DNA of 64,000 nucleotides from Pseudomonadota bacterium (GTDB lineage: Bacteria > Desulfobacterota > Binatia > Binatales > Binataceae), in the NCBI GenBank assembly GCA_021325355.1, contig JAJPHI010000009.1, forward strand, positions 310,001-374,000, given 5' to 3'. The notes below the pieces were generated by a model that saw only the letters and a list, made by a program, of their open reading frames with translations, ran no database searches and was not told where the DNA came from. The position numbers and the translations under genes are program-made. Each line of letters begins with the position of its first letter. Position 1 is the first letter of the stretch. This document shows positions 1 through 64,000 of this stretch, piece by piece.

Positions 1-1050
1 CTCGCGCAGAAGGGTTTGGAGGACGCGCGCCTGCAGCCCCGCCGACGTCATCCCTTGCCCATAGACCGGATTGAAGCTGCAGATGGCGTCACCCACCAGC
101 AGAAACCGCGCGGGAAATCGCGGCATCCGCTCGTAGTGGCGCAGGATGCTCGAGGGAAAACGATGCTGGCTGATGTCGGCGATTCGTTCGGCGTCCCTGA
201 TCAATTCGTACAACGCGGGCGAAGGCAACGAACGGGCAAACTCCATGAAGCCGTCGGGATCGGTCGGCGGATAGTCGCCGAACCGTCCGGCGAGGCTCAC
301 GTGCCAGACGCCGTTTTCGATCTCGAACAAGCCGCCGCCGCGCACGTTCGGCGGCGGCGCGCCGAAGAGGATGATCGGCTCGACCTGCGGCGCGTCGGCG
401 GGTTTGCGAAAGCGCGTGCTGGTATAGGCGAAGTCAACCTCGATCGTGGTCACTTCGGGCGGCGCGAAGCCCATCTCGCCGAGCCATCGGGGGGCGCGCG
501 AGCCGCGGCCGCCGGCGTCGATTACCAGATCGGCAGGCACCTCGCGCGTAGCTCCGTCAGGACCGACACGCAGGCCGGTGACGCTGCCGTCGCGATGAGC
601 CAGCGCTTCGACAATGGCGCCCTGCTCCAGGCGGACGTTGGCCAACTCGAGGGTGCGCTTGCGCAGCAGATACTCGAGCAGGCCGCGGCTCATGACGTGG
701 CCGCCGAAGCCGAGGTCGCGGGGTTCGCGTATCGACCCGGTCAGGCTGTAGCTCTTGCCGTCAGCGCGGTACCAAACGGCGTCGCGGCCGGCGCGCCAGC
801 GAATGGCGCCGAGTTGTTCGAGTTCCGCGCCGAAGCCCGGGAAGAACTCGGAGATGATCTGCTCGCCGCCGTAAAGCAGGGCATGAACGTGATTACCCTG
901 CGGCGTGGATTTGTGGATGACGGGACGGTCTTCGAGCTGATCACGCTCGAAGATGGTGACCTGCTCGAAGAATTCGCTCAGCACCCGCGCCGCCATCAGG
1001 CCTGCGATACTGCCGCCGACAACGGCGGCATGAGCCCCCAATCTGGTCAT
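1..1050 (-). CDS. FAD-dependent monooxygenase-like protein, 3' end cut by window edge
   Basis: The first 350 codons are present and the C-terminus lies outside the window. The N-terminus has the dinucleotide-binding fold (VVGGSIAGLMAAR, about residues 10-22) followed by an acidic strand end (FER). Near residue 320 there is the second FAD motif GDAICSFNPVYGQGM, typical of PHBH/UbiH-type aromatic hydroxylases and related halogenases. The reaction is probably a flavin-dependent oxidation of a small organic substrate; the substrate cannot be read from the sequence. The ATG at 1050 has a GGGGGAAG ribosome-binding site upstream. The frame stays open to base 1. The gene follows asnS on the same strand after 57 bases and is probably not functionally linked to it. 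Confidence 0.82.
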   Translation of the reverse strand, partial: MTRLGAHAAVVGGSIAGLMAARVLSEFFEQVTIFERDQLEDRPVIHKSTPQGNHVHALLYGGEQIISEFFPGFGAELEQLGAIRWRAGRDAVWYRADGKSYSLTGSIREPRDLGFGGHVMSRGLLEYLLRKRTLELANVRLEQGAIVEALAHRDGSVTGLRVGPDGATREVPADLVIDAGGRGSRAPRWLGEMGFAPPEVTTIEVDFAYTSTRFRKPADAPQVEPIILFGAPPPNVRGGGLFEIENGVWHVSLAGRFGDYPPTDPDGFMEFARSLPSPALYELIRDAERIADISQHRFPSSILRHYERMPRFPARFLLVGDAICSFNPVYGQGMTSAGLQARVLQTLLRE

Positions 1051-1107
1051 CGCTTCCCCCATTCGATCACGCCGCGTCGGTCTCGCGGCGCGCTCTATAC
1101 AACCACT

Positions 1108-2406
1108 TCATGGCGTCAGCCGTTCCATCATGCGCGGAAACGGAATCGCCTCGCGGATATGATGAATGCCGCAGCACCAAGCCACCATGCGCTCGATCCC
1201 CATGCCGAATCCGGCATGGGGCACCGATCCGTAACGGCGCAAATCGAGGTACCATTCGAAGGGCTCGAGCGGCAGTTGATGGTCGAGCATGCGCTGGCGC
1301 AGCGTGGCATAGTCGTCCTCGCGCTGGCCGCCGCCGATAATCTCGCCGTAACCCTCGGGGGCGAGCATATCGACACAGAGCGCCACCTCCGGCCGTTCCG
1401 GATCATGTTTCATGTAGAAGGCCTTGCACTCAGCCGGGTAGCGATGGACCAGGACGGGCGTCGCGAATTCACTGGACAGCGCGGTCTCCTCGTCGCCGCC
1501 GAGGTCGTCGCCCCACTTGACGGCGAAGCCTTTGGCCTGGAGCCGCGCGATAGCCTCGTCGTAGGTGATTCGCGGATAGGGCCTGGCGGCGGCGCGAGCG
1601 AGCCTTTCGATATCGCGCTCGAGGGTCTTCAATTCGGCGCCGCGGCGCTCGAGCACGCGCGTCAGGATGTAGGAGACGAACTCCTCGGCGAGATTCATAT
1701 CGTCGTCGAGATTGAAGTAGGCCACTTCCGGCTCGACCATCCAGAATTCCGTCAGGTGGCGGCGGGTCTTGGACTTTTCGGCGCGAAACGTCGGACCGAA
1801 GCAGTAAACCTTGCCAAAGGCGAGCGCGCCGGCCTCGGCATACAACTGTCCGCTTTGCGTCAGATAGGCTTTGCGATCGCCGAAGTAATCGATCTCGAAC
1901 AGATTGGTCGTACCCTCGCAGGAGGTAGGCGTCAGAATCGGCGAGTCGAACAGGATAAAGCCGCGTTGGTGGAGAAAGTCCCGGCAAGCCGCTTCGACTT
2001 CGCTCCGCACGCGCAGGATCGCGTGCTGGCGCGACGAGCGCACCCACAGATGGCGCTGGTCGAGCAGAAAGGCGACGCCGTGTTCCTTCGGGGTTATCGG
2101 ATAATCGACGGCGGGGGCGACAAGTTTAATCTCCGTCACCGTGAGCTCGCGTCCGCCGGGGGCGCGTTTGTCCTCCCGGACGATACCGGTGACTTCAAGC
2201 GAGCTTTCCTGGGCGAGATGATCGGCGCGCGCGAACGCCTCCGGTCCAAGGTCGCCAAGCGAGGCGACCGCCTGGCAGATACCGGTGCCGTCGCGAATCA
2301 AGAGGAAGTGGACCTTGCCGCTCGAGCGTCGATTATAGAGCCATCCGCGCAGCGTCACCTGGCTGCCGATATGGTTTCCGAGGTCCTCGATATAGACCGC
2401 TCCCAT
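1108..2406 (-). CDS. asnS: Asparaginyl-tRNA synthetase
   Basis: This cytoplasmic class IIb enzyme charges tRNA-Asn with asparagine. The 432 residues hold an N-terminal OB-fold anticodon-binding domain (about 1-100) and a class II catalytic core. Motif 2 runs from [15 protein letters not shown] (207-221) to the VEPE at 224-227, and motif 3 is GFGMGIERM (399-407). The motif 2 sequence and overall length fit AsnRS better than AspRS, which carries an extra GAD insertion. The ATG at 2406 begins the OB fold directly (MGAVYIEDL). Its presence suggests direct charging of Asn-tRNA, although a GatCAB route elsewhere cannot be excluded. Confidence 0.95.
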
Positions 2407-2584
2407 GCTTTGCAGTTTAGGCGGGTTTATGGCGCTCCGCTATGCGGCAGTTTTGCGGCGGACGCCGATACGGCGTCCTGCGGCGCCATCGGGACCGCGG
2501 AACCGTGCGAGTCAGAGCCGCGCGACCTTCAATCGGAGCCGTCGCTCGCGCGCAGCGCCACGCAAACAGGCGCCGAGGAAAAAC

Positions 2585-2661
2585 TGGCGCCCCCTGCGGG
2601 ATTCGAACCCACGGCCCCAGGATTAGGAATCCTGTGCTCTATCCGTCTGAGCTAAGGGGGC
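2585..2661 (-). tRNA. tRNA-Arg, anticodon CCU
   Basis: Read on the minus strand it folds as a full cloverleaf. The 7-bp acceptor stem is GCCCCCT with AGGGGGC, followed by U8/A9 and a GCTC/GAGC D stem. The anticodon stem CAGGA/TCCTG encloses loop TTCCTAA, so the anticodon is CCU and reads AGG codons. The T arm is GTGGG-TTCGAAT-CCCGC. The discriminator base is G, and the 3' CCA is encoded (bases 2587 to 2585). It sits between asnS and the permease gene on the same strand. Confidence 0.95.
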
Positions 2662-2717
2662 GCACGCTGAAGCTTAGGGAGGTTGACGCCGCCGATTCAA
2701 GCCTGCCAACGGGATGG

Positions 2718-3851
2718 CTACGTGCGCGACGCGAGACCCGAATCATTCGCCATCACCCAGTCGACGAACAGCGTATGCGCGACGGCGAGCACCACCGGCC
2801 CGACGAAGATCCCGATCACCCCCAGCGCGAGCAGTCCGCCGATCACGCCGACGAAAATGAGGATCAACGGGATGTCGGCGCTCTGTTTGATCAGGAGCGG
2901 TCGCAGGACGTTGTCGAAGGTCATGCACACGAGCGCCCATACCAGGAGCGCCGTTCCCCAGATACCGCCGCGCTCGACATAAACCCAGATAACCGCCGGA
3001 ATCAGGACGGGTGCCGGGCCGACCTGTGCGATCGCGAGGATCAACATCAGGGCGGTCAACAATCCCGCGAACGGTACGCCGGCAACGCTCAGGCCCACTC
3101 CGGCAAGGATCGCCTGGATCACCGCGGCAACGATGATGCCGAGAGCCACGCCGCGCACCGCCATCGCGGCCAGATGGGCCGCCTTCTCCCCCTCGGGTCC
3201 GGCCAGGCGCCGCGCCAGACCAACTGCCGTTGCCGCCACGCCTTCGCCGTTGGCGTACAGGATCGCGCAGAAAACGACGGTGACGAGGAAGTTGACCAGG
3301 AGCAGCCCAAGGCTCCCGGCCTGGCGCAGGAACCAGACGAGCACGGAGTGGGTAAACGGCGCGAGGATCGTCCGCCAGACCTCGGGACCGGCCGCCGCCA
3401 GATCGCTCCATCGAGTGGATAACCTCGGACCGATCAGCGGAATCGTCTGGAGCCAGTCCGGCGGCGCCGGCACGGTAAAGCTGGAGAGCCTTCGCGACCA
3501 ATCCTGGAGGATATCAACGCGCTCCACGATCGTGCTGATGGTCAGGTAGAGCGGGGCAACGACCAGCAAGAGCAGGCCTATCGTCATCACGGCGACGGCG
3601 AGCGACCGCCGGCTGCCGAGACGCGCTTCGAGCGCCAGCAGCAGCGGCCACGTCGCGACGGTAATCGCGACCGCCCACAGAATCGCGGGAATGAACGGTC
3701 GGATGATCCAGACGGTGGCGAAGATGAGACCGGCGAGCGCGAGCAACTGCAGGCTGGTCCGGGTCAAATCGGACTCGAAGGGCCGCGAAATGCGCGGTCG
3801 CGGCGGCGCCGATGGGTTGGGCGAGCGCGGCTTGTCGCTCAGATCAGGCAA
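2718..3851 (-). CDS. AI-2E family transporter (PerM/YdiK type)
   Basis: This 377-residue inner-membrane protein has the layout of the AI-2E exporter family. There are two hydrophobic segments near 34-75, one near 85-105, a hydrophilic central region (about 110-190), and then a run of membrane helices to the C-terminus. The C-terminal helices carry the family's Gly-rich GVIGGLLALGVIGIFVGP segment. Members export varied solutes or act as ion antiporters, and the substrate is unknown here. The start is a TTG at 3851, chosen because it leads into a short Pro/Ser-rich cytoplasmic tail ahead of the first helix. An ATG further in would lose part of the membrane region. Confidence 0.88.
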   Translation of the reverse strand: MPDLSDKPRSPNPSAPPRPRISRPFESDLTRTSLQLLALAGLIFATVWIIRPFIPAILWAVAITVATWPLLLALEARLGSRRSLAVAVMTIGLLLLVVAPLYLTISTIVERVDILQDWSRRLSSFTVPAPPDWLQTIPLIGPRLSTRWSDLAAAGPEVWRTILAPFTHSVLVWFLRQAGSLGLLLVNFLVTVVFCAILYANGEGVAATAVGLARRLAGPEGEKAAHLAAMAVRGVALGIIVAAVIQAILAGVGLSVAGVPFAGLLTALMLILAIAQVGPAPVLIPAVIWVYVERGGIWGTALLVWALVCMTFDNVLRPLLIKQSADIPLILIFVGVIGGLLALGVIGIFVGPVVLAVAHTLFVDWVMANDSGLASRT

Positions 3852-3992
3852 GGCTGAACACGATGTCGCGCCCGGGGGACGATTGCTTGAGGCGGTGCGG
3901 ATCCGCCATCCCTGCGATTAAGCCTGCGGGGCGACACGCTCGACTTGCTCTAGCACGCAGCCCGCATCAGAGCGAGACGCGGGAAGCGCACC

Positions 3993-4817
3993 TTAGGCCG
4001 ACGCCGCCGGATCCGTCTTCAGAGCGATACGCTCGCCGCGCAGCCACAAACACGGTCCGGACAGGATATAAATCGTCGCCAGAACGAACGTCGTGAACTG
4101 CGGCATCGCGAGCAGCAGGGCCACCACCAGCAGCACGATCAGCATCAACTCGAGCGGCGCGGTGTGGCGGAGGTCGATACCCTTGAAGCTCGGATAGGGC
4201 ACCCGCGAAACCATCAGGGCGGCCAGCGCCAGCGTCACCGGAACCATCGTGACGCATAGGGCGCGCGGCGAGCTGAACTCGAAATAGCTGTAGGCCAGGA
4301 CGACGCCGGCGATCATCGCGGCGGCACCTGGCACCGGCAGACCGACAAAGCGCCGTTTCTCTACGATCGTACTCTGCACGTTGAAGCGCGCGAGCCGCAG
4401 CGCCGCGGCCACCACATAGAGTCCGCTCACCACCACCGCCGGCGCGCCGAGCGGTCGCAGGGCCCACGAGTAGACCAGCGTCGCCGGCGCCGCCCCGAAG
4501 GCGACGACATCCGAAAGGCTGTCGAGTTCGACGCCGAACTGACTCGCCGAGCGCGACAGACGGGCGATCCGGCCGTCGAGTCCGTCGCAGATGAACGCGA
4601 CGGCGATCATTACCGCGGCGCTCTCGAAGTGCGCATCCGTCGACAGAATCAGCGAATAGAAACCCGCCAGCAGGCCCAGCGAAGTGATGGTCGCCGGGAT
4701 GATCAGAACGCCGCGCCGGAGCGGGCCGACCACGTTCGCGCGCTTCTCCAGCAGCCGTCCCGAGATTACCCGCAAACGCGCAATTGCGTCCGGTTCCTGA
4801 AACGGTTCAGTGGCCAT
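3993..4817 (-). CDS. pssA: CDP-diacylglycerol-serine O-phosphatidyltransferase
   Basis: This membrane enzyme joins CDP-diacylglycerol and serine to give phosphatidylserine. The CDP-alcohol phosphotransferase signature D-G-x2-A-R-x8-G-x3-D-x3-D is complete at residues 81-103 (D81, G82, A85, R86, G95, D99, D103). Six to eight hydrophobic helices surround it in a protein of 274 residues. The start ATG overlaps the end of the psd gene by 11 bases, so the two are translationally coupled and form the phosphatidylethanolamine pathway in reading order psd-pssA. Its CDP-diacylglycerol substrate would come from the cdsA product encoded upstream in the same series. Confidence 0.94.
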   Translation of the reverse strand: MATEPFQEPDAIARLRVISGRLLEKRANVVGPLRRGVLIIPATITSLGLLAGFYSLILSTDAHFESAAVMIAVAFICDGLDGRIARLSRSASQFGVELDSLSDVVAFGAAPATLVYSWALRPLGAPAVVVSGLYVVAAALRLARFNVQSTIVEKRRFVGLPVPGAAAMIAGVVLAYSYFEFSSPRALCVTMVPVTLALAALMVSRVPYPSFKGIDLRHTAPLELMLIVLLVVALLLAMPQFTTFVLATIYILSGPCLWLRGERIALKTDPAASA

Positions 4818-5565
4818 CGTCGGGTTCTCCGAGAATCGTCAGGCCCGCGCGCACCCGGTCGCCCAGGCTGACGCGCAGCCGATAATCATCCGGCACGAAG
4901 TGGTCCACGCGGCTGCCGAACATGATGAGCCCCAGGCGCTGCCCGCGCTCGATAACCTCCGCCTCCCGTATGCGACACACGATGCGACGGGCCAGATAGC
5001 CGGCGATCTGGATAATAGCATGGCGGCGGCCCGCCGCGTCCGCTATCTCAATCAGATTGCGCTCGTTGGATTCGCTCGCGCTGTCGCGAAAAGCCGCCCG
5101 AAAGTTGCCGGGGGTATGCACGATCCGCGCGATCCTGCCGCTGACCGGCGCGCGATTAACGTGGACATTGAGCGGCGACATGAAGACTGCAACGCGCTGA
5201 TACGGCGTGTTGCCCGCACCCGGGATAGGCACCCGATCGATGGCGCAGACTCGCCCGTCGGCGGCAGCGATAACCGCTCCGGCGGCGACCGCCGAGGCTT
5301 TACGATCGGGATCGCGAAAGAAGGCGCCGACGGCAAGCGCAAGCAGAAGCACGACCACGCCGGACGCGAGGAAGCCCGCGGCGAGCATCGCCACGCCGAC
5401 CAGTGCCGGGCCGAGGGCAAACGGTAAGCCTTCGGGCGCGAGGCGCAGGGTCCGCGCGAGGCGCTCCGTCAGGTGGGACGGCCCTCGACGCGCTGAACTC
5501 GCGGCAAGATCCGGAGCGCCGCTCAATTGCGGCTGCGATCGACCAGGCGGTCGCTGCCCAGCCAT
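4807..5565 (-). CDS. psd: Phosphatidylserine decarboxylase proenzyme
   Basis: It decarboxylates phosphatidylserine to phosphatidylethanolamine in the inner membrane. The short, archaetidylserine-type form has an N-terminal hydrophobic pair of helices, an FFRDPDR segment, a [12 protein letters not shown] block and the self-cleavage site IMFGSRVD near the C-terminus. Cleavage before that Ser would generate the pyruvoyl alpha chain of about 35 residues. The start is uncertain. There is no ATG, GTG or TTG between the ilvC stop and the first helix, so the nearest usable start is the ATG at 5565, inside the end of ilvC (43-base overlap). A further ATG lies at 5673, and a GTG/ATG pair lies inside the helix. 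pssA follows with an 11-base overlap. Confidence 0.88.
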
Positions 5566-6539
5566 GGCATGAACGAGCGCAACTGGCGCCCGACTTCCTC
5601 GACCGGATGCTTTTCGGCCTCGCTGCGCAGCCGTTTGAAGTTTTTGAGGCCGTCGCGGTATTCGCCGATCCATTCATTGGCGAACTTGCCCGATTGAATG
5701 TCCGCGAGAATCTCCTTCATGGCGCGGCGCGTCGCCTCGCCGATAATGCGCTTGCCGCGGGTCATATCGCCGTATTCGGCGGTGTTGCTGATCGAGTAGC
5801 GCATGTTCGAGATGCCGCCTTCGTAGATCAGATCGACGATCAGCTTCACTTCGTGGAGACACTCGAAATAGGCCATCTCCGGCGCGTAGCCGGCCTCGAC
5901 CAGGGTTTCGTAGCCCGCCCGGATGAGCTCGGTCAGGCCGCCACAGAGCACCGACTGTTCGCCGAACAAATCGGTTTCGGTCTCTTCGCGAAAGCTGGTT
6001 TCGATGATCGCCGCGCGGCCGCCGCCGATAGCACAGCCATAAGCGAGGCCTATCTGATGAGTATCTCCCGAGGGGTCCTGGTAGACCGCCAGCAGGCACG
6101 GCACACCGCGACCCTTGACGAATTCCGAGCGCACCAGGTGACCGGGGCCCTTCGGCGCGATCATGAAGACGTTCACGTCGTTCGACGGCTGGATAAACTT
6201 GAAATGGATATTAAAGCCGTGGCCGAAGGCGAGGTACTTGCCTTTGCCAAGATGGGGCGCGATTTCGGCGCGGTAGATCTCCGCCGCCATCTCGTCCGGC
6301 GTGAGCATCATGATGATATCCGCCTCACGCGCGGCCTCCGCGGTATCGACGACGCGAATCCCCTGCTTGCGCGCCTTGTCGACGGACGGACTGTCCGGGC
6401 GCAGTCCCACGCGCACGTCGATACCGCTGTCACGCAGATTGAGCGCGTGCGCATGGCCCTGACTGCCGAAGCCGATTACGGCGACTTTATGCGGGCGGAG
6501 GACGCTCAGATCGGCGTCGCGGTCGTAAAAAACTTTCAT
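5523..6539 (-). CDS. ilvC: Ketol-acid reductoisomerase (NADP+)
   Basis: This is the second step of valine and isoleucine synthesis: isomerisation and NADPH reduction of acetolactate or acetohydroxybutyrate. At 338 residues it is the short class I form. The Rossmann motif is [17 protein letters not shown], followed by a VGLR stretch. The knotted C-terminal domain carries the Mg-binding acidic residues in [17 protein letters not shown] and the SNTAEYGD motif. It lies 82 bases downstream of ilvN, forming an ilvN-ilvC pair, with the large acetolactate synthase subunit not adjacent. The phospholipid genes psd and pssA follow directly. Confidence 0.96.
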
Positions 6540-6621
6540 GCCAGTTCCTCTTTCGTAAATGCGGTGACGAACCCAGGTCGGATCGCGATGGCGCGAGAAC
6601 CGACGACGGTCGGCGCGTGCC

Positions 6622-7146
6622 TTAGGCAGACTCGCGCAGACTGCGCTGATTCGCGACTTCCGGCTGCACCGTTCGAGCCATCGCGATCTTGCCGGTGCGT
6701 ACGATCTCCTTGATGCCGAGCGGGCGGACCAGCGCGATAAAGGCGCGCAGCTTGGCGCTGTCCCCGGTCACTTCCACGGTTTGTGCGCGCGGGCCGATAT
6801 CCACCACGTGCGCGCGAAAGGTCTTCACGATGGCGTCCAGCTCGGAGCGGGTGCGGTCCTCGACGGCGATTTTGACCAGCATCAGTTCACGATCGACCGT
6901 CTCCACACCCTGGAAGTCCGTGACCTTGATAACGGTAACCAACTTGTTGAGCTGCTTGTTGATCTGCTCGAGCACCTGATCATCGCCGCTGCTCACGATA
7001 ACGATGCGTGAGACGGTGCCGTCAATCGGATCTTCGTTGACCGTCAGCGATTCGATATTGAAGCCGCGGCTCGAAAAGAGACCCGCCACGCGCGCGAGGA
7101 CGCCGAACTCGTTTTCGACCAGAACCGATATCGTATGACTTGGCAT
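6622..7146 (-). CDS. ilvN: Acetolactate synthase small (regulatory) subunit
   Basis: The regulatory partner of the TPP-dependent acetolactate synthase mediates feedback inhibition by valine. The protein is 174 residues long with an N-terminal ACT domain ([20 protein letters not shown]) and a C-terminal ACT-like half, matching the long IlvH type. The valine-site region [15 protein letters not shown] is present. Normally the large subunit ilvB lies immediately upstream. Here the upstream gene is a DUF465 protein, so ilvB must be elsewhere. ilvC follows on the same strand. Confidence 0.94.
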
Positions 7147-7203
7147 CGCGAGTTGTGCTGTCCCGAGCGCAGTCTCCTTCAGGAAATCAAAGGGCGAACA
7201 GGG

Positions 7204-7437
7204 CTAATTGGCAAAATCGTGTTGGTGGCGCTCTAAAATCGCCATTATGCGATCCTTCGATGCCAGTTTGAGTTTCTGCAGCCGTTTGACTTCGAGTTCT
7301 TCTTCAGGCGTCAGGTAGGGCCGATGACGGAAAGCGTCCAACTGCCGTTTGAGGTCCTGATGCTCGTCGTGCAACGCGCGCAATTCCGGATCCTGTGTCG
7401 CATAGCGTTGGATCAGTTCTTCCTCTCGACGTTCCAT
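7204..7437 (-). CDS. YdcH/DUF465 family small protein
   Basis: This 77-residue protein is almost entirely charged alpha-helix. It shows the family pattern of an N-terminal helix with L..H..L...I or L spacing (LRALHDEHQDLKRQLDAF), a short TPEEELEVKRLQKLKL second helix, and a basic KDRIMAIL end. These proteins are predicted helical hairpins of unknown function. The gene lies 5 bases after tsaB and 57 bases before ilvN, probably in the same transcript. Nothing indicates a specific partner. Confidence 0.8.
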   Translation of the reverse strand: MERREEELIQRYATQDPELRALHDEHQDLKRQLDAFRHRPYLTPEEELEVKRLQKLKLASKDRIMAILERHQHDFAN

Positions 7438-7442
7438 GGCAC

Positions 7443-8192
7443 CTATCTCCGATTTTCGAGCGCAGAATTTATAGGAATCTCGCGCGATCCGACATAACGC
7501 GGTTCGAGCGCGGCCGAAGCCTGGTAGCCGCCCTGGCTCAACGCGAGAGCGCCGGCCACGGCTACCATGACGCCCCGCAGTTCGCCATAAGGAACGGCGC
7601 GCGAGCTGCCATCCACGGACGCCATCCGACGCGTCGCGTCGAGCGCGGCTGGGCCGCCGATGAACAGCACAGGATCCGCAACCAGCAAATCGAGCTGCGC
7701 CGCCGGCAACGCACGATCGTCACTCAGCTTTTCTAGCGCATCGCCGGATCTCCGGTAAAGGGCGGCGTACACCTCACCGTGACGGCCGTCAAGCACCGGA
7801 CAGATAATCCCTCCGTCTGCGCCTTGCTCCGCACCCGCCATCGCGATCGCATCGAGTGAAGGCACCCCGACGAGAGGCTTCCCGGAGGCTGCGGCGAGCC
7901 CTTTGGCATAGCTGAGGCCGACCCGGAGTCCGGTAAACGAGCCCGGTCCCAAGCCGACGGCAAAGGCGGCCAGGTCTGGAATCGTGAGAGCGGCCGCGCG
8001 CAGCAACTCCGCGACCGCGTCGGGCAGGCCCGAGCAATGCGTCGGCAGCTCCCGATTGAGCTGCGCCCGGATTTGTCCGTGGTCGACCAGGCCCAGGCTT
8101 GCGGTTGCGGTTCCGGTTTCGATCCCGAGAACGGGGCCCACCGCCCGAGCTTTTGCCAGCGCGCGTTCAGCCAACCAGATGCGAGAGGTCAT
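7443..8192 (-). CDS. tsaB: tRNA threonylcarbamoyladenosine biosynthesis protein TsaB
   Basis: TsaB dimerises with TsaD to transfer the threonylcarbamoyl group to A37 of ANN-decoding tRNAs. The ASKHA N-terminal motif VLGIETGTATASLGL and the conserved VGLGPGSFTGLRVGLSYAKG segment are both present. The length of 249 residues is near the family norm. The ATG at 8192 sits inside the 3' end of rseP (26-base overlap), implying coupled translation. The first 20 residues ahead of VLGIETGT are poorly conserved in the family, so a later start is possible. TsaD, TsaE and TsaC are not in the window. Confidence 0.92.
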   Translation of the reverse strand: MTSRIWLAERALAKARAVGPVLGIETGTATASLGLVDHGQIRAQLNRELPTHCSGLPDAVAELLRAAALTIPDLAAFAVGLGPGSFTGLRVGLSYAKGLAAASGKPLVGVPSLDAIAMAGAEQGADGGIICPVLDGRHGEVYAALYRRSGDALEKLSDDRALPAAQLDLLVADPVLFIGGPAALDATRRMASVDGSSRAVPYGELRGVMVAVAGALALSQGGYQASAALEPRYVGSREIPINSALENRR

Positions 8193-9561
8193 TGAAAATT
8201 ACGAAGGCCATCAGGACGGCCAGGATGAACAAGCCGACCTGCATCGCGATTTCGCGATGGCGCAGCTTGAGCGGCGATCCCTTCACCGCCTCAATAGCAA
8301 AAAACAGGACGTGACCACCGTCAAGCATCGGGATAGGCAGCAGATTGATAATTCCCAGTTCGAGGCTGATCATCATCATGAAGAGCGCCACGTTGGCGAA
8401 GCCGCGATGGACTTCGCGGCCGGCGATGCGCGCAATCATAATCGGCCCGCCGAGCGCCTCGCGCACCGGCGTCGCGCCTTCAACAATCTTCGCGATACCC
8501 GTCGTCAGCGTCGCGCCCATGCGCGCGGTCTCGACCAGTCCCTGTGTGATCGCCCGCCACGGCGGCAGCCGCTCGATCCCTTCCGCGCCGCTCTGCCCCA
8601 CGCCGATTATCCAGGTCGGTTCCTTGTCGCCGTAGATCGTCGGAATCACGACGAGCTTCGGCTGGACCACCAGGTTGAGGATCTGCGCGCGGTTCCCGGT
8701 GGTCCGCTCGACGCGCAGCCGCAACGGCTGACCATTGCTCGCCTTGACCATCCGCGAGAAGTCGTCCCAGGAGTCCACCGGATTGTCGTTTATCGCGAGG
8801 ACATGATCGCCGCTGCGCAGGCCTGCGGTGTAACCCGGAAGGCCGCGATCCACGGTGCCGATAACCGCGAGCGCTATCGGCATCCCGACCATCAGCGTGA
8901 TCATCATGAGCAGCGGCGCGAACAGGATATTGGCCGCCGGGCCGGCCAGGACAATCGCGAAGCGCCGTCGCAGGGGCTGGCTGGGGAAAGCCTGCTGCTT
9001 GAATTCCTCGAGCAACGCTCCGGGATGGTCTTCCACCAGATGTTCAATGGCAAGCTTCGGATCCCGATAGCGCGCGACTGCGCGCAGCAAGAGACGCTCG
9101 GTAGTGGTCGGCGGCCGCCCGATCGCCATGAGCTCGCCGGCGCTCGCCGACACGATCGCGCCGCTCGCCGCGCGCTGCGCCGCAGCTACCTCGGCTTGTT
9201 CAGCTTCATCCGCCAGTTGGACAAGGACGCGATCGTCATCGCCCTCGGCGATCGATCGATGGGAGCGTGCCGCGCCGACCAAGTCGAGTTTGACCTCTTC
9301 GAGGTAGCCGCGAAGGGTCTCGGCGGCAGGCTCGTCCGATGCGATCTCATCGCCCAGCATGCGGACATAGCCGCCGAGCGGCGTGGCGCCGATCGCATAG
9401 TCGGTTCTGCCGCGGCGAAAGCCCCAGACCCGCGGCGGATAACCGACGGAAAACCGCAACACCCGCACACCCATCCGTTTTGCCACCGTGAAATGGCCGG
9501 CCTCGTGAACGATCACGATGATGGCGAAAATCGCGACAGCGCCGACTATTGAGATGATCAT
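8167..9561 (-). CDS. rseP: Site-2 intramembrane metalloprotease RseP, with large insertion
   Basis: This zinc protease of the inner membrane cleaves anti-sigma factors and leftover signal peptides. The first helix carries HEAGH (19-23), and the third catalytic ligand lies in NLLPIPMLDGGH (406-417). A PDZ domain covers roughly 225-310. Conserved blocks GGYVRMLGDE (63-72) and AFPSQPLRRRF (191-201) are usually separated by 20-40 residues. Here they are about 118 apart, filled by a charged, mostly helical insertion. The gene lies 28 bases after cdsA. The dxr gene that often stands between them is absent. Confidence 0.93.
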   Translation of the reverse strand: MIISIVGAVAIFAIIVIVHEAGHFTVAKRMGVRVLRFSVGYPPRVWGFRRGRTDYAIGATPLGGYVRMLGDEIASDEPAAETLRGYLEEVKLDLVGAARSHRSIAEGDDDRVLVQLADEAEQAEVAAAQRAASGAIVSASAGELMAIGRPPTTTERLLLRAVARYRDPKLAIEHLVEDHPGALLEEFKQQAFPSQPLRRRFAIVLAGPAANILFAPLLMMITLMVGMPIALAVIGTVDRGLPGYTAGLRSGDHVLAINDNPVDSWDDFSRMVKASNGQPLRLRVERTTGNRAQILNLVVQPKLVVIPTIYGDKEPTWIIGVGQSGAEGIERLPPWRAITQGLVETARMGATLTTGIAKIVEGATPVREALGGPIMIARIAGREVHRGFANVALFMMMISLELGIINLLPIPMLDGGHVLFFAIEAVKGSPLKLRHREIAMQVGLFILAVLMAFVIFNDLSHLVG

Positions 9562-9589
9562 GCGGGTCAGGCCCGAAGCGCTCAGACTT

Positions 9590-10375
9590 TCAGCGGCTCA
9601 GAAAATAATAAGAGAAAACGGCTGGAAACACTAGGCTGCAGGTGCGGTCGAGCAGGCCACCATGGCCGGGGAAGATCCAGCCGGAGTCCTTCACTCCGGC
9701 GAGCCGCTTCCACGCGGAGTTGGCCAGATCGCCGACTTGCGCAAGCAAGCTGATTGCGGCACCGAGTATCGCGCTGATCATCGCCGGCATCCAGGGCGTC
9801 AGCGGGTGGCGCAGGAGCAGCGCGACCGCGATACTCGCCGCGATTCCTCCGAGCGCGCCCTCGACCGTCTTATGGGGACTGACGCGCGGCAGTAATTTGA
9901 CGCGACCGAGCGCGCGTCCCACGAAATAGGCCCCGCTGTCGCTGGCTACCACCAGCAGGACCATCAGGAGGATCAACACGATACCATGGGGTTGATTCCG
10001 CAGCTTTGCAAAGTACGGGAAAAGAGCGCCCACCCAGAACGGATATAAGGATCGCCATCCGGGCAGCGTCCGACTCGCCTCGGCGCCGCGCCGGCCGACG
10101 ATCCAGACAAGCGCGCACGCGCTCGCAATAGCCGCGGCGGGAAGCCAGAGCAGAGCCGCCGGATCTGACCAGACCGCGCACGCGGAAACCAACCCGATTA
10201 CCGCGATTGCGCTGGCGCGGAGGATGTTCGCATCGAGCATCGTTGCGGTTTCGACCAGGCCCCAGATTGTCGTGAGCAGGATAAAGCCGGTGAAGGCGTG
10301 GGGCGGCGCCAGCAGGACGATCGCGAGGACCGTCGGCAACAGGATCGCAGCGGTTATCAGTCGCGTTCGGAGCAA
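9590..10375 (-). CDS. cdsA: Phosphatidate cytidylyltransferase
   Basis: It makes CDP-diacylglycerol from phosphatidate and CTP in the inner membrane, feeding PssA. The 261 residues form about eight hydrophobic helices. The C-terminal family signature reads WKRLAGVKDSGWIFPGHGG followed by LLDRTCS. The usual signature ends D-R-x-D. Here the final Asp is Cys (codons GAC CGC ACC TGC), which is unexpected because that position is thought to bind metal. The start is a TTG at 10375 leading into LRTRLITAAILLP, a normal N-terminus for the family. The gene sits between dam and rseP. Confidence 0.92.
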   Translation of the reverse strand: MLRTRLITAAILLPTVLAIVLLAPPHAFTGFILLTTIWGLVETATMLDANILRASAIAVIGLVSACAVWSDPAALLWLPAAAIASACALVWIVGRRGAEASRTLPGWRSLYPFWVGALFPYFAKLRNQPHGIVLILLMVLLVVASDSGAYFVGRALGRVKLLPRVSPHKTVEGALGGIAASIAVALLLRHPLTPWMPAMISAILGAAISLLAQVGDLANSAWKRLAGVKDSGWIFPGHGGLLDRTCSLVFPAVFSYYFLSR

Positions 10376-10432
10376 TCCCGGCTACGCGCTCCAATCGGCG
10401 CGGGCGCCCCTGCGAATTGTCCGCGGCGGCAT

Positions 10433-11248
10433 TCAGAGATCCTTGAGCGCGATTACTTCCCGGACGCGCGCGCGATCGCCGCTGCAACTGATCATGCGCG
10501 GGGCGTCGGCGTAGAGCAGACGGAAACCCAACCCTTCATAAAGCTTCACGATACGCTCGGTCGCCTGATTCGACAGCACGACTGGACCCTTGTGCCGCAT
10601 CAGCCATTCGGCCAGCCGAACCTGGTCGTCCCAACTGAAACCCTCCTTGGAATACGACCGGAATTCGACGTCATACGGCGGATCGGCGTAGATGAAGTCG
10701 GCAGGCTCGAGCTCGAGGTTAGTAAAGTCGCCGCAGGTGAATTTCCAGTTCGCGAGCGCGAGTGAGTAAGCGCGAAAATCCATCCGGTAACTGATGCTCT
10801 TATAGCGACCGAACGGAACGTTGAACTCCCCGCGGCTGTTGAAGCGGCAAAGACCGTTGTAACAGGTGCGATTCAGATAGTAGAAAAGCGCGGCCGCTTC
10901 GCGGCTGCCCCCCTGTCCGGCGCTGATGAGCCAGTTGAAGCGCCGCCGATACTCATAGAAGAGCCCTTCATCGTTGGCCATCGGGACCGTGATATGCAGA
11001 CCGCGCTGCAGCCATCGGTAGAAGTTGATGGTGTGCGGATTGATATCATTGAGTAACGCCCGTTCAGGCATCAGGCCGAGCGCGACCGCCAAACCTCCGC
11101 ACAAGGGCTCGACCAGACGGCGGGCGCCATGGCCGGCCCAGAGGGTCTGAAGCAACGGCACCAGCCAGCGTTTGCCACCCGCCCATTTGAGCGGCGGACG
11201 CAGATTCAGCTCGGGCTGATCCGCTACCCGCTCTGCCGCGCCCGTCAT
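10433..11248 (-). CDS. dam: Dam-type adenine-N6 DNA methyltransferase (GATC)
   Basis: This D12-class (alpha-type) methyltransferase has 271 residues. The SAM-binding motif is KWAGGK (21-26) followed by VEPLCGG (46-52), and the catalytic motif IV is DPPY (189-192). The block YNGLCRFNSRGEFNVPFGRYK closely matches enterobacterial Dam, so GATC is the likely site. No endonuclease gene lies nearby, so it looks like an orphan regulatory or repair-related methylase. It lies 7 bases after uppS and 57 bases before cdsA, inside what is normally an uninterrupted lipid operon. Confidence 0.93.
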   Translation of the reverse strand: MTGAAERVADQPELNLRPPLKWAGGKRWLVPLLQTLWAGHGARRLVEPLCGGLAVALGLMPERALLNDINPHTINFYRWLQRGLHITVPMANDEGLFYEYRRRFNWLISAGQGGSREAAALFYYLNRTCYNGLCRFNSRGEFNVPFGRYKSISYRMDFRAYSLALANWKFTCGDFTNLELEPADFIYADPPYDVEFRSYSKEGFSWDDQVRLAEWLMRHKGPVVLSNQATERIVKLYEGLGFRLLYADAPRMISCSGDRARVREVIALKDL

Positions 11249-11255
11249 CAGCGAG

Positions 11256-12056
11256 TCAGCCGGTGGACAGTTCGCGGGAGGTCAGCGGCTCGTCGTTCGA
11301 TTCCGCGGCGACCAGACCGAAACGCCGTTCGCGGCTCTGATAGGCGGCGATCGCCTGGAGCAGGTCGCGCTCGCGGAAATCCGGCCACAGCGTCTCCGTG
11401 AAATACAACTCGGTGTAGGCGAGCTGATACAAAAAGAAGTTCGAGATCCGCTGCTCGCCCGACGTGCGGATCAGTAAGTCCGGATCGGGAACATCGGCGG
11501 TCATGAGCGTTTTGCTGACGAGTCCTTCGTCAACCTGTTCGGGCGTGAGCAGGCCGTCGGCGACGGAGCGGGCGATGCGCCTTGCGGCCGCGACGATATC
11601 CTGCCGGCCGCCGTACGACAGCGCGAGCAGGACGGTCAGTCGGCGATTTTCCCTGGTCAACTCGACCAGTTCGTCGAGCGCCGATCGCACCCGCGCCGGC
11701 AAACGTTCGGTATCGCCGATCGTCAACAGGCGAATCCCGCGCTTCATCAGCCGCTTCCCCTCAGTCAGCAGGTAGCGATGGAAGAGCTGCATCAGGAAAC
11801 GGACCTCGGTCAGTGGGCGATGCCAGTTCTCATGCGAAAAGACGAACAGCGTGAGGAACGGGATGCCAAGCTCACGCGCCGCTTCGACCACCGCGCGAAC
11901 CGAGTCCTTGCCTCGGCGATGGCCCTCGTGACGCGGCAGCCCACGACGCATCGCCCAGCGCCCGTTGCCGTCCATGACCACCGCGATATGGCGGGGAAGG
12001 CGCGCGGGATCGAGGGATAATTGGGGAAAATCGCTCAGCGGGAGTGACGTGACCAC
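11256..12056 (-). CDS. uppS: Isoprenyl transferase (undecaprenyl diphosphate synthase)
   Basis: This cytoplasmic cis-prenyltransferase makes the C55 carrier lipid for cell-wall synthesis. The P-loop-like motif HIAVVMDGNGRWA with its catalytic Asp is near residue 30. It is followed by GHRRG, FSHENW and a C-terminal DLLIRTSGEQRISNF block, all family signatures. The length is 266 residues. A GTG at 12056 is the start and gives a short N-terminal tail. It follows frr by 21 bases and precedes dam by 7, in the order frr-uppS-dam-cdsA. Confidence 0.95.
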   Translation of the reverse strand: MVTSLPLSDFPQLSLDPARLPRHIAVVMDGNGRWAMRRGLPRHEGHRRGKDSVRAVVEAARELGIPFLTLFVFSHENWHRPLTEVRFLMQLFHRYLLTEGKRLMKRGIRLLTIGDTERLPARVRSALDELVELTRENRRLTVLLALSYGGRQDIVAAARRIARSVADGLLTPEQVDEGLVSKTLMTADVPDPDLLIRTSGEQRISNFFLYQLAYTELYFTETLWPDFRERDLLQAIAAYQSRERRFGLVAAESNDEPLTSRELSTG

Positions 12057-12077
12057 CAGGTTATCATCCGGAAGCCG

Positions 12078-12635
12078 TCAGACCTCCATGATTTCAGCCT
12101 CTTTCGCGCCGAGTGCCTTGTCGAGAGCTTCGATATGTTCGGTAGTCAGATGCTGAATTTTGGCTTCGGCGGCGCGCAATTCGTCTTCGGTGATTTGCTT
12201 GTCCTTATGCATCTGCTTGAGCATCTCGTTGGCGTCGCGACGATGGTTCCGCATGCTGATACGGAAATCTTCGGCCATCTTGCGCACGTGCTTGACCAGT
12301 TCCCGGCGCCGCTCTTCGTTGAGCTCGGGAATCGGCACCCGAATCAGTTTGCCGTCGTTCATTGGATTGAGCCCGAGGTCGGACGCCTGAATCGCCTTTT
12401 CGATCTCGTGGATCGCGGATTTATCGTACGGCGTGATCACCAGCAGACGCGGCTCGGGCGCGGCCAGCCCGGCCACCTGGCGCAGCGGCGCCTTGGCGCC
12501 GTAATAGTTGACCTGGATACCCTCCAGCAGGGCGGTCGAAGCACGCCCGGTGCGCACGCGGCTCAACTCATGGCGAAACGCGGTAACCGCCTGATCCATT
12601 TCCGAGCGCGCGATTTCAACAACTTCATCAGTCAT
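12078..12635 (-). CDS. frr: Ribosome recycling factor
   Basis: This factor splits the post-termination ribosome together with EF-G. The 185-residue protein has the three-helix bundle and the conserved segments LSRVRTGRAS, QVAGLAAPEPR and NDGKLIRVPIPELNEERR. It follows pyrH on the minus strand, keeping the widespread gene order rpsB-tsf-pyrH-frr. The ATG start has the usual length and no upstream extension. Confidence 0.97.
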   Translation of the reverse strand: MTDEVVEIARSEMDQAVTAFRHELSRVRTGRASTALLEGIQVNYYGAKAPLRQVAGLAAPEPRLLVITPYDKSAIHEIEKAIQASDLGLNPMNDGKLIRVPIPELNEERRRELVKHVRKMAEDFRISMRNHRRDANEMLKQMHKDKQITEDELRAAEAKIQHLTTEHIEALDKALGAKEAEIMEV

Positions 12636-12686
12636 GGTAGTGCCCGGTGCGCAGAGCTCTCGGTCAAGCGCGGGACGGGACGGAAC

Positions 12687-13439
12687 TCAGCTACGGACCT
12701 TGCCCTCGGAGCCGATCCAGGTTCCCACCGCCTCACCGAGTATGACTCTCTTTATATTACCCGCGCGGTTCAAATTAAAGACAATGATCGGGATGCTGTT
12801 GTCCATGCAAAGACTGATAGCTGTAGCATCCATAACCTTTAATTGACGTCGGAGAACTTCAAGGTAAGTCAGACACTCGAAACGGGTCGCCAAGGGATCG
12901 GAGGTCGGGTCGCGATCATAGACGCCGTCGACCGTGTGGCTCGCCTTGAGGATAACTTCGGCGCCGATTTCGAGGGCGCGCAGACTGGCGGCGGTATCCG
13001 TGGTGAAATAGGGATGGCCGGTACCCGCCGCGAGGATTACCACTCGCCCTTTTTCCAGATGACGCACGGCCCGGCGCATCACGTAGGGTTCGCAGATGGC
13101 CTGCATGGTGATCGCGGACATCACGCGGGTGACCGCGCCGCGTTGCTCGAGCGCGCTCTGGAGGGCGAGCGCGTTGATCACCGTCGCCAGCATCCCCATC
13201 TGATCGGCGGTGGAGCGTTCCATGCCGCGGGCTTCGTAAAGGCTGCCGCGCAGGATATTGCCGGCGCCGATCACCAGGGCGAGCTGAACCCCCATATCGG
13301 CGATTTCCCGAATCTCCTCGGCGATGCGGCCGACGATATCGAGATCGATGCCGAAGTCCGCGGCGGGTGCCAGCGCTTCGCCGGACAATTTCAGCAGGAC
13401 CCGCCGGTAACGACATCGATGGTCAACGGTCGCGGCCAT
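12687..13439 (-). CDS. pyrH: Uridylate (UMP) kinase
   Basis: It phosphorylates UMP to UDP as a hexameric amino-acid-kinase-fold enzyme. Conserved segments are [11 protein letters not shown] (N-terminal phosphate loop), VIGAGNI(L)RG and the uridine-binding [16 protein letters not shown]. The 250 residues match the usual 240. It lies between tsf and frr in the conserved translation cluster. The 12-residue N-terminal tail before RVLLKLSG is normal for the family. Confidence 0.97.
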
Positions 13440-13462
13440 GGCGGGTACGCGCGGTTGGTCGC

Positions 13463-14074
13463 TCAGGCGCTGGGCTTGCCGTCGAGGTTTTCGCCGAGCT
13501 GGAAGCGCACGAAGCGGCGAATCTCGATTTTCTCGCCAAGCTTGCCAACGTACTCGCCGACGAGGTCGCTGATCGTGCGGTTGGGGTCGCGCACCCAGGC
13601 CTGCTCATTAAGCACGACGTCCTTGTAGAATTTCTCGATCTTGCCGTCGATGATTTTTTGCAGGACGTTGGCCGGTTTGTTGCCCGCCTGCGCCAGGTAG
13701 ATCTGGCGTTCCTGTTCGAGGATTGCGGGATCGAGTTCCTCACGGCGCACGCAACGCGGATTCTGCGCCGCGATCTGCATCGCGACTTCCTTGACCAAGG
13801 TCTGGAATTCGGGGGTCTTGGCGACGAAATCGCTCTCGCAATTGATCTCGACCAGCACCCCGAGCTTGCCGCCGGTATGAACGTAGGCGCCGATGGAGCC
13901 TTCGGAAGCGAGACGACCGGCGCGCTTGGCCGCCTGGGCAATACCCTTCTCGCGCAGCCAGACGCTCGCCTTTTCGAGGTCGCCGTTGGCTTCGGCCAGC
14001 GCGCGCTTGCAGTCCATCACCCCCGCGCCGGTCTTATCGCGCAGTTCTCGGACCAGATTCGCATTCACATCCAT
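13463..14074 (-). CDS. tsf: Elongation factor Ts, short form
   Basis: EF-Ts is the GDP-exchange factor for EF-Tu. The UBA-like N-terminus ([20 protein letters not shown]) and the signature [20 protein letters not shown] are intact. At 203 residues it is the compact form also known from Thermus, holding one core subdomain, compared with about 280 residues in E. coli. It lies 53 bases after rpsB and 23 before pyrH on the same strand. Confidence 0.97.
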
Positions 14075-14127
14075 AGACGATTATTCCTGAGCACTGTTCA
14101 GGCAAGCCTGGGGTTTGGCAGGCCGGG

Positions 14128-14895
14128 TCACGCGGGCGCAGGCGCCCCTTCAAATGCCGAGTTGTCCGCCGGCGCGGCAGTTTCGTCGCGGCCTCTGGCG
14201 CGTTCCTCGGCGATTTGCCGGCCTTCGAGCACGGCGTCGGCTATGGCCGCGGTAAACAGCTTGATTGCGCGAATCGCGTCGTCGTTGCCGGGAATCCGCG
14301 CGGCGATTTGATCCGGGTCGCAATTGGTATCCACCACGGCGACCACTGGAATACCCAGCCGATTGGCCTCGGCGACCGCGATCTCCTCTTTTTTCGTGTC
14401 GATGACCCAAAGCGCGTCGGGCAGCTTGCGCATGTTCTTGATGCCGGCAAGGGTGGCCATCAGCTTGGCGTGAGCCCGCGCATTCTCGCTCATCTCTTTC
14501 TTGGTGAGCGCCTGGATCATTTCCGGGTCCGCCATGATCTCTTCGAGCTTCTTCAGGCGCTCGATGGAGGCGCGAATGGTCTGGAAGTTGGTGAGCATCC
14601 CGCCGAGCCAGCGGTTATTTACATAGAACATGCCGCAGCGTTCGGCTTCCTCGCGGACGATATCCTGGGCCTGTTTCTTGGTGCCGACGAAGAGGATCGT
14701 TCCGCCATCGGCCACGAGATCGCGCACGAAATCATACGCGTCGCGAAACATCTTCACCGTCTGTTGCAGGTCGATGATATAGATACCGTTGCGGGCGCCG
14801 AAGATATACGGCTTCATCTTCGGATTCCAGCGGCTGGTCTGATGGCCGAAGTGAACCCCAGCCTCCAGCAGCTGCTTCATGCTGATTTCTGTCAT
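14128..14895 (-). CDS. rpsB: 30S ribosomal protein S2
   Basis: The N-terminus contains the diagnostic [20 protein letters not shown]. It is followed by YIIDLQQT and WLGGMLTNF, then a family-typical core. The C-terminal 25 residues are a disordered acidic/Ala-rich tail. Two in-frame ATGs exist, at 14895 and 14880; the first gives the usual 5-residue lead. An AAAAGGA element lies about 13 bases upstream of the first ATG. It heads the rpsB-tsf-pyrH-frr series, with a candidate promoter 67-95 bases upstream. Confidence 0.97.
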
Positions 14896-14961
14896 AGATA
14901 AGATTGAGTCCTTTTCAGTCGGCTTTGCTCTCCGTCAGGGATCGCGTGGCCGGTCGCCTAG

Positions 14962-14990
14962 ATTCTGCCGCAAGCCGCTCGAATCGGCAA
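14962..14990 (-). promoter_or_regulatory. Candidate sigma-70 promoter for rpsB
   Basis: On the minus strand TTGCCG (14990-14985) and CAGAAT (14967-14962) are separated by 17 bases. Four of six bases match the -35 consensus and four of six match the -10. It sits in the 122-base gap between rho and rpsB and would give a leader of about 60 bases. No hairpin terminator for rho was seen in this gap. Confidence 0.35.
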
Positions 14991-15017
14991 ATTGCGCGAA
15001 ACGGCGCCAGCTTCGGC

Positions 15018-16559
15018 TCAGGCATTCATTGACTCGAGAAACTCGTCGTTGGTCTTGGTGCCTTGCATCTTATCGAGCAGGAACTCCATCGCCTCGACCG
15101 CGTTGAGCTGCGACAGGAGCTTGCGCAGAATCCAGACGCGGTTGAGCGTGCTGCGCGGCAGCAGCAGTTCCTCCTTGCGGGTCGAGGAGCGCTGAATATC
15201 GATCGTCGGAAAAATGCGCTTTTCGAGCAGTCGCCGATCCAGGGCGATCTGCTGATTGCCGGTGCCCTTGAACTCCTCGAAGATCACTTCATCCATGCGG
15301 CTGCCGGTATCGACCAGCGCGGTCGCAATGATGGTCAGGCTGCCGCCGTCTTCGGTATTGCGGGCGGCGCCGAAGAACTTCTTGGGCTTGTGCAGCGCGT
15401 TCGAGTCCACACCGCCGGAGAGAATCTTGCCGGAGGGCGGCACGACCGTGTTGTAGGCGCGCGCCAGGCGGGTGATCGAATCGAGCAGAATCACCACGTC
15501 GCGACCATGCTCGACCAGACGCCGCGCCTTCTCGATGACCATCTCGGCCACCTGCACGTGACGGGTCGGCGGTTCGTCGAAAGTCGAGCTGACGACCTCG
15601 CCCTGCACCGAGCGCAGCATGTCGGTGACCTCTTCCGGACGCTCGTCGACCAGCAGCACAATCAGCACGATCTCGGGGTGGTTGCGGGCGATGGCTTTCG
15701 CGATCGCCTGCAGCATCATGGTCTTGCCGGTAAAGGGTGCGGCGACGATCAACCCGCGCTGACCTTTGCCGATCGGCGCCACCAGGTCGATAATCCGCGT
15801 CGTATAATCCTCGTGGTCGTACTCGAGCTTGATCCGCTCTTCCGGATAGAGCGGCGTCAGGTTGTCGAAGAGGATCTTGTCGCGCGCCTTTTCGGGCTCT
15901 TCGTAGTTGATTGATTCAACCTTGAGCAGGGCGAAATAGCGCTCACCCTCCTTGGGCGGACGGATGAGCCCGGAGATCACGTCGCCGGTGCGCAGGTTGA
16001 ATTTGCGGATCTGACTTGGCGAGATGTAGATGTCGTCGGGGCCGGGGAGATAGTTGTAGTCGGGTGCGCGCAGAAAGCCGAAGCCGTCGGGCAGGATTTC
16101 GAGCACGCCTTCGCCGAGGATCGAGCCGTTGCGCTGCGCCTGCGCCTGCAGGATGGCAAAGGTCATATCCTGCTTGCGCATGTTGGTGGCGCCGTCGATA
16201 TTGTATTCGCGCGCGATGGCGGCGAGCTCGGTAATCTTCGCGCCCTTGAGCGCTTTCAGATTGAGCGCGCCGTTTTCGTTGAGCACCGGCACGGGGACGC
16301 GCCGTGCCCCCAGGGTCACGATCGCATTGGCGGCCGGCGCTTCCTTGCGCGGCTCCTCAACGCTCGGCGGTGCGGCCGGGCTCTCCGCCGGCGACGACTC
16401 TTCGGCGTTGGTCGGCGCGGCGCTTTCGCCGCCGCCGTTACTGGTTGCGCGCTGATGATGGTGGCGCGAGCGGACAATCGCGACCGGCGTCGCCCGAGGG
16501 GTCTCCTCGGCATACGTTTCGTCGCTTTCGCTCCTGCTCGACCCTCGATTTCTAACCAT
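15018..16559 (-). CDS. rho: Transcription termination factor Rho
   Basis: This hexameric RNA helicase terminates transcription. The protein has 513 residues, about 95 more than E. coli Rho. The extra length is an N-terminal Ser/Pro/Glu/Ala-rich disordered stretch (about 1-80). It is followed by the Rho N-terminal helical domain ([19 protein letters not shown]), the RNA-binding cold-shock domain ([14 protein letters not shown]) and the ATPase core. The P-loop reads APFTGKT where E. coli has PPKAGKT, with the essential GKT kept. The Walker B region VDERPEEV and Q-loop [11 protein letters not shown] are intact. A strong GGGGAGGA ribosome-binding site precedes the ATG. Confidence 0.96.
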
Positions 16560-16789
16560 AAAGTCCTCCCCGTGGAACTCGCTGATGCGCTGCGTATGCC
16601 GACTTGACGGGGTTAAGTGAGGCGGCGAGTCGCTTGAGTAAGATTGGCGACCGCGATTCTCAGAGCCTGCTGGTCGGCGTCGCTGCTACCGGACGAAGGA
16701 TATAAAAGATCACGCCCGGTTGACTCCGGCGTTGAATCACAGGTCTCAAATGTCCCAGCGCATTAGAACGGGAATTGCAGAAGAAGAGG

Positions 16790-17797
16790 CTATCCAAGCG
16801 GTTCGCTTATGTCAATGGTGCCGGCGCGAGCCGTCCCGGCCGCGACCCACGACTCGATGAGCTCGTCGGCGTTCGCAACGCCCCTGCCCTGCAAATAGTT
16901 CTGCAGATCGTCGGGCAGCGACGCGCGAAAACTCAGCCGCCCACCGCGCGGATGGGTCACGCTCAGAGCGGCGGCATGCAAAGCTTGGCGACCGATTCCA
17001 GCATCGCGCCGCCGGCCATAAAGTGCGTCGTCGAGACACGGATGCCCGATCGATGCCAGATGGACGCGGATCTGATGGGTGCGGCCAGTCTCGGGTCGGA
17101 CGCCGACCAGTGAGGCGTCGACGAACCGCGCGAGCAGCGTAACGTGACTCACCGCCGCCCGCGGCGACCGGGAGTGAATCGACATGCGTTTGCGTTCGGT
17201 CGGATGGCGGCCCAAGGCACGCGCGATGGTGATCCGTTCGCGGCCGATCACGCCGTCGACGACGGCGATATAGTGCTTGACCACTGACCGTTCCTTGAAC
17301 TGCTGGGAAAGCGCATTTCGCGCAAACGGCGTGCGCGCCACAACCATCACACCCGAGGTCTCCTTGTCCAGTCGATGAACGATCCCGGGGCGCATCACGC
17401 CGTCCGGCTCAGCCATCGCCACGAGCTCGGGAAAGCGAGCCAGCAGCGCATCGACGAGGGTCGAATGGTCATGACCGGGCGCATGATGGACGGTCATGCC
17501 GGCCGGCTTGTTGACGACGATCAGGTCGTCGTCGGCGTAAAGAACCTCAATGTGTGGCGCCTGAACCGGTCGCGGTACCGGTTCAGGCGGCGGCGGCGGC
17601 GCGATCGCAATCCGATCCCCGTCGCGGAGCGTCGCCGAGGCCTTGGCAACGCGATCGTTCAGCGTCACCCGTCCCGCTTTGATCATGCGCGCGATCTGTG
17701 CGCGCGAGTACTCGGCGCCCAGCTCGGCGGCGAGGAAGCGGTCGAGCCGGGAGCCTTCACCGCGTCCGGCGACAATCATGAGACCGGTTGGCTGCAC
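16790..17797 (-). CDS. rluD: RluD-type 23S rRNA pseudouridine synthase
   Basis: It isomerises uridines in large-subunit rRNA. An N-terminal S4 RNA-binding domain (about 13-75, LDRFLAAELGAEYSRAQIARMI) is followed by a RluA/RluD catalytic domain. The catalytic Asp lies in GIVHRLDKETSGVMVVA, and further family blocks are VNKPAGMTVHHAPGH and RPETGRTHQIRVHL. The S4 domain and length of 335 favour RluD, which modifies helix 69, over the shorter RluA. This subfamily call is likely but not certain. It stands alone between rho and leuD on the minus strand. Confidence 0.88.
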   Translation of the reverse strand: MQPTGLMIVAGRGEGSRLDRFLAAELGAEYSRAQIARMIKAGRVTLNDRVAKASATLRDGDRIAIAPPPPPEPVPRPVQAPHIEVLYADDDLIVVNKPAGMTVHHAPGHDHSTLVDALLARFPELVAMAEPDGVMRPGIVHRLDKETSGVMVVARTPFARNALSQQFKERSVVKHYIAVVDGVIGRERITIARALGRHPTERKRMSIHSRSPRAAVSHVTLLARFVDASLVGVRPETGRTHQIRVHLASIGHPCLDDALYGRRRDAGIGRQALHAAALSVTHPRGGRLSFRASLPDDLQNYLQGRGVANADELIESWVAAGTARAGTIDISEPLG

Positions 17798-17845
17798 GCC
17801 CGCGTCCTGCCGTCGCGCCGATCCCTCGGATGGATCGCCGGCAAA

Positions 17846-18436
17846 TCAGGTCGGATAGGGATTCGGGTGCGCCGCCTCGTAGGCGGCAATTGCCTGCTCG
17901 TGCTGAAGGGTCAGGGCGATATCATCGAGGCCTTCGAGCAGGCACTTCTTGGCGAACTCGTCGATCGGGAAGGTGGCCGACCATCCATAGTCGTCGGTGA
18001 CCTTCTGCGCCGCCAGATCGACCGTCAACGTGTAGGCGTCATGCTGCTTGATCGCCGTGAAGATCGCGTCGACCTCGTCCGGCTTGAGCATGATGGTCAG
18101 GAGGCCGTTCTTGAGACAGTTGTTATGAAAGATATCCGCGAACGAGGGCGCGATCACGGCCCGAAAGCCGAAGTCCGCCAGCGCCCATACGGCGTGCTCG
18201 CGCGACGATCCGCAGCCGAAGTTGGCGCGCGCCACCAGGATATTCGCCTCTTTGAAACGCGGCTGATCAACGACGAACTGACTGTCGGGCTGATTTCGCC
18301 AATCGTAAAAGAGCCCCTTGCCGAGGCCACTGCGCACGACCGCCTTGAGAAACTGCTTGGGAATGATCTGATCGGTATCGACGTTGGGGCGATCGAGCGG
18401 GGCGACGATTCCGGTGAAATTCGTGAATTTCTGCAT
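17846..18436 (-). CDS. leuD: 3-isopropylmalate dehydratase small subunit
   Basis: The small subunit of the leucine-pathway isomerase forms the substrate-recognition half with LeuC. The sequence starts MQKFTNFTGIVAPLDRPNVDTDQIIPKQF, the standard N-terminus, and includes the GSSREHAVWAL signature. I chose the ATG at 18436, 4 bases after the leuC stop with TAGGA just before it, giving 196 residues. An upstream TTG at 18469 would add 11 unconserved residues. leuA and leuB are not in the window. Confidence 0.95.
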   Translation of the reverse strand: MQKFTNFTGIVAPLDRPNVDTDQIIPKQFLKAVVRSGLGKGLFYDWRNQPDSQFVVDQPRFKEANILVARANFGCGSSREHAVWALADFGFRAVIAPSFADIFHNNCLKNGLLTIMLKPDEVDAIFTAIKQHDAYTLTVDLAAQKVTDDYGWSATFPIDEFAKKCLLEGLDDIALTLQHEQAIAAYEAAHPNPYPT

Positions 18437-18440
18437 GGTC

Positions 18441-19847
18441 CTACCGTACCCATTCGCGGGCATCGACAAAATGGCCGGCGATCGCGGCCGCAGCAGCCAT
18501 CGCGGGGCTCACCAGATGAGTGCGCCCGCCCTTGCCTTGCCGCCCCTCGAAATTGCGATTGGACGTGCTGGCACAGCGTTCGCCGGGCCGCAGAATATCC
18601 GGATTCATGCCGAGGCACATACTGCATCCGGACTCGCGCCACTCGAAACCCGCTTCGATAAAGATGCGGTCGAGCTGACGTTTTTCAGCTTCCGCCTTGA
18701 CCTGCTGCGAACCCGGCACGACCAGCGCGCGCACCCGCGGCGCGACCTTGCGTCCCTTAACGACCGCCGCGGCGGCCTCAAGATCGGAGAGACGGCCGTT
18801 GGTGCAGGAGCCGATAAAGACGCGGTCGATCGGGATTTCCTGGATCGGCGTGCCGGGCCGCAGCGCCATGTACTCGAGCGCCAGTTCCGCCGCCCGCCGC
18901 TGCGTGGGTTCGGCAAAGCTTGACGGATCGGGCACCGTGCCGGTGACTTCGGCGACCATCCCGGGATTGGTGCCCCAGGTCACGTGCGGCGCGAACGAGG
19001 CCGCATCGAAGCTGATACTGTGATCGAAGCGGGCGCCCTCGTCGGTGCGGAAGGTCAGCCAACGCTCGGCGGCGCGATCGAAGTCCTTGCCCTGCGGGAC
19101 GTAGCGACGGCCACGCAGGTACTCGATGGTCTTTTCGTCGACCGCGATCATGCCGGCGCGCGCGCCGCCCTCGATCGACATGTTGCTGACCGTCATCCGC
19201 TCTTCCATCGAGAGGGCCGCGATGGCCGAGCCGCGATACTCGATGACATAGCCGGTGCCGCCGTCGGTGGTAATGCGCCCGATAATGCCGAGGATCAGAT
19301 CCTTGGCGGTGACGCCGGGCCGGAGCTCACCGTCGACCCGGATCTCCATCGTGCGAGGGCGCGCCTGCCACAGGCACTGCGTCGCCAGCACGTGCTCGAC
19401 TTCGCTGGTGCCGATGCCGAAGGCGAGGGCGCCGAGCGCGCCATGCGTCGCCGTATGACTGTCGCCGCACACGATTGTCATCCCGGGTTGCGATAAGCCG
19501 AGCTCCGGGCCGATTACGTGCACGATGCCCTGTTCGCGGTCACCCAGATCGAAGAGTTTGATGCCGAAGTCGCGACAGTTCTTCCGCATCATTTCGATCT
19601 GCACCCGCGAATCCGGATCAGCGATGGGCCGGGAACGGTCGGTGGTAGGCACGTTATGGTCCTGGGTTCCGAAGGTGCGATCGGGACGGCGCACCTTGCG
19701 TCCTGCTTTCGCCAACCCTTCGAAAGCCTGCGGTGACGTCACTTCATGAACGAGATGCAGGTCTATATAGATGAGAGCCGGCTGGTCCGGGCTCTCGCGG
19801 ACCACGTGACTGTTCCAGATTTTTTCAAACAGCGTATTTGCCGCCAA
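18441..19847 (-). CDS. leuC: 3-isopropylmalate dehydratase large subunit
   Basis: This subunit carries the [4Fe-4S] cluster that isomerises 2-isopropylmalate. The cluster cysteines are in IGSCTNG and [10 protein letters not shown]. The substrate-side [20 protein letters not shown] block is complete. I chose the TTG at 19847, which yields [16 protein letters not shown]. An AGGTGG ribosome-binding site lies 8 bases upstream, and the normal family N-terminus is then matched. A GTG at 19859 would add four residues but would be almost leaderless relative to the nearby TATAAT. leuD follows after 4 bases. Confidence 0.96.
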
Positions 19848-19870
19848 GGGATCGACCACCTAGCAAGGGG

Positions 19871-19876
19871 ATTATA
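19871..19876 (-). promoter_or_regulatory. Consensus -10 element (TATAAT) upstream of leuC
   Basis: The minus strand carries a perfect TATAAT. The predicted transcript start near 19864 gives a leader of about 17 bases to the TTG at 19847. No good -35 hexamer stands at 16-18 bases, so an activator may be needed or the site may be weak. No leader peptide or T-box-like structure fits in so short a leader. Confidence 0.4.
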
Positions 19877-19981
19877 TCGCTCAACAGTCCTTAGATTTAT
19901 GTGGGTGCGCAAGACTCTACAAGCGCGGATCGCGGGCGCGCAACTGGCGCTCGTCGCGGCGGATCGGCTAGCATCCGCGTC

Positions 19982-21034
19982 ATGAAAGCCTTCGTGATGA
20001 AGGGTATCGGCAAGGTTGGGTTCGCCGACAAACCGATCCCCACGCCCGGTCCGAACGATGCGATTATCAAAGCGACTCGCGGGCTGATCTGCACTTCAGA
20101 TGCGCATACCGTGCACGGCGCGATTGGTCCGCGTGAGAACCTGACGCTCGGCCACGAGGCCGTCGGTATCGTGCATCAGGTCGGCGCCGAGGTGCGGCAA
20201 TTCAAGCCGGGGGATCGGGTGGTCGCCGGGGCGATCACGCCCGACTGGGGCGATCTCGCGTCGCAGGCGGGATTTTCCTCGCAGTCCGGCGCCGCGCTTG
20301 GCGGATGGAAGTTCGCCAATATCAAGGACGGCACCTTCGCCGAGTTCTTTCATGTCAACGACGCCGACGCCAATCTTGCGGCGATTCCGGCCGGCGTATC
20401 CGACGAGGCCGCTGTCTATTGCTGCGACATGATGTCAACCGGCTTCAAGGCTGCCGAGAACGGCGATATCCCGATCGGCGGCGCGGTCGCGGTCTTTGCC
20501 CTGGGAGCCGTCGGACTGATGGCCGTGGCGGGCGCGCGGCTGCGCGGCGCCGGATTGATTATCGGCGTTGACGCGGTAGCGAAGCGCCAGGAGCTTGCCC
20601 GCGTCTACGGGGCCGACGCGATCGTCGATTTCAGCCGCGAAGACGTCGTCGCGCGTATCATGCAGTTAACCGATGGGCGGGGCGTCGATTGCGCCATCGA
20701 AGCGCTCGGCAGCGAAGAAGCGTTTCAGAATGCCGTCAAGGTCACCAAGCCGGGCGGCGTGATTTCTAATGCTGGTTATCACGGCAAGGGCGAGGTCGTC
20801 GGCATTCCGCGGCTCGAATGGGGCGTCGGGATGGCGGAAAAGACCATCCGCACCCTGCTCTGCCCGGGCGGGCGGCTGCGGATGGAACGCATGCTGCGCA
20901 TCCTGAAGAGCGGCCGGATCGATCCTACCCCGATGACCACGCACGTGTTCAAGTTCGATCAACTCGAACGCGCGTTCGAAATGATGGACAAAAAGCTCGA
21001 CGGCATCATCAAGCCGCTGATCGTTTTTGCCTAG
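19982..21034 (+). CDS. Zinc-dependent secondary alcohol dehydrogenase (TbADH-like)
   Basis: The 350-residue medium-chain dehydrogenase is strikingly similar to the NADP-dependent isopropanol dehydrogenase of Thermoanaerobacter brockii along its whole length. Examples are VPRLEWG-like IPRLEWGVGMAEKTI and LCPGGRLRMERM. Catalytic zinc ligands are Cys37, His58, Glu59 and Asp149 (CCDMMSTG); the structural-zinc cysteines are absent, as in that enzyme. The Rossmann region reads IIGVDAVAKR. TbADH has the NADP-binding Gly-Ser-Arg, and this protein has Asp-Ala-Val, which suggests NAD(H) preference. It should interconvert secondary alcohols and ketones. It is divergent from leuC and convergent with ligD. 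Confidence 0.9.
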   Translation: MKAFVMKGIGKVGFADKPIPTPGPNDAIIKATRGLICTSDAHTVHGAIGPRENLTLGHEAVGIVHQVGAEVRQFKPGDRVVAGAITPDWGDLASQAGFSSQSGAALGGWKFANIKDGTFAEFFHVNDADANLAAIPAGVSDEAAVYCCDMMSTGFKAAENGDIPIGGAVAVFALGAVGLMAVAGARLRGAGLIIGVDAVAKRQELARVYGADAIVDFSREDVVARIMQLTDGRGVDCAIEALGSEEAFQNAVKVTKPGGVISNAGYHGKGEVVGIPRLEWGVGMAEKTIRTLLCPGGRLRMERMLRILKSGRIDPTPMTTHVFKFDQLERAFEMMDKKLDGIIKPLIVFA

Positions 21035-21047
21035 TGCGGCAGCCCGT

Positions 21048-23663
21048 TCAGGACGGTCCCGCGTCGGAGGGTCGATCGCTGGTCAAGAGTTCGATCTGGC
21101 GCAGCTTGTCGTCGATACGCTGGAGGTCCGTGAGCACGCCGAAAAACGGATCGTGCCGCAGCCGCTTCATGCGCGGCGGCATCGATTTGATATTCCAGCG
21201 CTTGGGCTCGAGGTCGTCGGTCAGTTCATCCCATTTGAGCGGCGCCGAGACCGGCGCTCCGGGGACCGGGCGCGCGGCAAACGGCGCGGCAATGGTCTGG
21301 CCCTGGGCGAGCTGCATCCAGTCGATATAGACCTTGCCGGCCCGGCGCTCCTTGTGGCGGATAAGCGTGGCGTGCTCGGGAATCCGGCGTTCCACCACGC
21401 GCGCCACCAGCTCCGCGAACATCCGCGCCTCGTCATAGGTATATTGCGGGACCAGCCCGACCACGACGTGCAGGCCCATCTGTCCGGAAGTCTTGACGTA
21501 GGGGCGCAGCCCGATTTCGCGCAGAACGGCGCCGGTTTCGCGCGCCACGATCACCGCCTGTTTAGTGGTCGAGCCCTTAGGATCGATATCGAACAGGAGC
21601 CAATCCGGGCGCTCGAGATGGTTGATGCGCGACGACCACATATGGATTGGTATCGCGCCCAGGTTAGCCATATAGGCGATCGCTTCGGCGCTTTCGAGAA
21701 TGAAATACGCAATCTCGCGGTGGCTATCTTCGGACCAGATTTTCGCCGTGCGGATCCATGACGGCGCGAAGGCGGGGGCGTCTTTCTGATAGAAACTCTT
21801 GCCGCCGATACCGTCCGGATAGCGCGTCAGCACCACCGGCCGATCCTTCAGATACGGCAGCATCCAGGGCGCCATCGTGGTGTAGTAATCAATCAGCTCG
21901 CCCTTGGTGTAGCCTTCGTCGGGCCAGAAGACTTTGGTTGGATTGGTTATCTTGAAACGGCGGGCGGGATCCATCTGTTCGTTTTCCTCGTCGCGCGAAT
22001 CGCGATCGGCGGGCGCCGCTACCATCGTGGTATCCGCGGCGGTCTCATCCCGGCATTCATGCGGGTCGGCGTCGGCGATCAACCTCACGAATGCCGGATG
22101 GCGGATGCCGCCGTCGGCGGTGCGCTCGCCGAAGCGCACTTCGCATACCAGCTCCGGGCGGCAGAAGTGCGAGACACGGGCGGGCGGTGCGATTTCGCCA
22201 GCTTTCGCACGTCGGAATGGCGAGGTGCTGAGGACGCGCGCCTCGAGCATCCGGTGAATCTCCCGCAGATTTTTTTCATCGAAACCGGTGCCCACGCGCG
22301 CGACGAAGCGAAGAGTGCCGGACGCTTCGTAGAGGCCGACGAGCAGCGCGCCGAAATGGGTCCGCGCGCCGCCCGGGTCGGTCCATCCGCCAATCACGAA
22401 GCGGCCGAGCTGTGGGCACTTGATCTTGAGCCAGTCGCCCGTGCGGACGCCCCGGTAGGCCGAATCGCGGCGTTTCGCCATGATTCCTTCGAGCCGCGCC
22501 TCGGCGGCAAGCCTAAAGAACTCTTTGCCGCGCTCGAGGACGTGATCGCAGTAGCGGACCGGGCCTTCGCCGCGGATTAAGTGCGCGAGCACGCCCTTGC
22601 GCTGTTCCAGGCCGAGCGGCCGCAGGTCGCAACCGTCGAACGCCAGCAGGTCGAAGGTGAAGAAGGTGGCGGGGGTGGCGAGACTCAGCCGCTGGGCCTC
22701 GCGCGGGTCATCCTGATGCATCCGGCGCTGCAATAACTGGAAACTCGGCCGGCCGTCGTCGGCCAGCGCGACGATCTCGCCGTCGATCGCGAATTGCTCG
22801 TAAGGCAGCGCCGCGAGCGCCAGCACAATCTCGGGATAGCGACGGGTAATCGCGCGCTGATTGCGCCCATAGAGCCGCACCTCGCCATGATCGCGGAGCG
22901 CGAGCGCGCGGACCCCGTCGTATTTCAGCTCGAAGAGCCACTCCTTGCCGTCAAAAGGTTCGTCGGCGGTCTTCGCCAGGTTCAGCGGAAACGCCGAGAC
23001 CTCCCATTTACCTTTGAAGACCGGGGCCTGCAGATCGGCCAGCGCGGCACGCCAACGCTGATCGGCGCCCGCGGCCGCGGCCATCTCCTCAACCGTAAGC
23101 CCGGAAAGCACCGACCGTGGATGCTCCGCGAGGACATCGGTGTCCGCCGCGAAAGCGTCGCGTTTCTTAATCAGGAGCCATTGCTCCTTGCTCTCGCCGG
23201 ATGAACGGCGCGGCTGCGCCCGGGTGCGCACCAGGGTGAACGCGCCGCGCAGTTTGAAGCCGTGCATTTCGAAATCGAGTTTCCCCGCCCGGACACCTGC
23301 GGCGGCGTCGCCGTTGGGCGGGTCGATCACGCGATAAGTTCCACGATCCCAGACGATCACCGAGCCGGCGCCGTAGTTGCCCGTGGGGATGCGGCCCTCG
23401 AAATCGCCATATTCGATTGGGTGATCTTCGACCATGACGGCCAGCCGCTTGTCCGCAGGGTTCAGCGAGGGGCCGCGCGGCACCGCCCATGAGCGCAGCA
23501 CGCCTTCCATCTCGAGGCGAAAGTCATAATGCAGTGCGCGGGCGGCGTGCTTCTGCACCACGAACATCGCGGCGCCCCGCGACACGGGGGCCTGGGCGCT
23601 GCTGCCGAAGGGCTCGGGCGTGCGCTGCGGATCGCGCTTCTGGCGGTATTTATCAAGCGGCAC
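21048..23663 (-). CDS. ligD: ATP-dependent DNA ligase LigD (phosphoesterase-ligase-polymerase)
   Basis: This is a non-homologous end-joining enzyme. Domain order is 3'-phosphoesterase (about 35-190, HYDFRLE and DHPIEYGDFEG), ATP ligase (nucleotidyl Lys near residue 247 in ELKYDGVRAL) and primase-polymerase (about 575-871, LTRYPDGIGGKSFYQKDAP and the catalytic pair in LLFDIDPKG). This is the Pseudomonas-type order. The GTG at 23663, with GGAG eight bases upstream, begins PLDKYRQKRDPQRTPEP, the family N-terminus. An upstream frame to 23729 adds only unconserved residues. Ku, the usual partner, is not in the window. Confidence 0.95.
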   Translation of the reverse strand: MPLDKYRQKRDPQRTPEPFGSSAQAPVSRGAAMFVVQKHAARALHYDFRLEMEGVLRSWAVPRGPSLNPADKRLAVMVEDHPIEYGDFEGRIPTGNYGAGSVIVWDRGTYRVIDPPNGDAAAGVRAGKLDFEMHGFKLRGAFTLVRTRAQPRRSSGESKEQWLLIKKRDAFAADTDVLAEHPRSVLSGLTVEEMAAAAGADQRWRAALADLQAPVFKGKWEVSAFPLNLAKTADEPFDGKEWLFELKYDGVRALALRDHGEVRLYGRNQRAITRRYPEIVLALAALPYEQFAIDGEIVALADDGRPSFQLLQRRMHQDDPREAQRLSLATPATFFTFDLLAFDGCDLRPLGLEQRKGVLAHLIRGEGPVRYCDHVLERGKEFFRLAAEARLEGIMAKRRDSAYRGVRTGDWLKIKCPQLGRFVIGGWTDPGGARTHFGALLVGLYEASGTLRFVARVGTGFDEKNLREIHRMLEARVLSTSPFRRAKAGEIAPPARVSHFCRPELVCEVRFGERTADGGIRHPAFVRLIADADPHECRDETAADTTMVAAPADRDSRDEENEQMDPARRFKITNPTKVFWPDEGYTKGELIDYYTTMAPWMLPYLKDRPVVLTRYPDGIGGKSFYQKDAPAFAPSWIRTAKIWSEDSHREIAYFILESAEAIAYMANLGAIPIHMWSSRINHLERPDWLLFDIDPKGSTTKQAVIVARETGAVLREIGLRPYVKTSGQMGLHVVVGLVPQYTYDEARMFAELVARVVERRIPEHATLIRHKERRAGKVYIDWMQLAQGQTIAAPFAARPVPGAPVSAPLKWDELTDDLEPKRWNIKSMPPRMKRLRHDPFFGVLTDLQRIDDKLRQIELLTSDRPSDAGPS

Positions 23664-23746
23664 GCAATCGGCTCCGGTTTCCCACGGTCGTCTGGGGGAG
23701 CAAGGACCACGCCACGGTCGCCTTCGCACCGACTCGGCGCGGAACG

Positions 23747-24982
23747 CTAATCGATCGCCAGGCTCGCAAACGAAACGGCCGATTCGGTCTGCGGTTCCAT
23801 CGCAATATCGTGCATGAGCAGGCGCGCGTTATGACCGCGCAGCAACTCGAGCTGGGTGTACATCGGCGCGAGCCCGCAAATCTTGCGCGCGTCGCGGTCG
23901 CGCGCGATATCGGCGAAAAAGCCCTCGGGGTCGCCGCGCTTGATATTCTCGATGAGGGCGAGGTCCTCGCTCTTGACCCAGGCCGCGACCTTCTCGTCGG
24001 CCGTGAAACTGTCGCCGAACTTGCGGCCGACATGCGCAAAATCCACCCCGGCAAGGATCAGCACCTGGCGCCGCTCCGCGGTCAATTCGTCCTGCAGCGC
24101 ATCGATAAAGGCGCGAATCCGGGTGTTGAAAGCGGGCGTCTCGCCCGTCAGCACCATTTCATGGAAGGACCCGACCAGAATCGGGACGATCTGATAACCC
24201 GCGGTCCCCAGGGCCCACGCGAGAAACACCGCCTGGAACTCGATCGAGTGTTCATCGCGATGGAGGATCTCCTGCGCGAACAGATCGCCCTCGCGGTAGC
24301 GCGAGGCCAACCGCTCGACGAACGCGCGATCGGTCGCGACCGTACCGAGCGGCGTCACATAGTCCTTGCGCGTCGCCGTAAAAAGCTCCGGTCCGAGGCC
24401 GTAATGGGACGTACCGAGAATCACGATCAGCTCGGGGCGCTCGCGCGTCAGCAGTTCACCATACGCGTGGGCGTAGGCGGCGCCGCCGCGACGCGGATCG
24501 ATATGCGGGGCAATGATGCCGCTCAGCGCCGCGCCGTTGCTGTGCGGCGTCGGTACGGCGCCGGGAGCTCCCGGACGGGCGAAGTAACTGACGATTTCGG
24601 CGCGCAGCCGTGCCGGATCGGCTTCATAAGCCAGCCCCGCCAAGGCCGCGGGGCGCGCGGGCGCGCGGGCGAACTCGGCGCGAATCTCGGCAACCCGCGC
24701 ATGATAGCGGGGACTGTCGAGGAAATAGCCCTGGTCGAGGGCTTCGATAAAACTGCGGAGATCCTCGGACTGCAGGATATCGCCGAAGCGCCGAGTGAAT
24801 TCGGCCTGGAGGTCGAGCAGGCTGCGCGTGCCGTCAAAAAGAGTAACCAGGAAATAGGCGCCGGCGCCAATCAAAATCGGCTCGGGTGCGATACGGCTGG
24901 GATCGCGCAGCAGGACCAGGGTCTGGCCGTCCTGCTTGACCGGCATGGCTTCGAGCGGCCGGACGCGTGGCTTATCGATCAT
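23747..24982 (-). CDS. MEMO-like protein (AmmeMemoRadiSam system protein B) with extra N-terminal domain
   Basis: The MEMO domain covers about 140-411. Its three metal ligands, known from human MEMO1 as His, His and Cys, can be seen in IIAPHIDP, LGTSHYG and KICGLAP. The first 120 residues are an additional alpha/beta region with LFDGTRSLLDLQAEF, reminiscent of small winged-helix or PqqD-like domains, which basic MEMO proteins lack. MEMO, AMMECR1 and a radical SAM protein form a partnership of unknown reaction in many bacteria. The other two are not nearby. The gene is upstream of ligD with an 83-base gap. Confidence 0.85.
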   Translation of the reverse strand: MIDKPRVRPLEAMPVKQDGQTLVLLRDPSRIAPEPILIGAGAYFLVTLFDGTRSLLDLQAEFTRRFGDILQSEDLRSFIEALDQGYFLDSPRYHARVAEIRAEFARAPARPAALAGLAYEADPARLRAEIVSYFARPGAPGAVPTPHSNGAALSGIIAPHIDPRRGGAAYAHAYGELLTRERPELIVILGTSHYGLGPELFTATRKDYVTPLGTVATDRAFVERLASRYREGDLFAQEILHRDEHSIEFQAVFLAWALGTAGYQIVPILVGSFHEMVLTGETPAFNTRIRAFIDALQDELTAERRQVLILAGVDFAHVGRKFGDSFTADEKVAAWVKSEDLALIENIKRGDPEGFFADIARDRDARKICGLAPMYTQLELLRGHNARLLMHDIAMEPQTESAVSFASLAID

Positions 24983-25084
24983 TGCAGCTTCCTCTGACGT
25001 TGCCGGTGATTAAATTGATGCTCGCACAGCCGCTTCGCGCTGCCAACACTGGACTTCACGGCGCGGCCGCACCACACTCGACTC

Positions 25085-25525
25085 GTGTCCCGCCAACCGC
25101 GTCGTCGCGCCTTCAATCATCCGCGTCCAGGCGCTGCCGCAAGGCCCTGCCCAGCCGCAGACCGCGTCCGCTATCGGGTCGGCCCGGCTTCCGCCGTCAA
25201 GGCCGGGAAATCGCTCAAGTTCATGATGCCGATTCGGGGCGTCGATGAAGAGTGCTTCGTCATCAACTATCGCGGCAAGCTTCACGCTTACGTCAATCGC
25301 TGCCGTCATATACCAATGGCGATGGACTGGGTTGACAATCAGTTCTTCGGCGAACGCGGCCGCTATCTCGTCTGCCCGACGCACAATGCCTACTATGAAC
25401 CCGCGACCGGGGAATGTGTCGCGGGGCCGCCTGATACCTGCGGCAAGTTTCTCTATCGCGTGCCGTTGACGATCGCAGACGGCATCATCTACGCCTCACC
25501 GCCGGTCGAAGACTTTGCGGACTGA
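25085..25525 (+). CDS. Rieske [2Fe-2S] ferredoxin-like protein
   Basis: The cluster ligands Cys73-x-His75 and Cys97-x2-His100 (CRH and CPTH) stand 22 residues apart in a beta-rich domain of about 105 residues. This fits a small soluble Rieske ferredoxin or a nitrite-reductase small-subunit type. It may pass electrons to an oxygenase, but no oxygenase is adjacent. The GTG at 25085 is the only early start that keeps the whole domain. The first 28 residues are Arg/Pro-rich and atypical, so the true start may be further in. It is divergent from the MEMO gene. Confidence 0.78.
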   Translation: MSRQPRRRAFNHPRPGAAARPCPAADRVRYRVGPASAVKAGKSLKFMMPIRGVDEECFVINYRGKLHAYVNRCRHIPMAMDWVDNQFFGERGRYLVCPTHNAYYEPATGECVAGPPDTCGKFLYRVPLTIADGIIYASPPVEDFAD

Positions 25526-25630
25526 GCGGCGTGGCGACGTGACGCGCGGCTTTTCGAACTTTGCCGAATGACGGGGCGGAGCAGGGGCCGCGGCTCAGAC
25601 GACCGCGGCTCGGACGATAGCCACTCCGCC

Positions 25631-26338
25631 CTAGCTCGGTCCGCTCGACGGCTCGCGCACAAACTGCGCATGCCAGTAGATATCGACGGATGGACGCCCG
25701 TTGGTCTCGACGAAAACCATCGCCTGCACGTTCATCGCCTGCTGGTCCGAAGTAACGAAGCAATGGAGATGGGAGAGCTCGTCGAGCGTGTTCATTCGGC
25801 CGGGCAGACCGAAAAGGGTGACGGCCGGCGCACGAAAATGCAGAAAGGCCGTAAGCTCGGCGCTATCCGGGCCGGTCACCGACTTGACGCGAATGATCTG
25901 CCGCTGATCGGTCGCCAGCCGATTGGCCACCGAGCTCTCGGCGAAGGTCAGTTGCCATTTGCCCGCATAACCCGTCTGTTTGTAGCAAAGCGTGTATTCC
26001 TTGGTGAGCCAGATGGTGTCGCCGGCCAGCGGATCGAGCGGCACGATGCGGTCCACCCGCGGCACGATTCCCCGCCAGCATCCGCGGAAGATCTGCGGCA
26101 GGGGAATTTCCCGGGTCGCGCCCTGCGGGCCGGGGTAGACCGGCGGCAAGGTCGCCTCCGGCTGCGGCACCTGGCCCGGAAGCTGGGAGGAAAGGGGCGG
26201 CGATGAGACCGGTGGCGGCGGCAGTTGCAGATTCTGCTGCGACGGAATCGTTTCGACCTGGCCGGCGCGCGCGCCGACCGCGCTCAGTGCAAGCGTCAGA
26301 CTCGAGGCGCAAAGAAACAGCAGGCAGCGCGAGATAAT
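25631..26338 (-). CDS. Secreted protein of unknown function, start codon unresolved
   Basis: I do not recognise this family. The frame encodes a positively charged tip and hydrophobic signal segment (RCLLFLCASSLTLALS, then ARA as a cleavage site). A Pro/Gln-rich linker of about 40 residues follows, then a compact domain with three cysteines (GCWRG, TLCYK, HCFV) and aromatic strands. There is no ATG, GTG or TTG in frame between the stop of the upstream small gene (26355) and the signal peptide. The limit given here is a rare ATT at 26338. The open frame itself extends to a start at 26509 inside the upstream gene. The pair looks like an operon. Confidence 0.6.
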   Translation of the reverse strand: MISRCLLFLCASSLTLALSAVGARAGQVETIPSQQNLQLPPPPVSSPPLSSQLPGQVPQPEATLPPVYPGPQGATREIPLPQIFRGCWRGIVPRVDRIVPLDPLAGDTIWLTKEYTLCYKQTGYAGKWQLTFAESSVANRLATDQRQIIRVKSVTGPDSAELTAFLHFRAPAVTLFGLPGRMNTLDELSHLHCFVTSDQQAMNVQAMVFVETNGRPSVDIYWHAQFVREPSSGPS

Positions 26339-26354
26339 CGCGCGACGGAACGAC

Positions 26355-26600
26355 TTACTCGTACTCGTCGCCGAAGTGGGCGCGGACGATGCGCGCCTTA
26401 AGATACTCGAGCGTGCCGAGATCCTCGACGATGTCGCCGCCCGTATCGTAGAAAAACAGCTCGCCGTTCTTGGTCCGGCCGACCGCGATGATCCATTCCA
26501 AGTCATCACGATCCTCGAGCAGGTAATTGATCGTCTGCGCCACGCCTCGACCGGGGATGATCGTGATTTTGGGACGGGCTAACTTTTCCTGCTTGGGCAT
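26355..26600 (-). CDS. Conserved-looking 81-residue protein of unknown function
   Basis: Not recognised. The protein starts with a basic tail (MPKQEKLARPK), then a strand-turn pattern (ITIIPGRGVAQTINYLL), then two clear beta strands (EWIIAVGRT and GELFFYDTGGD) and an acidic helical end. It looks like a small alpha/beta domain without membrane segments or cysteines. A good upstream AGAGGTGAG ribosome-binding site and the candidate promoter at 26650-26678 support it as a gene. Its stop lies just ahead of the signal peptide region of the secreted protein, so the two may be co-expressed. Confidence 0.7.
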   Translation of the reverse strand: MPKQEKLARPKITIIPGRGVAQTINYLLEDRDDLEWIIAVGRTKNGELFFYDTGGDIVEDLGTLEYLKARIVRAHFGDEYE

Positions 26601-26649
26601 CGCTCGGTGCTCACCTCTGAGGGGCGGGCGTTGGAGACAACTCCGCCTA

Positions 26650-26678
26650 GCTTAAGGACCGCCTTCAGCCTAAGTCAA
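26650..26678 (-). promoter_or_regulatory. Candidate sigma-70 promoter for the unknown small/secreted gene pair
   Basis: The minus strand has TTGACT (26678-26673), then 17 bases, then TTAAGC (26655-26650). The -35 is five of six to consensus and the -10 is weak. It lies 50 bases upstream of the ATG at 26600, in the 144-base gap after the zinc-ribbon/BON gene. Confidence 0.35.
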
Positions 26679-26744
26679 TAGCGTTGAACCGCAAGAACCT
26701 CGCCAATCGCTGCCGTCCTCCTGCCGCACCATCTTTGCCACGGC

Positions 26745-28235
26745 TCAAAAGCCGAATACTCGACCCGGCTCAACGTTGATCAAATTGACGCGCACCACAA
26801 CGGGCGCGGCGCTTTGCGCGATCATCACGGCGCGATCGCGATCGGCGGCGGTCGCCACCGTGCCGTTGAGATAGGCCGACTTGCCGATCACTTTGACCGT
26901 CACGTTGGTCAGCCCCGCGGCCTGGAGCTGCTGCGTGATGCGGCTCGCATTGGCGGCCCAGTCCTGCTGATCGGTCGTGAGATTATTGGTGACCGAGGTC
27001 ACGCCGCGCACGCCGCGCACCGTGGTCTCCGCCAGTTGCCGGTCGGCGTCATCGAAAACTTTACCACTGAGCGTGACGTTGCCGCCGACCGCGTAGGCGT
27101 GGACTCGTCGAAAGCGCTTGTTCGAAGCAAGCTCGTCGTTGACGCGCTCAGTCAACGACGGTGGCGGCGGCAGCGAAGCCAGCCGTGGCCGATGACGATG
27201 CGGCGCCGGCGTTGTCGCAGCCACAGGCGGCGTGGCTTCGACCGCGGGCGCGGGCGGCACGGCGGCAAGTGCGGGACTGCTCGACGGCGACGCTTCCGCG
27301 CTCGGCGGCGTGGTGGTCATCGTGTATTCCGCTTCGTTGGGACCGAGGCTCGCCAGTTTCGTCTTCAAATCCGCTTCGACCCCGGAGGTGTCCGACGGCG
27401 TCGTGGTAAAAATGATCGGATAGTCAGCATCGACGTCGGCGCCGCTTGCCACCGGGAATTTCCATCCGCTGGCGGCTTTGACGACCGCCGCGTCAAGGCT
27501 CGGATTCGGCGCCGTGGAAGTGCGCACGGCACCGGAACTTACGCTGCCGTCGGGCGTAATGTGCAGGCGCAGGATCATGCCGTCGCTGAGCCCCGGATTC
27601 GACGCCAGCGCGTCGCGATAAACCTCATTCAGACCGGCCTGGTTGTCGGCGAAGGTTTTGGCCAGCGTCTTGGAATCGCGCTGCAGCGCTTCGGCGAGGC
27701 CGCCGTTCACCTGGATCGGAATCGTGGTCGCCAGTACCGCGGCCGGTGAACTGGCCGCAGCGGGCGTCGGTGACGGTGACGCCGAGGCGACCTGTGGCGC
27801 TGCATGACGGCCGCTTAAGTAGATCGCGAGCCACGCGCCTGCGCCGAGCGCAATCACGGCGGCAATGACGAAACCGATAGTGCCAAGCCAGCTACGCCCG
27901 CCGGCGTCATCGTCGGCGACGTCGGTTGGCGCGCGCTCGCTCGCCGGCACGTAGGCTTCAGGACTGATCCGTGTTGCGGCGCCGCTCGCGGACGGACCGG
28001 CGCCTGCCGCCGGTTCCGGGGTCAGCCGCGTGCCGCAGAAATTGCAAATCAGCTCGCCCGGTTGAGCCCTGCCGCCGCAGACCGGACACTCGGTGGTGCC
28101 GGCCGTGGAAGTGTCCTCCGGCGTCATCGCCGTAGTACCGCGGCTTTCGGCCGCGGGCGGCAACGCGACGCCGTCGTCGGCGCAGAATGCCTCGCTATCC
28201 GGATAGGTTCGGCCGCATCGCGGACATCGCTTCAT
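26745..28235 (-). CDS. Zinc-ribbon, single-pass membrane protein with TonB-like and two BON domains
   Basis: The 496 residues combine unusual modules. There are two N-terminal zinc ribbons (C4, C7, C18, and then C50, C53, C64, C67) and a low-complexity stretch. One membrane helix spans about 117-141. The periplasmic part then holds a region like the TonB/AgmX C-terminal domain (LRLHITPDGSVSSGAVRTS, about 220-290), a Pro/Ala linker, and two BON domains (about 375-435 and 440-496, with VTLSGKVFDDADRQLAE and AYLNGTVATAADRDRA). Orientation would put the ribbons in the cytoplasm. A role in envelope anchoring or signalling is only a guess. The ATG at 28235 begins the first ribbon. Confidence 0.85.
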   Translation of the reverse strand: MKRCPRCGRTYPDSEAFCADDGVALPPAAESRGTTAMTPEDTSTAGTTECPVCGGRAQPGELICNFCGTRLTPEPAAGAGPSASGAATRISPEAYVPASERAPTDVADDDAGGRSWLGTIGFVIAAVIALGAGAWLAIYLSGRHAAPQVASASPSPTPAAASSPAAVLATTIPIQVNGGLAEALQRDSKTLAKTFADNQAGLNEVYRDALASNPGLSDGMILRLHITPDGSVSSGAVRTSTAPNPSLDAAVVKAASGWKFPVASGADVDADYPIIFTTTPSDTSGVEADLKTKLASLGPNEAEYTMTTTPPSAEASPSSSPALAAVPPAPAVEATPPVAATTPAPHRHRPRLASLPPPPSLTERVNDELASNKRFRRVHAYAVGGNVTLSGKVFDDADRQLAETTVRGVRGVTSVTNNLTTDQQDWAANASRITQQLQAAGLTNVTVKVIGKSAYLNGTVATAADRDRAVMIAQSAAPVVVRVNLINVEPGRVFGF

Positions 28236-28355
28236 GCAACCCCAGTCTCCCTCTGTTCCCTCCGTCCATCTTAACGGATGAGCAGCATGGCCGACACGCC
28301 CCCCGTCCGCGAGGGCGGACAAGGAGCGGTCGCGATGCCCCCAAAAAGATGCGGC

Positions 28356-28568
28356 TCAGACCGGGGCGCCCTCAAGCCGAAAACCGATCCGGACTTCGAC
28401 CTGAAACTGCAACTCGGCGCCGTGCACCGCGCCACGAATGTTTTTGACCTCGAACCAGTCGATGTTGCGCAACGTCTGCTGGGCTTTGGTGAGCGCGTTG
28501 CGGACAGCCTGATGGATGCTGTCCTCCGAGACCCCGACGACGTCAACAATTTTATACGTCTTATCCAT
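28356..28568 (-). CDS. Dodecin family flavin-binding protein
   Basis: Dodecins form 12-subunit shells that store or buffer flavins or CoA. The sequence from the ATG at 28568 is 70 residues, the usual size, with KTYKIVDVVGVSEDSIHQAV and the flavin-stacking Trp in IDWFEVKNIRG. A GAGGAAC ribosome-binding site precedes the ATG. A longer reading to 28634 adds only an unconserved tail. It lies 74 bases downstream of selA, and the flavin-related ribBA-like gene diverges from selA nearby. Confidence 0.93.
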   Translation of the reverse strand: MDKTYKIVDVVGVSEDSIHQAVRNALTKAQQTLRNIDWFEVKNIRGAVHGAELQFQVEVRIGFRLEGAPV

Positions 28569-28642
28569 CGCGGTTCCTCCTCGCACAGCGCTTGGTGCGG
28601 ATTCAGTCTCGCTCCGCGCGTCGGCCGATTGCAAGGTATGAA

Positions 28643-30067
28643 TTACGCGGTCGCGAGCGTCGGCGGCACCAGCGACTCGGCGCTTTCGACGGCGCGCAGG
28701 TCGAGCAGGAAGGCATCATCGTGGACGCGGCCGATGATCCGTGCGCGACGGAAGCGGGCCGCGATCTGCGTCGCGCTCAGCTCCGGATGGGTGATTTTCA
28801 GCGCGCGCGAGACCAGCTCCTCCGCCGGTTGGGCGCCGGAACCGATTTGCGCGCGGCTCTCGACGATGGTCACGGTAAACTCGGGGCCCAGTTGTTGTAC
28901 CAGCAGCGCGCGCGCGTTTTCGGCGATCTCTGCGATCGCGGCCAGCGGACGGGTGAGCAGGCGAAGGGTCGGCAGCGCTCGCTCCGGTTCGGCCGACTGA
29001 CGATACAGTCGCAGCGTGGCCTCCAGCGCCGCCAGCCGCAGCTTGTCACAGCGCAAGGCGCGCCATAATGGATTGCGCTTCAGCCGGGCGATCAGACGCG
29101 CCTGCCCGACGACGACACCCGCCTGCGGACCACCGAGCAGCTTGTCGCCCGAGAAGGTTACCAGGGCCGCACCCGCATCGATGCTTTCGCGCACCACGGG
29201 CTCGCGCGGCAGTCCGAAACGACTCAGATCGATGAGCGCGCCGGCACCCAGATCCTCGACGACGACCAGATCATGGAGGCGCGCCAGCTCGACCAGCTCA
29301 CGCAGTTCGACGGTCGCGGTGAAACCGACGATCCGGTAATTGGACGGATGCACCTTCATCAGGAGCGCCGACTGGGGGCCGATCGCGCGGGCGTAGTCGT
29401 CGCGATGAGTGCGATTGGTCGTGCCAACTTCGCGGAGCAGCGCACCCGCACGCGCCATCACGTCAGGGAGACGAAAGGAGCCGCCGATTTCGATGAGCTC
29501 GCCGCGCGAGACGATAACCTCGCGTCCTTCGGCAAGACTGTTCAGCACGAGGAGCACGGCGGCGGCATTGTTATTGACCACAGTGGCGCCTTCGGCGCCC
29601 GTCAGTTCGCAGAGCTCTTGCTCGATCAAATCGTCGCGGTCGCCGCGGTCACCGGTGGCGAGCGAGTATTCGAGATTTACCGGCGCGCGCGCCGCAGTAA
29701 CCATCGCGGCCAGCGCGCTTTCGGCCAGCAGTGCGCGACCGAGGTTCGTGTGCAGGATTACGCCGGTCGCATTGACCACCGGCTGCATCCGCGGCCGGTC
29801 CGCGTCGATCCGCTCGCGCGCGCGGGCGACGACTTCGTCGAGCAGCGGCTTGCCGGCCGCGGCCGCGACCCCGTCGCCTGCGGTCATCGTCGACCGCAGC
29901 TCCGCGAGCACCGCGCGAACCACGCGCTTCAGGTAGTCGCGGCTGAGCTCCGGCGTTTGGCAGTGCGCTTGGATCGCCGCGATACATCGGTCGACCGACG
30001 GCAGTTCCGCCAACGCACGCGCCGGGGTCGGCTGATCGATACGCTTCGGAGGCTTCGAGGGCGCCAC
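28643..30067 (-). CDS. selA: L-seryl-tRNA(Sec) selenium transferase
   Basis: This PLP enzyme converts Ser-tRNA(Sec) to Sec-tRNA(Sec) using selenophosphate. The PLP lysine is near residue 308 in TFSGDKLLGGPQAG. The conserved VNNNAAAVLLVLNSLAEGREVIVSRGEL block is complete. The GTG at 30067 yields 474 residues and a normal N-terminal helical domain (LAELPSVDRCI). A TATAGT element only 7 bases upstream would make a nearly leaderless transcript. selB, selC and selD are not visible in the window, so selenoprotein synthesis is likely but depends on loci elsewhere. Confidence 0.93.
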   Translation of the reverse strand: MAPSKPPKRIDQPTPARALAELPSVDRCIAAIQAHCQTPELSRDYLKRVVRAVLAELRSTMTAGDGVAAAAGKPLLDEVVARARERIDADRPRMQPVVNATGVILHTNLGRALLAESALAAMVTAARAPVNLEYSLATGDRGDRDDLIEQELCELTGAEGATVVNNNAAAVLLVLNSLAEGREVIVSRGELIEIGGSFRLPDVMARAGALLREVGTTNRTHRDDYARAIGPQSALLMKVHPSNYRIVGFTATVELRELVELARLHDLVVVEDLGAGALIDLSRFGLPREPVVRESIDAGAALVTFSGDKLLGGPQAGVVVGQARLIARLKRNPLWRALRCDKLRLAALEATLRLYRQSAEPERALPTLRLLTRPLAAIAEIAENARALLVQQLGPEFTVTIVESRAQIGSGAQPAEELVSRALKITHPELSATQIAARFRRARIIGRVHDDAFLLDLRAVESAESLVPPTLATA

Positions 30068-30216
30068 CCGGCCACTATAGCGCCCGGCGCGGCTCCCTGC
30101 TTCGCCTCGTCGGCGGGTCGCGGAGCATGTCCGCGTCTTTCCGCACGGTGGGTTTCTCGCTCTCCCCCAGGGTGGGCTACAATGGGTTGATTCAGGCGCA
30201 AGGTGGAACAAGGCCA

Positions 30217-31386
30217 ATGTTTGGTGAAATCACTCCGCGCGACCATCAGCCGACCGCCCCGTTCATTTCGATCGAAGAAGCGCTCGAAGAGACGCGCCGC
30301 GGCCGCATGATTATCCTGATGGATGACGAAGACCGCGAAAACGAAGGCGATCTCTGCATGGCGGCCGAAAAGGCCACGGCCGAAGCTATCAATTTCATGG
30401 CCAAGTACGGTCGCGGCCTTATCTGCCTGCCGATGTCCGCCGAAAGAATCGATAAACTCGGCCTCAGCATGATGGTTGGAGACAACCAGGCGCCACTCGG
30501 CACCGCGTTCACCGTGCCGATCACGGCGCGGCGGGTAAGTGGATCGGGCGTCTCGGCCCAGGATCGCGCGCTGACGATTCTGCAGGCCGTGCGCGAGGAT
30601 GCGACCGGTGCGGAATTCATCACGCCCGGCTATGTCTATCCGCTGCGCGCGCGCGACGGTGGCGTGCTGGTGCGCACCGGACAGACCGAAGGTGCGGTCG
30701 ACCTGGCGCGACTGGCCGGACTCAAACCGGCCGGTGTGATTTGCGAAATTCTCAAGGACGACGGCTCGATGGCGCGCCGCGACGACTTAATCGAGTTTGC
30801 GCGCCAGCACAACCTCAAGATCGTCACGGTCGCCGACATTATCGAATACCGTCTGCGCAACGAAACCATGATCGAACGGATTGCCGAGGCGCGTCTGCCC
30901 ACGGCGGTCGGCGAATTCAAGGCGCGGGTCTATCGCAACCTGGTCGATCAGAGCGAGCATCTGGTGCTGATGATGGGCGACGTGCGTCCGGACAAACCGA
31001 CGCTGGTCCGGGCCCATCGCGAGTATCTGCCCGGCGACGTCTTCGGCTATGTCAACCGCAACACGCGGCGGCTGCTGCGCGCGGCGATGGAGCAGGTCGC
31101 CGCCGCCGGCGAAGGTGTCATCCTCTATCTGAAGCGCGAGTCAGCCGCGATCGCCGGCGATATCAACGGCCCGCGGCGCTCCAAGCCGAGCACTCATCTG
31201 AACGCTCCGGAAGCCGATTTTCGCGACTATGGGATCGGCGCGCAAATCCTGCGCGATATCGGCGTGCGACAGATGGTCCTCCTGTCCGACAAGCCGCCGC
31301 GCCTGGCCAACCTGCCGGGCTATGGACTCGAGATCGTCGGCCATGCGCCGCTCTCCAGCGAGGGTGAGGCGACGCTCGATGGCTAG
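30217..31386 (+). CDS. RibBA-like protein with degenerate catalytic sites (RibBX type)
   Basis: The layout is a 3,4-dihydroxy-2-butanone-4-phosphate synthase domain (about 14-212) fused to a GTP cyclohydrolase II-like domain (about 217-389). The acidic loop DDEDRENEGD (36-45) is intact. The two catalytic histidines of E. coli RibB align with Tyr139 (PGYVYPL) and Gln156 (RTGQTEG). In the second domain the three zinc cysteines align with Tyr270, Arg281 and Thr283, and the catalytic EGRNIGL loop reads ESAAIAG. The second domain cannot be a normal GTP cyclohydrolase. RibB activity is uncertain, because His-to-Gln variants occur in other RibBA proteins. The ATG at 30217 was chosen. No FMN riboswitch is visible upstream. 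Confidence 0.88.
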   Translation: MFGEITPRDHQPTAPFISIEEALEETRRGRMIILMDDEDRENEGDLCMAAEKATAEAINFMAKYGRGLICLPMSAERIDKLGLSMMVGDNQAPLGTAFTVPITARRVSGSGVSAQDRALTILQAVREDATGAEFITPGYVYPLRARDGGVLVRTGQTEGAVDLARLAGLKPAGVICEILKDDGSMARRDDLIEFARQHNLKIVTVADIIEYRLRNETMIERIAEARLPTAVGEFKARVYRNLVDQSEHLVLMMGDVRPDKPTLVRAHREYLPGDVFGYVNRNTRRLLRAAMEQVAAAGEGVILYLKRESAAIAGDINGPRRSKPSTHLNAPEADFRDYGIGAQILRDIGVRQMVLLSDKPPRLANLPGYGLEIVGHAPLSSEGEATLDG

Positions 31387-31392
31387 CTGACG

Positions 31393-32616
31393 ATGGGGGG
31401 GCTCGCCGACCAGGGCGCCGCCCTGACGCAACTGTTTGCGGTCCACGGTTACGCTCTCGGTTTCGCGGCGGTGCTGCTGGGCGGGCTCGCCCTTAACCTG
31501 ACGCCCTGTGTCTATCCGCTGATTGGGGTGACCGTCGCCTACTTCGGCAATGAAGGCGGCCCGTCGCGCCGCGTCGTCACGCTGGCGCTGCTTTACGTCC
31601 TCGGCATCGCTCTCAGCTTTTCCGCCGTCGGTGTCGCCGCGGCGCTGAGCGGAGGGATGTTCGGGGCGGCGTTGCAAAAGCCTCTGGTGCTCATTGCGAT
31701 CGCAGCTCTGCTGCTGCTGCTCGCGGCTTCGAGTTTCGGACTCTTTACGCTGCAACCGCCGCAGTGGCTGATGCGATATGCGGGCGTTTCGCGCCGCGGC
31801 TACCTCGGCGCGCTCGTGATGGGGCTCAGCATGGGCGTTGTGGCGGCGCCCTGTATCGGCCCTATCGTGCTGGGGCTGCTGCTGATGGTTCAGCAGAGTC
31901 GCGACGCGGTTCTGGGCTTCGCCCTCTTCTTCACGCTCGCCGTCGGCATGGGTTTGCCCTACGTTGCGCTCGCGCTGGCGGCGGGAAATCTGCGGCGGCT
32001 GCCGCGCTCCGGCGAATGGCTAGCGTGGGTTGAGCAGCTTTTCGGCTTCGCGCTGATTGGCCTCGCCCTGTACTTTCTTGATCCGCTCTCGCCGAACCGC
32101 TTATTGACGCGGCTGCTGCCCTGGTATGCCGCGGCGGTCGGAATCTTCCTTGGCTGGGTTACGCCGGTGGGGTCGCGCCCGCGTCCGTTCATGGTCTTTC
32201 GCATCGCGGTGGGTGCGATCGCCGCGGGCGCGGCGCTCTTCATGGCGCTCGCCCCGCCATCCACTCATGGCGGCGCGTTGCAGTTTCAGCCCTTCAACGA
32301 CGCCGCGCTGCGTCAAGCCCGGGCTGACCATCAACCGGTGGTGATCGATTTCTCCGCCGACTGGTGCGTGCCGTGCCGGGAGATGGAACGCTCGACGTTC
32401 CGCGATCCGGCGGTGATCAATGAGGCGCGCCACTATCTCCTTTTGCGCGCCAACCTGACCGCCGACAGTCCCGAGAATGCCGAGCTGATGCGCAAATTCA
32501 GAATTCAGGGCGTACCCACGACCGTGGTGATCGACGCGACGGGCCGGATTCGCGTCCATCGGGTAGGTTATGTGAGCGCCAACGAACTCCTCAACTATCT
32601 GCGTCAGTCGGGCTAG
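31393..32616 (+). CDS. DsbD-like thiol:disulfide interchange protein lacking the alpha domain
   Basis: It carries electrons from cytoplasmic thioredoxin across the inner membrane. Eight membrane helices form the beta domain with its paired cysteines Cys39 (NLTPCVYP) and Cys154 (APCIGP). A C-terminal thioredoxin-like gamma domain has Cys325-x2-Cys328 (DWCVPC) and the cis-Pro loop GVPTT. The protein starts directly with the membrane domain, so the periplasmic alpha domain of E. coli DsbD is missing. A separate alpha-like protein is encoded at 56590-57117. It begins 6 bases after the ribBA-like gene. Confidence 0.92.
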   Translation: MGGLADQGAALTQLFAVHGYALGFAAVLLGGLALNLTPCVYPLIGVTVAYFGNEGGPSRRVVTLALLYVLGIALSFSAVGVAAALSGGMFGAALQKPLVLIAIAALLLLLAASSFGLFTLQPPQWLMRYAGVSRRGYLGALVMGLSMGVVAAPCIGPIVLGLLLMVQQSRDAVLGFALFFTLAVGMGLPYVALALAAGNLRRLPRSGEWLAWVEQLFGFALIGLALYFLDPLSPNRLLTRLLPWYAAAVGIFLGWVTPVGSRPRPFMVFRIAVGAIAAGAALFMALAPPSTHGGALQFQPFNDAALRQARADHQPVVIDFSADWCVPCREMERSTFRDPAVINEARHYLLLRANLTADSPENAELMRKFRIQGVPTTVVIDATGRIRVHRVGYVSANELLNYLRQSG

Positions 32617-32693
32617 GCTGCGCGGCGCTTTCAACCGTCGGCAGGGTTTGCTAGTGCCTGCTGTGGACGGATTCCTCGACCATGGGGGACGCT

Positions 32694-33716
32694 ATGGCGA
32701 AGCAGACCGGCAGCGGCGAGTATATCTACGAGATCGTCGAAAACTGGGCGCATATTCCCGGTCGCAACGATTGGAATTTCGACGTTGCCGGAATCGGCGT
32801 CGATGCGCGCGATCGGGTCTATCTCTTCAATCGCGGGCCGACGCCGGTAATCGTGGTCGATCGCGACGGCAATTACCTGCATCATTGGGGCGACAAGCAA
32901 ACCTTTCCCAATGCGCATGCGGTCACGATGGGTCCCGACGACACGATCTGGCTGACCGACACGTTCGACCATACCGTGCGCAAATGCCGGTTGGACGGGG
33001 AAATCCTGATGACGCTCGGCGTGCCGGGCAAGCCGGCCCGCGCGATGAGCGGCGAGCCGTTCAATCAGTGCACCCATGTGGCGATCCATCCGGGGACCGG
33101 CGAGTTCTTCGTCTCGGACGGCTACGGCAACGCCAAAGTCCACAAATATGCGCCCGACGGGCGGCGGCTTTTTTCGTGGGGTGAACCCGGCAACGCTCCG
33201 GGGCAGTTCAACCTGCCGCACAATATCTGCTGCGACCGCGACGGTTACGTGTATGTCGCCGACCGCCATAACCATCGCGTGCAGGTCTTCACGCCGAACG
33301 GACGGCTCGAAGCGGTCTGGTATGGGATGGCGCTGCCGTGCGGGATGTGTATCGACACGACGGGAACCGAACAGCTTTGCTATATCGGCGAACTGAGTTC
33401 CGCCCTGTGGATCGGACTGGGGCCGTCACCGCTGTACGATATCTGGAACAGCGCGAAGACGATGGGACCGCGCGTGAGCGTCTGGACGCTCGACGGTCAG
33501 CCGCTCGCGAGACTCTGTGACAACGGGATGGGCGAGGAGCCGGATCAATTGTTCGCACCCCACGGGATGGCGGTGGATCGGGACGGCAATATCTATGTTG
33601 CCGAAGTCTCGTGGATCCTGTCGCGGGCTTTCAACAAGGGCGAGCAGGCAAACCGTCCGATGCGCAACGCGGTCAAGCTGAAACGCGTGCGGCATCCGGA
33701 CCGCGGGCATCATTGA
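32694..33716 (+). CDS. NHL-repeat beta-propeller protein (peptidyl-hydroxyglycine lyase-like)
   Basis: Six NHL-type repeats of about 45 residues are visible, each with a GVDARDRVYLFNR-like pattern. Repeats include MGPDDTIWLTDTFDHTVRK, CDRDGYVYVADRHNHRVQVF and VDRDGNIYVAEVSW. The family resembles the lyase half of peptide-amidating enzymes. In bacteria its substrates are unknown and it often sits beside catabolic oxidoreductases. There is no signal peptide, so it is probably cytoplasmic. The second ATG (32694) is preferred because GGGGGA stands ahead of it; an ATG at 32682 is the alternative. The LLM gene follows. Confidence 0.85.
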   Translation: MAKQTGSGEYIYEIVENWAHIPGRNDWNFDVAGIGVDARDRVYLFNRGPTPVIVVDRDGNYLHHWGDKQTFPNAHAVTMGPDDTIWLTDTFDHTVRKCRLDGEILMTLGVPGKPARAMSGEPFNQCTHVAIHPGTGEFFVSDGYGNAKVHKYAPDGRRLFSWGEPGNAPGQFNLPHNICCDRDGYVYVADRHNHRVQVFTPNGRLEAVWYGMALPCGMCIDTTGTEQLCYIGELSSALWIGLGPSPLYDIWNSAKTMGPRVSVWTLDGQPLARLCDNGMGEEPDQLFAPHGMAVDRDGNIYVAEVSWILSRAFNKGEQANRPMRNAVKLKRVRHPDRGHH

Positions 33717-33751
33717 GCCGGCAAGCGCGCGCAGGTGAAGGGGTGAAGCCA

Positions 33752-34636
33752 ATGAAAATCGGGATCAGTGGAATCGGGATGGGCAAGGGGTCGCGACCGG
33801 GCACGCTGCGCCTGGTCGCCGCGCATGCGGAGCGGCTGGGTTTTAACACCTTGTGGGCGCCCGAACACGTCGTCCTGTTCGACCATTATGAATCGCACTA
33901 TCCATATTCGGATGATGGCAGCTTCCTCGCCGCCAGCACGGTCGATTTGACCGATCCGTTTGTCACCCTGAGCTACGTCGCCGCCAGCACGACGCGGATT
34001 CGGCTCGCGACGGGAATCTGTCTCGTGCCGGAGCATAACCCCCTGGTGCTGGCCAAGCAGATTGCCACGCTCGATGCGCTGAGCGGCGGGCGCTTTGCCC
34101 TTGGCGTCGGTATCGGATGGTCGTGGGAGGAATTCGCCGCCTTGGGGATTCCGTTCGAACGGCGGGCGCAGCGCACCTGCGAATATATCGAGGTGATGCG
34201 GAAGCTGTGGGGCGAAGAGAAAACCAGCTTCGCCGGCGAATTCGTCACCTTCAAGGACGCGCGATGTTTCCCGAAGCCGGCTCAAGGCGCGCGCGTGCCG
34301 ATTATCTTCGGCGGCGAAAGCACTCCGGCGCTGCGGCGGGTCGCGCGCTACGGCACCGGATGGTTCAGCGTCAAACTGACGCCCGATCAGCTCGCCACGA
34401 AGCTCGCACAACTGCAGACCCTGCTGGCGGAGAATAATCGTAAGCTCGCGGATATCGAGCTTATCGTTTCGCCCTACGACGCCGCGGTTTCGCGCGAGCA
34501 GTTGCGGCGTTATGCCGAGCTCGGGGTCAACGAGATTATCCCGTTCGTGCGGATGCCGAGCGACGAACGGCAGATCCCGGCCCATCTTGAGCAGATCGCC
34601 CGCGAGTGGATCGAGCCCGCGGCGACGCTCGGCTAA
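33752..34636 (+). CDS. LLM-class flavin-dependent oxidoreductase (F420 or FMN)
   Basis: This TIM-barrel oxidoreductase of the luciferase-like family has 294 residues. Characteristic blocks are GFNTLWAPEHVV, IRLATGICLVPEHNPLVLAKQIATLD and the GVGIGWSWEEFAALG loop. This pattern resembles the F420-linked subgroup common in actinobacteria and Binatota-like genomes, but the cofactor cannot be fixed from sequence. An AGGTGAAGGGGTGAAG ribosome-binding region precedes the ATG at 33752. The preceding NHL gene ends 35 bases upstream, so they probably form a small catabolic pair. The stop overlaps the rimM stop on the other strand by 3-4 bases. Confidence 0.9.
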   Translation: MKIGISGIGMGKGSRPGTLRLVAAHAERLGFNTLWAPEHVVLFDHYESHYPYSDDGSFLAASTVDLTDPFVTLSYVAASTTRIRLATGICLVPEHNPLVLAKQIATLDALSGGRFALGVGIGWSWEEFAALGIPFERRAQRTCEYIEVMRKLWGEEKTSFAGEFVTFKDARCFPKPAQGARVPIIFGGESTPALRRVARYGTGWFSVKLTPDQLATKLAQLQTLLAENNRKLADIELIVSPYDAAVSREQLRRYAELGVNEIIPFVRMPSDERQIPAHLEQIAREWIEPAATLG

Positions 34637-35130
34637 TCCAGCAGCCCCGGGACCGGCGCGATCGTGATGCGCCCGGCAGCGAAATCGAGGCGCTTTATCA
34701 CCTCGGCCGTAACCGGCACAAGGATCTCCCCCGTGCCGTCCTGAACCACCAGGACGTCATTGGCGCCGGTGGCGAACACTTCGGTGACCGCGCCGAGCAA
34801 CCGTCCCTCGACCGTGACGACGCTGCAGCCGATCGCACGATAGGCATAGAACTCGTTGGCTGCCGGGGGTGGGAGATCGCTTTCAGCCACGAGCACAATG
34901 GCGTCGCGCAGCGCGTCGGCTTTCTCGCGACTGTCGACGCCGTCGAGGGCGAGCCGTACCTTTCCGCGTCCCTGAGGCGTTGCCTGTTGAACTGCGTAGG
35001 GACTGACGCTCGCGCCCTGCCTAAGATAAATCTCGCGGACGGTCTGCGCGGTAACCGAAGCCGGATCGTCGGCGCGCACGATAACCGCCCCGCGCAGGCC
35101 GTGAGCCCGGGTGACGACGCCGATCCGCAC
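34633..35130 (-). CDS. rimM: 16S rRNA processing protein RimM
   Basis: RimM binds S19 and helps mature the 30S head. The N-terminal barrel starts VRIGVVTRAHGLRGAV and the PRC-barrel domain has ANEFYAYRAIGCSVVT. The GTG at 35130 gives 165 residues and the family N-terminus. The longer reading to 35226 overlaps khpA and adds unconserved residues. It is the last gene of ffh-rpsP-khpA-rimM. trmD and rplS, which usually follow, are replaced by the convergent LLM gene. Confidence 0.92.
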   Translation of the reverse strand: MRIGVVTRAHGLRGAVIVRADDPASVTAQTVREIYLRQGASVSPYAVQQATPQGRGKVRLALDGVDSREKADALRDAIVLVAESDLPPPAANEFYAYRAIGCSVVTVEGRLLGAVTEVFATGANDVLVVQDGTGEILVPVTAEVIKRLDFAAGRITIAPVPGLLD

Positions 35131-35173
35131 GAGTCCGGGCGGATCGGATGGCGCGACGGCAGGCGCCGTCGCG

Positions 35174-35410
35174 TTACTTCTCTTCGATGATTTCGAGCAC
35201 AATCTTGCGGTTGGTGCGGGATGCAACCGCGTTCAAAATCGTTCGAATCGATTTGGCCGTACGGCCTTGCTTGCCGATTACCCTGCCGAGGTCTTCCTTC
35301 GCCACGCGCAGCTCAAGCACCGAGGCGGTATCGCCTTGCGTTTCTTTGACTTCGACAGCATCGGGGTTATTGACGAGTTGCCGGGCCAGGAAATCTACTA
35401 ACTCCTTCAT
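35174..35410 (-). CDS. khpA: KH-domain RNA-binding protein KhpA
   Basis: This 78-residue single KH domain has the GxxG loop in GRVIGKQGRTAKSIRTIL. The N-terminus MKELVDFLARQLVNNPDAV is typical of the YlqC/KhpA family. It binds RNA with a partner (KhpB) in firmicutes and is standard between rpsP and rimM. It lies 30 bases after rpsP. Confidence 0.95.
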   Translation of the reverse strand: MKELVDFLARQLVNNPDAVEVKETQGDTASVLELRVAKEDLGRVIGKQGRTAKSIRTILNAVASRTNRKIVLEIIEEK

Positions 35411-35440
35411 GGAAGGCTCCTGGAAGAGGTGTCAGGTGAT

Positions 35441-35686
35441 TCAGGCAGCGCCTCCGGCCCCCTTGATTAGCTGCTTAACGGTAGCGCTGGGTTGCGCACC
35501 CATTTTGAGCCATCGCTGGGTCTCTTCCTGCTTGAGGGAGACCCTGGGTGGATCGCTACCGGGGTCGTAAGTGCCTATTTGATCCACAAAGCGCCCGTCC
35601 CTGGGCGAACGGGAATCCGCCACAACGATACGAAAAAAAGGTTTCTTGCGGCCTCCGTGGCGCCGCAGCCGGATGACAAGTCCCAT
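35441..35686 (-). CDS. rpsP: 30S ribosomal protein S16
   Basis: The protein is 81 residues, with VIRLRRHGGRKKPFFRIVVAD at the start followed by SPRDGRFVDQIGTYDP, both diagnostic. It lies 35 bases downstream of ffh and 30 upstream of khpA in the conserved cluster. Confidence 0.97.
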   Translation of the reverse strand: MGLVIRLRRHGGRKKPFFRIVVADSRSPRDGRFVDQIGTYDPGSDPPRVSLKQEETQRWLKMGAQPSATVKQLIKGAGGAA

Positions 35687-35721
35687 TGAGCTCCTCGTTA
35701 GTGCACGACCATTTTAGCGTG

Positions 35722-37065
35722 TTAGCGGCCAAACCCAAGCCCTCGGCCCATCGCATGCGCCACGCCACCGCCTCGGGTAACTTTGCGCATCAGCTTGCGG
35801 GTCTGGTCGAACTGTTTGAGGAAGCGGTTGACATCCTGTACCGATGAACCACTGCCGGCGGCGATGCGGGCGCGCCGACGACCGTTGAGGATCAGGTGAT
35901 TACGCCGCTCCTGGAGCGTCATTGAGTCGATTATCGCCTGAATCCGCACCATCTCGCGCCGCGCTTCCTCGGAATCGGCGGCGCCCGCAAGCTTCTTAAG
36001 CCCGGGGATCATACCAAGGAGATCGCCGATCGAGCCCATCTTGCGGATGGTCTTAAGCTGTTCGGCGAAGTCCTCGATCGTGAACTCGTTCTTTTTAAGC
36101 TTGCGCTCGAGCTCCTTTGCTTTCTGCGCGTCGTAATTCTGCTGAGCCTTCTCGATCAGGCTCAGCATGTCGCCCATGCCAAGGATGCGCGAGGCCAGCC
36201 GATCGGGATGAAAAACCTCGAACTCCGAAAGCTTCTCGCCGAGACCGGCAAACAGGATCGGCGCGCCGGTGACCATGCGGACGGAAAGCGCCGCGCCGCC
36301 GCGGGCGTCACTGTCGAGCTTGGTGAGGATCAGTCCGGAGATCTTGAGGCGCTCATGGAAGCCTTGCGCCACGTTGACGGCGTCCTGTCCCGTCATGGCG
36401 TCGGCGACTAGCACGGTGTGATGGGGCAGCGCGGTGCGCTGCATCCGCGCGAGCTCGTCCATCAGCTCATCGTCAATCTGGAGCCGCCCGGCGGTATCGA
36501 TTATCAGGGTATCGCTGCCGGTGAGGTCGGCCCGAACGAGCGCCTGGCTGACGATTTCGACCGGATCCTGATCCTCCCGACTCTCCGCCACCGGAATGCC
36601 GGCCTGCTGACCGAGCACGCGCAGTTGCTCCATCGCGGCCGGCCGCCGGACGTCGGTCGATACCATTATCGGATGGCGTTTGCGGTGGGTCTTCAGAAAG
36701 AGCGCGAGCTTGGCGGCCGAGGTGGTTTTGCCCGATCCCTGAAGACCGACCAGCAGAATTTTAATCGGCGGCTTGGCCTTGAGATCCAGCTCGCGGGCCT
36801 GACCACCCATCACCTGGCACAGTTCTGACGCAACGAAGCGGATCAGATGCTGCTCGGGCGAGAGCGAGCGCAGGACCTCCTGGCCGAGGGCCTTTTTCTT
36901 GACGTGATCGACGAAATCGCGGACGACGCGGATATTAACGTCGGCTTCAAGCAGGGCGAGCCTGACTTCGCGCAAGGCTTCGTCGATATTGCGCTCGGTT
37001 ATTCGGCCCTGGCCGCGAAGTTTTTTGAAAACGCCCTCGAGGCGATCGCTTAATGCTTCGAACAT
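35722..37065 (-). CDS. ffh: Signal recognition particle protein Ffh
   Basis: This SRP54 GTPase targets membrane proteins to the Sec translocon. The four-helix N domain leads into the G domain with GLQGSGKTTSAAKLAL, the TDVRRPAAMEQL insertion box and DTAGRLQID, and then the methionine-rich M domain (GGGVAHAMGRGLGFGR at the end). The length is 447 residues. The 4.5S RNA gene is not recognisable nearby. Confidence 0.97.
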   Translation of the reverse strand: MFEALSDRLEGVFKKLRGQGRITERNIDEALREVRLALLEADVNIRVVRDFVDHVKKKALGQEVLRSLSPEQHLIRFVASELCQVMGGQARELDLKAKPPIKILLVGLQGSGKTTSAAKLALFLKTHRKRHPIMVSTDVRRPAAMEQLRVLGQQAGIPVAESREDQDPVEIVSQALVRADLTGSDTLIIDTAGRLQIDDELMDELARMQRTALPHHTVLVADAMTGQDAVNVAQGFHERLKISGLILTKLDSDARGGAALSVRMVTGAPILFAGLGEKLSEFEVFHPDRLASRILGMGDMLSLIEKAQQNYDAQKAKELERKLKKNEFTIEDFAEQLKTIRKMGSIGDLLGMIPGLKKLAGAADSEEARREMVRIQAIIDSMTLQERRNHLILNGRRRARIAAGSGSSVQDVNRFLKQFDQTRKLMRKVTRGGGVAHAMGRGLGFGR

Positions 37066-37168
37066 CGGCGGGAGGCCCGGACGACGCGCCGATCGCGCGT
37101 CGCAGGCCCTCTCAGGCTAGGTAAGGGAAGCCCTTCTGTCAACGCGCCGGTCCGTGACCGGCGGCAAG

Positions 37169-37708
37169 CTAGGTGTTTTCGCGGCGCCAGTTATTGTTGC
37201 TGCTATGGTCGCCGCGCAGCCAGCGCTCGAGATCGGCGTCGCGCGTGCGCAGGCGTTCGGCGTTGATCTGCTCCGCCCGCGGGTCGTCAACCGTGAACTC
37301 GAGGTTAAGCCCGTCGGGATCGGTGACGTACAGCGAGCAGCAGTAGCCGTGTTCGATGAAGAAGTGCTCGATATCGGCGGCGGCCAGGCGCTCGGCGATC
37401 GCCTGTTGGGTCTCGGCGGTCGTCTTCAGCGCGATATGAATGAACGGTGTGGGTCGGAACTGCGGGCCGAAGCGTTCGTAATCCCGCGGATCTTCGAACT
37501 GAAAGAAGGCGAGCGCGCCGCCGTCCGCCAATTGGTAAAACGTGTGGCAGTAGACGCGCATCCCGCCGAACACCTCGTCGCGTTCATTCCAGCAGGCCAC
37601 CATCGGGATACCGATGATGTCTTCATAAAAATGACGGGTGGCGCGCTGATCGCGCACGACCCAGGCATTATGGTGGAGTCGCAACGGCCGATTCTGCTTC
37701 GTATCCAT
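37169..37708 (-). CDS. VOC (glyoxalase/dioxygenase) superfamily protein
   Basis: Two beta-alpha-beta-beta-beta modules of the vicinal oxygen chelate fold are visible in 179 residues. Likely metal ligands lie in LHHNAWVV (first module), FIHIAL (second module) and DPDGLNLEF. The pattern suits a metal-dependent dioxygenase or lyase of unknown substrate. It sits between ffh (opposite end of the cluster) and the Smr gene on the same strand. The 35-base gap suggests co-transcription with the Smr gene, although no functional link is obvious. Confidence 0.8.
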   Translation of the reverse strand: MDTKQNRPLRLHHNAWVVRDQRATRHFYEDIIGIPMVACWNERDEVFGGMRVYCHTFYQLADGGALAFFQFEDPRDYERFGPQFRPTPFIHIALKTTAETQQAIAERLAAADIEHFFIEHGYCCSLYVTDPDGLNLEFTVDDPRAEQINAERLRTRDADLERWLRGDHSSNNNWRRENT

Positions 37709-37743
37709 CGCACGTGCTCCGCCGGCAGAGTGGTGAACGCAAT

Positions 37744-38505
37744 CTAGTCGCGACGGCGCGCGCCCTGCAAGACATCAAATCGGCCGCGCTTGCGCTCGCG
37801 ACGCAGCAGCACCCAGACCGCGCCGGCACCGCCGTCGTAGGCCTTCGCGCTGGTGAAGGCGAGGACGTAGCTGCCGATCGTGCCGTGCGACAGCCACTCG
37901 GCCACGGCGTGCTTGAGCACCGGTTGACCGCCGGGCGAGCGCAAGCCGCGGCCGTGGACTACGGCGACCGCGCGCAGCCCCTTGCGCACCGATTCGAGGA
38001 TAAAGCGCGCGAGCGCTTCTTTGGCGTCGATTTGCGTGAGCCCGTGCAGGTCGAGATGCCCCTGCGTCGAGAACTCGCCGCGCCGCAGCCGCGTGACCAC
38101 GCGCGGATCGAGTCCGACCCGCGCCCCTTCGACGTATTCCTCGGTTTCGGTCAGCTCGAAGGGAGCCTGTCCCGAGACCAGATCGGAGAGTTGCGCGAGG
38201 ACCTCAGCCTCTTCGCTGATAACGTTGCGACTGAAACGCGGCTGCACCGCAACCCGGCCGCCGTTGGCGCCGAGCGGTCGCACGCCCTCGAGCGCCTGCC
38301 GGAACAGGGTTGCATCATCGATAGCCGGTGGCGGCGGAGGCTTGGCGATCAACGTTGGCGGTGGCGGGCGCCTGGAGGGAGGGACGGCCGCCGGCGGCGC
38401 CTTGAGCAGCCTCTTCAGGTCTTTGAAGGGCGAGTCGAAGACGCGGCGCGCTGCGGGGACGGGGTCGGTCTTCTCGTCAGACTTCGTTCTGCGCTTCGTC
38501 CCCAT
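37744..38505 (-). CDS. Smr/MutS2-type endonuclease domain protein
   Basis: The Smr domain occupies the C-terminal 110 residues, with HLDLHGLTQIDA and VVHGRGLRSPGGQPVLKHAV. Those motifs resemble MutS2 C-termini and stand-alone Smr nucleases. The N-terminal half is basic and Pro-rich (about 1-80). The likely role is nicking or cleavage of nucleic acid in recombination or RNA quality control. The ATG at 38505 precedes the basic tip MGTKRRTKSDEK; the frame is open further upstream without conserved sequence. The GT39 gene ends 67 bases upstream. Confidence 0.85.
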   Translation of the reverse strand: MGTKRRTKSDEKTDPVPAARRVFDSPFKDLKRLLKAPPAAVPPSRRPPPPTLIAKPPPPPAIDDATLFRQALEGVRPLGANGGRVAVQPRFSRNVISEEAEVLAQLSDLVSGQAPFELTETEEYVEGARVGLDPRVVTRLRRGEFSTQGHLDLHGLTQIDAKEALARFILESVRKGLRAVAVVHGRGLRSPGGQPVLKHAVAEWLSHGTIGSYVLAFTSAKAYDGGAGAVWVLLRRERKRGRFDVLQGARRRD

Positions 38506-38572
38506 CGACCCGCACCTGAACCCTCGATGCTTCCGATGATATGAACGGCGCGCGGTTGTGTCTATGGCGCCT

Positions 38573-40333
38573 TCAGGGGCTCGGCGCCAGTCGCACGAGA
38601 ATGATCGCGTTGCGACGATGGGCGTCGGAATCCCACGGGAAAACCGCCTCGCGGGCGACGACTCGGTAGGGCGGCGGCAGCGTCGCGAGGTCGCGGGTGC
38701 GCAGGATAAGCCATCGCACGCGGTCGGCGCGGATCGCGGATTGCAGATCACGCGGGGTGTTGTAGTTGGGCACCGGTTGCGGGAGATCGAGGTAATAGAC
38801 TGAACCGGCGCTGCGGAACAACGCCAGTTTATCGGTCTCGGCGCCAATCAGGCTGCGCACGGTCAAATCAAACTGCTTCTCGCCGCGCCACTGGTCGCCG
38901 GCCGGGTACGCAAACACGAAGAGGTAGAACATGACCAGCCAGGACGATACTGCGGTGGCGGCGAATACGCGCGTCGGGGAAAACCGCCGCAGCGCGACCG
39001 CGATCGTCACCATCGCGAGCATCCAGCAGAGCGCAAAAATGCCGCGAGCGGGCGCCGGCGGCAGCAGATTGTAGGGCCTTGGCATGAAGAGGCGCGGCGG
39101 TATCAGCGCCAGCGCCGACACCGTCACGATCGCCACGACGATCGCGCAGCCGAGTCCGAGCGCGGCCGTCGCGGCCCGCGAGCGAAGCTCCTCAGCGGTC
39201 AGGAGTCGCGCTATCAGCAGCGCGCCGGCCGGCAGGATAGGCAGCAGGTAATAGCTCCGGCGCGATCCCGAGAGGGTGAAGAAAAGGAACACCGCCCAGA
39301 AGAAAACCAGCACGAAGCGGGTGCTCGCCGCGCGATCACGGTCGACGCGCTCGACGGCGTGCAGCTCAATCAATGCCGCGGGCAGAAACGCCGACCACGG
39401 CGCCATCAGGATGAAAATGACGTAGCAATAGAGGTAAATCGGTCCCTTATGATCGAAGGGCGCGAAATAGCGCTCGACGTTCTCGCGATAGACCATGTAG
39501 AGGCCCTGGCTCGATCCGGTCATCGCGTGCGAGATGGCAAACGGCGCGTAGTAAATCACTCCGCCAAGCGCCGCCGCCACGAGCGTCCGCCAGTTGAAGA
39601 ACCATCGGTTGCGTTCGATTACGCAGCCTAGGCTTTGCGCGAGCCGGCCCCGACGGAGCGGTTCGACGAGTGGACGCCATCCCTGGCCGATCGTGCAATA
39701 GACGCCGATGACCAGGATCGGCAGGACAAAGCCGAGCAGTCCCTTGGTCAGGGACGTAAGTGCCATGATCAGCCACAGGAGAAAGATCCAGTTGCCGTGC
39801 GGACGATCGCGGCGCGACCAGAAGAGCGTCAGCGCGGCAAGCTCGCCGGCGACCGTCTCGACGTCGGCATCGGCGAGGCGTGCGAAGAAGACGAAGCTGA
39901 AACTGGTGGCGAGGATCGCGGCGGCCGCTACGCCGGTCTTCAGGTTGTAGAGGCGTCGGCCGAGCAGCCCGACCAGCGCCACGGCTATAAGGCCGGCAAG
40001 TGCCGACGGCAAACGGGCCGCCGCTTCGTTCATCCCGCCGGTCACGTAGGTAGCCGCGACGACGAGCCAGTAGGAGCCGAGCGGCTTGTCATAATAAAGA
40101 TGACCATTGATGGTCGGCCAGAAGTAGTTATGGGTGAGGATCATTTCGCGGGCGATCTCGGCCCAGCGGAACTCGGAGGCCCAGAGCGCGCGGGCACCGA
40201 GCCGGGTGAAAAGAAGGATTGCGCTGAGCACGAAGACCGCGGCAGCGAACGGTCGCCACCTGCTTTCTGCAGTCGCTTCCCCCTGACGGGCTGGCGACAG
40301 GAATCGCGGATCCGGAAACTCGGCGCGTTTCAT
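38573..40333 (-). CDS. Glycosyltransferase family 39 (ArnT/PMT-like) membrane protein
   Basis: This 586-residue membrane protein has about 12 hydrophobic helices and a soluble C-terminal part. The first periplasmic loop motif of ArnT-type enzymes, usually D-E-x-R-Y-A-E, reads WASEFRWAEIAREMI. The following HLYYDKPLGSYWL fits the family KP block. The leading Asp, thought to be catalytic in ArnT, is Ser here. It should use a polyprenyl-phosphate sugar to modify lipid A, a protein or a polysaccharide; which cannot be told. The ATG at 40333 is used; one at 40366 would add 11 residues. It is divergent from the thioredoxin gene. Confidence 0.85.
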   Translation of the reverse strand: MKRAEFPDPRFLSPARQGEATAESRWRPFAAAVFVLSAILLFTRLGARALWASEFRWAEIAREMILTHNYFWPTINGHLYYDKPLGSYWLVVAATYVTGGMNEAAARLPSALAGLIAVALVGLLGRRLYNLKTGVAAAAILATSFSFVFFARLADADVETVAGELAALTLFWSRRDRPHGNWIFLLWLIMALTSLTKGLLGFVLPILVIGVYCTIGQGWRPLVEPLRRGRLAQSLGCVIERNRWFFNWRTLVAAALGGVIYYAPFAISHAMTGSSQGLYMVYRENVERYFAPFDHKGPIYLYCYVIFILMAPWSAFLPAALIELHAVERVDRDRAASTRFVLVFFWAVFLFFTLSGSRRSYYLLPILPAGALLIARLLTAEELRSRAATAALGLGCAIVVAIVTVSALALIPPRLFMPRPYNLLPPAPARGIFALCWMLAMVTIAVALRRFSPTRVFAATAVSSWLVMFYLFVFAYPAGDQWRGEKQFDLTVRSLIGAETDKLALFRSAGSVYYLDLPQPVPNYNTPRDLQSAIRADRVRWLILRTRDLATLPPPYRVVAREAVFPWDSDAHRRNAIILVRLAPSP

Positions 40334-40469
40334 CGGGACAAGAGATTTCCAGCAGAACCGGGTCATCGCAAGCGCCTGCGCGGGGAAATAGTGTCCTCGC
40401 GTGCGACGTGTTAAGCTCAAGTGGGTCCGCGAAGCACCGCAAATCGCCCCGGTTCTTTTTGAGTCTGAC

Positions 40470-42539
40470 ATGACTTCCGAGCATCCGCGCCGCCAACCGA
40501 ATCGTCTGATCCACGAGCAAAGCCCTTACTTGCGCCAGCACGCGCACAATCCGGTCGATTGGTACCCGTGGAGTGACGAGGCGCTGGCGCGAGCGCGCGG
40601 CGAAAACCGGCCGATCCTGCTCTCGATCGGCTATTCCGCCTGCCATTGGTGTCACGTGATGGAGCGCGAATCGTTCGAAAACGAGGTGATCGCGCGCCTG
40701 ATGAACGAGCACTTCGTGCCGATAAAGGTCGATCGCGAAGAGCGGCCCGACCTGGATCAGATTTACATGGACGCGGTGCAGCTAATGACCGGGCGGGGCG
40801 GGTGGCCGCTCACGGTCTTCCTCACCCCCGACCTGAAGCCGTTCTACGGCGGCACCTATTTTCCGCCCGAGGATCGCCAGGGGATGCCCGGATTCCGCCG
40901 CGTCCTCAGTGCCATCGCCGACGTCTTTGAAAACAAACCGGCGGACGTGCGAGTTACGGTCGAGCGCCTGAGCCGGGCGATGGTCGAGGCCAATCGGCAG
41001 GTCGAACCCGGCACGATCAAACCCGGCATCGTGGCGGCGGCCGCCCGCGGCCTCGCGCAGCATTATGATCCCCGATACGGGGGACTGGGCGGCGCGCCTA
41101 AGTTTCCCAATACTTTCGTTTTTTCGCTCTTCCTCACCGTTTTTCATGAGAATCGCGACCCGCAGCTTGCCGAGATGGTGCGCAATACGCTGACCAAGAT
41201 GGCCAAGGGCGGAATCTACGATCAGCTTGGCGGCGGCTTCCATCGCTATAGCGTGGATGAGCGCTGGCTCGTGCCCCACTTCGAGAAGATGCTGTACGAC
41301 AACGCGCTGCTGGCGCGGCTGTATCTCGACGCCGGGCGCGCGCTCGACCAGCCGGAATTTCTCGAGATCGCGCGCGAAACGCTGGATTACCTGCTGCGTG
41401 AAATGAATGCGCCCGAAGGCGGATTCTACTCGAGTCAGGACGCCGATAGTGAAGGCGAGGAAGGCAAATTCTTTGTCTGGACCCGGGCGGAATTAGACGA
41501 TGTGCTGGGGGATGATCTTGCGCCCCTCGCCGCGCGCTATTTCAACGTGGATGAAGTCGGGAACTTCGAGGGGCGGAACATCCTTCATCGCACCATCGAC
41601 CTTGCCGAAGCCGCGAGGTTGTTTCGCCTGTCGGAGCAACAGGCGGCGGCAGCCATCGGCAGGGCGCGCACGTTGCTATTCGAAGCGCGCGCAAAGCGCG
41701 TCCATCCGGGACGCGACGACAAGATTCTCGCCGCCTGGAACGGCATGGCGATAAGCGCCCTGGCGGAGGGTTATCGCGCGCTCGGCGAGGCGCGCTACCT
41801 TGAAAGCGCGCGCCGCGCCGCCGACTTTGTCATGGAACGGATGTGGGATGGGTCGCGCCTCCATCGATCATATAAAGACGGGGTCGCGCGCTTCAACGGA
41901 TACCTCGAAGACTACGCCTTGATCGCCGGGGCCATGCTCGATGTTTATCAGGCCGCCTTCGATCGCCGCTATCTCGACCACGCCATCACACTCGCCGAGG
42001 TGATGCTCGAGCAGTTCGAGGATCATGAAAACGGCGGCTTTTACTTCACTTCCGACGACCACGAAGCTCTTATCATTCGTCCCAAGCCGATCTTTGACGG
42101 CTCGACGCCGTCAGGCAACAGCGCCGCCGTGATGACGCTCCTCCGCCTGTACGCCCACACCAGTGATGACCGCTACCTGAAGTCGGCCGATATGACCCTC
42201 TGCTGCTACGCCTCGATGATGGAACGGCAGCCGTTCGCCTTCGCTCATATGCTCGAAGCGCTCGATCTCTACGAGCGGAGCGCGCAGGAAATCGTGCTCA
42301 TCAGTGAGCAGGCGGATGCGGCACTGCCGTTGTGGTTGCGCGCGATCGGTCGGACCTATGTGCCGGGGCTTGCCCTGTCACGAATCGCGCCGGACGAGGC
42401 CCTATCCAATGTGCCGGAGGGGCTACGCGGCAAAACCCAGATCGACCATCGTCTGACCGCCTATCTTTGCCGGAATCGGGCATGCTCGCCGCCATTCACC
42501 GACCTGGCGCAGTTCGAGCAAGCCCTGCACAATTCCTAA
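40470..42539 (+). CDS. YyaL/SSP411-type protein with N-terminal thioredoxin-like domain
   Basis: The 689-residue protein has an N-terminal thioredoxin-like domain with [16 protein letters not shown] (CHWC motif), followed by an alpha/alpha toroid like glycoside hydrolases and N-acylglucosamine epimerases. The N-terminus [24 protein letters not shown] is the hallmark of this family. The function is not established; a redox or epimerase role has been suggested. The ATG at 40470 begins [13 protein letters not shown]. The EEP gene follows on the same strand after 15 bases. Confidence 0.9.
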
Positions 42540-42554
42540 GATCTACCCAAAGCA

Positions 42555-43490
42555 TTGCAGGAACCAACGCGCGCAGCGGAAAGCGGGATCAGCGCGGTCC
42601 CTCAATTCGATCCGATCATCGTCAACCGCCGGCGCCGCCCGTGCGGTCGCGCGATAAAGGTCGTCCAGTTCAACGCCCGCGGCGGCGTCAAAGTCGAAGG
42701 CATCATCCGATGCCTTCGGCGACCGCCGCTGGCAGGTGCCGATGTAATCATGCTGTGCGAGGCGGCTTGGCGGCATCCTTATTCCGGTTATCGCGAGTTT
42801 GCGCGCGAGGTCGCCGACGCCCTCGAGATGAGTTTCGTCTATCTGCCGCAATTCAAGCCGCGTGAGCCGCGCGACCCCGCAACCTCACTCGGGAGTGCGC
42901 TGCTGTGCGGCCAGCCGTTCGCCGATGTACGCGGCATCCCCCTGCCGACGCGGCCGCTGCAACCCCGGGTGCGCCGCATGATCGGGGGACCGGCAGGGCT
43001 GGCCGCTCGCGCGATGTTCGGAAACAAATCCATATGGCTCGGCGTAATTCATCTGAACAGCCGATGGACGCCCGCCGGACGGGCGACACAGATGGCGGCG
43101 TTCCTCGCCGGATGTCCGTCCGGCCCGATGGTAATCGGCGGCGATTTCAACAGCACGACACTTGGACTGAGCGGCCCGGGCGCGTTTCGCAAAGCCGCGC
43201 TGACCTTTGTGCGCGAGCCACGCCGGTTGTCTAATCCGGTCCCTTGGGAACCGGCTTTTGAACTGCTCAGAGAGGCCGGTTTCACGCTGGATCAGGCAAA
43301 TGTCGCGGGGAAACGCACTTTCACTTTTTCGCGGTTTCTCCCGCCGCCTTTGCGCCCCAATCTCGACTGGCTGATGCTGCGCGGGATGTCCGCGGTTAAC
43401 GGATCGGCCAAGGTGGTGCGCGCACAGCCGTCGCTGCTGAGTCCCCGCGTGTCGGATCACGACTTTATCCTGTGCGAGGTAGAGCTCTAA
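42555..43490 (+). CDS. Endonuclease/exonuclease/phosphatase (EEP) fold protein
   Basis: The EEP fold is shown in order by VVQFNARGG (strand 1), MLCEAAW (catalytic Glu), VIHLNSR, VIGGDFNSTTLG (Asp/Asn), NLDWLML and the C-terminal SDHDFIL (Asp-His). Substrates range from DNA to lipids and phosphoinositides, and nothing in the sequence chooses. There is no signal peptide. The start at 42555 is TTG; the first 33 residues are poorly conserved, so a later start is possible. It is followed by the convergent LptM-like gene. Confidence 0.85.
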   Translation: MQEPTRAAESGISAVPQFDPIIVNRRRRPCGRAIKVVQFNARGGVKVEGIIRCLRRPPLAGADVIMLCEAAWRHPYSGYREFAREVADALEMSFVYLPQFKPREPRDPATSLGSALLCGQPFADVRGIPLPTRPLQPRVRRMIGGPAGLAARAMFGNKSIWLGVIHLNSRWTPAGRATQMAAFLAGCPSGPMVIGGDFNSTTLGLSGPGAFRKAALTFVREPRRLSNPVPWEPAFELLREAGFTLDQANVAGKRTFTFSRFLPPPLRPNLDWLMLRGMSAVNGSAKVVRAQPSLLSPRVSDHDFILCEVEL

Positions 43491-43501
43491 CCGTTGACGG
43501 T

Positions 43502-43981
43502 CTAGGAGGTCGGCAGCGGCGAAGGCGTCGGCAGGGTAAAGGTTTCGGGATTTGGCGGCGGCGGCGGCTTGGTTCTCGTCAAGGCGACCTCGTTCGACGG
43601 CGCGCTGACGTAGCCGTCCAGCGTCCGGGCGAGAACCTCGTACTGATAACGCTGACCGAGCTGCGTCTCGTTGTCGATATATTCGAACTCGTGCTCGACT
43701 GAGAAACGTTCCTGGTCGGTCACCGGCAGCTCGACCAGCGGCTCCATCGGACCACCGCCGGTGGAACGCAGGATGACGAAGCCGCCGAGGTCACGCATGC
43801 GGCCGCCGCCGGCATAGGTCGTGGGTCTCTGCCAGGCGAGCTTGATTCCTTCAGGATCCGGCACTGCGCGCAGATCTTCGATACGCGCCGGTCGCGCGAG
43901 TTCGGGAGCAACCGGGGGACCCTTCACGCCGCAGCCGACCAGAGCGATCAGGATTGCAGCAACGAGCAGCCGTGATTTCAA
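43502..43981 (-). CDS. Lipoprotein with LptM-like N-terminus and fibronectin-like domain
   Basis: A short signal peptide ends at the lipobox LVGC (Cys17), followed by CGVKGPPVAPE. That is the hallmark of LptM/YifL lipoproteins, which help disulfide maturation of the LPS translocon. Beyond residue 40 there is an added beta-sandwich like a fibronectin type III module (GIKLAWQRP to YQYEVLARTLDG) and a Pro-rich tail. Typical LptM is only about 60 residues, so the domain is unusual. The start is TTG at 43981, overlapping the argH stop as TTGA. It ends the arginine operon. Confidence 0.75.
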   Translation of the reverse strand: MKSRLLVAAILIALVGCGVKGPPVAPELARPARIEDLRAVPDPEGIKLAWQRPTTYAGGGRMRDLGGFVILRSTGGGPMEPLVELPVTDQERFSVEHEFEYIDNETQLGQRYQYEVLARTLDGYVSAPSNEVALTRTKPPPPPNPETFTLPTPSPLPTS

Positions 43982-45402
43982 GAGAGGCGCTCCCGATTCC
44001 GCAGTTTGCCGAGACGCCGGCGGACGGTTTGCGGGCTGGGGCCGCCGGGCAAATCGCGTGATCGCAGCGAGGCCTCCGGACTCAGGCAACGCAGGGCATC
44101 ACTATCGAATTTATCGCAGTAGCGACGCAGATCTTCGACCGTCAGCCCTTCGAAGCCCTGGTCGGCTTCGCTGCGATCGCGCACCAGCGCGCCGACCACC
44201 TCGTGAGCTTCGCGAAAGGGCACGCCGCGCGCCACCAGATACTCGGCCAGATCGGTGGCAAGCGCGAACCCGCCGGCGCCGCGCCGCATCGCGTCCACGT
44301 GGAATTCGATCCGCGGCCAGAATTGCGCGAGCAGGCTGAGCGCCGGCTTGAGCGTCCGAAGCGCGTCGAAGACCCGCTCCTTGTCCTCCTGCAGATCGGA
44401 GTTGTAGGCGAGCGGCAGTCCTTTAAGCGTCGTCAACATGGCCATCAAAGCACCGACCACACGACCGGTCTTGCCGCGAATCAACTCCATCAGGTCGGGG
44501 TTTTTCTTCTGCGGCATCATCGAGCTGCCGGTGGCAAACTCGTCCGGCAAGGCGATGAAACCGAACTCCGAGGTACTCCATAGGATGATTTCCTCGGCCA
44601 TGCGGGAGAGATGCACGGCGAGCACGCTGGCGGCGAAGAGGAAATCCAGCACAAAATCGCGATCCGAAACCGCGTCGATACTGTTTTCGGCGAGCTTGGT
44701 GAAGCCGAGTTCGCGCGCGACACCCGCGCGATCTAGTGGCAGGGTCGATCCGGCCAGAGCGCCCGCGCCGAGCGGCATCACGTCGCATCGCGCGCGCGCC
44801 TGCGTGAAACGTTCGCGGTCGCGTCCGAGCATCTCGACATAAGCGAGGAGGTGATGGGCGAGGCTAACGGGCTGAGCGCGCTGGAGGTGCGTATAGCCGG
44901 GCATCACCGTTTCGACGTGGCGATCGGCCACGTCGATCAGCGTTCGACGCAAATCGTCGACGAGCGCGACCATCGTGTCAATTTCATCCCGCAGGTACAT
45001 CCGCAGGTCGAGCGCCACCTGGTCATTGCGCGAGCGGCCGGTGTGAAGCTTTTGCCCGGCTTCACCGATCATCTCGGTAAGCCGCCGCTCGACCGCCAGA
45101 TGAATGTCCTCGTCGGCAAGCGTGAAACGAAAGCGGCCCTCGGCGATCTCGCGTTCGATCGCGGACAGTCCGTGGATGATCGCTTCCGCCTCGTCGGCCG
45201 TGACGAGTCCGACACGCGCCAGCATCCGCGCATGCGCGATGGAGCCGCGGATATCGTGGCGGTAAAGCTCGCGGTCGAAGGGCAGCGAAGCGGTAAAGGC
45301 CTCGACCTCCGGCAGGCGCGGACGTTTGAAACGTCCACGCAGCAGGTTGCCTTTGGTCCGACCCGATGGTTTCGAGGGCTGGTTGGAGGCGGCCCGCTTC
45401 AT
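43978..45402 (-). CDS. argH: Argininosuccinate lyase
   Basis: This is the last step of arginine synthesis, splitting argininosuccinate to arginine and fumarate. The fumarase-superfamily signature GSSMMPQKKNP is intact, as are HTGRSRNDQVALDLR and MPGYTHLQRAQPVSLAHH. The ATG at 45402 gives 474 residues with a short basic tip before LLRGRFKRPRLPEVEAF. The preceding Cys-rich small gene ends 64 bases upstream. The LptM-like gene overlaps its stop by 4 bases. Confidence 0.96.
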   Translation of the reverse strand: MKRAASNQPSKPSGRTKGNLLRGRFKRPRLPEVEAFTASLPFDRELYRHDIRGSIAHARMLARVGLVTADEAEAIIHGLSAIEREIAEGRFRFTLADEDIHLAVERRLTEMIGEAGQKLHTGRSRNDQVALDLRMYLRDEIDTMVALVDDLRRTLIDVADRHVETVMPGYTHLQRAQPVSLAHHLLAYVEMLGRDRERFTQARARCDVMPLGAGALAGSTLPLDRAGVARELGFTKLAENSIDAVSDRDFVLDFLFAASVLAVHLSRMAEEIILWSTSEFGFIALPDEFATGSSMMPQKKNPDLMELIRGKTGRVVGALMAMLTTLKGLPLAYNSDLQEDKERVFDALRTLKPALSLLAQFWPRIEFHVDAMRRGAGGFALATDLAEYLVARGVPFREAHEVVGALVRDRSEADQGFEGLTVEDLRRYCDKFDSDALRCLSPEASLRSRDLPGGPSPQTVRRRLGKLRNRERLS

Positions 45403-45466
45403 TGCTGGATACGGCTGCGACGGTACGGCAGAGAGCGGCTGAGGGATCGCAGGGACGCGAGCGCCT

Positions 45467-45643
45467 TCAGCGGGTCGGCGGAGTATGACACAGACAACCG
45501 CGCGCCGCGCAACTCGAAGAACCGTTGGGATGGGTAACGTGGACGTCCAGCTTGTGCCCGCACTTTGCACACTCGCCGCTGCGCACCCGCGGCACCAGCT
45601 TGGGCGTCTGACGCGGCGGTCGGAATTGAATCACCTTGCCCAC
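45467..45643 (-). CDS. Small Cys/His-rich protein in the arginine operon
   Basis: Not recognised. A 58-residue frame starts at GTG 45643 and ends at TGA 45467, between argG (stop at 45661) and argH. It reads MGKVIQFRPPRQTPKL, then CAKCGHKLDVHV and SSSCAARGCLCHTPP. Residues C25, C28, H30, C45, C50, C52 and H53 could make a zinc or iron-sulfur site. It has no membrane segment. Only 17 bases separate it from argG, which suggests co-transcription. The absence of a strong Shine-Dalgarno site and the short length lower confidence, but the cysteine spacing is unlikely to arise by chance. Confidence 0.62.
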   Translation of the reverse strand: MGKVIQFRPPRQTPKLVPRVRSGECAKCGHKLDVHVTHPNGSSSCAARGCLCHTPPTR

Positions 45644-45660
45644 GGACTCGTCTCAGGTCT

Positions 45661-46881
45661 TTACCGCGCCCGGCCATCGTTTCGCGCCAGGGCGCGCAGG
45701 CGCAGAGAGGCGAGCCTGATAAACCCCTCGGCGTCAGCCTGGCGATAGCCGCCCGCCTCGTCGAAACTGGCCATCATGGGATCATAGAGCGAGTTATCGG
45801 AGCGTCGACCGACGATCGCAACGTTGCCCTTATAAAGCTTCAGTCGGGCCGTTCCTGAAACCCTCGCCTGGATTGCATCAACCAGCGCCTGCAAGGCCTC
45901 CCGCTCGGGGGTAAACCAGTGGCCATTATAGACGCATTCGGCATAGCGAGGCATCAGGCTGTCCCGCAGATGCATCGTTTCGCGATCCAGCGTTAGTTGC
46001 TCGACCGCGCGATGAGCGTGCAGCAGCACCGTGACTCCCGGGGTTTCATAGACACCGCGCGATTTGATGCCGACATAGCGGTTTTCGACGACGTCAACGC
46101 GACCGACGCCGTGGCGGCCGCCGAGCTGATTGGTGTATTCGAGCATCTGGCGGGGAGTTAGTCGCCGTCCATTGATGGCGACGGGATCGCCGTGATCGTA
46201 CTCGATTTCGACATATTCCGGGGCCGCCGGCGCTTTCTCGGGCGCGACGGTCAGGCGAAACATGTCTTCGTAGGGCTCGCGCCACGGATCTTCGAGCACG
46301 CCGCCTTCGAAGCTGATGTGCACCAGGTTACGGTCGGTGGAGTAGGGTTTTTCGGCGGTCACTGGCACGGGAATCTTTTTTTCGGCGGCATAGGCGATCA
46401 TGTCGGCGCGCCCCTTGAAAGGCCAATCGGGATGCCGCCAGGGAGCGATAATCTTCAAATCGGGCGCGAGACGCGCGAAGGCCAGTTCGAAGCGGACCTG
46501 GTCGTTGCCTTTGCCGGTGGCGCCGTGAGCGACGGCGTCGGCGCCCTCGGCACGCGCGATCGTGACCTGACCGCGCGCGATAACGGGACGCGCGATCGAG
46601 GTTCCGAGCAGGTAGTAGCTCTCGTAGACGGCGTTGGCGCGCATCATCGGGAAGACGAATTCCGCCGCGAACTCATCGCGGAGGTCCTGGAAACAGAGCT
46701 TGCTCGCGCCGGTTGCGAGCGCCTTTGCTTCAAGTCCTTCGGTTTCCTCGGCCTGACCGACGTCGGCGCAGTAGGCGATCACTTCGCATCCATAATAGTC
46801 CTTGAGCCAGCGCAGAATGACCGACGTGTCGAGACCGCCGGAGTAAGCGAGCACGATCTTGCGGATACTGGAGTCGGGCAT
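45661..46881 (-). CDS. argG: Argininosuccinate synthase
   Basis: It joins citrulline and aspartate with ATP. The PP-loop is [19 protein letters not shown], followed by the conserved [21 protein letters not shown]. The 406 residues match the usual length. It follows argF after 6 bases. The small Cys-rich gene follows after 17. Confidence 0.97.
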
Positions 46882-46887
46882 GAAACC

Positions 46888-47838
46888 TCAGCTTTGCCGG
46901 GACGGGCCAACGTGATGTTGCAGCACTTCGGGGCGCGACAACCAGACCATCACAGCCTTCTGCGCGTGTAGGCGATTCTCGGCCTGTTCGAGCACCACCG
47001 AGCGGGGCCCGTCGATCACCTCGTCGGTAATCTCCTCGCCGCGATGGGCCGGCAGACAGTGCATCACGAGCGCCTGCGGCTGCGCATGCTGCAACAGCGC
47101 CGCGTTGACCTGGAAATTCCTGAAGGCACGGCGCCGTTTGCCGGCCTCGCTCTCCTGCCCCATCGAGGTCCACGTGTCGGTGTAGATGACGTCGGCGTCC
47201 TTCACGGCGGCAAACGGATCGTCCGTGATGATGCCGAGCTTCTCCTGCTGCAGGCGCGCGACGAAGCCGGGATCGGGCTCGTAGCCGGTCGGACAGGCGA
47301 TGCGAAGCTCGAAGCGCGCCAGCGCTGCCGCCTCGATCCAGCTTTGCGCGAGATTGAAACCGTCGCCGACGAAAGCAATTTTCAGACGGCTGAGATCGTC
47401 AAAATGCGCGCGCAGGGTCTGCAGGTCCGCAAGGAGCTGACAGGGATGGAGTAAATCGGTGAGTCCGTTGATTACCGGCACGTTGGCCTCGCGTGCGAGT
47501 TCAACGCAGATCGAGTGCGAGAAGGTGCGGATCATGATCAGGTCAACCCAGCGCGACAGGTTGCGCGCCACGTCCTTGACCGATTCACGCTCGCCGATGC
47601 CGATATCCTGGGGGGCCAGATAGATCGCATGACCGCCCAACTGCGCCATGCCGGTCTCAAACGTGATCCTGGTGCGCAGCGAAGGTTTCTGAAAGATCAT
47701 GGCGAGGGTCTTGCCCCGCAGATACGGATGTTCGACGCCGGCCTTGGTTTCGATCTTGAGCCGATCCGCCAGGCGCAGCAGGGCCTCGAGTTCGCCGACG
47801 CGCAACGAGCTCAAATCGAGGAAATCGCGCTTGTTCAT
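46888..47838 (-). CDS. argF: Ornithine carbamoyltransferase
   Basis: It converts ornithine and carbamoyl phosphate to citrulline. The carbamoyl-phosphate motif is FQKPSLRTRITFE, the second is LLHPCQLLADL, and the ornithine-binding end is VMHCLPAHRGEEI. The length of 316 is typical. Its ATG overlaps the argD stop (ATGA), showing coupled translation. Confidence 0.97.
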   Translation of the reverse strand: MNKRDFLDLSSLRVGELEALLRLADRLKIETKAGVEHPYLRGKTLAMIFQKPSLRTRITFETGMAQLGGHAIYLAPQDIGIGERESVKDVARNLSRWVDLIMIRTFSHSICVELAREANVPVINGLTDLLHPCQLLADLQTLRAHFDDLSRLKIAFVGDGFNLAQSWIEAAALARFELRIACPTGYEPDPGFVARLQQEKLGIITDDPFAAVKDADVIYTDTWTSMGQESEAGKRRRAFRNFQVNAALLQHAQPQALVMHCLPAHRGEEITDEVIDGPRSVVLEQAENRLHAQKAVMVWLSRPEVLQHHVGPSRQS

Positions 47839-49034
47839 GACGACCCTGGCGCGGCGTTGTGCAATGCCCGTTCGATGATCGCAAGGCCGGCATCGGCTTC
47901 CGCGCGGGTCAGGACCAGCGGCGGCAGCAGACGCAGAACATAATCGGCGGTGCCGTTGACCACCAGGCGTTCGCTGAAGCAGGCTTCCACAACCGGCTTG
48001 ACCTCATGATTAAGCACGACGCCGATAATCATGCCAGCGCCGCGCACCTCACGAACGTTCGGACAGCTCTTAGCGATTTCGCGCAGGCGGCCGATGAGAT
48101 AACCGCCGACTTCGGCGGCGTTCGCCACCACCCCGTCCTCCTCGAGGGCGTCGAACACCGCCAGCGCCGCGGCGCAAGCGATGGGATTGCCGCCGAAGGT
48201 CGAGCCATGTGTTCCGGGCGCCAGAGCGCTCGCCAGCTCCGCCTTCGCCACCATCGCACCGATCGGTACACCCCCGCCCAAGGCCTTGGCCAGCGTGATG
48301 ATATCCGGCTTGATGCCGGCGTGCTGATAGCCGAACAGGCGGCCGGTGCGACCCATCCCGGTCTGTACTTCGTCAACGATCAGCAGGATCTTCGCGCGAT
48401 CGCAGAGCTCGCGCAGCCGACCGAGATAATCGGGACGAGGAGTGACGACGCCGCCTTCGCCCTGAATCGGTTCGACCATGATGGCGCAGGTTTTGTCGTC
48501 GATCGCGCTCTCGACCGCGCGCACGTCGTCGTAGGGCACCAGCTTGAATCCCGGGACCAGCGGCTGGAAGCCCAGATGATACTTTTCCTGACCGGTGGCG
48601 CTCAGAGTGCCGAAGGTTCGCCCATGAAACGAACCGAGCGTTGAGATGAACTCGAAGCGACCGCCGTTCCCATGCCCCCAGCGTCGCGCCAGTTTCAGCG
48701 CCGCTTCATTGGCTTCGGCGCCCGAATTGGCGAAGAACACGCGGCCGTCGCCGAAGGCCCGGCCGATCCGCGCCGCCAGCCGAGCCATCGGCTCGGTATG
48801 AAAGACGTTGCACGCATGCGTGAGCTTTTCCGCCTGCTCCTTGATGGCGCGGACGACGCGCGGATGCCCATGGCCCAGGCTGGTGACCGCCAATCCGGAG
48901 AAGAAATCGAGGTAACGATTCCCGTCGGCATCGTACAGGTAGGCGCCGTGACCGCGCGCGAAGGCGATTGGCATACAGCCGTAGGTATTGATGAGATTGC
49001 TGTGGGCGAGCTCGATAATCTCGGCGTTGGTCAT
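47835..49034 (-). CDS. argD: Acetylornithine aminotransferase
   Basis: This PLP class III transaminase of arginine synthesis has 399 residues. The PLP lysine lies in DIITLAKALGGGVPIGAM, with GEGGVVTP and STFGGNPIACAAALAVF nearby. It starts 2 bases after argB and overlaps argF by 4. It may also serve succinyl-diaminopimelate, as some ArgD enzymes do. Confidence 0.96.
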   Translation of the reverse strand: MTNAEIIELAHSNLINTYGCMPIAFARGHGAYLYDADGNRYLDFFSGLAVTSLGHGHPRVVRAIKEQAEKLTHACNVFHTEPMARLAARIGRAFGDGRVFFANSGAEANEAALKLARRWGHGNGGRFEFISTLGSFHGRTFGTLSATGQEKYHLGFQPLVPGFKLVPYDDVRAVESAIDDKTCAIMVEPIQGEGGVVTPRPDYLGRLRELCDRAKILLIVDEVQTGMGRTGRLFGYQHAGIKPDIITLAKALGGGVPIGAMVAKAELASALAPGTHGSTFGGNPIACAAALAVFDALEEDGVVANAAEVGGYLIGRLREIAKSCPNVREVRGAGMIIGVVLNHEVKPVVEACFSERLVVNGTADYVLRLLPPLVLTRAEADAGLAIIERALHNAAPGSS

Positions 49035-49036
49035 CT

Positions 49037-49948
49037 CTACCCTTTCTCCCCAGCACGGGCGGTAGGCGTCCCGGCGGTTGCATGGTCAATGACTTCGGTG
49101 CCGACGCCGGTTTCGGTAAACACTTCGAGTAGAATCGAATGCTGGACGCGGCCATCGATTATGTGGGTGTTGCGCACGCCTTCGGCGAGGGCGGCGAGGC
49201 AGCATTCAACCTTGGGAATCATTCCTTCGCCAATCGCGCCGGACTCGATCATGCGTCGCGCCCGCGCCGCATCGAGGGTATGCAGCAGGTGGCCGTCACT
49301 CTTCACACCTTCCACGTCCGTGAGCAATATCAGCTTTTCAGCCTTGAGGGCACCCGCGAGTGCGCCCGCGGCGACGTCGGCGTTGATATTATAAGTGAGT
49401 CCGCCCTCACCGGCGCCGACCGGCGCGACGACGGGAATAAAGCCCGCCTGCTGGAATGCGGCCAGCACGTGAGCATTGACCCGCTCGATCTCACCGACCA
49501 GGCCGAGGTCGACGAGTTCGCGGCGGCCGTTGTCGGTGACGGTCATCAGCAGTTTGTGCGCGATCATCAGATCGCCGTCTTTGCCGGAGAGGCCGACGGC
49601 GCGCCCGCCGACCCGCCACAGCATCTGCACAATCTCCTTGTTCAGCTTCTGCAGGACCATCTCGGCGGCGTCCATGGTGGCGGCGTCGGTAACGCGCATG
49701 CCGCGCACGAAGTTCGCCTGCAGGCCCAGGCGGCCGATCAATTCGGTTATCTGCGGGCCGCCGCCGTGTACCACGACCACCCTGATACCGACCGATTCGA
49801 GCAGCACCACATCGCGGGCGAAGCTCTCGCGCAGTTCCGGCGTCAGCATCGCGTGGCCGCCGTACTTGATGACGAAGGTGGCGCCGCGAAAGCGCTGAAT
49901 GTAGGGCAGCGCCTCGGCCAACACCCGCGCCCGCTCGATCAGATCCAT
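49037..49948 (-). CDS. argB: Acetylglutamate kinase
   Basis: This is the second step of arginine synthesis and often the arginine-inhibited step. The N-terminus [20 protein letters not shown] and the ATP-site GGHAML and VHGGGPQI segments are characteristic. The N-terminal helix ahead of the kinase fold is typical of arginine-sensitive hexameric enzymes, so feedback inhibition is plausible. The ATG at 49948 is chosen; a GTG at 49972, 2 bases after the hslU stop, would add eight residues. Confidence 0.95.
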
Positions 49949-49973
49949 GGCGACTGGTTCGCTGCTCCGCACA

Positions 49974-51350
49974 CTACAAAATGTAGCGCGACAGATCCTC
50001 GTTCTTCACGATCGGATCCAGCCGCTGATGCACGTAGGCGGCATCGACTTCGAGGGTCTGGCCGGCCATCTCGGGCGCGCTGAAAGACACCTCCTCGAAC
50101 AGACGTTCGAGCACGGTATGCAGGCGGCGCGCGCCGATATTTTCCGAACGCGCGTTGACCTGCGCCGCGATCTCGGCCAGCGCCGCGACCGCGTCATCGG
50201 CAAAATTGAGTCGAACCTTTTCCGTCTCGAGCAAGGCGGTGTACTGCTTTGTCAGGGCGTTTTCGGGTTCGGTCAGGATGCGGATGAAGTCATCGCGCGT
50301 CAAGGCCTTCAACTCCACTCGAATCGGAAAGCGTCCCTGGAATTCAGGGATCAGATCCGATGGCTTCGAGGTATGAAAGGCCCCTGACGCGATGAACAGG
50401 ATATGATCGGTGCGGACGGCGCCGTATTTGGTGTTGACCGTTGAACCCTCGACGATCGGCAGCAGATCGCGCTGGACGCCTTCGCGCGAAACGTCCGGTC
50501 CGTGCATCGACTCTTTGCCGGCAATTTTGTCGATCTCGTCAATAAAGACGATGCCATTCTGCTCGGCGCGATGAATCGCCTCGCGCGTCACCGTCTCCAT
50601 ATCGACCAGCCTTGCCGCCTCTTCCTGGGAGAGCATCTCGAGGGCCTCGGGCACCTTGACTTTGCGCGAGCGGGTTTTCTTCGGCATGATCTGGCTGAAC
50701 AGCTCCTTCATGTTCGCGCCCATCTCCTCCATGCCCTGCGGTGTCAGCACTTCGAGCATCGGCACGGCCTGGGCCGTCACCTCGACCTCGACCTCGCGGT
50801 CGTTGAGATAGCCGTCACGAAGCAGCCGGCGCAGTTTCTCGCGCGTTTCATGATGCGAGTCGTGGTGGCCCAGGTCGATATGCCCCTGCGCATCGACGGT
50901 GGCCGGACGGCGGGTCTTGCCGGCGGGCGCGGGATAGAGAATATCGAGCAGGCGTTCTTCGGCGGCCTCGCGCGCCTTGACCTGGACGCGTTCGCGCTCC
51001 TCCTCGCGCACCATCTTGACCGCGACTTCGGCGAGATCGCGAATCATCGATTCGACGTCGCGACCGACGTAGCCGACCTCGGTATAGCGCGACGCCTCGA
51101 CCTTGACGAAGGGCGCCTGCGCGAGCTTGGCGAGACGCCGCGCGATCTCGGTCTTGCCGATGCCGGTGGGTCCGATCATCAGGATGTTTTTAGGCGCAAT
51201 CTCATCGCGGAGTTCCGGGGCGACATTTTGCCTGCGCCACCGATTGCGCAGCGCGATCGCGACCGCACGCTTGGCTTCGTGCTGGCCGATGATGTAGCGG
51301 TCCAGTTCCGAAACGATCTCGCGTGGCGTCATTACATTCGAGGCAGCCAT
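49974..51350 (-). CDS. hslU: HslU ATPase subunit of the HslUV protease
   Basis: This AAA+ unfoldase feeds substrates to the HslV peptidase. The Walker A is [15 protein letters not shown] and Walker B is [11 protein letters not shown]. The charged I-domain spans about 110-230, and the C-terminus ends in SRYIL, the peptide that docks into HslV. That conserved tail implies a functional HslV. The usual upstream hslV gene is absent; the next gene is the divergent comM. It appears to be the first gene of the arginine operon. Confidence 0.95.
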
Positions 51351-51616
51351 ATTCTCATTTTGTACCGCACCGGCTCGTCAAACCAAACTCGCCGGCCGTA
51401 AAAACGCGCAAAGACCGCGGGAGGTCGCGCTCGACCCTCCACGTCGTCGCGTTACCGGTTGAGAACTGTGAACCGCGCCGCCGGTGCGAGGTCCCGCGCT
51501 GAGGCGTTCGGACGCTGCCAAGAACGCATAGGCGCTCTCGTGCTCTTCAATTACCATATTGCGCTTCGGGCGATGCCATTGGAATATACGCATCACCAGG
51601 TCGAGGCCCTCAGTCA

Positions 51617-53149
51617 ATGCTCGCCAGTGTGCTCTCAAGCGCGATCGCCGGCGTCGACGCGTTCCCGGTGGAAGTCGAGGTCGATTCCGGCGGCGGTGCG
51701 CCCTCGTTTCGGATGGTGGGTTTGGCCGAGGGCGCCGTTCGCGAGGCCTTCGAGCGGGTCAAATCGGCAATTCGCAATTCCGGCTTTGAGTTCCCCAACG
51801 GGCGCGTGACGATTAACCTGGCGCCGGCCGATACGCGCAAGGAAGGCTCGGCGTTCGATCTGCCGATGGCGCTGGGCATTTTGGCGGGCGGCGGCTTTAT
51901 CGAGAAACGCGACCGTCTGAAGCGTCATCTGGTGCTCGGCGAGCTGGCGCTCGACGGACGCGTGAAGGGCATCAAGGGGGCGTTGCCGAGCGCGATTCTC
52001 GCACGCACGCGGGCGATGGACGGGATCGTTTTGCCGCGGGAAAACGCCGCTGAAGCGTCGGTTATCGGCGAAGGCCTGAGGGTAATCGGCGTCGAGACTC
52101 TAAATGAAGCCGTCGGCTTCTTCGAGGAGCTTGCCGAACCCTCGACCGCGGCCGCCAACGTCACCGAGCTGTTCGAAGCGGCGAGCCGCTACGACGTCGA
52201 CTTCAGCGAAGTCAAGGGCCAGGAGCAGGCGAAACGCGCCCTCGAAGTCGCCGCCGCAGGCGGCCACAACGTGCTGATGGTCGGACCGCCGGGTTCCGGC
52301 AAGACGATGCTCGCCAAGCGCCTGCCGACCATCCTGCCGGCGATGACGTTCGAGGAGGCGATCGAGACCACCAAGGTCCATAGCGTCGCGGGTATCCTGG
52401 ACGGTCGCGCGCTCATCGCCACGCGCCCGTTCCGATCGCCGCATCATACGATTTCGGACGCCGGTCTTATCGGCGGCGGTCCGATTCCCCGTCCGGGCGA
52501 GGTCAGTCTCGCGCACAACGGCGTGCTTTTCCTCGACGAACTGCCGGAATTCCGCAAAAACGTGCTGGAAGTGCTGCGCCAGCCGCTGGAAGACAGCCGG
52601 ATCACCATCGCGCGCGTGATGGGTACGGTGACCTTTCCGGCCTCGGTGATGCTGATCGCCGCGATGAACCCGTGTCCGTGCGGGTTTTTCACCGATACCC
52701 AGCACGAATGCACCTGCACACCGATTACGATTCAGCGCTACCGATCGCGGATCTCGGGACCGCTGCTCGACCGCATCGATATCCATATTGAAGTCCCGGC
52801 GGTGAAGTATCGCGAGCTGACCGAACGCGCAAAGGGCGAAGAGTCGGCCCTGATCCGCGAGCGGGTCAACCAGGCGCGCGACCTTCAACTCGGGCGCTAT
52901 CGGGGCGCCTCGTTCTACTGCAACGCCCAGATGGGCGCGCGCGACCTTCATGCGCATTGTCGCGTCGACGCTGCCGGGGAACGCCTGCTGGAGCTGGCGA
53001 TCAATCGCCTGGGTCTCAGCGCGAGGGCCTACACCCGGATCCTCAAAGTGGCGCGAACGATCGCCGATCTTGACGGTGGCGGCGCGATCCAGGCGCATCA
53101 TCTCAGCGAGGCTATCCAGTACCGCTCGCTCGACCGTCTGCCGGCTTGA
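51617..53149 (+). CDS. comM: ComM/YifB-type Mg-chelatase-like AAA+ ATPase
   Basis: This hexameric helicase promotes branch migration during natural transformation in some bacteria. The N-terminal domain starts [20 protein letters not shown]. The Walker A is [16 protein letters not shown], and the central Cys-rich signature NPCPCGFF with a following CTCTP is intact. The C-terminal helical lid domain is complete at 510 residues. The gene is divergent from hslU across a 266-base gap. The neighbouring unknown genes downstream share its strand. Confidence 0.93.
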
Positions 53150-53260
53150 GACGCACCGGCGTCGGCGCTCCCATGCTGAGGCGGCGCTGATCGGCGAAGT
53201 CGGCAAGGCTGGGACGGACAAGTTTGGCTTCAATCGCGGGTCTCGATAAGCTCGATTGGC

Positions 53261-53599
53261 ATGGAATCCCGCCCGCTTAAAGCGATCGATCTGCTGCGAC
53301 ACGAGCTCAAGGCGCTGCGCTACATCCTCGACCATCTCCACGATGGCAAGCTCAAAGGCGCCGCGCTGCCCCAGCGGGATGATTTCCAATCGGCGCAGAC
53401 CCGTCTCATCTACGAGGAAATCGTCAACGCGCCGACGCGTGAGGCGGCGGAACAGCGGATTGCGGCGCTCGATTTGGATGAGATCGATGTCGAGTCATTC
53501 CTGCAACTGAGCGGCGAGCACTACTATGCGTATCCGGCACTGGTGCGCGAACGGGCAGCCGCGATTCGCCGCGGCGCGTTGAAGGTGGAAACGGCATGA
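53261..53599 (+). CDS. Unknown 112-residue helical protein (weak DnaB N-domain resemblance)
   Basis: I do not recognise this with confidence. It is almost all helix (LLRHELKALRYILDHL, LIYEEIVNAPTREAAEQRI) with a spacing of hydrophobic residues somewhat like the N-terminal domain of replicative helicase DnaB or the helicase-binding end of DnaG. It has no helicase motifs and no membrane segment. It overlaps the next gene by 4 bases (ATGA), so the two are translationally coupled, and it lies 111 bases downstream of comM. Confidence 0.6.
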   Translation: MESRPLKAIDLLRHELKALRYILDHLHDGKLKGAALPQRDDFQSAQTRLIYEEIVNAPTREAAEQRIAALDLDEIDVESFLQLSGEHYYAYPALVRERAAAIRRGALKVETA

Positions 53600-53946
53600 G
53601 CTCGCTCGACTGCGCGGAACTGCATTTCCTGCTCGATCGCAGCGGCGCGATCATCGCGTTTCAGGAAAAGGAGCGCGCCTGGGCCGGCGCGCTGGCATTT
53701 TCAAGCGAAGAGCTGGCACGCCGCTTCATTGCGTCGAGTAACCTCGAGGTGGCCGAGATTGTCACTTTGGAGGTCGCGGATCCCACGGCGGTCAGCGCTT
53801 TGATTGCATCACTCAAGAAACGGCCAATTCGTTGTCTGCTGCTGGATCTGGACTATCGCAGCGGCGCCTATCAACAGGTGGATTTCGTCGGTGACCGTCT
53901 TGGCGAGGTAACGCCGCGGCAGTTGACGCCCGGTTCCGGGTCCTAG
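53596..53946 (+). CDS. Unknown 116-residue protein coupled to the previous gene
   Basis: Not recognised. The sequence suggests an alpha/beta domain: a strand FLLDRSGAIIAFQEKE, a helix SSEELARRFIASSNL, a strand EIVTLEV, a helix AVSALIASLKKR and a strand CLLLDLDYRSG. There are no cysteine clusters or transmembrane segments. Its ATG overlaps the preceding stop (ATGA). ilvA begins 18 bases after its stop, so it may be expressed with ilvA. Confidence 0.65.
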   Translation: MSSLDCAELHFLLDRSGAIIAFQEKERAWAGALAFSSEELARRFIASSNLEVAEIVTLEVADPTAVSALIASLKKRPIRCLLLDLDYRSGAYQQVDFVGDRLGEVTPRQLTPGSGS

Positions 53947-53964
53947 AAGTCCTGTCCTCGCTCG

Positions 53965-55170
53965 ATGGAACTCAGCTTTTCAGCGATTGAGGAGGCGGCG
54001 GCGCGACTTCGGGGAGTGCTCAAACCGACGCCGCTGATGCGCAGCGCGACCCTCGATCGCATGTTGGGCGCACAGGTCTTCCTCAAGCCGGAGAATCTGC
54101 AGAAGACCGGCGCGTTCAAAATTCGCGGCGCCTATAATCGGATCGCGACCCTTACTGCGGAGGAGGCGAAACGCGGAGTGGTGGCGGCGTCGGCCGGAAA
54201 TCACGGTCAGGCGTTGTCCTACGCCGCCACTCTGCGCGCGGTCAAGGCGACTATCGTGATGCCGCGGACGGCGGCGATCGCAAAAATCGACGCGACGCGC
54301 GGTTATGGCAGTGAAGTGCAGCTCGTCGGGGCCGACTACCAGGAGGCGCGCGCCGCCGCCGAGGCCTTTCGCGCCCAAACCGGCGCGCTCTATGTCGACG
54401 CGTTCGACGATCCCTATGTGATCGCGGGTCAGGGCACCATCGGTCTGGAGATCGCCGACGAACTGACGCCGGATGCAGTAATCGTTCCGGTGGGCGGCGG
54501 CGGGCTCATTGCCGGTATCGCCGCAGCGCTGGCTGAGCGCGCGCCGACAACTGAGATTATCGGGGTCGAAGCCGCCGGGTCGCCGCAGCTCGGCGCCAGC
54601 ATTGCCGCGAAGGCCCCGGCGGCGATCGCCCGCCCGGTCGATACGATCGCTGACGGACTTGCCACCGGGCGCGTCGGCGCCCTGCCGTTCGCAATCATCC
54701 AGCAACGCGTCGGGCGGGTCGTTGCCGTCGACGATTTCGAGATCGGCGAGGCGGTGCTCACGATGCTCGAGCGGCTTAAGCTGGTAGCCGAAGGCGCGGG
54801 CGCGGCCGCTTTGGCCGGCGCCATCAAGCTTAAGTCCGAATTGCGGGGGCGAGTGGTGGTGATCGTGATCAGCGGCGGCAATATCGACATCAACCTGCTC
54901 GACCGCATCATCGGCTACGGTCTGGCCAAGGCCGGACGTCTGACCCGAATCACGATTGACCTGCGGGACCGACCGGGCGAGTTGCATAAGCTTCTGACCC
55001 TGATCGCACTGAGCGGCGCCAATATTCGCACGATCGAACACGACCGCATGAACCTGGACCTGCGGATCGGCAGCGCGCGCGTGACGCTCGAGCTGGAAAC
55101 GCGCGGTCCGGAACATATCCGTGAGATTCGCGCACGGCTGGTTGATGCCGAATATGTTATTTCGGCTTAG
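53965..55170 (+). CDS. ilvA: Threonine ammonia-lyase
   Basis: This PLP enzyme makes 2-oxobutyrate for isoleucine synthesis. The PLP lysine is in QKTGAFKIRGAYNRI, the SAGNHGQAL motif is intact, and VPVGGGGLIAG binds the phosphate. At 401 residues with one C-terminal ACT-like domain (ITIDLRDRPGELHKLLTLIAL), it resembles the short threonine dehydratase type. It lies 18 bases after the unknown pair. It may supply isoleucine precursors together with ilvN and ilvC at the other end of the window. Confidence 0.93.
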   Translation: MELSFSAIEEAAARLRGVLKPTPLMRSATLDRMLGAQVFLKPENLQKTGAFKIRGAYNRIATLTAEEAKRGVVAASAGNHGQALSYAATLRAVKATIVMPRTAAIAKIDATRGYGSEVQLVGADYQEARAAAEAFRAQTGALYVDAFDDPYVIAGQGTIGLEIADELTPDAVIVPVGGGGLIAGIAAALAERAPTTEIIGVEAAGSPQLGASIAAKAPAAIARPVDTIADGLATGRVGALPFAIIQQRVGRVVAVDDFEIGEAVLTMLERLKLVAEGAGAAALAGAIKLKSELRGRVVVIVISGGNIDINLLDRIIGYGLAKAGRLTRITIDLRDRPGELHKLLTLIALSGANIRTIEHDRMNLDLRIGSARVTLELETRGPEHIREIRARLVDAEYVISA

Positions 55171-55197
55171 CGGCGCGGCGTAATCGATCGGGAACCG

Positions 55198-55617
55198 TCA
55201 GGTGAACATCGCGGCGAGCCCCTTGCGACGGACCATCTTTCCCGCCGGCCGCATCTGCTGCGTCAGTTCGGCTAATCTTGCACGAAGCTGCGCCGATTTG
55301 GCGCTGTCGTCGACCGTATCGGCGGCTTCAAAGGCGCGGATCGCGTCGCGCACCGCGCGGTACATCGGCAGGGTCGGCACGTACGAGCCGCGACAGTGCG
55401 GACAATGTGAAACCACACCGGGCTGAAAATGATTGTGGGGCAGATCGAAGCCCTGACCACAATCCTTGCAGATTACGGGGATGAGCAGGGTCTGCTGCGC
55501 GGAATTGCCCGCGCGCGTCGCGTCGTCCGCAGCGGTGATCGCCGGCGGACTCGCGCCGTCGGGCTTTCGCCGAGGTTCTTCGGATGGGCTCTCTGTAGTC
55601 ACGGGTTGAACCATCAT
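55198..55617 (-). CDS. Small zinc-ribbon protein of unknown function
   Basis: Not recognised as a named family. The 139 residues hold one CxxC...CxxC zinc ribbon (VICKDCGQGFDLPHNHF and SHCPHCRGSYVP). An acidic/Pro-rich N-terminal tail comes before it, and helices follow (YRAVRDAIRAFEAAD and AQLRARLAELTQQMRP). The two adjacent ATGs at 55617 and 55614 are both plausible starts. It is convergent with ilvA. Confidence 0.72.
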   Translation of the reverse strand: MMVQPVTTESPSEEPRRKPDGASPPAITAADDATRAGNSAQQTLLIPVICKDCGQGFDLPHNHFQPGVVSHCPHCRGSYVPTLPMYRAVRDAIRAFEAADTVDDSAKSAQLRARLAELTQQMRPAGKMVRRKGLAAMFT

Positions 55618-56006
55618 ATTCTATCGCGCGAGCCGTGTCGTATCGCTCAGGCTGTAAATCGCAGAGGCCTGTAACCGTGCGTTCTCGGCGTTTACCGTTA
55701 TCGGTCCTGCAACATGGTTGCGTTTCAGAAACGGCATCGATCAAGGGCTCAAACGACGCGGGTAAGAAACCAAGGCAAAGATGCACGGCGCCACAAAATT
55801 GTCATCCTGAGCGATAAAACTGCTTATAACCTAGAGTAGACAATAATCGCTGAACTTGACCGAAAATAGTCACTCTTTAGAGCTTTGCTCTTCAGGCTTC
55901 CAATTGCATCAATCGTTAGGTGTCTGGCACGCGCATTGGATATAGTACCTAGCGCAGGCCTTTGCGATTGGTTACGCGATAGCGCCGGCAAGTCAGGGGG
56001 TACGGT
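55618..56006. other. 389-base gene-free stretch, AT-richer than its surroundings
   Basis: No convincing coding frame was seen. The centre (about 55790-55870) is noticeably AT-rich, holding runs such as CTTATAACCTAGAGTAGACAA. It separates the minus-strand zinc-ribbon gene from the plus-strand receiver gene, so it should hold promoters for both. A possible sigma-54 element (55925-55940) is the only specific site I can name. No repeat, tRNA or clear terminator hairpin is evident. Confidence 0.6.
55925..55940 (+). promoter_or_regulatory. Possible sigma-54-type promoter for the receiver gene
   Basis: TGGCAC-GCGCA-TTGGA resembles the consensus TGGCACG-N4-TTGCA with the correct spacing and a single change at the -12 C. 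A TATAGT hexamer overlaps downstream (55941-55946) and may be a sigma-70 alternative. The receiver ATG is about 66 bases further on. Confidence 0.3.
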
Positions 56007-56468
56007 ATGGGGTCGGCTGATGGTCGGTTCTCTCCGGAGCTTGGCGCCAGGGTATTCCTCGTCGAGGATAATCGCGAGCACGCCTTTATCGCCGTAACCG
56101 TGATTAATCAACTTCTCGGCGAAGACAGCGAGGTTGTGGTGGCGGAAAGCGCCGACGACGCGATTGGCCTCATCGAGCAGTTTACCGAGCAGGACCATCC
56201 TGATCTGCTCCTGGTGGACCTGCGGCTGCCGCAAAACGGCGGTTTTGCGGTCCTCAACGCCGCGCGCGCGAATCGCGCCTGCGCCAAGATTCCGGCCCTC
56301 GTAATCACCAGCTCGCTCTACGACCACGATATCGCGCGCAGCTACGAGTTGGGCGCCGACGCCGTGCTCTGCAAGCCGCTCTCACGCGCCAACCTGCGTG
56401 AGGAACTGGTGCGCCTCGGCAAGCTTCCACCTGACGAGTCTTCCCCCAATCTCGTCCGTCGCCACTAG
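56007..56468 (+). CDS. Orphan response-regulator receiver protein
   Basis: A single CheY-like receiver domain makes up nearly all of the 153 residues. The acid pocket Glu20-Asp21 (FLVEDN), phosphoryl-acceptor Asp71 (LLVDLRLP), Thr/Ser switch (VITSSLYD) and Lys123 (CKPLS) are all present. There is no output domain and no histidine kinase neighbour, so the partner is unknown. The ATG at 56007 has a weak ribosome-binding site. It could be a shuttle in a phosphorelay or a stand-alone regulator. Confidence 0.92.
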   Translation: MGSADGRFSPELGARVFLVEDNREHAFIAVTVINQLLGEDSEVVVAESADDAIGLIEQFTEQDHPDLLLVDLRLPQNGGFAVLNAARANRACAKIPALVITSSLYDHDIARSYELGADAVLCKPLSRANLREELVRLGKLPPDESSPNLVRRH

Positions 56469-56589
56469 CCTTCCGGCGGCCCGCTTCGCCGTCGCCGGAC
56501 GAGTTGGCGTGATACGCTCGACCTGACGAGCTCGCGCGCGGCAAAATCGAGGTGGCGATTTCTTCGTCTTCGATACAGGATTGCGTGCG

Positions 56590-57117
56590 ATGCAGATAAG
56601 ACTGAATCTCTTTCATCGCTTTGGGCTCGCGGCGTGTGCTCCGATTTTTCTTGCGGTCCTGGCGGCGTCAGCACGTGCGGCTGATTCGCCGGCCGCGGTG
56701 GTCAAGAGCGAGAATGTGACGGTAAAGGTCATGCTGGGGAGCGGCGCGGCGGCGGCTGGCGGCAGGCTACCCGTCGTCGTCAACTTCAGCGTGGCGCCCG
56801 GATGGCATATCTACGGAGCGCCCTTGCCTCCGGACTTCACTGTGACAAGGGTGAACTTCGATAAGGAGATAGTCGGTCAACAATCCCTCACGTTCCCGCC
56901 GCCCACGCCGCTTAAGTTCGCCGCACTTAACCAAACCTACCCGGTTTATCAGGGCAATTTCGCAGCGAGCGGCGCCGTAACGCTGAAACCGACGATCAGC
57001 GCCGGTCCGCATGAACTGAAGGGCAACGTCGAGTTTCAGGAGTGCAATGATCTCGAATGCAAGATGCCGCAGTCGCTGCCCTTTGCGATCCCGCTTAACG
57101 TGCGCCAAGCGCGCTAA
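56590..57117 (+). CDS. Stand-alone DsbD alpha-domain-like periplasmic protein
   Basis: After a signal peptide (about 1-30, ending ASARA) there is a beta-sandwich like the N-terminal domain of DsbD. The redox cysteines are Cys152 and Cys157 in QECNDLECKMPQSLPF, the spacing seen in DsbD alpha domains. It could accept electrons from the DsbD-like membrane protein at 31393-32616, which lacks this domain, and pass them to periplasmic targets. The ATG at 56590 is favoured over the TTG at 56581. The lytic-transglycosylase-like gene starts 12 bases after its stop. Confidence 0.8.
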   Translation: MQIRLNLFHRFGLAACAPIFLAVLAASARAADSPAAVVKSENVTVKVMLGSGAAAAGGRLPVVVNFSVAPGWHIYGAPLPPDFTVTRVNFDKEIVGQQSLTFPPPTPLKFAALNQTYPVYQGNFAASGAVTLKPTISAGPHELKGNVEFQECNDLECKMPQSLPFAIPLNVRQAR

Positions 57118-57128
57118 GTCCTGAACGT

Positions 57129-59078
57129 TTGGCTATTGTGCCGCGGCAATCGCGCCAGTCGTTGCGGGCGTTTGCGCTCGCCCTCGCGCTGATGGCGCCT
57201 GGGGCCAGATGTGCGCGCGCTGCAACCGTAACCATCCCCTTGACTATCGACTATGAGACACTGACGGCAGCCCTGAAGCATCAGCTATACGTCGGTCCCG
57301 GTGGACGCGCGGATTTCTGGAACGGCGCGGACGCCTGCCAGTATCTCTACGGGACCTACCCGCGATTTTTTCAACGGTCCGGCACGCTCGAGTTCGAAAC
57401 GAGCGCCGATCTCAGCCTTGGGATCGGCGTCGGCGGCAATTGTGTCGCGCCGGTCGGATGGTCGGGACTAATCGATGTCGATCTCCAGGGATATATCGGC
57501 GGTGACCTGGTGATCCGCTTTCGCGCGACCGATCTGAACCTTTACAAGCCCGACCACGAAAAGAGTCTCCTGGTGGGACGGGGTTTTGATCTGATCAAGG
57601 GGAACCTGATCCCGCGCCTGGAGACGTTCAGTTACGATCTTCGCCCAGCGCTCGATCAATTGCGGACACTCGCCCAGATGGCAGCCGCCCCCGACGCCGC
57701 CGCCACTATCAGCCATGCGCTCGCGGGATTGCGTCCCTTGCCGGCGGTCGTTCCCGAAGCCGATTCGTTACGCGTAACGCTCGAACTCGCGGTTCCGACG
57801 ACGGCGCCGACGCCGACGGTCTCGAGTGCGCCGCTCAGCCAAGCGGATCTGGCGGCGTGGCAGACCACGCTCGACAACTGGGATGCCTTCATGGTCTTCG
57901 CGATCGAGCAGATGGGCGGGACGGTGGCGGATCCCGCGGTGCGCCAACAATTGCTCGATGTCTTGCTCGATGGTCGTTACCGTCTGGTCGCCGCACTCAG
58001 TCAGCCGCAGCCGCGCAGCGGACCGGATCCGGTGCGGTTGCTCTTTCTCGACGAATGGAGCCGCTTTCGCGATATCGTTCGCAGCGCCGCCGCCCAGGGC
58101 CTGCTGAAGGATCGCGCGTTGGAATTTCTTTCCTTCATCTCGGCCGGGGACGCGCTGTTCGCGCTGGATCAGGCGGCACCGGCGCTCGGCCTGCGGATTT
58201 CCGCAGATGATTTGCGGCGGCTGGCCCGCGTAATGGCGCCGCAATTCACGGCCGATCCCCTGGCCTTCAGCTACGACGAAGATCCCGCGCTGCAGAAGAT
58301 GTTCGGGGTGATGCCGCCGCTCGAGACGCCCGGTCCGCTCGCCCTGCCGTCCGCCCCTGCGGAACCGCGCACGCCAACGGCAACGGCGACGCCACAGTCA
58401 CATTCGGATCTGGAGGTGCCGTCCTGGTGGGGCGCAGCCCCAGCCGATGCCGCCGAGGCCTCTTTGACGACGCAACTGTATAACCTGGGCATGACGCTCA
58501 AAGGAGTCGTGGTGAACGCCGGCAACGTCGTCGATTACAAGCGGGCGATTCAGAGCCTGCTCAACCTCGCCGCCACCTACGTTCTGGGTCAAAGCGACCC
58601 TTCGCCGGCAATCCGACAACCATATCTGCTGATTGTCAAAAGTGCGGCGTGGCAGGAGAGCTGCTGGCGCCAGTTTGTGCGCCGCGACGGTCGCGTCCGC
58701 TTTCTCGAGTCGTCCAGCGGCGATATTGGCCTGATGCAGGTGAACAAACACATCTGGCGCGGCTTTTACAGCCTGCCGCGACTCGAATGGGATATCGTGT
58801 ATAACGCGAGCGCCGGCGACCAGATTCTCAAGCGACTGATGGACAGCGAAATCGCACGTAATGCGGGACGCGCGCAGTCTGCCGCCGTCGCACGCTCAGT
58901 TTACGCGGCTTACAACGGCGGCCCGGCCGCGCACGATCGCTGGCGGCGGGCGCACGAAACCTCACTCGAGCGGCAGATCGACCAGGCCTTTTGGCAAAAG
59001 TACCAGGCGGTACGCGCCGGCCAATCGTTCGACATTCTGGACTGCGCGACCCACTGGTCGACCACGCCCGGCCATTAA
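57129..59078 (+). CDS. Periplasmic lytic-transglycosylase-like protein
   Basis: The 649-residue protein has a signal segment (LALALMAPGARCARA). A long N-terminal region of unknown fold starts around residue 35. The C-terminal SLT-like domain spans about 500-620. Its motifs are AWQESCWRQF (with the likely catalytic Glu), GDIGLMQVN and YAAYNGGPAAH, the pattern of Slt-type lysozymes. It should cleave peptidoglycan or remodel it. The TTG at 57129 is 12 bases after the DsbD alpha-like gene; a GTG at 57138 is another start. Its TAA stop shares bases with the CoA-transferase stop. Confidence 0.8.
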   Translation: MAIVPRQSRQSLRAFALALALMAPGARCARAATVTIPLTIDYETLTAALKHQLYVGPGGRADFWNGADACQYLYGTYPRFFQRSGTLEFETSADLSLGIGVGGNCVAPVGWSGLIDVDLQGYIGGDLVIRFRATDLNLYKPDHEKSLLVGRGFDLIKGNLIPRLETFSYDLRPALDQLRTLAQMAAAPDAAATISHALAGLRPLPAVVPEADSLRVTLELAVPTTAPTPTVSSAPLSQADLAAWQTTLDNWDAFMVFAIEQMGGTVADPAVRQQLLDVLLDGRYRLVAALSQPQPRSGPDPVRLLFLDEWSRFRDIVRSAAAQGLLKDRALEFLSFISAGDALFALDQAAPALGLRISADDLRRLARVMAPQFTADPLAFSYDEDPALQKMFGVMPPLETPGPLALPSAPAEPRTPTATATPQSHSDLEVPSWWGAAPADAAEASLTTQLYNLGMTLKGVVVNAGNVVDYKRAIQSLLNLAATYVLGQSDPSPAIRQPYLLIVKSAAWQESCWRQFVRRDGRVRFLESSSGDIGLMQVNKHIWRGFYSLPRLEWDIVYNASAGDQILKRLMDSEIARNAGRAQSAAVARSVYAAYNGGPAAHDRWRRAHETSLERQIDQAFWQKYQAVRAGQSFDILDCATHWSTTPGH

Positions 59079-61540
59079 CGGGCAGCGGGCCAGCGGTCAG
59101 TTTCTTCCCAGTGAATGATCCGACGCTCGCGCAGAAGGGCGATCTGCTCGTCGGAGTAGCCAAGCTCGCGCATCACGAGCGTCGTGTGTTCACCGGGAAA
59201 TGCGCCATGCCGCAGACGGGGCGGCAGACCCGCGAAATTGACGATCTCACCGTGGCGCAGATACTTGCCGAAGCGCGGGCTCTCCACTTCCGCAGTGAGA
59301 CCGATCGCCGACGCCTGCGGATGAGTCTCGAAGAAGGTGCCGACGTCCTGGTCGGCGCGGACACAGGCGACGCCTGCGGCCGTGAGCAGCGATTCCCATT
59401 CATCGGCGGTGCGCAGAGTGAACAACTGCGTCAACTCGGCGGCCAGTTCGCGATCGTGCGTGGTCCGCGCGTCGGAATCGACGAACCGCGCATCGTGCAG
59501 CAACTCCTCCCGCGTCGTACGGCAGAACGTCTGCCATTCGCGGTCGTTCAGACAGGCGAGAAACACCCATCCCTCCCGCGTCCTGTACAGGCGGTAGAGC
59601 GCGTGCAGGCCGTAGCAATCCGCGTCCGGCAGTGCATAGGGCGGACGACCCGGGTAGTCGTACGCCTCGTCCGCGTTGGCCCAAGCATTCGCCTGCAGCA
59701 TCGTGACTTCGACTGCTTGGCCCCGACCGGTGCGCGAGCGGGCCATCAGCGCGAGCATGATACTGGTGGCGACGGCCTGCGAGGTATTCGGATCGGGATT
59801 GGCTTCGTTGGCGCGCATCAGGAGCCGCGAGGTCTCCTTGATTTCGTCGAGCGTCATCGGCTGATCGGCGGGCGGCGGATTGGCGCTGCCGGCTTGACGC
59901 AAGGCTCCGCCGAGCAGAGCACCGGGAATCGGATGAGCGCCGGGACGGCGTGAATGCGGTCCGCTCGAGCCGTACGCGCCGACATAGACATGAATCAGCC
60001 GGGGATTCAGCCGTCGGCACGAGTCCCAATCGATGCCGAGACGCTGCGGCGCGCCGGGGCGGAAGTTATGCAGGAGGACATCGGCGCGTCGGATGAGCTG
60101 ATGCACGATGGTCTGGCCTTCGCTGCTCTGGAGATTGACCTGGATCGCTTCCTTGCCGGTATAATTCTTGAGGTTGATGAGCGCCATTCCGCCGGTGCTG
60201 ATGGTCTGTTCGCGCTCCGGCGTCGCGTCGATTTTAATGACCCGCATGCCCATGTCGGCAAGCATCGCGGCGGCGTAGGGCCCGGCGATAACCATCGAAA
60301 AGTCGAGTAGCAGCAGGCCCTCGAGCGGCCGCTTCGATGGCGGTCCGGCGGCGACGGCGCGCTCGGGTCCGGTCGGCGCCTTCGCAGCTCTTGGCGAAAG
60401 ATGCCGCCCGAGGACTTCAGCAGTATGTTGCCCCAGCTCCGGCGCCGGGTCCCTCACTGCGCCGGGTGTCTCGCTCAGACGCGCCAGTACGCCGAGCGTC
60501 GTGAGCTTGCCGACGCGCGGGTCATCGATAGTGACTGCGTGACCATTGTGCAGAAACTGCGGATGGCGCATGCCGTCGACGGCGTAGGAGAACGGCTCGG
60601 CCGCAATATTGGCGTCGGCTACGTAGAGCTCCATCCATTCGGCGAGGGTGCGCTCCTGCATCCGGGTGAGCATCAGGTCGCGCAACGCCTCGCGCGCCTC
60701 CGGGGTCATCGCGGGCGCATGTTGGAAAGGCTCCTCGTCCAATACCCAACCGAGACCGACGGCTTTCAGATAAGCACGGAAGAGCCGATCCATGAGGTTG
60801 GCGTGCTGGATCCACCGCCCGTCTTTGGTGCGCGCCGGGATGTACTGGAGCATCGGCAGCCGCAGCATCGCGCCGAGCACGTCCGGCGGATAGCGTTTGG
60901 GGTCCTGGCGGGCAAACTGGCGCAGCGTCAAACCCGCCAGATCGTAGCAAATTGTGCCTTGAAGAAGGCTGGTCTGAAGCCACACGCCGCGCGCCTTCGG
61001 CTCCGGCTGAATCAGCGCCGCGAGGATGCCTCGGACGATCGCTTGGCTGGCCGCCCACGTGGCCACCTGGACCGCGCTGTAGGCCGGGCCGGGCCGGTTC
61101 ATCTGCCCCTCGAAGCCCTGCATCCGTCCGGCTTTCGCGGCGACGACGCCTTCGTAACCGGCGACCTGGCTGAGCGGGCCGTGCTGTCCCCATCCGCTGA
61201 TCGAGCCATAAACGAGCGACGGATTGATGGCCGCGAGGGTCGGGTAGTCGATACCCAGGCGGGCGGTGACGCCCGGGCGAAAAGCTTCGATCACCACATC
61301 GGCGGCGGCCGCGAGGCGCTGCGCCTCAGCGCGGCCTCCGACCGTCTTCAAATCGAGCACGACGCTTTTCTTGCCACGGTTCCAGGCGATCCACGCGGGA
61401 TGGCTGCGGAAGGGATCGCCGGTCGGCGGTTCGATTTTGACGACTTCGGCGCCGAAATCCGCCAGGACTGCAGTGGCCAGCCCGCCGGCCATTCCCCACG
61501 TAAAATCCAGCACGCGCAGTCCGTCGCAAGGTCCCGTCAT
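59075..61540 (-). CDS. Tandem family III (CaiB/BaiF) CoA-transferase
   Basis: Two family III CoA-transferase domains are fused: about 1-400 (LDFTWGMAGGLATAVLADF) and about 405-821 (LLLLDFSMVIAGPYAAAMLADMG). At the position where formyl-CoA transferase has its catalytic Asp, the first half has Thr161 (ATWAASQ). The second half keeps an Asp in NPDPNTSQ followed by SIMLALMARSRTGRGQ. The C half may therefore be the active one. Substrates are unknown. It heads a minus-strand catabolic group of 2-hydroxyacid dehydrogenase, carboxymuconolactone-like protein and acyl-CoA dehydrogenase. Confidence 0.88.
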   Translation of the reverse strand: MTGPCDGLRVLDFTWGMAGGLATAVLADFGAEVVKIEPPTGDPFRSHPAWIAWNRGKKSVVLDLKTVGGRAEAQRLAAAADVVIEAFRPGVTARLGIDYPTLAAINPSLVYGSISGWGQHGPLSQVAGYEGVVAAKAGRMQGFEGQMNRPGPAYSAVQVATWAASQAIVRGILAALIQPEPKARGVWLQTSLLQGTICYDLAGLTLRQFARQDPKRYPPDVLGAMLRLPMLQYIPARTKDGRWIQHANLMDRLFRAYLKAVGLGWVLDEEPFQHAPAMTPEAREALRDLMLTRMQERTLAEWMELYVADANIAAEPFSYAVDGMRHPQFLHNGHAVTIDDPRVGKLTTLGVLARLSETPGAVRDPAPELGQHTAEVLGRHLSPRAAKAPTGPERAVAAGPPSKRPLEGLLLLDFSMVIAGPYAAAMLADMGMRVIKIDATPEREQTISTGGMALINLKNYTGKEAIQVNLQSSEGQTIVHQLIRRADVLLHNFRPGAPQRLGIDWDSCRRLNPRLIHVYVGAYGSSGPHSRRPGAHPIPGALLGGALRQAGSANPPPADQPMTLDEIKETSRLLMRANEANPDPNTSQAVATSIMLALMARSRTGRGQAVEVTMLQANAWANADEAYDYPGRPPYALPDADCYGLHALYRLYRTREGWVFLACLNDREWQTFCRTTREELLHDARFVDSDARTTHDRELAAELTQLFTLRTADEWESLLTAAGVACVRADQDVGTFFETHPQASAIGLTAEVESPRFGKYLRHGEIVNFAGLPPRLRHGAFPGEHTTLVMRELGYSDEQIALLRERRIIHWEETDRWPAAR

Positions 61541-61569
61541 CGGCGATGCTCCCGCTAGCGAAAATGAAC

Positions 61570-62583
61570 TCAGCCCGACGCCCTCTGCTGGCGCGGATGA
61601 TCGAGCGCCGCCGGATTCGCGACGCGGATCGGCTTGCCCTCGACGAAGGCGGCCACGGCCTCGAGCGTGTCGGTGTAGAAGGCGCGCAGCGTCTCCCGCG
61701 TCACATAACCGAGATGGGGCGTCAGGGTGACATTGTCCATCGCGCGAAAGGGATGATCGGGTGGTGGCGGCTCCTCGTCAAAGACGTCGAGGCCGGCGCC
61801 GGCGATGCGCCCTTCGCTGAGGGCTTTGCGCAGGTCTGATTCGACGACGATAGGGCCGCGCGAAGTGTTGATGAGATACGCCGTCGGGCGCATCAACCCG
61901 AGCTCGCGCGCGGTGACGAGGCCGCGTGTGCGATCACTGAGCCGCACGTGAATCGAGACGATGTCCGAGAGGCGGAAAAGGTCGTCCTTCGATACCCATT
62001 TTGCGCCGGATGCCTCCGTGGCCTCAGGCGTCAGATTCTGGCTCCACGCGATTACCGACATGTCAAAGGCGCGCGCGTAGTGAGCCATCCGCTTGCCGAT
62101 GGTCCCCAGACCGAGGAGGCCCAGGGTGCGACCGGCAAGGTTGATACCGATCGTGCTTTGCCATCCGCCCGCACGCATCCGTCGATCCTCGAGGCTCATG
62201 TGCCGCACGGTGGCAATCATCAGGCCCCAGGTCAGCTCGGGCGTCGCCGTCAGGATTTGCCGATAGAGCGGATTCGACAGATTCCAACCCGAGACCACGA
62301 CGCCATGGTCGGTGGCCGCCTCCATGTCGAGGTTGGGCAATGATGCGCCGATGATCGTCACCAGTTTCAGGTTCGGCAGCCGCTCGAACAGGCTGCGCGG
62401 CATGCTCATCCGCTCGCGAATCGTGCACAGGACGTCGAACGGCTGCAGCACGGCCGCCGCTTCGCTCGCCGCAAGATGACGATTGAAGACACTGATTTCC
62501 GCCCGACCCTTGAGCACCGACCAGTCGGCCGATTCGAGCGCGACGTTGGCGTAATCGTCGAGCAGCGCAACGCGGAGCATCAC
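61570..62583 (-). CDS. D-2-hydroxyacid dehydrogenase
   Basis: The 337-residue NAD-dependent enzyme has the Rossmann motif LGLLGLGTIGKRMA. The catalytic Arg is in INTSRGPI, the Glu in DVFDEEPPPPDHPF and the His in TPHLGYV. It should reduce a 2-oxo acid or oxidise a 2-hydroxy acid. Its place between the CoA-transferase and the carboxymuconolactone-like gene suggests a role in the same degradation route. The substrate is not predictable. Confidence 0.9.
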   Translation of the reverse strand: MMLRVALLDDYANVALESADWSVLKGRAEISVFNRHLAASEAAAVLQPFDVLCTIRERMSMPRSLFERLPNLKLVTIIGASLPNLDMEAATDHGVVVSGWNLSNPLYRQILTATPELTWGLMIATVRHMSLEDRRMRAGGWQSTIGINLAGRTLGLLGLGTIGKRMAHYARAFDMSVIAWSQNLTPEATEASGAKWVSKDDLFRLSDIVSIHVRLSDRTRGLVTARELGLMRPTAYLINTSRGPIVVESDLRKALSEGRIAGAGLDVFDEEPPPPDHPFRAMDNVTLTPHLGYVTRETLRAFYTDTLEAVAAFVEGKPIRVANPAALDHPRQQRASG

Positions 62584-62598
62584 GGTGTCGGCCGCGGG

Positions 62599-63153
62599 TT
62601 ATTTTCGGGCGCCCGGCAGGTAGTCATCGAGTGGGACGCCGAAGCTATTGAGGGCCCACGAGACCATGTTGTATTGACCGATCGTGAAGACCACGTCCAT
62701 CAACTGCTCGGTGTTGTAGCGCTGCGCCAGCGTGTTCCAGGTCGCGTCGGCAACACATGAGTCGTTGAACAAATCATCGGCGGCCTGCAGCAGCGCGGCG
62801 TCGTGTGTATTCCATCCGGCGCTCGGCCCCTGGCGGATACGTTCGATCTCATCATCGGTGAGGCCCGCGGCCTTGCCGATGCGCACGTGCTGCTCGAATT
62901 CGTACGGAGCCTGGTTGAGCCATCCGATGCGCAGGATGATGATCTCGCGTTCGCGCGGCGCGAGAGTCTGCTGATCGGACAAGATATAGTTCGCGAACCT
63001 GCCCCAGGCGCGGACGAGCCGCGGATGCTGCATCAGGACGCGGAAGATGTTGACCACCTTGCCGTTGACCTGGGTCCGTTCGCCGATTTGGCGATCTTCG
63101 GGGCTGAGCGTCGAGAAATCGCGGAAGGGGATGCGTTGCTTGCGTTCGACCAT
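62599..63153 (-). CDS. Carboxymuconolactone decarboxylase/AhpD-fold protein
   Basis: The 184-residue all-helical AhpD-like protein has the helix QTLAPREREIIILRIGWL that marks this family. It lacks the redox CxxC of AhpD, so it is not a peroxidase reductase of that kind. A decarboxylase or dehydrating function on ring-cleavage products is typical of relatives. It lies 32 bases after the acyl-CoA dehydrogenase gene. Confidence 0.85.
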   Translation of the reverse strand: MVERKQRIPFRDFSTLSPEDRQIGERTQVNGKVVNIFRVLMQHPRLVRAWGRFANYILSDQQTLAPREREIIILRIGWLNQAPYEFEQHVRIGKAAGLTDDEIERIRQGPSAGWNTHDAALLQAADDLFNDSCVADATWNTLAQRYNTEQLMDVVFTIGQYNMVSWALNSFGVPLDDYLPGARK

Positions 63154-63185
63154 CGTCGTAGTTCCTTGTCGGCTGAATCGCCCTG

Positions 63186-64000
63186 TCAGTTGCGGCGCAC
63201 GTTGCGGAAGGGACCCGTATCGAAACGCGGTTCCTTGGGAAGCTCGAGAACCCGTTCAGCAATGATATTGCGTTGGATCTCGTCGGTACCGCCGGCGATC
63301 GATACCGCCGGGACAGAGACGAGAATTTCGGCGATGATGCCGTTGCGCGGACTTTCCCTGCCGGTGAGCATCGCCGCGGTGCCGGTGATCATCGTGTGCA
63401 CGCGCGCGCAGGCGCGGGCGACATGGCTCGCCGCGAGCTTGCCGAGCGATCCTTCGGGTCCCTGCGGCCGCCCCTGCTGTTGGGATGCGCGCGCGCGGCG
63501 CGCGGTCCATTCGGCGGATTTCGCCAGGATCATCAGCCGCGCGATCTCCTGGCGCACGATCGGGTCGCGAATCGCTCCGGTCTCCTGGGCCCGCTCGAGA
63601 ATCAGATCGACGCGACCGGCGCGCTGCGGATACCACTTGTAGGGTTCATTGGCGCGCTCGTTCTCGAGGCGCTCTTCCTCGTAGATGCGGCCGACGCGGG
63701 GGCCGCGGCGCGAAGGGGTCGCGAGCCCATCGGCGCCACGCCGCTCATGAGCGAGCGTGGTCACCGCGACCTTCCATCCTTCGTTGACCTTGCCGACCAG
63801 GTTCTCGACCGGCACTTTGGCATCGGTGAAGAAGACCTGGTTGAACGACGCGTGGCCGTTCATCTGCCGCAATTGCTGAACATCGACCCCGGGCTGTTTG
63901 ACCTCGATCACGAAGAAAGAGAGACCTTCGTGCTTCGGCGCGTCCCAATCGGTCCGCGCCAGCAGAAGCCCGTAATCGGCGTGATGGGCGCTGGTGGTCC
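63186..64000 (-). CDS. Acyl-CoA dehydrogenase, 5' end cut by window edge
   Basis: The visible 271 codons are the middle and C-terminal domains of an acyl-CoA dehydrogenase. The FAD-binding middle part contains SAHHADYGLLLARTDWD and LSFFVIEVKQPGVDV. The helical C-terminal domain follows, with the family end GGTDEIQRNIIAERVLELP. The N-terminal helices are outside the window. It is the FadE-type used for fatty or ring-derived acyl-CoAs, and it begins the catabolic group 59075-64000. Confidence 0.9.
   Translation of the reverse strand, partial: TTSAHHADYGLLLARTDWDAPKHEGLSFFVIEVKQPGVDVQQLRQMNGHASFNQVFFTDAKVPVENLVGKVNEGWKVAVTTLAHERRGADGLATPSRRGPRVGRIYEEERLENERANEPYKWYPQRAGRVDLILERAQETGAIRDPIVRQEIARLMILAKSAEWTARRARASQQQGRPQGPEGSLGKLAASHVARACARVHTMITGTAAMLTGRESPRNGIIAEILVSVPAVSIAGGTDEIQRNIIAERVLELPKEPRFDTGPFRNVRRN

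Follow-up and report, generated by a model that had tools for sequence, protein, structure and literature searches.

We found that the 58-residue, Cys/His-rich reading frame between argG and argH in the window (the whole stretch of DNA analysed here, 64,000 nucleotides long) is, as comparison of its homologues indicates, a true protein-coding gene under purifying selection, and that it represents a new microprotein family restricted to a single bacterial family. The small protein probably binds metal, judging by its conserved Cys and His residues, and the explanation that we consider most likely, with about an even chance of being right, is a basic-tailed microprotein that would bind zinc and act on nucleic acid or on a nucleic-acid machine. 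This undescribed microprotein is present in every genome of the family in which the locus is visible, its entry into an old operon appears datable, and its set of possible metal ligands is invariant. It is a ready candidate for small-protein studies, in a lineage represented here solely by public metagenome-assembled records.

A small gene within the arginine operon

In the translation of the window, the frame runs from a GTG to a stop codon on the minus strand, and the gene order is argD-argF-argG-small gene-argH, with all genes on that strand. The features are as follows.

43978..45402, minus strand: argH, argininosuccinate lyase, downstream of the small gene, ATG at 45402 (Pfam PF00206, PF14698)
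45467..45643, minus strand: Cys/His-rich protein gene, 58 aa, GTG start at 45643, stop at 45467-45469
45494..45571, minus strand: putative metal-ligand stretch of the small gene, residues 25-50, on to C52 (45488); approximate bounds by codon counting
45661..46881, minus strand: argG, argininosuccinate synthase, directly upstream of the small gene (Pfam PF00764, PF20979)
46888..47838, minus strand: argF-type ornithine carbamoyltransferase (Pfam PF00185, PF02729)
47835..49034, minus strand: argD-type class-III aminotransferase (Pfam PF00202)

An earlier note, made from the letters of the window, had described a GTG start 17 bases after argG, and both translation and spacing bear this out; the stop of the small gene is in turn followed by the ATG of argH after 64 nt. 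The CxxCxH and CxxxxCxCH groups that it had pointed out are also present, formed by C25, C28 and H30 and by C45, C50, C52 and H53, respectively, but the last of these varies: only 5 of the 37 relatives, window included, have His there (otherwise R in 15, Q in 8, E in 6, Y in 2 and K in 1). The putative ligand stretch comprises C25, C28, H30, H35, H38, C45, C50 and C52. Common gene callers apply a minimum length of 90 nt, which the gene exceeds, so that the remark that it falls below common length cut-offs holds for the 60-aa limit of the frame listing but not for such callers. No Rfam match was found in the window between 43000 and 50500, and the site searches gave 2 promoter-like sites versus 1.0 in shuffles and 5 terminator-like sites versus 4.2.

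A short frame that reads by eye as lipoprotein-like follows argH at 43502-43885 of the window (minus strand) and has no Pfam match. Relatives of it, with 46-59% identity, also stand after argH in the loci L035, L036, L064, L067, L068, L069 and L070, and in L067-L069 the next frame resembles diaminopimelate decarboxylase by eye.

Selection on the reading frame

Upon searching the genomes of the same family, we detected a homologue at E <= 0.01 in 37 of 41, and the small-gene frame is stop-free in all 37, the other five frames of the same DNA being stop-free in 3, 22, 28, 7 and 1 of 37. Over 410 of the 666 homologue pairs, namely those with dS between 0.1 and 2 after the other 256 had been dropped, the median dN/dS is 0.26 (Nei-Gojobori). 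For the gap-free members of 58 residues the median is 0.21 in the coding frame (234 pairs), whereas the shifted frames of the same strand give 1.34 (319 pairs) and 1.55 (321 pairs) within the same dS limits. The homologues start with TTG in 19 cases, ATG in 13 and GTG in 5, all at the same conserved motif, by which the starts were placed, so that the start codons are no independent proof of the start.

These results bear on the possibility that the frame is open by chance and untranslated in G+C-rich DNA. Two of the other frames are often stop-free as well (the 22 and 28 of 37 above), and reading by eye found no clear ribosome-binding site before the GTG of the window copy, both of which speak for this possibility. 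However, openness in every homologue, retention of the Cys and His residues and a dN/dS near 0.2 against values above 1 in the frame controls led us to reject this explanation, which we regard as extremely improbable. The earlier proposal of a 58-residue gene at this place is thereby confirmed.

Conserved residues and protein character

Within the alignment, which took in 28 of the 37 proteins, K3, C25, C28, H30, V34, H35, H38, P39, G41, C45, R48, C50 and C52 are invariant in all 28. The pattern of five Cys, three His, V34, P39, G41 and R48 matches all 37 members (36 distinct sequences), in line with the Cys pattern for which a search of related genomes had been suggested. In the genus that we call g9 the first knuckle is CxC instead of CxxC. 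The protein is basic in every member, with a pI of 9.1-11.2, and the net charge of its first 24 residues ranges from +1 to +7 across the 37.

Distribution and origin

The four family genomes in which no homologue was found display no argG-argH junction in their assemblies: the searches turned up only argG in G009, where it runs to within six bases of the end of its contig, only an argH truncated at a contig end in each of G014 and G038, and neither gene in G017. These misses therefore say nothing against the gene. The window's own genome carries one copy, with four further places scoring only E 0.1 or worse.

When the search was extended to the class with a profile, 37 of 148 genomes had the gene, all in the family, and none of the 107 non-family genomes had a homologue at E <= 0.001, among the matches listed and with at most 44 loose candidates scored per genome, a depth at which a distant copy could be missed. 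Strong matches in the draws from the phylum, which covered 297 genomes with a single sequence and 395 with a profile (at most 16 candidates scored per genome among the matches listed for the latter), likewise all fell in family members. Additionally, argG is present in 11 of the 13 outgroup genomes of the class that were searched, with argH behind it in 10 of the 11, and the Cys/His pattern, which finds 37/37 members, was not found within about 1.5 kb of the 11 outgroup argG loci. An argG tree separates the 11 outgroup rows from 38 family rows with an SH-aLRT of 99 (quick method); G009, where the small gene falls in an assembly gap, is labelled as linked in it. Since the gene is absent from sampled outgroups that have argG and argH in place, it probably entered an older argD-F-G-H cluster, between argG and argH, a single time near the base of the family, as the sequence comparison suggests.

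Several weaker matches were set aside. The match in G179, from another family of the phylum (E 6.8e-4), was taken as chance: it lacks H30, P39, R48, C50 and C52, lies in a 49-residue open frame (L102, about 1450-1602) that reads CPECG...VHVDHASG....SC, and has no run of 40 aa or more there that starts with ATG, GTG or TTG; it may instead bear a remote resemblance to the motif's first half. The frame matched in G096 is without the Cys pattern, the weak matches in G237, G176, G050, G299 and G191 (E 0.001-0.01) have stops inside three of the five, and second weak matches in G031 and G020 were taken as chance, the latter having two stops inside. An origin as a phage or plasmid gene gained no support: a search of 50,697 phage records and 72,556 plasmid records with one divergent member gave no match at E <= 1, and of 75 matches to the pattern in viral contigs not one could be confirmed as related.

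Linkage to argG and argH

The small gene follows argG in 34 of the 37 genomes, and in 30 of the 37 it begins 3-44 nt after the argG stop. In 29 of these 30 tight cases argH lies within about 200 nt; in the remaining one (G031), no argH is found before the contig end. In G008, G023, G029 and G030 the distance to the argG stop is 126-528 nt, and in the three genomes of genus g9 (G024, G025 and G026) the small gene lies away from argG and is still conserved. In G026 it stands 9 nt after a frame that by eye resembles a CaiB-type CoA-transferase; neither argG nor argH shares its contig. Every one of the 19 homologues with a TTG start is a tight copy, and ATG is used in six of the seven copies outside the tight group, a distribution that fits translational coupling to argG and suggests that the small gene is coupled in this way.

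The predominant position behind argG points to shared expression, and the persistence of the protein after the loss of argG linkage points to an independent function. The small protein is probably not strictly tied to arginine synthesis.

Other frames were observed around the gene in the looser arrangements. A frame with weak likeness to M48 peptidases lies between the small gene and argH in G023 and G030, and a similar one follows the small gene in G029, where argH is on another contig. These frames (L066 7862-8704, L067 6947-7708 and L068 6621-7361) belong to the first-branching genomes, and only one of the three passes Pfam's cut-off. The interval between the small gene and argH holds an oppositely directed TetR-type frame in G008, G024 and G025 (L069 6414-7142, L070 7787-8503 and L064 7439-8107), the type of the G025 frame being judged from its likeness to that of G024.

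Database and structure comparisons

We found no convincing family match in Pfam, NCBIfam, PHROG or PDB. The best E-values over the 28 members were 0.0089 for Pfam, 0.0055 for NCBIfam and 0.0031 for PHROGs, where the matches were mostly to families of unknown function, and a profile search of PDB reached 0.033 at best. DUF7575 (best E 0.0089, 5 of 28 members), NF038206 and PF09723 were all rejected as family labels. The Zn_ribbon_8 model, which we take to be of the Ruc type, gave a single match among the 28 members, at E 0.12.

AlphaFold predicts the same secondary structure for the window protein (pLDDT 76.7, pTM 0.41) and the G030 protein (pLDDT 72.5, pTM 0.39), with short strands confined to the Cys/His part and a tail free of them. 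Foldseek comparison of the two models with PDB gave best E-values of 2.3 and 0.79, and none at E <= 0.001, many of the weak matches being zinc ribbons of ribosomal proteins, RNA polymerase subunits, TFIIB or primase. VIA-align of 50 chains gave none with Z >= 2, and nothing in the viral structure library was at E <= 0.001. The zinc-ribbon likeness among the structure matches is a hint from predicted models.

Possible functions

The preferred explanation, a zinc-binding microprotein acting on nucleic acid or its machinery, would work as follows. The Cys/His set (CxxC-x-H, H-x2-H and C-x4-C-x-C) would form a zinc-ribbon-like core that holds one or two zinc ions, the N-terminal tail, which is basic and rich in proline, would touch nucleic acid or the ribosome or RNA polymerase, and the protein would serve as a small factor, accessory or regulatory. 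Residence in the arg operon would mainly give steady, translationally coupled expression and is no proof of an arginine-specific task. That the gene adjoins argG in 34 of the 37 genomes counts against this explanation, since it makes an arginine role equally possible. Also against it stand the modest confidence of the structure models, the lack of any significant structure match and the zinc-free C(P)XCG proteins of Haloferax described below.

The main competitor is a small zinc-finger regulator that would control transcription or translation of argG and argH, by analogy with the control of bop by Brz (PMC2253796), and we consider it possible but doubtful, at about one fifth. The position behind argG, within 44 nt in 30 genomes, would fit such a role, and so would the lack of ArgR: none of 143 genomes of the class yielded its C-terminal domain (PF02863) in a search whose control exceeded its threshold in 8 of the 14 known genomes, so that arginine control in the window's class is probably not by ArgR, as far as domain searches can indicate. 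However, genus g9 keeps the protein after linkage to argG has been lost, and in G026 it is off argH too; genomes of sister families are also without ArgR, and the sampled ones manage without the small gene; and no regulatory site was found. The earlier suggestion of a metal-binding regulator of arginine synthesis is thus upheld as to the probable metal-binding type, given the Cys/His set in 37/37 and purifying selection, and weakened as to arginine: the gene follows argG in most genomes, but it is conserved away from argG in g9, and in sampled genomes of sister families the arg genes stand together without it.

A partner of ArgG or ArgH, or a zinc-dependent, redox-switched chaperone for these or in general, and a small metal buffer, metallochaperone or iron-sulfur protein, are both less likely than the arginine regulator. 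The chaperone, which we hold to be unlikely, would suit a small Cys-rich protein whose tail is predicted without secondary structure, and it has a small zinc-binding, redox-regulated precedent in Ruc (PMC7448276), but the single Zn_ribbon_8 match, a Cys/His set and tail side that differ from those of Ruc, and neighbourhoods in which no chaperone genes were noted among those examined argue against it. The metal buffer or carrier, less probable still, could draw on eight invariant Cys/His within about 28 residues and on one member that weakly matches a metallothionein model (E 0.095). Against it, no metal transporter or cofactor gene was noted beside the small gene in the loci examined, and the invariant non-ligand residues K3, P39, G41 and R48 suggest a fold and surface rather than a mere buffer. 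The iron-sulfur adaptor that the earlier note had also offered gained no positive support.

We further consider a more specific and rather improbable proposal, that of a microprotein that would bind two metals, with its five Cys and three His, and that arose once by insertion in the arginine operon. In a class where no ArgR could be detected, it would act as a control factor peculiar to the lineage that responds to metal or redox state and couples arginine synthesis with transcription or translation. If the small protein does control arginine synthesis, it would constitute a new kind of arginine regulator in such a class.

Comparison with known systems

No described family with the five-Cys and three-His arrangement was found, nor was literature on the RGCVC family or on a gene between argG and argH, and among the matches listed from the wider arginine/zinc literature none was relevant by title and abstract opening. 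The RGCVC family (NF038206) is of similar size, with a model of 54 positions, and matches 4 of 28 members weakly (best E 0.0055). However, its curated cut-off of 35 bits is reached in 0 of 41 family genomes, the best member shown scoring 16.6 bits, and in two members shown the match ends before the C-x4-C-x-C part.

Ruc, or Rv0991c, resembles the small protein in being a small zinc-ribbon-type protein with a disordered tail (PMC7448276), but it has four Cys and a C-terminal tail, whereas the small protein has its tail at the N-terminus and combines five Cys with three His.

The closest parallels in manner of working may be the CPxCG-related small zinc-finger proteins found in both archaea and bacteria, such as Brz, HVO_0758 and HVO_2753, which share a length of 50-70 residues and a CxxC knuckle and are often uncharacterised (PMC2253796, PMC11241148, PMC10716476). 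In the published definition, the second Cys/His pair has its residues 2-3 apart and lies 7-40 residues from the first (PMC2253796). The first CPxCG pattern occurs in 24 of 37 members, the window included (CAKCG), and is missing from 13; the whole two-pattern motif occurs in 5 of 37, a count that leaves out the H35-x2-H38 pair, which by counting lies 6 residues from the first pattern, and that the window protein enters only through the non-conserved H53. The small protein further differs in its second half, C-x4-C-x-C, and in three extra invariant His. Of the 14 C(P)XCG proteins purified in a study of Haloferax, 5 contained no zinc, a difference that AlphaFold2 was unable to predict (PMC11241148); Brz regulates the neighbouring bop gene (PMC2253796). 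Because of the counts for the first pattern and the whole motif, we do not file the small protein under the CPxCG-related group, but it may work like its members.
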